Positions 1 to 34,182 of a stretch of DNA of 34,182 bases are shown here, piece after piece. A model generated the notes under the pieces. It was not told the origin of the DNA. It saw only the letters and a list, made by a program, of their open reading frames with translations, and did no database searches. This DNA comes from Dehalococcoidia bacterium (GTDB taxonomy: Bacteria; Chloroflexota; Dehalococcoidia; Tepidiformales; Tepidiformaceae), in assembly GCA_022827945.1 (NCBI GenBank), contig JAJEIT010000081.1, forward strand, positions 1 to 34,182. The letters are read 5' to 3'. The translations under genes and the position numbers were made by a program. The stretch's first letter is position 1; the number at the start of each line of letters is the position of its first letter.

Positions 1-2
1 CG

Positions 3-584
3 GCGCTCTACACCTACGGGCGCTTCGGGGAGGCGCGCGACGCCGTCATCGCCGTCCTGGACACGGGCGACCGTGCCTGGGATTTCGAGACCGTCCCCGC
101 AGAGCGGGTTGAAGACGCTTTCGAGCGGACGCGCGAGTGGCTCGCCCCGCTCGGGGACCACTACGCCGCTCACGGACCCGACCCTGATGTCCTGCCCGAG
201 CGGGACTTCGAGGCGGGCACCTGGCGCTGCTCCTCCTGCCCCTTCCTCGCCACCTGCCAGCCGCAGGCCGGAGAGGAGACGGGCGAGGAGGAGGAAACGC
301 CCGAGGTGAGCGACGGGGAGGCCCGCGAAGCGGTCTCCGCCTACGTCGCCGCCAGGGAGGCCCTGCGCGAGCCCGAGCAGGCGAAGCGGCAGGCCCTCGA
401 CACCCTCAAGGCGTGGATGCGCCACAAGGGCTCGGCCAAGGCCGAACTCAAGGGCCACACGGTCAGCCTCGTGCGCAGCACGCGCTACGCGGTCGACCAC
501 AAGCGCCTCAACGCCCTCCTCGACGCGGAGACGCGCAAGGAGATCGTCACCGAGCAGACCTCCGAATCGGTCCGCATCACCTGA
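3..584 (+). CDS. RecB/Cas4-like PD-(D/E)XK nuclease, C-terminal part (5' end outside window)
   Basis: The frame is open from the first bases of the window to the TGA at 582-584, so only the C-terminal ~193 codons are seen. It contains a Cys cluster C-S-S-C-P-F-L-A-T-C, the C-x2-C-x5-C end of the iron-sulphur cluster typical of RecB/AddB/Cas4-like nucleases, preceded by a family-like helical stretch. The catalytic D/E-x-K residues would lie upstream and are not visible. The last ~95 residues, after an acidic E-rich linker, are helical and charged. The SSB gene follows after a hairpin. In this setting it probably acts in end resection or recombination of an integrative element or phage. Family assignment rests on the Cys pattern and context, so function is an inference. 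Confidence 0.6.
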   Translation, partial: ALYTYGRFGEARDAVIAVLDTGDRAWDFETVPAERVEDAFERTREWLAPLGDHYAAHGPDPDVLPERDFEAGTWRCSSCPFLATCQPQAGEETGEEEETPEVSDGEAREAVSAYVAAREALREPEQAKRQALDTLKAWMRHKGSAKAELKGHTVSLVRSTRYAVDHKRLNALLDAETRKEIVTEQTSESVRIT

Positions 585-613
585 GCCAGCCGCTCCTACC
601 GGAGCGCCATCAC

Positions 614-643
614 GGGGCTTCCTCTCACGCGAGGGGCGGCCCC
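614..643 (+). terminator. Intergenic hairpin after the nuclease gene
   Basis: An imperfect GC stem (ggggc...cctc / gagg...gcccc) begins 30 nt after the nuclease stop and is followed by the T-rich stretch cttcgtttcc. The same layout, including the leading catcacgggg and trailing ttcgtttcc, recurs after the SSB gene at 1171-1196. It is probably an intrinsic terminator or an mRNA-stabilising processing hairpin. Confidence 0.45.
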
Positions 644-726
644 GCCTTCGTTTCCGCCCGGGTCGCGGTCTCACCGCTACCCCCACCACTGACGCCAACC
701 ACCACCACCAAGAGGAGATTCCAGAA

Positions 727-1131
727 ATGTCACGCACGATCAATCGAGTCGAACTGCTGGGCCGCGTCGGGACCGATCCCGAGATGCGGCAGAGCCAGGG
801 CGGCACCCCCGTCACCCAGTTCCGCATGGCCACCGACCGCCGCCGCCAGAACGGCGAGACGGAGGCCGACTGGCACTCCGTCGTCTGCTGGGGCAGGCAG
901 GCCGAGGCCGTGGCCGAGTACGTGAGGAAGGGCAACCGCCTCTACGTCTCCGGCTCGCTCGCCCAGAACAGCTTCGAGAGCGAGGAAGGGCAGCGCATCC
1001 ACCGCACCGAGGTCCACGCCCGCGAGGTCGTCTTCCTCGACTCCAACGGGAACGGCAACGGCCGCTCCGGCGATCGGGAAGAGGCGACCGGCGAGGCCGT
1101 CACGGAGGCGGCGGGCCCCACGCCCTTCTAG
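727..1131 (+). CDS. ssb: Single-stranded DNA-binding protein
   Basis: This 134-aa protein has the bacterial SSB OB-fold from residue 1 to about 108. Family landmarks are N-R-V-E-L-L-G-R-V-G-x-D-P-E near the start, the strand F-R-M-A-T-D-R, the W-H-S-V-V-C-W-G core and Y-V-S-G-S-L. A short flexible Asn/Gly and Glu-rich tail ends in G-P-T-P-F. It keeps the Pro-Phe tip that recruits partner proteins but lacks the strong run of acidic residues seen in chromosomal SSBs. It coats single-stranded DNA during replication or recombination. The ATG at 727 is preceded by AGAGGAGAT at good spacing. Its position between a RecB-like nuclease and a RadC-like gene suggests an accessory SSB carried by a mobile element rather than the housekeeping copy. 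Confidence 0.93.
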   Translation: MSRTINRVELLGRVGTDPEMRQSQGGTPVTQFRMATDRRRQNGETEADWHSVVCWGRQAEAVAEYVRKGNRLYVSGSLAQNSFESEEGQRIHRTEVHAREVVFLDSNGNGNGRSGDREEATGEAVTEAAGPTPF

Positions 1132-1170
1132 CCCAACCGACCACTGCCGCCCGACAGGCGGGCGCATCAC

Positions 1171-1196
1171 GGGGCCGTCCCTTCGGGGGCGGCCCC
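1171..1196 (+). terminator. UUCG-capped terminator hairpin after ssb
   Basis: An 11-bp stem (ggggccgtccc / ggggcggcccc, one G-U pair) is closed by the very stable C(UUCG)G tetraloop and followed by gctttcgtttcc. It lies 40 nt after the ssb stop and upstream of the RBS of the next gene. This is a good intrinsic terminator candidate, with a weak U tract. Confidence 0.65.
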
Positions 1197-1238
1197 GCTT
1201 TCGTTTCCGACCACCCAACACGAGAAGGAGAACCCCAC

Positions 1239-1739
1239 GTGTCACCGACCAACCGAGAACTCCCCTGCGTGAGCAGGCACACCCTGGTCATGACCCTGCT
1301 CGAGGGCCCCGACCACTACAACGGCCACTGCACCTGCGACCGCTGGTCCTACCGGACGGACGACTGGGCCGACCTCGGGATGAAGTGGGCCTGGCACTAC
1401 ATCGCCGCGTCCGAAGGCCCCACGGACGACTCCCTCGTCCGCAAGACCGTCCGGGCGGAGCTCGAGGCCATCGACAACTACGGCGGCGACTGCCGCGGCT
1501 GCGGCACGCCCGTCGTCAAGGGGCGGACCTGGTGCCGCACCTGCGAGGACGCCACCGACGACGAGTGCGGCGACAACTGCGAGCGCAACTGCTGCTGGGA
1601 GGAGACCGTCGCCCGGCGCGTCGCCCGCGACGAAGCCCACCAGACCGACCCCTGCCCGGACTGCGGCAACTGCCGCACCTGCGAGGAGCCCGACTCCCCC
1701 GACCACGAGGACTGCATCTGCGTGGAGGCGGGATCGTGA
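1239..1739 (+). CDS. Small Cys-rich protein, putative zinc-binding
   Basis: This 166-aa protein of unknown function starts at GTG 1239 behind GAGAAGGAGA. The N-terminal half has a compact motif, G-H-C-T-C-D-R-W-S-Y-x-T-D-D-W-A-D-L-G followed by H-Y-x-A. A closely similar motif occurs near the C-terminus of the gene at 2331, so the two share a domain. The C-terminal half has about a dozen cysteines in C-x2-C pairs (C-R-G-C, C-R-T-C, C-P-D-C, C-R-T-C) and very many Asp/Glu, consistent with several zinc-binding knuckles. No catalytic motif or signal peptide is visible. The stop overlaps the start of the RadC-like gene by 4 nt (GTGA), implying translational coupling. DNA or protein binding is plausible but not shown. 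Confidence 0.7.
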   Translation: MSPTNRELPCVSRHTLVMTLLEGPDHYNGHCTCDRWSYRTDDWADLGMKWAWHYIAASEGPTDDSLVRKTVRAELEAIDNYGGDCRGCGTPVVKGRTWCRTCEDATDDECGDNCERNCCWEETVARRVARDEAHQTDPCPDCGNCRTCEEPDSPDHEDCICVEAGS

Positions 1740-2230
1740 CCGCCCCGCCGCAGGCCGACGCCCTCCTCGAGGCGCTGCGCGCCAACCTGCACGTCCTCAA
1801 CGAGCTGGCCGTGCGCTACGAGGTCGAAACCGACCCCGGTCGCGCGGACGGCGGTCCCTCCATCACCTGCCTGGAGGACGTGCGCCGCCTCCTCGGGGAG
1901 GAGATGGGCGCGCTCTGCCAGGAGCAGGTGCGCGTGCTCCTGCTCGACCGCCGCAACCGCGTCGTCGGGCAGAGAACGATCTACCAGGGCAACGCCTTCT
2001 CCGCGATCGTCAGGCCGGCCGAGGTGCTGCGCCCGGCGGTGGTGGAGGGCGTCCCCCACCTCATCGTCGCCCACAACCACCCCTCCGCCGACCCCTCGCC
2101 CAGCCCCCAGGACATACAGGTCACGAAGGAACTGGTGCAGGCGGCGGAGCTGCTGGGCCTGAAGCTCCTCGACCACGTCGTCATCGGCGGGGACGAGGCC
2201 GTCAGCCTCAAGGACCACGGAGTCCTCTAG
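1736..2230 (+). CDS. RadC-like JAB/JAMM-domain protein
   Basis: This 164-aa protein is read from GTG 1736, which overlaps the previous stop in a GTGA junction. The RadC/MPN domain fills most of the protein. The metal-binding JAMM motif H-N-H-P-S-A-D-P-S-P-S-P-Q-D is at about residues 113-126 (His113, His115 and Asp126 as metal ligands), and G-L-K-L-L-D-H-V-V-I-G, typical of RadC, follows. The helix-hairpin-helix region of longer chromosomal RadC proteins (~220 aa) is absent, as in many copies on phages and integrative elements. Such proteins are often called DNA repair or anti-restriction factors, but their reaction is not firmly known. The assignment to the family is strong; the role is uncertain. 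Confidence 0.88.
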   Translation: MTAPPQADALLEALRANLHVLNELAVRYEVETDPGRADGGPSITCLEDVRRLLGEEMGALCQEQVRVLLLDRRNRVVGQRTIYQGNAFSAIVRPAEVLRPAVVEGVPHLIVAHNHPSADPSPSPQDIQVTKELVQAAELLGLKLLDHVVIGGDEAVSLKDHGVL

Positions 2231-2272
2231 CCCACCTCACCACGACCGGAGTCCCTCCGCGGCCCGGCACCA

Positions 2273-2293
2273 CGCGGGGGCGAGACCCCTGCG
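2273..2293 (+). terminator. Weak GC hairpin after the RadC-like gene
   Basis: A short stem, gcgggg / ccccTgc, with loop gcgaga lies 43 nt after the RadC stop. There is no U tract. It occupies the same position as the hairpins after the two preceding transcription units, but it may be only an mRNA-processing element or chance in GC-rich DNA. Confidence 0.25.
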
Positions 2294-2330
2294 CGTCCAC
2301 CCAGCCCACTCACCGAGAGGAGAACGAGCC

Positions 2331-2681
2331 ATGACCACCATCCGCGCCGTCCTGGACGACCGGCGGCGAACCTTCGTCACACAGCCCGCGGTCGAGGGGA
2401 CGCTCTGCGACGACTGTCCGCAGCCCGCGACCACCGAGATCGTCGACGACCCCTCCGGCGACTGCTGGGGTTGCTACTGCGGCCAGCACCTCGCCACGGA
2501 GCTGGAGGCGCTCGCGAAGCTGCCCTCGTGGTGGCTTCCCCACGACCTGACCGTGTCGCTCCAGGCCGCTCCCCGCTTCTACGCGGGGCGCTGCGGCTGC
2601 GGCGGCTGGTCCCTGGAGACGGGCGACTGGTGCGAGCTGGGCGCCGCCTTCGGGGCGCACTACCTGGAGGCCGCCTCGTGA
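2331..2681 (+). CDS. Small Cys-rich protein, paralogous module to the 1239 gene
   Basis: This 116-aa protein of unknown function starts at ATG behind GAGAGGAGAA. Cysteines occur as C-D-D-C near residue 26 and C-W-G-C-Y-C near residue 45. They are followed by a C-terminal motif, G-R-C-G-C-G-G-W-S-L-E-T-G-D-W-C-E-L-G with H-Y-L-E-A-A. That motif parallels the N-terminal half of the 166-aa protein encoded at 1239, so the two genes share a duplicated domain in different contexts. Zn binding is likely from the spacing of Cys pairs. It overlaps the next gene by 4 nt (GTGA), so it is probably co-translated with it. Nothing in the sequence identifies a substrate or partner. Confidence 0.7.
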   Translation: MTTIRAVLDDRRRTFVTQPAVEGTLCDDCPQPATTEIVDDPSGDCWGCYCGQHLATELEALAKLPSWWLPHDLTVSLQAAPRFYAGRCGCGGWSLETGDWCELGAAFGAHYLEAAS

Positions 2682-3316
2682 ACGCCGACGACCTGCACAC
2701 CATCAGCGCCGGGGGCTTCTCCGCCACGGCCGACGCCTTCGCCCGGGACCCCGAGTCGGGGGGACTGTGGTTCCTCTCCATGGTGGGCTCCCAGACCGCC
2801 CTCAAGGCGATCTGGGCTTCCCTCCTCAAGCAGCCGCCCGGACCCGCCCACCTCATCCGGGGAGCGGACGGCATGGCCCTCTCCGGCGGCTACCAGCGCT
2901 GCCACGTCCCCCGCGAGACGGTCGGCACATGGACGACCAAGATCGCCCGCCTGCCCGTCTGCGGCGGCTGGCATGGGCTCGTCTACACGAAGCTGGCGGA
3001 GTACGCCTTCGAGCGTGACGCCTTCCTGCTGCTCGCACCGAGCGAGGAGGAGGCGCCTGCTCTCCATCACCGCTTCCTCGACAAGCGCAGCCCCCTGCCG
3101 TTGCACCGCTCCTGGGCGGACTGGCTCTGGCGGCGGTCGCTGGCGAAGGGGGAGACCGTTCCCCTCCAGTCGGAGGGCGTCGTCGCCTACCGCTGCGACC
3201 CTGACGCGGAGTCACTGAGGGAAGACCTCTCGGTGGCTGTCGCCTCGGGGCTGCTCACCCTCCCACGGGAGGAGCCATTCTCACCGACCACCTACCGGAA
3301 AGGAGACACGTCATGA
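2678..3316 (+). CDS. Hypothetical protein, operon-linked to the methyltransferase
   Basis: This 212-aa soluble protein is read from GTG 2678, overlapping the upstream stop by 4 nt. It also overlaps the ATG of the methyltransferase gene by 4 nt, so three genes are translationally coupled. The sequence has several Trp residues and the segment H-R-S-W-A-D-W-L-W-R-R-S, but no motif that I can tie to a known family. There is no signal peptide or transmembrane segment. Position suggests that it works with the following DNA methyltransferase or the helicase further down, perhaps as a specificity or structural partner. That is inference only. Confidence 0.65.
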   Translation: MNADDLHTISAGGFSATADAFARDPESGGLWFLSMVGSQTALKAIWASLLKQPPGPAHLIRGADGMALSGGYQRCHVPRETVGTWTTKIARLPVCGGWHGLVYTKLAEYAFERDAFLLLAPSEEEAPALHHRFLDKRSPLPLHRSWADWLWRRSLAKGETVPLQSEGVVAYRCDPDAESLREDLSVAVASGLLTLPREEPFSPTTYRKGDTS

Positions 3317-4350
3317 GACTGGCCGCACAGGCGAAGGGAGGGTTTTACCCGACGCCGCCACGAGTCACCGACCTGATCGCGGAGCTCATCCAGCCCCCCG
3401 CCGGCTACGCCCGCGACGACGAGACGCTCCGCATCCTCGACCCCTGCTGCGGTGAAGGGACGGCCCTGGCCGGGTTGGCGGACGCCCTGAGGAAGCCGCA
3501 CGCCGCGGACGTGGAGACGTTCGGGGTGGAGCTTCACAGCGAGCGCGCGGAGGAGGCGAAGGCTCGCCTCGACCACGTGCTCGGGACGGACCTCTTCCAG
3601 ACCTCGATCGCCAACGGCGCCTTCGGGCTCCTCTACCTCAACCCGCCCTACGATTTCGACTCGGGGGAGGAGAAGCGCGTCGAGCACAGCTTCCTCACCC
3701 ATTGCACGCGCTACCTGGCGGAGGACGGACTGCTCGTCCTCGTCGTGCCCCGCCACCGCCTCGCGGTCTCGGCCCGCTACCTGGCCTCGCACTACGCGCG
3801 GCTGGAGGGGTGGGCCTTCCCCGACCCGGAGCGCGAGGCCTACGACCAGGTCGTCGTCCTCGGCACACGCAAGGCCGACGTGTTCCACGAGGCCCATGCG
3901 GAGGAGCGCATCCAGCAGTGGGTCGCGGGGGACGTGGCGACGCTCACCCCTCGCCGCTACCCCCTCTACGTCGCGAAAGCGACGCCGGCGGGGGACGTGC
4001 TCTTCGCCAGGCGCTCCATCGACCCCGTCGCGGCCGCCTCCGAGGCGCGCGACTCGGGGCTCTGGGCCAGCACCGCCGTCACCGACCTGCTCTGGCCCGC
4101 GAAGGACCAGCGCACCAGGCCGCTCATGCCGCTCCGGCGCGGCCACCTAGCCATGCTCGTGGCGGCGGGCTTCCTCGACAACCTCCAATTGGAGGCCGAG
4201 GGCAGCCGCATCCTCGTCAAGGGGCGCACCTCGAAAGAAATGGTGCTGGCGGAGCGCACGCCCACGAAGGAGACCTTCCGCGAACGGCTCTCCACCACCG
4301 TCGTCGCCCTCGACCTGGACTCCGGCCAGGTCACCGACATCGCCGCTTAG
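3313..4350 (+). CDS. N6-adenine-type DNA methyltransferase (DUF6094-like)
   Basis: This 345-aa class I SAM-dependent methyltransferase has the SAM-binding motif I, D-P-C-C-G-E-G-T, at residues 43-50, preceded by F-Y-P-T-P-P near residue 11. The acidic strand F-G-V-E-L follows near residue 70. The catalytic motif IV N-P-P-Y is at 110-113, which marks modification of an exocyclic amino group, most often N6 of adenine. The Rossmann domain spans about 1-220; the remaining ~125 residues carry no familiar domain and may help bind DNA. The arrangement with a downstream SF2 helicase that has a zinc ribbon is common on actinobacterial and proteobacterial integrative elements. Whether it protects element DNA or modifies host DNA is not evident. 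ATG 3313 overlaps the upstream gene in an ATGA junction, with GGAAAGGAG as the RBS. Confidence 0.85.
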   Translation: MRLAAQAKGGFYPTPPRVTDLIAELIQPPAGYARDDETLRILDPCCGEGTALAGLADALRKPHAADVETFGVELHSERAEEAKARLDHVLGTDLFQTSIANGAFGLLYLNPPYDFDSGEEKRVEHSFLTHCTRYLAEDGLLVLVVPRHRLAVSARYLASHYARLEGWAFPDPEREAYDQVVVLGTRKADVFHEAHAEERIQQWVAGDVATLTPRRYPLYVAKATPAGDVLFARRSIDPVAAASEARDSGLWASTAVTDLLWPAKDQRTRPLMPLRRGHLAMLVAAGFLDNLQLEAEGSRILVKGRTSKEMVLAERTPTKETFRERLSTTVVALDLDSGQVTDIAA

Positions 4351-4406
4351 TTTCAAGCCGCCTCCATCGGGCGGCTCCCGACGGATCGACGCCGATCCGC
4401 ATAGCA

Positions 4407-4444
4407 CGAGGCCCCGCCTGCCACCCTTGGCTAGCGGGGCCTCG
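4407..4444 (+). terminator. Intrinsic terminator after the methyltransferase gene
   Basis: A perfect 11-bp stem, cgaggccccgc / gcggggcctcg, has a 16-nt loop and is followed by ctgtatagg. Two smaller inverted repeats sit just upstream, at about 4359-4376 (gccgcc / gggcggc) and 4382-4399 (cggatc / gatccg). The methyltransferase stop is at 4350, so this cluster marks the end of that transcription unit and separates it from the helicase gene. Confidence 0.75.
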
Positions 4445-4493
4445 CTGTATAGGAACGGCCGCACGGGTGGCCGCCCCGAAACGTTACACGACC

Positions 4494-4530
4494 GGGGGCG
4501 CTTCCAGAACCTGCGCACTGAAGCGCCCCC
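4494..4530 (+). terminator. Second strong hairpin in the helicase leader
   Basis: A perfect 10-bp stem, gggggcgctt / aagcgccccc, with a 17-nt loop lies between the main terminator and the helicase start at 4608. It has no U tract. It could be a second terminator or a leader structure affecting helicase expression; the sequence does not decide between these. Confidence 0.35.
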
Positions 4531-4607
4531 CCGCCTCCTCAATGGTGGTGGGCGCAGTGCGTCCAGGTCCTGGTGTCGTCCCACTCACACGGAGAAGGAG
4601 ACACACC

Positions 4608-4833
4608 ATGGACCTCAGCGAGTTCATCGACACCTACCGGGACGCCATCGCCCAGCGCGTCGTCGAGTCCTACCCGCCCCGCTACCGGCCCTCCGAGAAC
4701 GGACGCGCGCTTCCGGCTCTCCTCAGGACTCCCCTGGGGGCGCAGGCGGACGCCATCCGCGGCGCCGCCCTCTCCCTCGAGACCCACCGCGGCACCACCG
4801 TCGTGGGCGAGATGGGGACCGGCAAGACCTTCA
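4608..4833 (+). CDS. SF2 helicase, exon 1 (split by group II intron)
   Basis: This exon encodes residues 1-75 plus the first base of codon 76 of an SF2 helicase. It starts at ATG 4608 behind GGAGAAGGAGA. It contains Q-A-D-A-I-R-G-A (a Q-motif-like segment) and the Walker A motif G-E-M-G-T-G-K-T at residues 67-74. The group II intron begins at G4834. Without splicing the frame runs into a stop at 4854, giving an 82-aa dead-end peptide. Joining A4833 to T7670 gives codon ATC (Ile76) and continues in frame as G-K-T-F-I-G-A-S-A-A-H-L-A-G-F. The joined product is 568 aa. Function of the whole protein is described under exon 2. Confidence 0.85.
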
Positions 4834-5099
4834 GTGCGCCGCGTAACGCGGCATAGGATACCCGGCTCAGTCGGGAAGAACTCGGAGTAAGTTCTTGGGC
4901 CAACCAACCCACCCCGAAGCGAAAGCCGAGGGGGACAACAGCATGTCGGTAAGAGCGGCTACAGCCCGAAAGCGTTGTAGGACTGGTTCCGCAAGGCCCG
5001 CGCGATACGGTGAAAGCTTGATTGCCTGAACCCCAGTTCCCACGTGGTGTTATTGCCACCCGCCGGTAGAACGCTTGCAACCCGGCGCCGCCCATTGCA

Positions 5100-5120
5100 C
5101 TGGTCTGATGAAGGGACCAG
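5100..5120 (+). other. Group II intron EBS1 hairpin
   Basis: A stem ctggtc / gaccag displays the loop tgatgaagg. TGAAGG (5109-5114) pairs over six bases with CCTTCA at 4828-4833, the last six bases of exon 1. This is the expected target-recognition element of intron domain I and determines where the intron splices and homes. Confidence 0.75.
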
Positions 5121-5307
5121 CGCAACTCCGATGAGCGGACGATGACCAGTGTGGTCATCCAAGGGAACGAACGGGGCACCTAAGTCGCGCTAGAACGTCC
5201 TATGTCAACGGAACGCGGGATGGCCTACGGGGGGAGACCCCCATGGTCACGGAGTCCTCGTAGTAGTCCGAGCCGGGGAAAGCCCGGCACATGGCGAAGG
5301 AGGACAG

Positions 5308-7140
5308 GTGTCAACGACGAACAAACACAGAGAGGTATGCAGAATGCAAAACGCCGAAACTGTACTGAACGTCATACGCGAACGCGGAAAACGCGGACTG
5401 CCGCTGGAGAACATCTATCGGCTGCTCTACAACCGGAAACTGTACCTGCGGGCCTACGGGCGTATCTACTCAAACCAGGGAGCTACGACCAAAGGAACCA
5501 CCGCAGAGACCGTGGACGGTATGTCACTGGCGAAGATCGACCGCATCATCGAAGCCTTGCGCTACGAGCGGTTCAGATGGACGCCGGTGCGACGGGTCAA
5601 CATTCCCAAGCCTAACGGCAAGACCCGCGCCCTGGGCATACCGACGTGGACGGACAAGCTGCTGCAAGAGGTCATCCGGATGATTCTGGAAGCCTACTAC
5701 GAGCCGCAGTTTTCCGACCGCTCCCACGGCTTTCGGCCCGACCGGGGGTGCCACACCGCCTTGAGCAACGTGACCACCCACTGGACCGGTGTCCGCTGGT
5801 TCGTCGAGGGCGACATCAAAGGGTGCTTTGACAACATCGACCACGAAGTCCTGTTGTCGGTGCTCGGCGAGAAGCTCCACGACAACCGATTCCTACGCCT
5901 GCTGAGGTACCTACTGAAAGCAGGCTACGTGGAGGACTGGAGCTATGGCCGCACGCTGAGCGGGACACCGCAAGGCGGCATCGTCAGCCCCATCCTCGCC
6001 AACATCTACCTAGACCGGTTGGACAAGTTTGTCGAGAACGTGCTGATACCAGCCCACACCCGTGGCTCAGACCGGAGGGACAACCGCGAGTACACACGTT
6101 TGATGAACCAGGCGGCCCGCCGGAGGAAGCAGGGGAACCACGCCGAGGCACTGCAACTGCGCAAGCAGATGCGACAACTGCCGTCGCGTGACCCCTACGA
6201 CCCCGGCTACCGCCGGTTACGATACGTGCGCTACGCGGACGACTTCGTGCTGGGTTTCATCGGGCCAAAGGCCGAAGCCCAACAGGTAAGGGAGTCCCTG
6301 GAAACGTTCCTGCGCGATTCGCTCAAGCTGGAGCTATCCAGGGAGAAAACTCTCATCACCCACGCCACCAGCCAGGCGGCGCGGTTCCTCGGCTACGAAC
6401 TCGTGAACCAGCAGGCCAACGACCAAATCGACCGCAACGGTCGGCGCAGGGTCAACGGCCAAATTGGATTGCGAGTCCCCGCCGAAGTCATCGAACAACA
6501 TTGCCGAGCCTACATGCGCAAAGGCAAACCGGCACACCGCAACCATCTGATCCACGACGAGGACTACTCCATCGTGGGACAGTACCAGTCGGAGTTCCGG
6601 GGCGTCGTCAACTACTACCTTCTGGCCCACAACGTCTCCCATCTCGGGAAACTGCGAGCGGTCATGGAGCGGTCGCTGACAAGAACCCTTGCGGCAAAGC
6701 ACAAGTCCACCGCACGGAAGATACGACGCCGGTACAAAAGCGTCGTGGAAACCGAGCACGGACCACGCGTCTGCCTTCGGGTCATCAAGCAGCGGGATAA
6801 CGGCAAGCGCCCTCTCGTGGCGCAATTCGGTGGCATACCCCTGAAACGGCAACGGCAGGCCGTCCTAGTAGACCAACAGCCCCAACGGTACAGGAGTGAC
6901 CGCAACGAGCTCGTCAAACGGCTCGAAGCGGACGAGTGCGAGATGTGCGGCTCAACGGTGGACGTAGAAGTCCACCACATCCGCGCGCTTCGCGACCTGA
7001 ACGTGAAAGGCCAACGGGAAAAGCCCAGGTGGGTACAGCTCATGGCGGCGCGGAAACGCAAGACCCTCGTGGTCTGCCGGACGTGCCACAGGAGCATCCA
7101 CGCTGGGCGACCGCCGACGCAACACGCGTCAACAACCTAG
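5308..7140 (+). CDS. ltrA: Group II intron-encoded reverse transcriptase/maturase with HNH endonuclease
   Basis: This 610-aa protein starts at GTG 5308 behind AAGGAGGACAG. Reverse transcriptase motifs run from about residue 95 to 370: P-N-G-K-T-R-A-L-G-I-P near 102, S-H-G-F-R-P near 139, F-x-x-I-D-H near 174, P-Q-G-G-I-V-S-P near 221 and the catalytic Y-A-D-D at 309-312. The maturase (X) domain follows at roughly 390-500. The last ~70 residues form an HNH endonuclease with C-E-M-C near 544, H-H-I near 556 and C-R-T-C-H near 590. The protein helps the intron RNA fold and splice, nicks target DNA and copies the intron into it. RT, X and En domains all look intact, with no frameshift, so the element may still be mobile. 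Confidence 0.95.
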   Translation: MSTTNKHREVCRMQNAETVLNVIRERGKRGLPLENIYRLLYNRKLYLRAYGRIYSNQGATTKGTTAETVDGMSLAKIDRIIEALRYERFRWTPVRRVNIPKPNGKTRALGIPTWTDKLLQEVIRMILEAYYEPQFSDRSHGFRPDRGCHTALSNVTTHWTGVRWFVEGDIKGCFDNIDHEVLLSVLGEKLHDNRFLRLLRYLLKAGYVEDWSYGRTLSGTPQGGIVSPILANIYLDRLDKFVENVLIPAHTRGSDRRDNREYTRLMNQAARRRKQGNHAEALQLRKQMRQLPSRDPYDPGYRRLRYVRYADDFVLGFIGPKAEAQQVRESLETFLRDSLKLELSREKTLITHATSQAARFLGYELVNQQANDQIDRNGRRRVNGQIGLRVPAEVIEQHCRAYMRKGKPAHRNHLIHDEDYSIVGQYQSEFRGVVNYYLLAHNVSHLGKLRAVMERSLTRTLAAKHKSTARKIRRRYKSVVETEHGPRVCLRVIKQRDNGKRPLVAQFGGIPLKRQRQAVLVDQQPQRYRSDRNELVKRLEADECEMCGSTVDVEVHHIRALRDLNVKGQREKPRWVQLMAARKRKTLVVCRTCHRSIHAGRPPTQHASTT

Positions 7141-7214
7141 GAACGATTGACAGCGGGTAGGCTTCCTCGGTATCTGTACGATGACCGTCCAGACGCAAGG
7201 AGGAGTCACAACAG

Positions 7215-7463
7215 ATGGCATCTGACCATGCCGAACAGGGCCTACACCACCTACGTCTAGCCATGCTCGATGTACTCACCAGAGGTAAGTGCCTCGGTCC
7301 CACGGAGATAGGGCGACAAGCCGGTATCGAAAAGGGACTAGGCCACGGCTCGCGGTGGGGTTTCGTCATGACGGCCCTACTTGACCACATGGAAGAGCAG
7401 GGTCTCGTAGAACGGTGCACACAGTGGAACGGTCGCCCCGGATGGAGCGCGAAAGCGCGTTGA
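7215..7463 (+). CDS. Small winged-helix-like cargo protein inside the intron
   Basis: This 82-aa protein is encoded downstream of the maturase, still within intron domain IV. The ATG has a near-perfect Shine-Dalgarno AAGGAGGAG at 7197-7205, 9 nt upstream, which argues that it is translated. The sequence reads as a helix-turn-helix or winged helix: helix A-M-L-D-V-L near 16, P-T-E-I-G-R-Q-A-G-I near 29 as the putative turn and recognition helix, then L-L-D-H-M-E-E-Q-G-L-V-E-R, and a wing-like N-G-R-P-G-W at the end. Most group II introns encode only the RT protein. It might regulate intron expression or be an unrelated passenger. The fold call is from pattern only; no specific family is recognised. 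Confidence 0.65.
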   Translation: MASDHAEQGLHHLRLAMLDVLTRGKCLGPTEIGRQAGIEKGLGHGSRWGFVMTALLDHMEEQGLVERCTQWNGRPGWSAKAR

Positions 7464-7572
7464 GAAAAGGGGCTGCTACCGCCTTGAAGCCCGAAACCCC
7501 CTAGGTTGTGATACGCCCCGGTAGTGATTCCCTAACCGGAATACGTCAACACTATCGATACATGACACTGGA

Positions 7573-7606
7573 GAGCCGGATGCGGTGAAAGCCGCACGTC
7601 CGGTTC
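7573..7606 (+). ncRNA. Group II intron domain V (catalytic hairpin)
   Basis: A 34-nt hairpin begins gagccggatgcgg, continues with the GAAA loop and closes with ccgcacgtccggttc. It contains the AGC-type catalytic triad position at its base and the two-base bulge expected of domain V. Domain VI follows at about 7607-7669, built on the outer pairing ggccg / cggcc, with a probable branch-point adenosine in its 3' strand (ggtaactc). Confidence 0.93.
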
Positions 7607-7669
7607 GGAGGGGGGCCGACGGAAAAGTGCCCTGAGCAATCAGGGTAACTCGCCGGCGGCCTACCCTAC

Positions 7670-9150
7670 TCGGCGCGTCGGCGGCCCACCTGGCCGGCTT
7701 CCGCCGCGTCCTCGTCCTCTGCCCGCCCCACCTCACGCGCAAGTGGAAGCGCGAGGTGGAGGAGACGGTGCCGGAGGCTCGCGCCGTCATCGTCGCCTCC
7801 ATCACCGACCTCGAGCGGCTGCGCCTCTCCCACGGGCCGGGACCGCTCTTCGCGATCATGTCGCGCGAGCGCGCGAAGCTCTCCTACCGCTGGCTGCCCG
7901 CCGTCGTCGAGCGCTGGGCGACGGCCGACGGCAGGCTGGTCCGGGACGAGGAGACCTTCGAGCCCTTCCGCGTGCCCTGCTGCCCGGACTGCCACGCGCA
8001 GATCGTCGACAAGGACGGGGTGCCGCTCACGCAGCGGGATCTCGCCCGCAGGAAGCGCACCTGCGACGAGTGCGGCACGGCCCTCTGGCAGGCGGACCCC
8101 TCGGGGCCGAAGCGCTACCCCCTTGCCGACTACGTGAAGCACCACCTGCGGGGCTTCTTCGACCTGCTCGTCGGCGACGAGTGTCACGAGTACAAGGGAC
8201 GGGGCTCCGCCCAGGGCATCGCCGCCGGCGTCCTCGCCGACGCCTGCGGCAAGTCGCTTTCTCTCAGCGGGACCTTGATGGGTGGGTACTCCTCGACCCT
8301 CTTTCATCTCCTCTACCGGTTCTCGCCGGAGATCCGGGAGGAGTTCCGGCGGGGGGAGGAGACCCGCTGGATCGAGCGCTACGGCTTCGTCGAGCACACC
8401 ATCGGGCGCGACGATGGCATCGCCGAGGAGGACGGCCGCACGAGCCGCCGCAAGAAGTTCCGCAAGGTGGTGCGGGAGCGTCCGGGGCTCGCCCCCGCCG
8501 CCCTCTTCCACCTCATCGGGAATAGCATCTTCCTCCGGCTCTCGGACGTCGCCGCGGGGCTCCCACCCTATGAGGAGCGGGTGCTCCTCGCGGACATGGA
8601 GACCGAGGAGGACGGCACAGGCTTCTCCCAGCGGAGCGCCTACAACGAACTCTTCGGGACGCTGCGGGCAGCCCTCTCGGAGCTGCTGGCGAAGGGCTCG
8701 AAGCGGCTCCTCGCCACCTACCTGCAGACGCTCCTGGCCTACCCGGACGGCTGCACGCGCGGCGAGACGGTCTTCGACCCGGAGAGCGAGGAGTTGCTCG
8801 TGCAGGTGCCGCCCCTCTCGGAGGAGCGGCTCTACCCGAAGGAGCGCGCGCTCGTCGACCTCGTCGCCGCCGAGCGGCTGGCGGGACGCCGGGTCCTCGT
8901 CTACGCCACCCACACGGGAACGCGCGACATCACGGAACGGATGGAGTCCATCCTTGAACGCCACGGCTTCAGGGCCGCGGTGATGAAGGCGGACGCGGTG
9001 CCGCCGGAGCGCCGCGAGGCGTGGGTCGCGCAGCGCGTCGAGGAGGGCGTCGACGTGCTCGTCTGCCACCCCCGGCTCGTGCAGACGGGGCTCGACCTGG
9101 TGGAGTTCCCCACCATCTGCTGGTACGAGACGGAGTTATCGGTTTTCTAA
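7670..9150 (+). CDS. SF2 helicase, exon 2 (C-terminus truncated)
   Basis: This exon continues the helicase from codon 76, beginning with T7670. After splicing, V-L-V-L-C-P-P-H-L is motif Ia. A zinc ribbon C-P-D-C-H...C-D-E-C follows, then D-E-C-H-E-Y-K-G as the DExH box and S-L-S-G-T-L as motif III. The second RecA domain includes R-V-L-V-Y-A-T-H-T, V-L-V-C-H-P-R-L-V-Q-T-G-L-D-L and I-C-W-Y-E-T-E. Relatives carry on from here into the arginine-finger motif VI (Q-x-x-R-R-x-x-R-x-x-Q). Here the frame ends L-S-V-F-stop at 9150, so motif VI and the tail are missing and ATPase activity is probably lost. No other frame continues the homology. The break coincides with the start of the defence island. 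The helicase is linked to the upstream methyltransferase module. Confidence 0.85.
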
Positions 9151-9202
9151 TCCACACCAAACACTGCGCTACTCGTGGGAAGCCAGTCTGCCGGAGTGAT
9201 CA

Positions 9203-12200
9203 TCACCTCGCACCCCGCCGAGAGGATCGCCCGCGTCTGCGCGCCATAGCGCGAGCCAACCGTTCGTCCGCATTGCCCTGTGGCGTCGCGGTTCCGACAG
9301 CCGTCGCGACGCTGGGCTCCGGCGTGGTGACGGAGTCTCCCGCGAGGAGCGCCTTGACGAGCGCGAGCCCGCGCGGCCGGTCGAGGCCGCCGTCGACCAA
9401 GTACTGCACCTCGTAGCTCAGCACGCACGAGAGGCAGCCCTGTATGCAGTGGGAGTTGTGCGCCTCATCGACATACAGGCGGGCGGCGAGGGCTTCGAGA
9501 ACATCGCGCGCCACAGAGCCACGGAGCAGTTCAGAAACATGCCCGGCGCCGCCTGCGGCCGTGTCGCGGAGGATGATGCCTACCCCATCGCTGAATGGGT
9601 ACGGAGATGCGGCGACATCCCCAGCGTCGAGGTCGAGCGTCTGCCCGATCGCATGCGGCAACCCGGCAGCCCAGGCGAGCAGGGCGCCCCGTTCTGCCCG
9701 AAGGTCCACACCCCAGCCCCGGAAGTCCAGTACAAGCGCGTCGGTCGTCTCCTCGTGCATCAGGACGCGGTTCCGTGCGAACGAAGACAGTTGGCCCTCG
9801 GTCCAACACGCGCGGCCGCGGCGGCGCATCCAAAGGGGCGAGTGGTCCCGGGCAGCTGGCGGCAGGTTCTGAGCCCCGGTGGCTGCTCGCGTGCGCTCTG
9901 AGCCTGCGTAGCCGCACCGGTAGCAGATGTGGAACCCGAAGCCGTGCTCCCCGGCGTTGAGGGTGATCAGCTGAGCACCTTCGAGTTGAACCGCGCGAAG
10001 ACCGGGCACGGACTCGATCTCGATATCTCGGCTCTCGCCGGACATCGTGTGCCCGATGGCGGGTGGCACGACTTCGATTGTGCCGACGAGCTCCGTTCCT
10101 CGTGCGCGGCGCGGAGGGTCCCAAGCTGCGGTCTTGAAGCCGCGCGCGACCCTGATGACGTGGTTTCCCGACCCGGACGGCGCTGCCCCGCAGTACGGAC
10201 ACTCGTCATGCAATGCCACGCCGGTCGAGAGATACGAGTGTCCCTCCGAACATGTCAGCATGCGACGCTGAGCGCCGAGCGATTGTTCGTCTTCGCCGAC
10301 CCAGTGCTTGACGAGCCCGCGGGAGGTGATCTGCCGTCCGCCAGCCAGTACCTTCGCGCCCGGCGCGTACTCCCGGAGCGCCAGCGCCCCTGAACGATCA
10401 AGCGCCCAGGAGTCACCGTCAGTCCGGTCGACGTCGATGCGAAGCTGCAGGACTCCCAGCGGGAAGCCGAAGCGAGGCAGGAACTGGTGCTCGGCGAGAT
10501 GCGCGATCACTGGTCGCTCGCGTAGCTCGGCGATCTGGAAGTGGAGAAAGTTGGCAAGCGGCCTTGTCTCGGCTAAGTCCCAAGCGGTACGGAACTCGTC
10601 GAACTCGCCGCTCCATGCGGCGATGGACTCGTCGAAGCGGGTGAGGAGGTCGTTGCATAGCCCCTGCCAGTCGTCGAGCCGCCCCTCGGCCCTAGCGTTG
10701 GACAGGATGATCCGAACGTCGGCGGCGATGTCGCCCGGGTGCCTCGCCAGATGTTCGACGTACCGCCGGAATTGCGTCGCGAGCGGACTCCCATCGGCGA
10801 CCCACCAGTCAGGCGGCGACGCAGGATCGGCCGGGTTCGGTTGATCGCTGATCCCGGGCTTGGGACCGGAACGCCACCGCGCGGTCGCCGGGCTCCCCGT
10901 GAAGTCGCCCATCTGACGGAACGCTCCCATGGTGCTCGTACGCTGGCCAGGTTCCCATAGCGTGCGGAAGAAGCTGCCGAGAACGTGCGAGTAGGCGTGC
11001 CGCAGCGCCAAGCGGTCGCGTTCCAGCAGGACTGATGGGGCTCGCATGGAGGCGCTGAGATACTGTCCGAGGTTCCGGAAGACCTCCTGGTCGAACGGTT
11101 GGTTGCGCGCGAACAGCAGGGTGACCGAGGCCCCCTCGCCGCGCCGGCCCGCGCGCCCGGCCCGCTGGAGGTAGCGGGCGCGGCTGGGCGGCGTGTTGGT
11201 CATGAGAACGCCGCTCAGGCCGCCAATGTCGACGCCAAGCTCCATCGTCGTGCTCGAGCTTAGGACGTTGCGGACGCCGCTCTCGAAGAGATCCTGGATG
11301 CGCCGCGCTTCCTCTGCCGAGAGCTGCGCCGAATGCTCCTCCGCCCAGAGACCCATGCGGAGCGACGGCTCCTCGCTGAGCTCCGACCGCAGGCGCTGGA
11401 GGCGGGGATCCGCGTCGAGGTCGGACTGTGTCCGTGGCACGCAGCGGCCGGTTCCCTGCGGATGGCGGCCATTCACCACTGATCCGACGACGAGGCCGCT
11501 CTCGTCCAGCCAGACCTCGTCCGGTCGACGCAGCGAGAGCTCGGGGAACCGCAATCGGAACCAGGGCTCTGTCTGGTGGGGCTCCAGCCATTGAGGCTGC
11601 GGCTCGGCGGTTCGCACCCAATCGAAGGCGGCGCGAGCCAGCAGCGGCTCGAACTGGTCCACCTGCTCGCCCGTCGCGCCGAAGTCGAGCAGCAACCGAC
11701 GAAGGAAAGCGTTTCTCCTGTGGCGCGACGTGGCGCCGCGGAACCGGGCGCGGTCGCGCCGGTCTTGGCCTTCGAAGCTGACCCACTTTCCGATCGGCGC
11801 ATGATCCTCGGAGTAGTCGTCGTCCAGTTCCTGTTCGCCCGTCGTGATCGCGCCGTCAACACGAAGCGAGTCGAGCAGGGTCGCGACGAGTTCCGGCCAC
11901 CGCCCGGCGACGCCCTGGCGGATCGTGGCGGGCAACTGGCCGAGAGTCGGCGGTGGCAGCTCACGCAGTCCCGGATAATCCACGAGGGCCAGCCCCAGCG
12001 CCTCTAGTGACGCGCCTGCACTGCGGCCAGGCGGCGAGACGAACTCGCGTGCCAGCAACGCGCGGACGCGCCTGCGGTTCGCGCGGTGATTCTCGCTCCA
12101 CGACTGGTCGCTCCACTCGGAGCGCCTATGCCTGCTTGCCTCGTCCCACGACAGGACCTCAGCAAGCGCGTCCGAAGCAGCCAAGGCCCGCTCCCACTCG

Positions 12201-14326
12201 TGGATGGGCCCGCCCAGGACGTGCGCCCGCAGAGTCGCCACCCGTTCGGCCAGATCCCGCTCGATGAGTGGGCGCGTCGCTGCTGGTGGGTCCTTAGCCA
12301 GCAGATCCTGAAGGCGAGCGATCTCAGACTCGATGTAGGCGCGAGTCGCAGCCGCATTGTCGGCGGATGAAGCGTCCATCAGCCGCAGGATCGCCGCCCG
12401 AACCAACTGGACCTCATGGCCCCAAGTGAGCGCGGGCCCGAGCCGGGCCGCCTCCCGACGACTGTCGCTGAACACCAGCAGCCGCCTCCCCTCGGCGGGC
12501 CGGGTGCGGGCGCGATCGGAATCGCCGTCCGGCGGCATGGCTGCAAGTGATGTCTCGGCGATCACGCTGAGCAGCAGCCCTGCGCCGCGCGCGAGCGGCT
12601 CGAATGACTCGTGAGCACAGCCTGTCTCGTAGGGCGCGTCCGTGTCGACAGGCGGCAGCGGGCGCAGCCGCAAACCACCCTCTCCCAGCGACCCGTCCGG
12701 GAGCACCTCTACCGCCCCGGCCGCAAGGTCGGTGAATCCCAGCAGCAGGCCCCGTGCTTCCAGCGCAGGTCGCCTCGTACCGCGGCCGGGAACGGGTTCA
12801 GGCACGAGTCTCCCGTCTTGCTGGCGGGCAGTGAGCACCGCAAGGCCGCAACCCTCGCAGCGCGCGATCGGCAGGACGACGGCGGAGCACCAGTGACATC
12901 GGTCGCCGCGGGCATCCTGGACAGCGCCGCATCCGGGCCTCCGCTGTTCCTCTGGGCCCGAGCAGTCGCCGTTCAGACAGAGGGCCAACCCGCCGGGGCC
13001 ACGCAGCGGCAGATGCAGCCGGTGAGCGAGCAGCGGCGCATCTGGCCCCGACTGAGCCATCGAGGTCCAGCGCAGCAGCGCAGCCGTAGCGGCGACGTTG
13101 GGTTGACCATGGTGAGGCCACACCTTCTCGGCCAGTTCGCTCAAGAGATGTGGCCCTCTGGGCTCGGCGAGCAGGGCGGATCGCAGGCGCTCCGCAGCGG
13201 GCCAGTCCGCCAACACTCCACCAAGCACGACCGGCGCCGCGGAGTCGTCGTCGGTCTCCGTGCCCAGCATCGACAACACATCAGTTGCGCCTGCGTCGGG
13301 AAGGAGTCCGTTCTCGAGCTCCACGAGTGCGGCGGCGGGTTGCTCGCTACCTGATGCAGGGAACGGCACGGATGGCTGGGGCCGCCCGCGGATGACGCGA
13401 GCGCGATCCGCCGGCGTGGCCGTGAGCTGGGAGAGGAACGCCCGCAGTTCGTCGTCGTCGCCCCCGAGCGTGGCCGACGTCGCTAGATGTAGCACGTCCG
13501 TCGCGGTCCGTCCGCAGCGGAGAAGCACCCGGCGCAGCAGGAACATGATCTCGCTCGCGAGCGTCCCCGTGTAGAGGTGCGCCTCATCGAGGACGACGAC
13601 CTCGAGCCCCTCGCCGAAGAACGGTGCGTCCTGCGGCCTGGCGAGCATGTACTCCAGCATCGAGTAGTTCGTCACGCAAATGTCGGGAGGAGCGTGTCGC
13701 GCTTCTTCCCGGGATCGAACGCGACTCGCGAACTGCTTCGCGATGCCGCGCCGGTCTGCCTCGGACTCGGTCTCCGGCGTCTCGCTCGTGAAGTGGAAGT
13801 ACGTAAGCCGCGACTGGCTGCCGAGCCACGCATCAAGGCGATCCATCTGGTCGCGGACCAGCGCGTTCATTGGGTAGAGGATGAGGGCGCGCATGCCAGA
13901 ACCGCGACGCGGCGCGCTCCAGAGCCGCTCGACGAGCGGCAGCAGGAAGCTCTCGGTCTTCCCCGCTCCCGTTCCTGCAGACACCATCACGGCACCACCT
14001 GGATCGTCCGAGGCGGCCCGCAGGGCACGCTCCTGGTGCTCGTGAAGCCGCCAGTCGCCCCAGGCGCCCGACTCGGTCAGGTGTCCGAGCAAGTCCTGTT
14101 CGAACCCGCCCGCTTCCGCGATCGCCTGCAGTCGCTGACCGGGCATCGGCGGCATGATGCCCTCGACCCATAGCTCGCCTACCAGCCCTGCAGCTTCGTC
14201 TTCCCAAACGGCCCGCGCCGCGCGCTGCACATCGGCGTCCGTCACGTAGAGGTCCGCCGATGCGAAGTCGGCCATACGTCGCCGCAGCGACTCCGCCAGC
14301 CCGAGTGAGTCCAGCTTGCCCGGCAC
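9203..14326 (-). CDS. DruE-like SF2 helicase with DUF1998-type C-terminus
   Basis: This 1707-aa protein starts at GTG 14326, 1 nt after the upstream stop. The first RecA domain has Walker A S-A-G-T-G-A-G-K-T-E at 116-125, D-E-A-H at 247-250 and S-A-T at 284-286. A Cys-rich zinc-binding insert lies at about 450-493. The second RecA domain begins near R-R-L-L-V-F-S-D-S-R (614) and includes motif V S-S-T-T-M-E-L-G-V-D-I-G (1023-1034) and motif VI Q-R-A-G-R-A-G-R-R-G. C-terminal Cys pairs C-P-Y-C and C-Y-R-C, and the DUF1998 signature H-C-I-Q-G-C-L-S-C near the end, complete it. The size and the helicase-DUF1998 fusion match DruE of Druantia phage-defence systems. DISARM splits the two domains over DrmA and DrmB, and MrfA is about half this length. 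The exact system type rests on gene context. Confidence 0.85.
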   Translation of the reverse strand: MPGKLDSLGLAESLRRRMADFASADLYVTDADVQRAARAVWEDEAAGLVGELWVEGIMPPMPGQRLQAIAEAGGFEQDLLGHLTESGAWGDWRLHEHQERALRAASDDPGGAVMVSAGTGAGKTESFLLPLVERLWSAPRRGSGMRALILYPMNALVRDQMDRLDAWLGSQSRLTYFHFTSETPETESEADRRGIAKQFASRVRSREEARHAPPDICVTNYSMLEYMLARPQDAPFFGEGLEVVVLDEAHLYTGTLASEIMFLLRRVLLRCGRTATDVLHLATSATLGGDDDELRAFLSQLTATPADRARVIRGRPQPSVPFPASGSEQPAAALVELENGLLPDAGATDVLSMLGTETDDDSAAPVVLGGVLADWPAAERLRSALLAEPRGPHLLSELAEKVWPHHGQPNVAATAALLRWTSMAQSGPDAPLLAHRLHLPLRGPGGLALCLNGDCSGPEEQRRPGCGAVQDARGDRCHWCSAVVLPIARCEGCGLAVLTARQQDGRLVPEPVPGRGTRRPALEARGLLLGFTDLAAGAVEVLPDGSLGEGGLRLRPLPPVDTDAPYETGCAHESFEPLARGAGLLLSVIAETSLAAMPPDGDSDRARTRPAEGRRLLVFSDSRREAARLGPALTWGHEVQLVRAAILRLMDASSADNAAATRAYIESEIARLQDLLAKDPPAATRPLIERDLAERVATLRAHVLGGPIHEWERALAASDALAEVLSWDEASRHRRSEWSDQSWSENHRANRRRVRALLAREFVSPPGRSAGASLEALGLALVDYPGLRELPPPTLGQLPATIRQGVAGRWPELVATLLDSLRVDGAITTGEQELDDDYSEDHAPIGKWVSFEGQDRRDRARFRGATSRHRRNAFLRRLLLDFGATGEQVDQFEPLLARAAFDWVRTAEPQPQWLEPHQTEPWFRLRFPELSLRRPDEVWLDESGLVVGSVVNGRHPQGTGRCVPRTQSDLDADPRLQRLRSELSEEPSLRMGLWAEEHSAQLSAEEARRIQDLFESGVRNVLSSSTTMELGVDIGGLSGVLMTNTPPSRARYLQRAGRAGRRGEGASVTLLFARNQPFDQEVFRNLGQYLSASMRAPSVLLERDRLALRHAYSHVLGSFFRTLWEPGQRTSTMGAFRQMGDFTGSPATARWRSGPKPGISDQPNPADPASPPDWWVADGSPLATQFRRYVEHLARHPGDIAADVRIILSNARAEGRLDDWQGLCNDLLTRFDESIAAWSGEFDEFRTAWDLAETRPLANFLHFQIAELRERPVIAHLAEHQFLPRFGFPLGVLQLRIDVDRTDGDSWALDRSGALALREYAPGAKVLAGGRQITSRGLVKHWVGEDEQSLGAQRRMLTCSEGHSYLSTGVALHDECPYCGAAPSGSGNHVIRVARGFKTAAWDPPRRARGTELVGTIEVVPPAIGHTMSGESRDIEIESVPGLRAVQLEGAQLITLNAGEHGFGFHICYRCGYAGSERTRAATGAQNLPPAARDHSPLWMRRRGRACWTEGQLSSFARNRVLMHEETTDALVLDFRGWGVDLRAERGALLAWAAGLPHAIGQTLDLDAGDVAASPYPFSDGVGIILRDTAAGGAGHVSELLRGSVARDVLEALAARLYVDEAHNSHCIQGCLSCVLSYEVQYLVDGGLDRPRGLALVKALLAGDSVTTPEPSVATAVGTATPQGNADERLARAMARRRGRSSRRGAR

Positions 14327-14327
14327 G

Positions 14328-17033
14328 TCAGTCCTCCGAGATTAGCCGGCCGGCGAGCCACCGCCGAAAGTCGCCGCTCAGGTTCATGGCCACGAGCAGA
14401 TTCTGTCGCTGCATGGCTGGAATCGGTTGCCCGCTCAACCGATCGTTCGCTATCCGGCCAAGATGTTCAAGGAAGCCGCTGTCCACATCAAACTGCCATC
14501 CGATCTCGCTGAGCACCCCGGCGCTCGATGCGTCTCCCCATCCGAGCGTCTCAAGTAGCGCTCCCCGGACGCGCTGCCGGAGGCCGAAGTTCTCGAAGAC
14601 GGACGTGAGCAAGCGCGCTGTTGGCACCGGCGCGCGGAGAGCAGCGTCCGCGAGTCTCTCGATGGACTCCTCGCTCGTGTCGCGCAGAGCTTGGGCAAGG
14701 TGAGCGACGCACGTGCTGTCCGGTTCCCATCCGTTGAGCAGTTCGCGAACGACAGGAGCGAAATCGTCTGGCTCCGGCGACACTACAGAGAGCGCTCGCG
14801 CCTCTCTGAGGTTGAACAGCCAGGCGAGTGCGCCGGCGGGGTGCGCGTGCAGCGCGCCGCGTGCCCAACCGACATAGCCAGGCGAGAGCAACGGGGCCCG
14901 CGCATCTCGCACCAGCCCCATCAGGCGAACGGTGTCGTCGGCGGACTGAGGCAGGGCAGGAGGGCGCTGCCACCACGCTCCGATCCACTCCTCGCCGTAT
15001 ACGGTCACCAGTGCGTTCTCTGGAGACGCATCGAGCGCCCACGACCGCTCCCCCGTCGGGGTCGGCCGGGTGTTTTCAACAGCGCCGTCCCGATCGATCC
15101 CCCACACTTCGACCTCGGTGAGGTCGACTGGCTGCCGGAGAGTGACCAGAGCCGCGCCTTCGAAGTCGTCATCGTTCAGGTCGAGGATGACGCCACGAGA
15201 CGTGACGGCATCGGCCAGCAGCAGTTGACGGTCGGGCTCGCGATTGAACTGTCCGTCGGCGATGAGGAGCGGGGCGCCCCAAGCTCCCACCGAACCCCGG
15301 GCGCGACCGCGGCTGCCGATCCGTCCGATCGGACGGTTGCCGACCAGCAACATCGGCTCACGCCAGTTCGGCGCGAACGCGCGGATGCGGTGACCGAGGT
15401 CTCGCTCATCGATCACACCGACCGGAAACGAATCCCAGCCGCTCGGGCGAAGATGCTGAGCGCCGAACCAAGTAAGCGGAATGCGCCCTGACCTGACCTC
15501 GCGGTTTGCATCTCGAGTGCGTACGAGCACCGAGGGGCGGGCGACATGTGCTCTTGGAGAGAGAAGCGCGTCGACACTTCGGCCGTTCTGATCGAAGGGC
15601 ACTGCGAGCCGGTCGGCCTTCACCTCAGTGACCCGCTCCGGCAGGCCGAACAACTGAATCCTCGGTGCGTCGCCCAGCCTCGTGCCGGCGGGTGGAATGG
15701 ACAGCCCGGCGAGCGCCTTCTGGTCTCTGGTGGCTACGAGCGGATCCCAGATTCTCTCGCCCTCGAGGTACACGCTCGTGTCCTCGGTCCAGCCCGCCGG
15801 CAACCGGACCACTAGACACCCGTCCGCACGCGCCCATCGGTCCTGCGGTGGCTTGACATCAAGCCCGGGAGCGAGCACGAGCGTGTACGGCTGATTCGGG
15901 TGCAGCGCAGTGCTCCACGCGTCCAGCGGGAAGCCGTCCTCGCGAAAGGCGGCAACCTCGTCGGAGGGTTCCCACAGGACCACCTCTTCGCTGGCGACGG
16001 GTTCCCAGGAGTCCTCACCGTGGTGCTGTTCGACCGTGGCGGTAAGCCTGGCTGGCCAAAGCGGGAGCGCGATGGGGCGCAGGCCATGAGGCGTACCGAG
16101 GTCGTCGATCGTGAACTCCACGCTGGCGGCGCCGGTCCGCAACCGGTAGGCGCCCGGCTGCAACTCGCCAGCGACGTCGGCAAGGTTGACCAGTTCGGCG
16201 ATGAAACGCGGTTGCTGCCCATCCCACTCCAAGCGTGGAACGGTGAAGAGCGAAGGGGCGACATCTTCACCCGAGAATCCAGATGGGGTCAGCTCCATGC
16301 GCGCCACGGCTGCATCGAGTAGCGCGTCGGTCCAGTCCGGCAGAATCCATGGGCTTCCCGCGAGTACCTGGCGGGCTCGTAGGTCGGAGACGTTGCGACG
16401 GCGCACACCCATGAGGGTGTTCCACAGGGAAGCGAAGGTATCGGAACTCAGTCTCCGGTCGTGGAGCAGGTGGTGAACCGCCGTGGGCAGCGCTTCGGTA
16501 TTCGCGAGTCGAGCCGGCAGCCGCGACTCGATGGTCCGTTCCGTGAACCCGAACTGAAGGTAGACCGAGGCGTACCAGGCTTGCAGGCCCTCCTGCCCAA
16601 AGACGTGCCGCAACTTCCAGCGCCTGCACGCAGACTCCAGCGCGTCCTTGAGTGCCTGTTTCGGTTGCCCCTGACTGAAGAGCGCCGACGCAGCAGGGCT
16701 GGATAGCCGTCGCCTGACGGGGCCCCACACATGCCCCTCGGCCGCATCGCGCCGCGCTGTCTCCGCCGCGAGTACCAGGAAGACCAGCCCGAACGCCTGT
16801 TGGCGCGTGGCCTGCAAATCGCGCAAGAGTCGCCGGTCGGCGCTCCACCTCGCCGCTGCAGCGGACAGCCCGCCCGCCCACACGCGCAGCCACTCAACGT
16901 CCTCCGGCCCGAGACCGAGTTCGGCGGTTGAGCGCGGCGATGGCAGCCGGTCGAGCACGGCGGCGACAACTCCGGCAGCCCGCGCTGCCGAGTCAGGCTC
17001 GTTGGGATCGAGAAGCCGCAGCAGACTCGTCAC
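14328..17033 (-). CDS. Large protein of unknown fold, DruH-position partner of the helicase
   Basis: This protein of about 901 aa starts at GTG 17033 with a GGACGGGGG stretch 6 nt upstream; TTG 17039 is a possible alternative adding two residues. No catalytic motif, signal peptide or membrane segment is visible. The N-terminal ~300 residues look helical, with many Arg, Leu and Ala. The middle, about 300-650, alternates short hydrophobic stretches with Pro, Gly and Asp, suggesting beta-sandwich domains. The C-terminal third is helical again. The gene ends 1 nt before the helicase start, so the two are translationally coupled and presumably form one complex. The two-gene order, a large unknown protein and then a helicase-DUF1998, is that of type III Druantia (druH-druE), but I cannot confirm homology to DruH by eye. 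Confidence 0.75.
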   Translation of the reverse strand: MTSLLRLLDPNEPDSAARAAGVVAAVLDRLPSPRSTAELGLGPEDVEWLRVWAGGLSAAAARWSADRRLLRDLQATRQQAFGLVFLVLAAETARRDAAEGHVWGPVRRRLSSPAASALFSQGQPKQALKDALESACRRWKLRHVFGQEGLQAWYASVYLQFGFTERTIESRLPARLANTEALPTAVHHLLHDRRLSSDTFASLWNTLMGVRRRNVSDLRARQVLAGSPWILPDWTDALLDAAVARMELTPSGFSGEDVAPSLFTVPRLEWDGQQPRFIAELVNLADVAGELQPGAYRLRTGAASVEFTIDDLGTPHGLRPIALPLWPARLTATVEQHHGEDSWEPVASEEVVLWEPSDEVAAFREDGFPLDAWSTALHPNQPYTLVLAPGLDVKPPQDRWARADGCLVVRLPAGWTEDTSVYLEGERIWDPLVATRDQKALAGLSIPPAGTRLGDAPRIQLFGLPERVTEVKADRLAVPFDQNGRSVDALLSPRAHVARPSVLVRTRDANREVRSGRIPLTWFGAQHLRPSGWDSFPVGVIDERDLGHRIRAFAPNWREPMLLVGNRPIGRIGSRGRARGSVGAWGAPLLIADGQFNREPDRQLLLADAVTSRGVILDLNDDDFEGAALVTLRQPVDLTEVEVWGIDRDGAVENTRPTPTGERSWALDASPENALVTVYGEEWIGAWWQRPPALPQSADDTVRLMGLVRDARAPLLSPGYVGWARGALHAHPAGALAWLFNLREARALSVVSPEPDDFAPVVRELLNGWEPDSTCVAHLAQALRDTSEESIERLADAALRAPVPTARLLTSVFENFGLRQRVRGALLETLGWGDASSAGVLSEIGWQFDVDSGFLEHLGRIANDRLSGQPIPAMQRQNLLVAMNLSGDFRRWLAGRLISED

Positions 17034-17066
17034 TGGCAACCCCCGTCCGCCATGCCACTCGCACCC

Positions 17067-17096
17067 TTGGACGAGGTCGGCAGCGCGGCCTATCGT
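17067..17096 (+). promoter_or_regulatory. Candidate promoter for the hsdM remnant
   Basis: TTGGAC (17067-17072) and TATCGT (17091-17096) are separated by 18 nt and lie 27 nt upstream of the GTG at 17123. It falls in the 89-nt gap between the divergent helicase operon and the hsdM remnant. This is only a match to a sigma70-like consensus. Confidence 0.3.
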
Positions 17097-17122
17097 AGCC
17101 CGAGGAGTCCTGAAGGGACGGC

Positions 17123-17342
17123 GTGAGCCGCGTGAGCGCTCTGAACATCAGCAGCTTCATCTGGGGCATCGCGGACGATGTGCTGCGGGATGTCTACGTC
17201 CGGGGCAAGTACCGGGACGTCATCCTGCCCATGACGGTCATCCGCCGCCTCGACGCGGTCCTCGAACCAACCAAGGACGACGTGCTCCGCATGAAGGAAC
17301 AACTCGACGCGGCCATCATCAAGACAGCGCGCTGCGGCAGGC
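17123..17342 (+). pseudogene. hsdM: hsdM remnant (N-terminus of type I methyltransferase)
   Basis: From GTG 17123 the peptide contains S-S-F-I-W-G-I-A-D-D-V-L-R-D, K-Y-R-D-V-I-L-P-M-T-V-I-R-R-L-D and M-K-E-Q-L-D-A-A. These are hallmarks of the N-terminal helical domain of HsdM, the modification subunit of type I restriction systems. At about 17321 the match jumps frame: D-S-A-L-R-Q-A-S, the expected next HsdM residues, is read in another frame from 17323. The gene then stops abruptly where transposase sequence begins at about 17343. With about 70 of ~500 residues left and a frameshift, it is dead. No hsdS or hsdR is present in the window, so a type I system once stood here or arrived as a fragment. 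Confidence 0.8.
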
Positions 17343-17675
17343 GTCGAGCTCAACTGGACGCTGGAGCGCCGCAAGCGCCTCAAGGCCGAGAGCGAGGACC
17401 TCTTCGAGGCCCACCCTTTCGGACGCATCCTCGGGACGCTTCCGGGCATCGGCCCGCGGACGGGGTCGAGGATCCTCGCTGAGATCGGCGACGGCTCGCG
17501 CTTCGCGAACGGCTCCCGGCTCGCCAGCTACGCCGGGCTCGCGCCAGTGACCCGCCAGTCCGGCTCCAGCCTGCGCGGCGAGGCCCGCCGCCGGGGCGAA
17601 CGCTCCCCCGTCCTCGGATTACAGGAGAGTGCTGACCGGGCAGCCAAGGACGCTGCGCTGGACCCCATGCAATAA
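17343..17675 (+). pseudogene. IS110-family transposase remnant, C-terminal domain
   Basis: In the frame ending at TAA 17673-17675 the translation contains L-P-G-I-G-P-R-T-G-S-R-I-L-A-E-I-G-D followed by S-R-F-A-N-G-S-R-L-A-S-Y-A-G-L-A-P. This is the conserved C-terminal (Transposase_20) domain of IS110/IS1111-type transposases. The expected Ser-containing motif R-Q-S-G-S-S is present. The N-terminal DEDD catalytic domain is missing and the far C-terminus degenerates after R-R-R-G-E-R. It starts directly where the hsdM match ends, so an IS110 insertion followed by deletion probably destroyed hsdM. Confidence 0.8.
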
Positions 17676-17818
17676 TGCGGCCCCTTGGCCAGTGCTGAGA
17701 GGAAAAAGGGCGATCGGACCCGCTCACTGGCGCGATCATGCGGGCAAATGGCCGTGCGCGGCACGATCGCCCACATGCCGGTCCGAGGACTGAACGGGAC
17801 TGCACAGGAGCACGCGCG

Positions 17819-18853
17819 TTGGAGAAAGCGAAGACGCCGCCAGTGATCCACGCCGTCGACCTCTTTTGCGGCATCGGGGGCCTAACGCATGGTCTCGCCC
17901 GATCGGGGATCGCGGTAAAAGCCGGATTCGACAACGACGAGTCGTGTCGCTACGCCTATGAGGCGAACAACTCCGGATCGGAGTTTGTGCCCGCCGACAT
18001 CCGCGATCTCGGTGGCGAAGACCTCGAACCCTACTTCGTCGGTGCGGAAGCCTCTGTCCTAGTTGGCTGCGCGCCTTGTCAGCCCTTCTCAGCGCACAAT
18101 CGCAAGCTGAAGAAGGAAGCCGACTGCTCGCTGGTTTACGAGTTCGCGCGCCTCGTCGAAGAGACGCAGCCCGACGTGGTATCGATGGAGAACGTCCCTG
18201 GTCTAGCCAAGCACGAAGCGTTCGCTGATTTCCTGGAAGTGCTTGAGCGACTCGAGTACGACCACGATGCTGCCGTGGTCTGGTGCTCGGACTACGGCAT
18301 TCCACAGAAGCGGAGGCGGCTCGTCTTGCTCGCTTCGCGACTTGGGTCAATCCGTATCCCTCGACACGGCGTTGGCACACGCACCGTACGCGAGTTCATC
18401 GCGAAACTGCCTCCTATCGCGGACGGTGAGACGCATCCCGATGATCCGGCACACGTCACGATGCCCTTATCGGACATCAACAAGAGGCGCATCAAGCAGT
18501 CGAAACCCGGCGGTACCTGGAAGGACTGGGACGACGCCCTCTTGAGCGCCTGTCACCGAAAATCGTATTACCCGGCACCCTATGGCAGGATGCAGTGGGA
18601 CGACGTGGCACCCACCATCACGACGCAGTTCTGCTACTACAGCACCGGACGATTCGGTCACCCAGAGCAGGATCGAGCGATCTCCGTGCGGGAGGCGGCG
18701 CTGCTCCAGACATTCCCAATCGACTATGAGCTCTCCGAGAAGAGCCAGCCGCCGGTCGTACGCGACGTGGCACGCCACATTGGGAACGCTGTGCCCGTCA
18801 AGCTCGCCGAGGCTATCGGAGAAACCATCGTGGAGGCCGTCGATGCCCGATAA
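17819..18853 (+). CDS. DNA (cytosine-5) methyltransferase, plus-strand copy
   Basis: This C5-methyltransferase is about 344 aa read from TTG 17819, chosen because AGGAG sits 8 nt upstream and the family start motif follows soon after; the frame stays open further 5'. Motif I F-C-G-I-G-G is at about 16-21, the catalytic motif IV P-C-Q-P-F-S at 86-91 with Cys87, and motif VI E-N-V at 124-126. Motif VIII is seen as Q-K-R-R-R, a short target-recognition region comes before P-T-I-T-T-Q, and motif X is R-H-I-G-N-A-V-P. It methylates C5 of cytosine in an unknown site. Its last 11 nt overlap the start of the GHKL ATPase gene, a coupling that makes it the modification partner of that protein. Confidence 0.93.
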   Translation: MEKAKTPPVIHAVDLFCGIGGLTHGLARSGIAVKAGFDNDESCRYAYEANNSGSEFVPADIRDLGGEDLEPYFVGAEASVLVGCAPCQPFSAHNRKLKKEADCSLVYEFARLVEETQPDVVSMENVPGLAKHEAFADFLEVLERLEYDHDAAVVWCSDYGIPQKRRRLVLLASRLGSIRIPRHGVGTRTVREFIAKLPPIADGETHPDDPAHVTMPLSDINKRRIKQSKPGGTWKDWDDALLSACHRKSYYPAPYGRMQWDDVAPTITTQFCYYSTGRFGHPEQDRAISVREAALLQTFPIDYELSEKSQPPVVRDVARHIGNAVPVKLAEAIGETIVEAVDAR

Positions 18854-20909
18854 CGCGAACGGCCGCTATGAAATGAGCATTAGCCTCAGCGTTCTGGATC
18901 ATCTCGGTCTGAATCTGTACAGCAACACGCCGGCCGTCATCTCCGAAGTGATCGCCAACGCTTGGGATGCCGACGCGACGCGAGTCGAGGTCATGATCGA
19001 CACCGACGCGGAGACGATCACGGTCACCGACAACGGTCACGGCATGGACGTCGACGACATCAACAAGCGGTACCTCCGCGTGGGTTACCGCCGCAGGGAC
19101 GAGCAGGGGCCAGTGACCTCCCGCGGCAGGAAGCCCATGGGGAGAAAGGGTATCGGGAAACTGTCACTGTTCTCGATCGCCAACCAGATCTTCGTGCATA
19201 CCTTGAAGGCCGGGAGCGAGCCCGAGGCCTTCCTGCTGGATGCTCATGAAATCCGGCGCACGGTTGAAGAACAGGAACAGGCGGGGAGCGGAGACGGGGA
19301 ACCCAGGCGTCCGCGATACCGCCCCGAGAGAGTGGACTTCGATGATGCCGGCCTCGCCGGTGGTAGTGGGACGAAGGTCAAGATCGCCGATTTGAAGAAG
19401 GTGCGACTCACCACAGGATCAGTCACCGGCCTGCGAAAGCGGATTGCGCGACGCTTTGGACTCATCGCTGATGACTTTGAGATTATTGTCAATGGCGAAC
19501 CCGTCAGGTTCTCCGACCGTGACTACTTCCACAAGGCGAGGTTCCTCTTCCAGTACGGCGACTACGACTATGCCCAGCACTGCTCGAACCTAGATCGCCA
19601 TGAAGACCACGATACGCCGCTGGCGTTTCCCCGAGGGTCGCGATTCGACGCGAACGGCGTTGCCAGCGAGCCTGGTGAACATGAGGTAAGGGGATGGATC
19701 GCGATAGCCCGACACTCGAATGACCTGGATGACAGTTCTGGCGATCGCGACGACAACCTAAACAAGATTACGATTCTGATGCGCGGCAAGGTGGCGCAGG
19801 AGGATATCCTGCAGGAGTATCGCTTGGGCGGGATGATCACCAAGTTCATCTTCGGCGAGATTCACGCTGATTTCCTTGATGTGGACGAGGACGATGATGT
19901 TGCGACGACAAGTCGGCAGCGTCTTGCCGAGGACCACCCGCGATATGTGGCTCTCAAAGCGTTCATCGAGGCTGAACTTCGCCACATTTGGACAAGAACG
20001 AACACTCTCAAGAAACAGCGCGCGCTAAAGACGGCCCTGGATTCCAACCCCCACGTCAAGGAGTGGTATGAGGGCTTGCGCCCGCGATCACTGCAGATGC
20101 GAGCGCGGAACGTGTTCCACGGCATTGATCTAGCCAATATGGATGAGGACCACCGGCACGAGTTCTACGCAACGGCTGTACTAGCGTTCGAGAGGTTGAA
20201 GCTCGACCACGCCTTGGAGCAACTCGAGCTGATTGATGCCGAGAACGTTGAGCGCTTCCTAGAGTGGCTTGCGGACATGGACGCCATAGAGGCGTCGCGC
20301 TATCACGAGATCGTGCGTGAGCGCCTAGCCATCATCGACGAGCTGCAGGGGAAGGTGGATCGTGACGAATACGAGAAGGTCCTGCAGCAGTACATCTTCG
20401 ATCACCTGTGGCTCCTTGACCCAGCCTGGGAGCGCGCGACAGAGTATCGGAACATGGAAGAGCGGATTCAGAATGCGGTGGCGCGAGTCCCGATCCGTAA
20501 CAAGGAAGAGGTTCGCACTGACGTGCGGTATCGCCGGATCTCGGGCGCACATGTGATCATCGAGCTAAAGAGAGCATCGGTAAGGACGCGCAAAACGGCG
20601 ATTGAGGATCAGGTGAACGATTACATCGCCGCTGTGAAGCAGGACATTGAGAAAGATCCGGATGAAAGGCGTTTTCCCATCGAAGCAATCAGCCTGTTGG
20701 GGCAGCTTCCCATCGGCTGGGATAACCCCGAGACTCGCCAACGAGACGAAGAATCGCTCCGCGGGTACGGAATCAGAGTGATGACGTACGACGAGCTGAT
20801 TAACCGCGCTCACTCGGCCTACGCGAAGTTTGTCGAAGCTCAGGCACCGGTCGGTGAGTTGCGCGAGACCGTCGAGGCAATCCGCTCGTACAGGGCTCCC
20901 GCAGACTAG
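18843..20909 (+). CDS. MORC/MutL-like GHKL ATPase fused to a PD-(D/E)XK-like nuclease domain
   Basis: This 688-aa protein starts at ATG 18843, inside the end of the methyltransferase gene. The GHKL ATP-binding domain (about 1-240) shows the N box E-V-I-A-N-A-W-D-A-D with Glu35 and Asn39, G1 D-N-G-H-G-M at 63-68 and G2 M-G-R-K-G-I-G-K-L-S at 99-108. A transducer-like region and a long helical segment follow to about 500. The last ~180 residues contain F-D-H-L-W-L-L-D-P-A-W, then Asp560 and the strand A-H-V-I-I-E-L-K-R-A (Glu575, Lys577). This pattern suits a restriction-fold nuclease of the DUF4263/Shedu or Mrr type. Prokaryotic MORC-like ATPases in operons with C5 methyltransferases are known in restriction systems. 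It is likely the ATP-driven restriction effector; the nuclease call is by pattern. Confidence 0.85.
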   Translation: MPDNANGRYEMSISLSVLDHLGLNLYSNTPAVISEVIANAWDADATRVEVMIDTDAETITVTDNGHGMDVDDINKRYLRVGYRRRDEQGPVTSRGRKPMGRKGIGKLSLFSIANQIFVHTLKAGSEPEAFLLDAHEIRRTVEEQEQAGSGDGEPRRPRYRPERVDFDDAGLAGGSGTKVKIADLKKVRLTTGSVTGLRKRIARRFGLIADDFEIIVNGEPVRFSDRDYFHKARFLFQYGDYDYAQHCSNLDRHEDHDTPLAFPRGSRFDANGVASEPGEHEVRGWIAIARHSNDLDDSSGDRDDNLNKITILMRGKVAQEDILQEYRLGGMITKFIFGEIHADFLDVDEDDDVATTSRQRLAEDHPRYVALKAFIEAELRHIWTRTNTLKKQRALKTALDSNPHVKEWYEGLRPRSLQMRARNVFHGIDLANMDEDHRHEFYATAVLAFERLKLDHALEQLELIDAENVERFLEWLADMDAIEASRYHEIVRERLAIIDELQGKVDRDEYEKVLQQYIFDHLWLLDPAWERATEYRNMEERIQNAVARVPIRNKEEVRTDVRYRRISGAHVIIELKRASVRTRKTAIEDQVNDYIAAVKQDIEKDPDERRFPIEAISLLGQLPIGWDNPETRQRDEESLRGYGIRVMTYDELINRAHSAYAKFVEAQAPVGELRETVEAIRSYRAPAD

Positions 20910-21008
20910 ACTGTCCTATCCATCCGGGGGGTACGACCGGTGCCGGCCTCTGGCGGGAGGGGTAAGGCCACGCACTCTGGCCACGCCGCCCGGCGGGCTG
21001 TGTGACCA

Positions 21009-21536
21009 TCACTCCGGCTGATCATCCGCGACCTCCCCGTCCGAAATGCGCAGCAGCAGCCCTGCGTTCTCGCGAACCCAGCCGAACGGGACGGATCGCC
21101 GAAAACGCTGCTGGCCCGGATCTGCGTACGGACGGTCGGCCTCCCAAGCGTCGAAGAACTCAAGCAGGTCGGCGCCGGCACAGTAGCGGACCTCAACGAG
21201 CCGAAGCCAGTCTTGATGCGAGATGAAGAGGTGCCCAGCGGCGCGGTCAGCGGCGAGCTTCTCCCGCCACGAGTTGCGATGGTACTGGTACTCGAACGAG
21301 CTTCCGTAGGTGGCCGACTTGACCTCGTATCGCTCGAGATCGAGCCCACTCTGCGTCGGTAGGCCACGGTCGCGGACCAGGATCGACGCGAACAGTTCCC
21401 AGTCCTCCGACATCGCGACCCTTGGCGCTACTCCGCGTGCCGTGTAGAGGCGGACCTTTCCGCGCAGCGGCCCGTACATGTAGGCGTGGAAGAAGATCAG
21501 CGCCTTCTCGATGTCGAGGTCGTCGGGGAGCGTCAT
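21009..21536 (-). CDS. Putative small restriction endonuclease (E-x-K motif)
   Basis: This 175-aa protein starts at ATG 21536, overlapping the vsr stop in an ATGA junction. The centre reads G-L-D-L-E-R-Y-E-V-K-S-A, with Asp66 and Glu71-x-Lys73, the D...E-x-K signature of the restriction-endonuclease fold. The segment Y-Q-Y-H-R-N-S-W-R-E-K-L follows. Trp-rich patches (W-E-L-F, Q-D-W-L-R-L) may form the rest of the core. It is the third gene of an operon with a C5 methyltransferase and a Vsr-like nuclease, so a role as the cognate or accessory endonuclease fits. I do not recognise a named family. It converges tail to tail with the GHKL ATPase gene, with 99 nt between the stops. Confidence 0.7.
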   Translation of the reverse strand: MTLPDDLDIEKALIFFHAYMYGPLRGKVRLYTARGVAPRVAMSEDWELFASILVRDRGLPTQSGLDLERYEVKSATYGSSFEYQYHRNSWREKLAADRAAGHLFISHQDWLRLVEVRYCAGADLLEFFDAWEADRPYADPGQQRFRRSVPFGWVRENAGLLLRISDGEVADDQPE

Positions 21537-22021
21537 GCCGATGGCTCGCTGATGTCGACGCCGTCTGGCTTCGTGCTGATTGGGTGGTGCAGGGCGGCCT
21601 GCTCTACTACGTCGGCGGCCCCCTGAAGGTCGCGCCCAATCGCGCGGTCTGTGATGCGAATGACGGTCCAACCGAGCGCACACAATTCGTTGTCGACTCG
21701 AGCGTCTCGCTCGACGTTGCGCTCGATCTTGCGCTGCCAGTACTGCGGCATTTGCGCGAGTCTCTCCGCACTCAGCTTCTTGCCATGCCAGAACTCGCCA
21801 TCAACGAAGACGGCGACGCGACGGCCTACCAGGGCGACATCGGGTCGGCCAGGCGCGCGTGCGTAATCGACTCGATAGCGCATGCCCCGGCGGGTGAGTT
21901 CGCGGCGCAACGCGAGTTCTGGAGCTGTGTCCTTCCGGCGAACGCGGCGCATAGCAAACGAGCGTTGCTCGGGCGTAAGCGGATCGCGACGAGCGGCTGG
22001 AGGGTTACGCGACGGCGGCAT
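21533..22021 (-). CDS. vsr: Vsr-like very-short-patch-repair endonuclease
   Basis: This 162-aa protein is read from ATG 22021, which lies inside the end of the methyltransferase gene (17-nt overlap). The Vsr fold is recognised by T-P-E-Q-R-S-x-x-M-R-R-V-R-R-K-D-T near residue 16, E-L-x-L-R-R-E-L near 35, G-R-P-D with catalytic Asp61, V-A-V-F-V-D-G-E-F-W-H-G with Phe77, Trp78 and His79, and the later W-x-x-K-I-E-R-N. Classical Vsr nicks DNA beside T:G mismatches that arise when 5-methylcytosine is deaminated, so pairing with a C5 methyltransferase is expected. The zinc-ligand cysteines around the F-W-H-G motif of the E. coli enzyme are absent here. This places it in the divergent Vsr-like group linked to restriction systems. 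It could repair mismatches or act as a restriction nuclease. Confidence 0.9.
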   Translation of the reverse strand: MPPSRNPPAARRDPLTPEQRSFAMRRVRRKDTAPELALRRELTRRGMRYRVDYARAPGRPDVALVGRRVAVFVDGEFWHGKKLSAERLAQMPQYWQRKIERNVERDARVDNELCALGWTVIRITDRAIGRDLQGAADVVEQAALHHPISTKPDGVDISEPSA

Positions 22022-23174
22022 AGGCTGCGCTCTGGTCGAGCAGCCGAAGCTGGGATTCCGGGTCCGACCGCTCGCCCTCGCACAGGAAGCCCAGCGCGTG
22101 CGCGACCAACCAGCGCACCGCGGGAACGCACACCGCGTCTCCGAACCCGAGCCAGGCCCGCCGGTCTGAGACATCGATCGGGAAGTCCCAAGCGCCCTGG
22201 AGGCGGGCGTACTCGCGCCCGCTCAGCGGGCGTATCCTGGCTGTTCCTGTACGACAGTCGACGAGGAATTGCACGCTGCTGCCCCCGTGCGGCGTCCTCA
22301 GGCAGCCAGCGAGCTGGTCTGCTCGCACCTCACCTACCGTCCGCCCGGCCCGGACACGGCGGAACATCGTTGCTACGCCGTCCCGCACGCCCGCGGATAG
22401 CTCCTCGACACGCTCGCGATGGCGCGGCGCCATCGCATCGATGAGCGCATCCACCCGCTCATCCGGCCACCACGACGCGTCGTCTCCCGGCACTTGGTCT
22501 AAGACCGCTGCAAGCCGGAGCGGGCTTCCGCGCGGGGGCTCGGGAAGCGAGAGCTCTATGAACGGCAGGTCGCGATTGGCGCGCTGGAAGCGCTGAACGT
22601 TGCGAGGCCGGAGCACTGAGAGGTCTCCGTCTCCGCTTCGGGATGACACGCCGACGGCAAGATCGCTCCGAAGCGCGACGACGAAGAGGCGCGGACGGCT
22701 CTGTGGAGCGAACCACTTGGCGTCCAGCACCACGACGTCCATGAGGTACCCGAGTTTGCCGATGCGCTCGCAGATGGCGCGGAGATCCCGCCCGCCCTCC
22801 GACGACAGCAGACCGGTCACGTTCTCCAATAGCAGCGCCGACGGGAGCGCGCCTCGGTGGTGCAGGCCCCCGACAAGGTCGAGGAAGGGCCAGATCGTGC
22901 CCGAATGCCTTCCCGCGAGTCCACTGCGGTTGCCCGCGAGCGACAGGTCGATGCAGGGGAACGACGCTGTCACTAGATCGACATCGGCCGGAATGTCGGA
23001 GACGGAGAGATCATGGATGTCGCGGACGAGCAGGTGATCGGAACCAAAGCGCGCTGTGTACATTTCGGCCTTGGTGGGCGCGATGTCGTTAGCGAATACG
23101 CATTCCCACCCGAGAGGTTCGATCGCTTCGCGGACAAGTCCAATGCCCGCGAAGAACTCCGCGAATCTCGGCAT
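22005..23174 (-). CDS. DNA (cytosine-5) methyltransferase, minus-strand copy
   Basis: This 389-aa protein starts at ATG 23174, with GGAGG 7 nt upstream; the frame is open 60 nt further but the family begins at F-A-E-F-F-A-G-I-G. Motif I F-A-G-I-G-L is at 8-13. Motif IV reads S-F-P-C-I-D-L-S at about 71-78, with catalytic Cys74 but Ile where most enzymes have Gln. Motif VI L-E-N-V is at 116-119, motif VIII Q-S-R-P-R-L-F-V-V follows, then a recognition region near 190-290, R-T-P-H-G-G-S-S and G-F-G-D-A-V-C-V-P as motif X. It differs clearly from the plus-strand methyltransferase, so the two may modify different strands or sites. It heads the methyltransferase-vsr-endonuclease operon, all overlapping. 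Confidence 0.93.
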   Translation of the reverse strand: MPRFAEFFAGIGLVREAIEPLGWECVFANDIAPTKAEMYTARFGSDHLLVRDIHDLSVSDIPADVDLVTASFPCIDLSLAGNRSGLAGRHSGTIWPFLDLVGGLHHRGALPSALLLENVTGLLSSEGGRDLRAICERIGKLGYLMDVVVLDAKWFAPQSRPRLFVVALRSDLAVGVSSRSGDGDLSVLRPRNVQRFQRANRDLPFIELSLPEPPRGSPLRLAAVLDQVPGDDASWWPDERVDALIDAMAPRHRERVEELSAGVRDGVATMFRRVRAGRTVGEVRADQLAGCLRTPHGGSSVQFLVDCRTGTARIRPLSGREYARLQGAWDFPIDVSDRRAWLGFGDAVCVPAVRWLVAHALGFLCEGERSDPESQLRLLDQSAAYAAVA

Positions 23175-23625
23175 CCCCAAGCCTCCGCTCCCGCTGATTG
23201 TGGCCCGAGCGGTAATGGATGCGCAAGCGCTCAAGCACTAGACTTGAAACCTCGAGGCACGCGCCGGTCCTCGTCGGCAGGTCTGGCGCAGCCCGACGTG
23301 CTCCCGCCGCGCCGCCTATGCGAGCCCCTGCTGTCCCCGGCGCACTGTCGCGCGAGTGCGTGGCCACCTCTGGAGCGGCCACGAGTTCGACGAAGGGCTC
23401 GCGAGCCGTACACCGATAGCCACTATTGGCGCGTCACATACAGTTGAATCAAGAACGCGACCGCATCTTCGACCCGTTGAGGCAAGCCGGCTTTGCGGGT
23501 GATCAACGCTTGGGAGTACAAGCGCGACCAGCGTTAGCGCAGTGCGCGCTCCGGAGCGGCGCCGGCTCGGCGAGCTGTCGGCTATCATCGAGTCACGGCC
23601 TGGAGCGCCACCGAGGAGTCCAAAG
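23175..23625. other. Intergenic/scar region upstream of the minus-strand methyltransferase operon
   Basis: No intact gene is convincing here. The first ~80 nt next to 23174 must hold the operon's promoter and its RBS. The remainder contains short frames without family features and the 36-residue fragment described separately. No tRNA, integrase or repeat that could serve as an attachment site was seen. It looks like decayed sequence at the island edge. Confidence 0.5.
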
Positions 23626-24599
23626 ATGCCGCCTACTGAGGAAGCTCGAATCGCTGAGATCGCTGCCAAGGTTGAGGACCAGAGCCCGTGCGGCTCGCCG
23701 TTGGCGGCGTCGAGACCGTACTCGCCGAGCAGGTCGCCGCTCGCCTCGCCGTAGGCGAAGACGCTGTTCCGGTTGCCGTCGAGCACCCAGATTCGGCCCC
23801 CGCCGCCCCAGAGGCCGCGCGCGTGGGCGTTGCGGGTGACGAGCTGGATGTCGCGCTCGGGCAGGCGCTCGGCGCTCGCCAGGTCGTACGCGAAGAGCCG
23901 GTCGCGGCCGCTGTCGGAGACCCAGGCGGTCCCACCGCCGGCCCAGACGCCGCGGGGCGCGCGGTTGCGCTCGTCGAGCGCGAACTCGCGGTCCTCGATG
24001 CGTTCGCCGCTCGCGAGGTCGTATGCGTAGACGGCGTCGCCGGGACCGTCGGCGTTGTTGGCCAGCCACAACGTTCTCCCGTCCGACCAGGCGCCCGTGG
24101 GCCGCTCGTTCCCCGCGGCCAGCGCCTCGAGGTCGCGCGTCACCGTCCATTCGAAGTCGGCCTTGCTTGGCCGGGGGGCGCTGCTGCCACCACCGCCGAC
24201 AGGGCCACCACCACTGCCGCCCGGCGGTGACGGCGCTGGCCTGGGCGGGATCGTCACCGTCGCGATCGCTCCGGCGCTCGTCCCCCGGATCGCGCGCAAC
24301 TCGAAGGTGTACTGGACACCGTATTCGATGTTCGCCGAGACGTGTGTGGTGGCGTGGGTACCGAATTGAAGCCACTCGCTCGTTACGCCGGCTGCCGTTC
24401 GGCGCAACTGGTACGCGGTGATCGTGGGATCGTTCGGACTGTCCCAGGTCAACGTGACCGCCCTGCCCTCGCCGGGCGCAGCCGTGAAACCGGCCGGCGC
24501 GCTCGGCGACAGGGCGTCGACCCTGTGCAGCGGGAACAGGAAGATCGTGAGTGCGAGAAATAGCAGCGCCGCGAAGCGGCCGGCGAGCCGGCTTCCCAT
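23316..24599 (-). CDS. Secreted fibronectin-III/propeller-like surface protein, 3'-truncated
   Basis: The start at ATG 24599 has GGAG 8 nt upstream and opens a signal peptide: R-L-A-G-R-F, then a hydrophobic core to about residue 24, and cleavage near V-D-A. Residues ~30-120 form a fibronectin type III domain (V-T-L-T-W-D-S-P-N-D ... Y-Q-L-R-R), followed by a Gly/Pro/Ser linker. Then come repeats of the type G-A-W-S-D-G-x-T-L-W-L-A-N-N and V-Y-A-Y-D-L-A-S-G-E-R, blades of a beta-propeller-like domain. These match the gene at 31253 almost residue for residue until G-L-W-S at about 23677. After that the frame runs on to 23316 through unrelated sequence, giving a ~120-residue junk tail. The intact parent would have more blades. 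It is probably a cell-surface or secreted binding protein, non-functional in this form. Confidence 0.7.
   Translation of the reverse strand: MGSRLAGRFAALLFLALTIFLFPLHRVDALSPSAPAGFTAAPGEGRAVTLTWDSPNDPTITAYQLRRTAAGVTSEWLQFGTHATTHVSANIEYGVQYTFELRAIRGTSAGAIATVTIPPRPAPSPPGGSGGGPVGGGGSSAPRPSKADFEWTVTRDLEALAAGNERPTGAWSDGRTLWLANNADGPGDAVYAYDLASGERIEDREFALDERNRAPRGVWAGGGTAWVSDSGRDRLFAYDLASAERLPERDIQLVTRNAHARGLWGGGGRIWVLDGNRNSVFAYGEASGDLLGEYGLDAANGEPHGLWSSTLAAISAIRASSVGGIFGLLGGAPGRDSMIADSSPSRRRSGARTALTLVALVLPSVDHPQSRLASTGRRCGRVLDSTVCDAPIVAIGVRLASPSSNSWPLQRWPRTRATVRRGQQGLA
23423..23533 (-). pseudogene. Possible C-terminal remnant of an unknown gene
   Basis: The minus-strand frame ending at TAG 23423-23425 reads ...K-A-G-L-P-Q-R-V-E-D-A-V-A-F-L-I-Q-L-Y-V-T-R-Q, which has natural protein composition and amphipathic helices, unlike the Arg-rich shadow frames around it. 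An in-frame TAA stands just upstream (23534-23536), so at most 36 residues remain. No family is recognised, and it may be chance. Confidence 0.25.
23626..23682 (+). pseudogene. Possible beheaded gene start at the island edge
   Basis: An ATG at 23626 with GAGGAG 7 nt upstream opens a peptide M-P-P-T-E-E-A-R-I-A-E-I-A-A-K-V-E-D-Q with good helical composition. At 23677 the sequence changes into the antisense of the propeller-like gene and the frame becomes a meaningless tail ending at 23754. It is probably the first ~17 codons of a gene cut off by the same event that truncated the neighbouring surface-protein gene. No family can be named from so short a piece. Confidence 0.25.
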
Positions 24600-24754
24600 C
24601 CTTTCAGCTCCGGCATGAGAACTGCCCGGTGCTCTCCGTCGTATGGCGCGCGGTGAACGTGCCGAAGGGTCGCTACAGCGCCTTCTCGCACGCTCTGAGC
24701 GTCCGCCCCGTCTTCGCCGGGATCCGATGACGATGTCCACCAGGTCACTCACGG

Positions 24755-27292
24755 CTATTCGGGGGTGATGTTCTCCAGGAGGATGCTGCGGGTGTCGTAG
24801 TAACCGCCCCAGAGGGAGTGAGCCTCCACCGGGTTGCCCGCCAGGTCGCGCAGCACGGGCGCGCCCGGCCGGTCTTCCCAGAGGTAGAAGGCGTGGTTGT
24901 GCTGCACTCCCGGCTTCGCAATGTACGGGATCCCATTCCAACTCTGGCCCATACGAACGATCACCTTGTTGCCCTCGATCTCCACGCCGCCGTTGGCAGA
25001 GAAGGAGTGCTTATGGCCGTTGCGCAGGGTGAGCGTGACCCGGAACCAGCCGCCAAAGGACGTCGGGTCCATCGCTTCACTGAAGTAGACGTACAGCGTG
25101 TCGCCGTCGACTTGCCCCCTCACCAGTCGGGGCGGCGTGGTGTCCTCCATCACCGAGACATCGGAGAAGCTGTCCACTTCGTTGCCTACGACGTCGATCA
25201 ACTTGTTGCTCTGGCCCGTCGTCGGCTTCTCATAGCTCACCTTCACGTCGGTATCGCTCTCCAGCACCGCGCTCGCCAGGGACAGCGTCACCGTGACGCT
25301 GCTGATGACGGGCGCGCCGGTCAGGCCGATCGATTCCTCCGTCCCACCCTCAGGCGTTCTGACGACGGCGAACTGTTCATTCGACAGCGACGCCGCCGCT
25401 CCCAGTTCCTCGTCGAACGTGAGCGTCAGCGTGGTCCCGTCCGCAACTGCGGTCAGCAGCGTCGGCGGAGTGCAGTCCAAGCGGTGATTGGCGTTGCGCC
25501 TGAGTCCGGTGTGCGCGAGCAGCGCATTGTCGCCATCCGAGGCCGAGACGATCGCGCCGCCGTTCAGCGCCAGCGAGTTGGCCGGCACGGCGACGCCTTC
25601 CTGCGAGTCGTCGCCCTCGGCCACCGTGTACGCGAAGACCAGCGTCGTTGAGCCGCTGCCGCTCTCGTAGCTCGCCCAGCGCTCGTCCCCGTCGCCCTCC
25701 TGCAGGTCCAGCTTGAGCCGCGGTGCGCCGGTCACGGTCACCGCCTCGCTCAGCCTGAGCGTCACGCGGATCACCTCGCCCTTGGCGTACGAACGATCGT
25801 CGCCCGCGTCCGAACTGATCGCGATGTAGGTCACCGCCGGCGCCGCCGGCCGCTGCGCCGGGTACAGCCAGTTGACCCGGTGCGCGCTCTGGTGGTCCAG
25901 GCCGTCGTGCGCCAGCGCCGCGTTGGCCTGCGTCGAGGTGGACCTGATCGTGCCGCCGTTCAGCCGAAGCGAGTTGGCCAGAACCGCGATGCCCTGCATC
26001 GAGTAGTTCGGCTCGATGACGGTGTGAACGAAGGTCAGCGTGTCCGTGCCGCTCCCGCTCACGTAGGGCACGACCTTCGTGCCCCAGTAGGCGGGGTCCA
26101 TGTCGATGTTGAGGTAGGGCGAACCCGTGACGTCGACGGTTTCGCTGAAGGTCAGCGATACGTGGACCGTCTCGCCCAGCTCGTAGAAGTCGTCCGAACC
26201 CGCGTCCGACGTGACCTCCACATCGGTCACGGCCGGGCCGGTCGCCTGGTCAGACCCGGAGTTCTGGGGGGCGATGGAGTTGGCCGGATCGTCGTCGAGG
26301 TTCAGCTGCGTCAGCGCCGCACCGGGTTCCTCCTTGGGTTCCCAGGCAATGACGAAGTCGCCCTGTACCGAGGCCGAGAGGCCCGAGGGGTCGGTGGCGG
26401 TCAGCGTGACCGTGATCACCGGGTTCGCCTGCAGCGCCGGCTCGAGCGCGTCCCAGTCGTCCTCGTCGTCGACCTCGATGAACACCCGTTGCGACGCCTC
26501 GCGCGGTCCTGGACTTTGCGCGGCCAGCAGGTCGCTGCGCCCCCACGAGCCGATCACCAGGTCGTCCACCAGCTCCGCGCGGCCGCCGGTGATCGACACC
26601 GTGTACGTGAGCTGATCGCCGTCCGGATCGGAGAACAGGCCGGCGAAGATCTTGCTCACCAGCACGCCGCGCGGCGCGTTGTGCTCTGCGACGAACCGTT
26701 GGTGGTTCTGCGTCCCCGTGTTGACCAGCGGGGCCTGGTTCGGCGCGGGCGGCGAGAGCTGCCAGTCCACCTTGTGGGCTGGATCGTGCCCCTTGCCGAC
26801 GTGCGATAGGTCCGCGGCGGCCTGCGAGGCGGTCGAGGTGATCGAGCCGCCGTTGAGCTCCAGGGTGTTGGCTAGCACCGCGATGCCCTGGCTGGAGTAG
26901 TTCGGTTCGACGACGGTGTAGGCGAAGGTCAGGCCGCTGGTGCCGCTGCCGCTCTCGTAGGACGCCCACTTCCGGCCCCAGTCGGCCGGGTCCATGTCGA
27001 TGGCGAGTCGCGGCGTGCCCGTCACGGCCACCGCCTCGCTGAAGCTCAGCGTGACGCGGATGGTCTCGCCGAGGCCGTAGCCGCCGTCGCCGCCGGGGAC
27101 GGAGGAGACGGTGACGAGTGCCACCGATGGCGCGCCCTCGTTCGTGGCGAAGCCGGGTGCGGGGGTCAGCGCCAGGAGAGCGGCGAGGGCGACGAGGAGC
27201 AGCGCCAGGCGGCGTCGCAGCGACATCGCCGCCACCGCTGCTGCCAGCGTCGCGGCCTGTTCAGGCGTGCTTCGTGCGAGGGCCAACGACAC
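24755..27292 (-). CDS. Secreted multi-domain SwmB-repeat surface protein (845 aa)
   Basis: This protein starts at GTG 27292 with GGGAGA 6 nt upstream; start and leader are conserved in the paralogue next door. A Sec signal peptide has R-R-R-L-A then a Leu/Ala core at about 29-42 and likely cleavage after G-F-A near 49. Next are: a ~115-residue repeat unit (I-D-M-D-P-A-D-W-G ... L-A-N-T-L-E-L-N-G-G) at ~56-175; a cadherin-like beta-sandwich at ~190-335 (F-S-D-P-D-G-D-Q-L-T-Y); two more copies of the repeat at ~365-480 and ~490-610; and two SwmB-like domains at ~615-715 and ~718-840 (T-L-T-L-T-F-D-E-E-L; R-D-L-A-G-N). No sortase signal or C-terminal membrane anchor is seen. Such acidic beta-sandwich proteins usually serve adhesion or extracellular binding, but the ligand is unknown. 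Confidence 0.85.
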   Translation of the reverse strand: MSLALARSTPEQAATLAAAVAAMSLRRRLALLLVALAALLALTPAPGFATNEGAPSVALVTVSSVPGGDGGYGLGETIRVTLSFSEAVAVTGTPRLAIDMDPADWGRKWASYESGSGTSGLTFAYTVVEPNYSSQGIAVLANTLELNGGSITSTASQAAADLSHVGKGHDPAHKVDWQLSPPAPNQAPLVNTGTQNHQRFVAEHNAPRGVLVSKIFAGLFSDPDGDQLTYTVSITGGRAELVDDLVIGSWGRSDLLAAQSPGPREASQRVFIEVDDEDDWDALEPALQANPVITVTLTATDPSGLSASVQGDFVIAWEPKEEPGAALTQLNLDDDPANSIAPQNSGSDQATGPAVTDVEVTSDAGSDDFYELGETVHVSLTFSETVDVTGSPYLNIDMDPAYWGTKVVPYVSGSGTDTLTFVHTVIEPNYSMQGIAVLANSLRLNGGTIRSTSTQANAALAHDGLDHQSAHRVNWLYPAQRPAAPAVTYIAISSDAGDDRSYAKGEVIRVTLRLSEAVTVTGAPRLKLDLQEGDGDERWASYESGSGSTTLVFAYTVAEGDDSQEGVAVPANSLALNGGAIVSASDGDNALLAHTGLRRNANHRLDCTPPTLLTAVADGTTLTLTFDEELGAAASLSNEQFAVVRTPEGGTEESIGLTGAPVISSVTVTLSLASAVLESDTDVKVSYEKPTTGQSNKLIDVVGNEVDSFSDVSVMEDTTPPRLVRGQVDGDTLYVYFSEAMDPTSFGGWFRVTLTLRNGHKHSFSANGGVEIEGNKVIVRMGQSWNGIPYIAKPGVQHNHAFYLWEDRPGAPVLRDLAGNPVEAHSLWGGYYDTRSILLENITPE

Positions 27293-27298
27293 GCTCCG

Positions 27299-27389
27299 TC
27301 TCCCGGACGTACTATGGCCTGCACTCTACCGAACCGAGCGTAACCAATCCGTGACTATCGGCGTCTCTATCCATGATGTTCTGTGACTT
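27299..27389 (-). promoter_or_regulatory. Conserved promoter/regulator block upstream of the 845-aa gene
   Basis: Reading on the minus strand, GTCAC (27355-27351) and GTTAC (27344-27340) form a direct repeat with 11-bp period. A candidate -10 TAGAGT (27328-27323) and the RBS GGGAGA (27304-27299) follow. A further AAGTCAC lies at 27389-27383. All elements have identical spacing upstream of the 1208-aa paralogue, while the bases between them differ. GTnAC direct repeats one helical turn apart resemble sites of the actinobacterial response regulator MtrA. Placement just upstream of the -10 would suit an activator. Confidence 0.55.
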
Positions 27390-27485
27390 CCCGGGACGGA
27401 CACTTGGAGAGCGTGGGCCATCGCCGCGTGAGGCGCTGCTGGCCCCACCAGGGTTGCCCCGCCCCCGTCCAGGATGGCGCGAGCG

Positions 27486-30400
27486 CTAGCGCGTGAGGTT
27501 CTCCAACCGCACCCACCTGGTCGCCCCGAACGACGCCCAGGACCCCTGATTCAGGTGCGGAATGCTGACCTCATTCCCGGCCAGATCCCGTAGCCCGGCT
27601 CCGGTGTCGTCATTGCGCTTGTAGTAGTAGGCCCGGTTGTCGCCATACAACCCCGCCTGCGCTGCGAAGACCTGCGATCCGGAGGCCGTCCTGACGGTCA
27701 CCCGGTGGCCGTTGATCTCGACATCACTGTGGATCGAGAACTCAATGTGGAAGTAGGGCCTGGAGTTCAACCTCACGCGGAAATGATGATCCTCGTTGTA
27801 GGTAGCGTCGAGCGGCTCGTTGAAGACGAGCGTCATCATGTCACCATTGATCTCGCCACGCACGAGGGTTGGAGGAGTCACGTCGGGGCCGACGGACTGA
27901 TCGCTGAAGCCTGCAAACTCGACTCCCGCCGTGTCGACGATCCTGTTACCTGAGCCCGAGCCCGGCTTGTTGTAGCTGACGGTGACGCCGGTGTCGGTGG
28001 ACGACGGCGCATTCGAGAGCTGCAGCGTAAGCGTGTGTCCACTGATCAGCGGAGCGCCGCTCAGGCCTACGGTTTGTACGTTGCCCCCCGCCACGGTCTT
28101 CTTCACGACGAACGCGGTGTTCGCGAGGGATGGCGCCGCGCCGAGCGGCTTGTTGAAGTGGATCGTGAGCGTGGTCCCGCTCAGCTCCGCGCTCTTCAGG
28201 CGCAGCGGTATGTCCACCCGCTGGTTGGCGTGGTGACCCAGGCCCCTCAGAGTCCGGTCCGCATTCTTGCTGCTCTCGACCGATCGGATCGTGCCGCCCG
28301 TCAGCGAGTTGCCGATGACAGCGACGCCCCTGGTCGAGACGTTCAGCGAGTTCTCCGCCTCGGCCACGGTGTAGCTGAACACCAACGCCGACGTCCCGCT
28401 GTGGCCCGAGTAGGTCGCCCACCGCTCGTCGCCGAGTCGCGCGCCGATACCGGTGTTGTATGCGATCTTCAGGCGCGGCTCGCCGATCACCAGGACGGGT
28501 TGGTCGAACGCCACGCGGACGCTGATCGTGTCGCCGAGCCCGTACGTGGCGTCGGCACCGGGATTCGTCGAGAACTCCACTCTGGTCACTCGCGGCGGCC
28601 CGACCGTGATGTTCTCCAGTGTGATGATGCGTGTGTGGTCGGTCCCGGGCCGCAGTTCCACCTCGTTGCCGGCCAGGTCGCGCAGCACCTCAGCCCCAGG
28701 ACTCTCGTCCTTGATGTAGTAGGCGGCATTGTTCGTCACTCCCGCCAGGGCGACGCGACCAAGACCCAACCCAACTGTCACTGTGTTGCCCTTGATCTCG
28801 ACAGGGCCCGACATAGTGGACGAGTTCCTGATCCCGCCGGGGTATCTGATTGTGGCGCGGAACCAGCCGCCGAACGATGTCTCGTCCAGCGCTTCGCTGA
28901 AATAGAAGATCAACTTGTCGCCGTCGAGTTGTCCGCGCACCAGCCTGGGCGGCGTCGTATCTTTCATCGCCGAGACGTCCGAGAAGCTGTCCACCTCGTT
29001 GCCGGCGATGTCGACCAGTCTGTTGTTCGAGCCCGTCGTCGGCTTCGTGTAGCTCACCTTCACGTCGGTATCGGTGTCGAGCACGGCGCTCGCCAGCGTC
29101 AGCGTCACCGAGACGCTGCTGATGGAGGGCGTCCCGCTCAGGCCGATCGACTCCTCGCTGCCGCCTTGCGGCGTTCGCACAACCGAGAACTGAGCGTTCG
29201 ACAGGGACGCGGCCGCGCCCAGTGCTTCGTCGAAGGTGAGCGTCAGCGTGGTCCCGTCCGCAACTGCGGTCAGCAGCGTCGGCGGGCTGCAGTCGACCCG
29301 ATGCTCGGCGTCGCGCACGAGACCGGTATGTGTGAGCAGCGCATTGTTCGTGGAGTCCGACGCGGAGACGATGGCGCCGCCATTCAGGTCGAGCGAGTTC
29401 GCCGCCACGGCAACGCCTTCCTGGGAGTCGTCGCCCTCGGCCAGCGTGTACGCGAACACGAGCGTCGTCGATCCGCTCCCGCTCTCGAAGTTCGCCCACT
29501 GTTCATCGCCGGCTCCGGTCCTGAAGTCGAGCTTGATGCGTGGCGTACCGGTCACAGTCACCGCTTCACTCAGCCTGAGCGTGACGCGGATCACCTCGCC
29601 CTTCGCATAGGAACGGTCGCTGCCCGCATCCGAAGTGATCCTCACCTCCATCACCGTCGGCGATGCCGGCTGCTGCTCCACGTACTGCCAGTCGACCCGG
29701 TGTTCGCCGTCATGCTCGAGCCGGACGTGCGCCAGGTCCGCGTCCAGTTGCGTTGAGCTGGATCGAATCGTCCCGCCGTTCAGCACCAGCGAGTTGATCA
29801 GCACCGCGATGCCCTGGGTCGAGTAGTTCGGTTCGACGACGACGTGCGCGAAGGTCAGGGTGTCCGTGCCGCTGCCGCTCTGATAGGGGACGTCCTTCGT
29901 GCCCCAGTCGGCCGGATCCATGTCAATGTTCAACTGCGGCGCGCCGGTCACGTCGACCGCCTCGCTGAACGTCAGCGACACCTGAATCGTGTCGCCCAGC
30001 GCGTAGATGTCGTCGGAGCCGGGGTCCGACGTGACCTCCACGTCGGTCACGGTCGGACCGGTTGACGAATCCGCCCCTGAGTTCTGGGGGGCTATGGAGT
30101 TGGCCGGATCGTCGTCCAGATTCAACTGCGTCAGCGCCGCACTGGGTTCCTCCTTGGGTTCCCAAGTGATCAGGAAGTCGCCCTGTACCGAGGCCGAGAG
30201 GCCCGCCGGGTCGGTGGCGGTCAGCGTGACCGTGATCACCGGATTCGCCTGCAGCGCCGGCTCCAGCGCGTCCCAGTCGTCGTCGTCGTCGACCTCGATG
30301 AACACCCGCTGGCTCGCCTGGCGCGGTCCTGGACTCTGCGCGGCCAGCAGATCGCTGCGCCCCCACGAGCCGATGACCAGGTCGTCGACCAGCTCGGCGC

Positions 30401-31112
30401 GGCCTCCGGTGATGGAGACGGCGTAGGTGAGCTGGTCGCCGTCGGGGTCGGAGAACAGGCCGGCGAAGATCTTGCTGACGAGCACGCCGCGCGGGGCGTT
30501 CTGTTCGCCGACGAACCGCTCGTAGTTCCGCGCCCCGGTGTTGACCACCGGAGCCTGGTTCGGCGCCGCCGGCGGGAGCCCCCAGTTCACCTTGTGGGCT
30601 GGATCGTGCCCCTTGCCGACGTGCGACAGGTCCGCGTCGACCTGCGAGGCAGCCGACTTGATCGTCCCGCCGTTGAGCTCGAGCGAGTTGGCCAACACCG
30701 CGATGCCCTGGCTGGAGAGGTTCGGCTCCACCACCGTGTGGGCGAAACTAATGCTGCTCGTGCCGCTGCCGCTCTCGTAGGCGGCCCACTTCCGGCCCCA
30801 GTCCGCCGGGTCCATATCGATGGCGAGTCGCGGCGTGCCCGTCACGGCTACCGCCTCGCTGAAGCTCAGCGTGACGCGGATGGTCTCGCCGAGGCCGTAC
30901 GTGCTGTCGCCGCCGGGGACGGAGGAGACGGTGACGAGTGCCACCGTGGGGGCGCCCTCGTTCGTGGCGAACCCGGGTGCGGGGGTCAGGGCGAGGAGAG
31001 CGGCGAGGGCGACGAGGAGCAGCGCCAGGCGGCGCCGCAGCGAGATCGCAGCCGTGGCGGCTGTCGACGTCGGAGCCTGCTCAGGCGTGCTTCGTGCGAG
31101 GGCCAACGACAC
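27486..31112 (-). CDS. Secreted multi-domain SwmB-repeat surface protein (1208 aa)
   Basis: This is a tandem paralogue of the 845-aa gene, starting at GTG 31112 with the same leader. Its signal peptide lacks the internal Met of the other copy (Ile instead), which supports the GTG start in both. Up to about residue 840 the order is the same: repeat unit, cadherin-like domain, two repeat units, two SwmB-like domains. It then has an extra block of ~365 residues: a fourth repeat unit (Y-G-L-G-D-T-I-S-V-R-V-A-F-D, ~842-965) and two further SwmB-like domains (~968-1075 and ~1078-1205), again ending near R-D-L-A-G-N. The length difference is thus a module duplication or loss. It is secreted, acidic and rich in Thr, Ser and Gly, with no visible anchor. 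Adhesion or matrix function is inferred from architecture. Confidence 0.85.
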   Translation of the reverse strand: MSLALARSTPEQAPTSTAATAAISLRRRLALLLVALAALLALTPAPGFATNEGAPTVALVTVSSVPGGDSTYGLGETIRVTLSFSEAVAVTGTPRLAIDMDPADWGRKWAAYESGSGTSSISFAHTVVEPNLSSQGIAVLANSLELNGGTIKSAASQVDADLSHVGKGHDPAHKVNWGLPPAAPNQAPVVNTGARNYERFVGEQNAPRGVLVSKIFAGLFSDPDGDQLTYAVSITGGRAELVDDLVIGSWGRSDLLAAQSPGPRQASQRVFIEVDDDDDWDALEPALQANPVITVTLTATDPAGLSASVQGDFLITWEPKEEPSAALTQLNLDDDPANSIAPQNSGADSSTGPTVTDVEVTSDPGSDDIYALGDTIQVSLTFSEAVDVTGAPQLNIDMDPADWGTKDVPYQSGSGTDTLTFAHVVVEPNYSTQGIAVLINSLVLNGGTIRSSSTQLDADLAHVRLEHDGEHRVDWQYVEQQPASPTVMEVRITSDAGSDRSYAKGEVIRVTLRLSEAVTVTGTPRIKLDFRTGAGDEQWANFESGSGSTTLVFAYTLAEGDDSQEGVAVAANSLDLNGGAIVSASDSTNNALLTHTGLVRDAEHRVDCSPPTLLTAVADGTTLTLTFDEALGAAASLSNAQFSVVRTPQGGSEESIGLSGTPSISSVSVTLTLASAVLDTDTDVKVSYTKPTTGSNNRLVDIAGNEVDSFSDVSAMKDTTPPRLVRGQLDGDKLIFYFSEALDETSFGGWFRATIRYPGGIRNSSTMSGPVEIKGNTVTVGLGLGRVALAGVTNNAAYYIKDESPGAEVLRDLAGNEVELRPGTDHTRIITLENITVGPPRVTRVEFSTNPGADATYGLGDTISVRVAFDQPVLVIGEPRLKIAYNTGIGARLGDERWATYSGHSGTSALVFSYTVAEAENSLNVSTRGVAVIGNSLTGGTIRSVESSKNADRTLRGLGHHANQRVDIPLRLKSAELSGTTLTIHFNKPLGAAPSLANTAFVVKKTVAGGNVQTVGLSGAPLISGHTLTLQLSNAPSSTDTGVTVSYNKPGSGSGNRIVDTAGVEFAGFSDQSVGPDVTPPTLVRGEINGDMMTLVFNEPLDATYNEDHHFRVRLNSRPYFHIEFSIHSDVEINGHRVTVRTASGSQVFAAQAGLYGDNRAYYYKRNDDTGAGLRDLAGNEVSIPHLNQGSWASFGATRWVRLENLTR

Positions 31113-31118
31113 GCTCCG

Positions 31119-31209
31119 TCTCCCGGACGTACTGCAGTTTGAACTCTACCTGACACGATGTAACTGCAACGTGACCTCTCACCTCGATTGCCATCACCGT
31201 TTGTGACTT
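31119..31209 (-). promoter_or_regulatory. Conserved promoter/regulator block upstream of the 1208-aa gene
   Basis: On the minus strand, GTCAC (31175-31171) and GTTAC (31164-31160) repeat with 11-bp period. The candidate -10 TAGAGT is at 31148-31143 and the RBS GGGAGA at 31124-31119. AAGTCAC lies at 31209-31203. Distances to the start codon (48, 31 and 7 nt) and between elements (32 nt) equal those of the neighbouring paralogue. Conservation of elements against a diverged background points to function. Confidence 0.55.
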
Positions 31210-31252
31210 ATCGAAAACGGTCACCTCGGGAGCGTGGACACCCGGCGGCCGC

Positions 31253-34182
31253 TCAGTTGCCGCCGCCCGCGGCGACGAGCGGCGTGCCGGATGGGATGCC
31301 GTGGGGGAAGAGCTCGCGGAAGGGCTCGTTGACGAAGTCCGGCGCACCGAGCAGGTACGAGACGTACGCGCCGTCGGCGAGCGCGTAGAGGGCCGTGACG
31401 CCGAGGCTACGCGCGCAGGCGTCCAGCGCGTCGACGCTCCCGCCCTCGTGGACGACGAGGCTGAAGCCGGGGCCGGTCACGCCGCGCAGGCACTCCGCCG
31501 CGGGCTCGGCGTCCTCCCCCGCCCCGGCGATCCACACGCGGTAGACCACAGTCCGCGTGCCGTCCGCCGAGGTGACCGTGACATTCACCGGCGCGCCCGG
31601 TTCCAGCGCCGCCTGGTGGCCGTTGGCCGCGTCGCCGTCGGCGTCGGCGGGCGCGATGGCGACCGTGGCCCCGTCCTGTGTCGGCACGGCCTCGACCGTC
31701 GCGCGCTCCGCGCCCTCGTCCGCCACGCCCGCGTACTCGGTGCGGCCCGGGGAGAACGTCCCGAAGGAGACGCCGTCCAGCGCGAGCGACGCGAGGCGGG
31801 CGTCCGTCCCCGCCGTGGTCCCCTCGACGCCCCTCGCCACCAGCGGCGTGCCCGGCGGCAGGCCCTCGGTGAAGAGCTCGCGGAAGGAGCCGTTCACGAA
31901 CTCGGGCGCGGCGAGGATGTACGACACCCACTCGCCCTCGTGCAGCGCGTAGAGCGCGGCGACGCCGCGTCGCGCGGCGCAGCCCGCGAGGTCGTCGACG
32001 CCGCCTCCGCCCGCGAGCGCGAGGCTGAAGCCCTCGGCCACGACGGGGCCGCGCAGGCACTCCGCCTCATCGAGGCGCGCATGCGCGGTGGGCTCGTCCG
32101 CGCCCGCGAGGGCCACGCGGTAGACTCGCCTGCGCCTGCCGTCGGGCGAGGTCACGGTGACCGTGATCTCGCTGATCCCCGCGAGGGCGACCTGGTAGCC
32201 CTCGCTGCTGTCGCCGTCGGCGTCGGGGGGCTCGATGCTGACCGTGGCCTCAGCCTGCGCGGGCACGGCCTCGACCGTCGCCACCTCCACGCCCGTCTCC
32301 GCGCCGCCCTCGTACTCCGTCCGCAGCGGCGAGAACTCGCCGAACTCGATACCGGCGAGCGTGAGCGAGGCGAGGCGCGCGTCGGTGGCGTCGGGCATGT
32401 TGTAGCTGTAGACGCGGCCGTCGTTGGCGTCGGCCACGTACATCACCGCGCCGTCGGACCAGATGCCGCGCGGGCTGAGGTTGCTCGCCGGCGTGAGCTC
32501 GGTGAACTCCTCGTCGCGCACGCGCTCGAGCGGCCGTGGCTCTCCGGCAGGGTGATCCACGTCCCGGGCAGGCAGGCGGTAGGCGAAGAGGCGCTTGGCG
32601 CCGTGGTCCGAGACCCAGGCGGTGACGCCGTCCGACCAGAGCCCGCGAGGGTCGCCGTTGGCGGCGTCGAGGGTGTAGACGCCGAGCAGGTCGCCGCTGC
32701 CCGGGTCGTACGCGTAGAGCGACGGGTTGCGGTTGAGCACGAAGATCGTCTCGCCGTCGGTCCAGACGCCGCGCGGGTCGCGGTTGCCGCGGTCGAGCTC
32801 GATGTCGCGTTCCTCGAGGCGCTCGCCGGTGGCCAGGTCGTAGGCGAAGAGCCGGTCGCGGCCCGAGTCGACAACCCAGAGGACGCCGCCGGCGCCGGCC
32901 ACGCCGCGGGGCGCGCCGTTGCGCGCGTCGAGGTCGAACTCGCGCTCCTCGACGCGCTCGCCGCTCGCGAGGTCGTAGGCGTAGACGGCGTCGCCCGCGC
33001 CGTCGGGGTTGTTCGCGAGCCAGAGCGTCGTCCCGTCCGACCACGCACCGGTCGGCCGGTCGTGCTCTTCCTCGAGCGCCTCGATGTCGCGCTCCACGTT
33101 CCACTCGAAGTCCGCCTCGCTCGGCGTGGGACCGGACGGCCCGCCGCCGCCACCGCCACCGCCGAAGCCGCCCGGCGGAAGTACGACCGGCGGGGGCGCG
33201 ACGCCGTCGGCAAGCGTGGCGGACACGGAGTCGATGTAGGTGTCGTCGTGGTAGGCGTCGATGAAGATGCTCTCGTTGCCCTCCGTGACGCCGTCGTAGC
33301 GGGTGCGGAAGGCCGCCCGCACCGTACGGGCGCCGCGCTGCAGCGTGACGACACACGGCGAGGCCGTGCATCCGCCGGGGAGCGTGTAGTCGCTCGCGGG
33401 TGTTGCCGAGCCGCCGAGCCGCAACTCGATCTGCTGGGCGTCGAGGAACGTCACGCCGCCGGTGTCCACCGTCAGCACGAGCGACTGCCCCTCCGTCAGC
33501 TCCTCGGCGGATGCGGTGACGGTGAAGCTGGCCTCGTCGTTGTCGTCGACGGTGACCGACGCCTGGTTCGCCGTAGTGGTCAGGTAGGTGGGCGGGTTGC
33601 CCGAGCTACCCAGCAGGTACACCGCAATCTGCCTGCCCCCCGGTCTCACGACCGTGTCGTCGCGCGTCGGCAGGCTCAGGGTGGCGGTGGAGCTGCCGGC
33701 GGCGAACGTGACGGTGAAAGGAAACGAGTGGATGGGGACCGGCGGAATCGAAGTGGCGGTGCTTCGGTCCGGGAGCACGCGGACGGAGACCGTGAGCTCC
33801 GAGGTGGTCGCGCCGGTGCGCTCCAGCGTGAACGACGCCGCCTCGCCTTCGGTGACGTCACTCCCCGCGCTGATGGTCACATCCGGCACGTTTAGTACAT
33901 CGCTCGGCTGGATCGTGACCGTGCGGGTGCCGAGGGAGGCACTTGTGAGGGCCAGCGTGGCGCTGATCGTGACCGTCTCATCGACGTTCTCGACGACGGC
34001 GTCGTCCGTCGCGCTGATCGTGAAGCTGGTCGAGGACTCTCCGGCCGGCAAGACGACCGAGTAGGGCGAGGAGAGCGTCGAGCCGCCCGATGCCAGCGTG
34101 AAGTCGGTGGCGGCGGCGCTGCCGCCGACCGCGAGGTTGATGGTGGCGTCCTCGGCGAACGTGACGCCGTTGGTGATCCCGA
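31253..34182 (-). CDS. Large surface protein with Calx-beta, propeller and cadherin-like modules (5' end outside window)
   Basis: The frame is open to the window edge, giving at least 976 codons; the signal peptide must lie beyond 34182. The visible part begins in Calx-beta-like repeats (V-T-I-S-A-T-L, E-G-E-A-A-S-F-T-L, V-D-D-N-D-E-A-S-F) to about residue 330. A poly-Gly linker follows, then about five propeller-like blades (W-S-D-G-T-T-L-W-L-A-N-N; V-Y-A-Y-D-L-A-S-G-E-R). The C-terminus is a tandem module present twice: a cadherin-like beta-sandwich starting T-D-A-R-L-A-S-L, then a ~75-residue unit with E-C-L-R-G, a second Cys, and P-x-F-V-N-x-x-F-R-E-L-F. The protein stops soon after the second unit, with no anchor. 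It is the probable intact relative of the truncated gene at 23316-24599 and likely an adhesin or envelope protein. Confidence 0.85.
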   Translation of the reverse strand, partial: GITNGVTFAEDATINLAVGGSAAATDFTLASGGSTLSSPYSVVLPAGESSTSFTISATDDAVVENVDETVTISATLALTSASLGTRTVTIQPSDVLNVPDVTISAGSDVTEGEAASFTLERTGATTSELTVSVRVLPDRSTATSIPPVPIHSFPFTVTFAAGSSTATLSLPTRDDTVVRPGGRQIAVYLLGSSGNPPTYLTTTANQASVTVDDNDEASFTVTASAEELTEGQSLVLTVDTGGVTFLDAQQIELRLGGSATPASDYTLPGGCTASPCVVTLQRGARTVRAAFRTRYDGVTEGNESIFIDAYHDDTYIDSVSATLADGVAPPPVVLPPGGFGGGGGGGGPSGPTPSEADFEWNVERDIEALEEEHDRPTGAWSDGTTLWLANNPDGAGDAVYAYDLASGERVEEREFDLDARNGAPRGVAGAGGVLWVVDSGRDRLFAYDLATGERLEERDIELDRGNRDPRGVWTDGETIFVLNRNPSLYAYDPGSGDLLGVYTLDAANGDPRGLWSDGVTAWVSDHGAKRLFAYRLPARDVDHPAGEPRPLERVRDEEFTELTPASNLSPRGIWSDGAVMYVADANDGRVYSYNMPDATDARLASLTLAGIEFGEFSPLRTEYEGGAETGVEVATVEAVPAQAEATVSIEPPDADGDSSEGYQVALAGISEITVTVTSPDGRRRRVYRVALAGADEPTAHARLDEAECLRGPVVAEGFSLALAGGGGVDDLAGCAARRGVAALYALHEGEWVSYILAAPEFVNGSFRELFTEGLPPGTPLVARGVEGTTAGTDARLASLALDGVSFGTFSPGRTEYAGVADEGAERATVEAVPTQDGATVAIAPADADGDAANGHQAALEPGAPVNVTVTSADGTRTVVYRVWIAGAGEDAEPAAECLRGVTGPGFSLVVHEGGSVDALDACARSLGVTALYALADGAYVSYLLGAPDFVNEPFRELFPHGIPSGTPLVAAGGGN

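Follow-up and report, generated by a model that had tools for sequence, protein, structure and literature searches.

Ll.LtrB and Ef.PcfG occupy one conserved position of relaxase genes, and orthologous genes have been invaded at the same position (PMC5072309). In a phage, a DarB/SNF2 helicase gene is likewise known to house a group IIA intron (PMC12350094). Serine-integrase elements use the snf2 genes of Streptococcus ICEs as integration sites (PMC5357655, PMC12942858). Here we analyze a 34,182-nt stretch of DNA from a Dehalococcoidia bacterium (the window), which is the whole of contig C97 of a 2.85-Mb, 99-contig genome and in which a group II intron interrupts a helicase gene. We consider it probable that a mobile LtrA-type intron colonized this gene by reverse splicing, persists by clean splicing, and is now carried neutrally or selfishly in a truncated gene.

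A preliminary description of the window had proposed a group II intron with a canonical domain V, and the intron's anatomy confirms this. The complete element, of the LtrA type (IIA-like), lies at positions 4834 to 7669 of the forward strand, as do the features given below with window coordinates unless noted; it starts with GTGCG at 4834 and ends with CCCTAC at 7669, in agreement with the GUGYG start and AY end of group II introns. A covariance-model search matched Rfam RF00029 at 7571 to 7669 (68.1 bits; E = 1.5e-11), with the end of the match falling exactly on 7669. Both this match and the predicted fold place domains V and VI in that interval (folding z = -7.4): domain V has the AGC triad, a 2-nt bulge, and a GAAA loop, and domain VI has a bulged A7663, the predicted branch point, seven bases before the intron 3' end. 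When alternative 3' ends near 7669 were translated, some of them kept the frame downstream open as well; only 7669 coincides with the Rfam end and yields the residues found in intronless homologues.

An open reading frame inside domain IV (5308 to 7140, with ATG 5344 as a possible start) encodes a protein with reverse transcriptase (RVT_1, with YADD), maturase (Intron_maturas2), and HNH endonuclease domains, as identified by a Pfam-type domain search. Its best solved relative is LtrA (PDB 5g2x; phmmer E = 4.6e-129, residues 35 to 597), a near end-to-end match that would place the protein in the mitochondrial-like (LtrA) class. A trait of this class, the delta-delta' pair next to EBS1, is present as A5108-T7670. 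A search of the whole assembly returned no second copy of the intron. The intron is full-length and probably mobile.

Removing the intron joins A4833 to T7670 in phase 1 of codon 76, leaving an open frame of 568 amino acids with Ile76 at the junction. The 5' exon (4608 to 4833) encodes residues 1 to 75 and the first base of codon 76, running through Walker A (GEMGTGKTF), and the 3' exon (7670 to 9150) continues from codon 76 to residue 568 and the stop codon, ending before motif VI (RRSWRIGQ); both assignments come from the spliced frame and homologue alignments. Intronless homologues, the proposed check on this junction, read GKTFI(A/G)ASAAHL across it. One of them, a copy on contig C52 of the same assembly, is 95% identical to the window helicase and reads GKTFIAASAAHLAGF; the assembly may mix strains, and this copy may stem from another one. 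A second, G031_C2 in genome G031, has GKTFIGASAAHLAGF and there matches the spliced window protein at every residue, and the empty target GGCAAGACCTTCA is identical in two G031 copies. The predicted junction, Ile76, and the uninterrupted helicase sequence are thus borne out. So is the dependence of the helicase frame on splicing, given that translation of the unspliced mRNA stops after 82 amino acids. The frame is restored exactly, and splicing in the cell is likely to use the same junction. As for the claim that the insertion lies within the ATP-binding codons, the intron is next to the Walker A region, but codon 76 is two codons after Walker A Thr74, immediately downstream.

The guide sequences agree with these boundaries. 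Upstream of the intron, IBS2 (GGCAAGA, 4821 to 4827) is followed by IBS1 (CCTTCA, 4828 to 4833). As had been noted from inspection, IBS1 is fully complementary (6/6) to EBS1 (UGAAGG, 5109 to 5114), which the fold places at a hairpin loop directly after the delta base A5108; the EBS2 loop (UAUUGCC, 5051 to 5057) forms six of seven possible pairs with IBS2. For a set of eight related introns with clear boundaries, the observed score of own-site pairing was reached by 6 of 200,000 permutations for EBS1/IBS1 and by 3 of 200,000 for EBS2/IBS2, figures that are somewhat optimistic since the eight introns were picked after the alignment had been seen. Loci of the motif VI clade (see below), in which EBS1 has no convincing IBS1 partner in the alignment, were left out of the test. 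The delta pairing was found by inspection in seven of the eight, the exception being L070. Taken as a set, the eight introns have exon-binding loops that match their own sites better than those of the others, so that the intron boundaries rest on covariation. By these pairings, the intron would have entered the helicase gene just past the P-loop codons, through reverse splicing into the 13 nt of IBS2-IBS1 together with the delta base, and would persist through clean removal by splicing, assisted by its own maturase.

Next, we compared the insertion site with those of related introns. When genome and viral contigs were scanned, about 80 proteins related to that of the intron turned up, and their introns were spliced in silico to find the host genes. 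Many lie in frame in recognizable genes, namely, those for SSB, ClpP, relaxase, TraG/VirB4-like, VirD4-like, DUF6133, IS110 transposase, and ArdC-like proteins, of which the VirD4-like and ArdC-like hosts, lacking a Pfam hit, were named by eye. The relaxase insertion falls in a conserved His motif (HIHN^HFIINSVN). Within the helicase family of the window, an intron whose reverse transcriptase is 84% identical to the window's (L043, 1137 to 3543, Chloroflexi SB0666_bin_1) occupies motif II (DEVHEY^KGRG), and a diverged one (L170, 2081 to 4623; 37% identity) splits the same motif II tyrosine codon of another homologue. A third site lies before motif VI (EYSL^YTLWQ), where introns were found with both junctions visible in L050, L052, L054, L058, and L169 and with one junction side each in L049 and L060. 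Two further observations concern other host genes in Caldilineaceae. Related introns in ssb (L057, L059, and L070) interrupt GNLG(R/N)DPEMR^, with EBS1 and IBS1 changing together between L057 and L070. Another related group II intron (L048, 3502 to 5911, JAJDXQ010000015.1) interrupts a tRNA-Arg(CCT) gene within the anticodon stem; ARAGORN detects this tRNA only after in silico splicing.

The reverse transcriptase tree groups the motif VI introns with one another, and likewise those in SSB and those in ArdC; the window intron is nearest to L043, although the support for the two as sisters is weak (83/59). Introns of one clade thus mostly keep a site, presumably through retrohoming, while the closest relatives of the window intron occupy different sites. 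Of 38 genomes of the order, none but this one yielded the window intron; the closest relative in the others, in G031, shares 65% identity with it and lies in another place. Since relatives repeatedly occupy motifs of the same helicase family and other mobile-element genes, the window site is ordinary. The preliminary description had regarded the place of insertion as noteworthy; that it is exceptional is not supported, given the in-frame introns in conserved motifs (II and VI) of the same family and in genes for SSB, ClpP, VirB4/VirD4-like, relaxase, and IS110 proteins. In the light of the published cases (PMC5072309, PMC12350094), its premise that bacterial group II introns more often avoid conserved coding sequence holds on average but breaks down for this lineage where the host is a mobile-element gene. 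In-frame insertion into conserved motifs of such genes is a habit of the lineage, as with Ll.LtrB.

The insertion could instead be a lone accident, with no targeting habit of the intron family behind it. The window intron is the only one found at the Walker A site. Further, the three helicase sites rank at the 74th, 92nd, and 88th percentiles of alignment conservation (joint P of about 0.02), which is above average but not extreme, so that strong statistical enrichment of these sites for conservation was not found. The repeated hits on the same helicase family and on conserved motifs of other mobile-element genes, together with the clustering of site labels by clade, make an accident very unlikely. 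In the reading we prefer, the window intron would be one of several independent colonizations of a mobile-element helicase family by the same lineage, and conserved motifs would be favored as targets because their DNA recurs in homologues.

The helicase itself belongs to a mobile-element setting. Upstream of it lies a DUF6094 methyltransferase gene (3313 to 4350), identified by domain search and counted with the mobile-element module, and plasmids of Thermus and others carry relatives of the helicase, with some 43 to 44% identity for the best of them. The spliced SNF2-like protein has motifs I and II and lacks motif VI. As proposed, the gene is truncated: it is cut at 9147 after YETELSVF, with loss of motif VI and the C terminus, by the terminus of an inserted element (TTATCGGTTTTCTAATCCACACCAAACACTGCGCTACTCGTGGG, 9136 to 9179). 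Three helicase copies in genome G034 (C59, C49, and C39) end at the same place with the same ~40-nt terminus, making four copies with that of the window. In G030 (C2) and G034, separate C-terminal parts of the helicase start close to the corresponding point, and two of them follow a serine-recombinase-like tail, recognized by eye. No intact serine integrase was found next to the truncated helicase fragments; recombinases are common in these genomes. The point before motif VI looks like a recurrent integration site, and the element inserted there would have taken away the C terminus of the window copy.

Other features were also noted. In the window, a defence-like island with a DruE-like helicase, cytosine methyltransferases, and an REase-like protein lies 3' of the truncation, and beside the DruE-like gene a 903-aa protein without a Pfam or PADLOC match is encoded on the minus strand (14328 to 17039). 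On contig C75 of the same genome (G000, about 72447 to 75929; L171), about 3.4 kb separate a decayed copy of the element terminus from a short remnant of helicase motif VI.

The exons of the window gene have no stop codons and a dN/dS of 0.09 to 0.18, and the damage to the helicase therefore looks recent. Since motif VI and the C terminus are missing, splicing would rescue only a probably inactive protein; the spliced product should be without ATPase and helicase activity, and with or without splicing of the intron, the helicase is probably inactive. The intron would thus be carried neutrally or selfishly. An earlier suggestion, that the insertion may be neutral because the helicase was already truncated, agrees with this in that the truncation is real and compatible with neutrality; the word "already" is not secured, as intron and truncation may have arrived in either order.

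The window intron differs from its relatives between the maturase gene and domain V. This distance (7141 to 7570) is 433 nt in the window, compared with a median of 30 nt and a maximum of 61 nt in 44 related introns. Such an expansion raises the possibility of a dead intron, in which the extra 433 nt, where about 30 are usual, or unseen lesions in domains I to IV ended splicing and left the helicase doubly inactivated. Extra DNA of this length could impair splicing, and truncation of the host gene would have removed selection for it. Domains V and VI, the EBS/IBS pairs, and the protein motifs are intact, however, and domain IV, the location of the extra DNA, normally tolerates open reading frames. 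We therefore regard loss of splicing as unlikely, and retain the reading of an intron that probably still splices.

Within the extra stretch, a small open reading frame (7215 to 7463), behind AAGGAGGAG, encodes an 82-aa winged-helix-like protein with a weak MarR match. It is not a usual part of these introns, being absent from the 44 relatives. Free-standing homologues occur in two other Chloroflexota, and no Rfam intron match was found in the 3.2 kb around each. Searches for its family gave no Pfam match over threshold and turned up no relative among PHROGs, plasmids, or phages. This frame is most simply read as a passenger gene.

The preliminary description had also suggested that the intron may control the module. 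In such a scheme, conditional splicing would switch the helicase module, with the intron-borne winged-helix protein as part of the control. The 82-aa stub made from unspliced mRNA and the good Shine-Dalgarno sequence of the extra frame would suit it, and in Lactococcus, Ll.LtrB does retarget spliced mRNA and so lowers expression of the relaxase gene that hosts it (PMC6003770). Nevertheless, intronless helicase homologues are common in the order, in which the intron was found only here, the spliced protein has neither motif VI nor the C terminus, and the extra frame is unique among 45 related introns. Regulation by the intron is hardly credible on this evidence, and neutral or selfish carriage remains our preferred account.

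The window intron adds a member to a known type, at a site that is itself ordinary. Intron-plus and intron-minus forms of the same gene, with three motifs occupied, make a natural set in which to ask what brings mobile introns into conserved catalytic motifs of mobile-element genes and how their targets change; the window also supplies an example of a maturase intron with a possible passenger gene. Inteins favor P-loops. As a tentative extension, doubtful as a whole, LtrA-type introns of Chloroflexota might similarly find a lasting reservoir in the ATPase motifs of one mobile-element helicase family, shifting among motifs I, II, and VI by retuning EBS1 and EBS2, and the gene carried by the window intron might be acquired regulatory cargo.

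In comparison with known systems, the truncation at 9136 to 9147 resembles the situation in Streptococcus ICEs, where a mobile-element SNF2 helicase gene is also split site-specifically by other mobile elements. It differs in its evidence, which consists of a shared terminus and, at two separate C-terminal fragments only, a serine-recombinase-like tail seen by eye; no integrase was identified for the window's element. The L043 intron, the nearest relative, differs in its motif II site, in a helicase frame that runs on through motif VI after splicing, and in having no extra open reading frame. Like the window intron, the phage DarB/SNF2 intron is a group IIA intron in an SNF2-type helicase gene, and it has a near-identical counterpart in a bacterial helicase of remote homology; helicase family and host phylum differ, and the comparison is one at the level of the gene. 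With respect to Ll.LtrB and Ef.PcfG, the window differs in its host, a truncated SNF2-like helicase, and in the extra winged-helix-like frame in domain IV; it shares with them an LtrA-like protein (over residues 35 to 597), the HNH domain, the delta-delta' pairing, and an in-frame position at a conserved site of a mobile-element gene.
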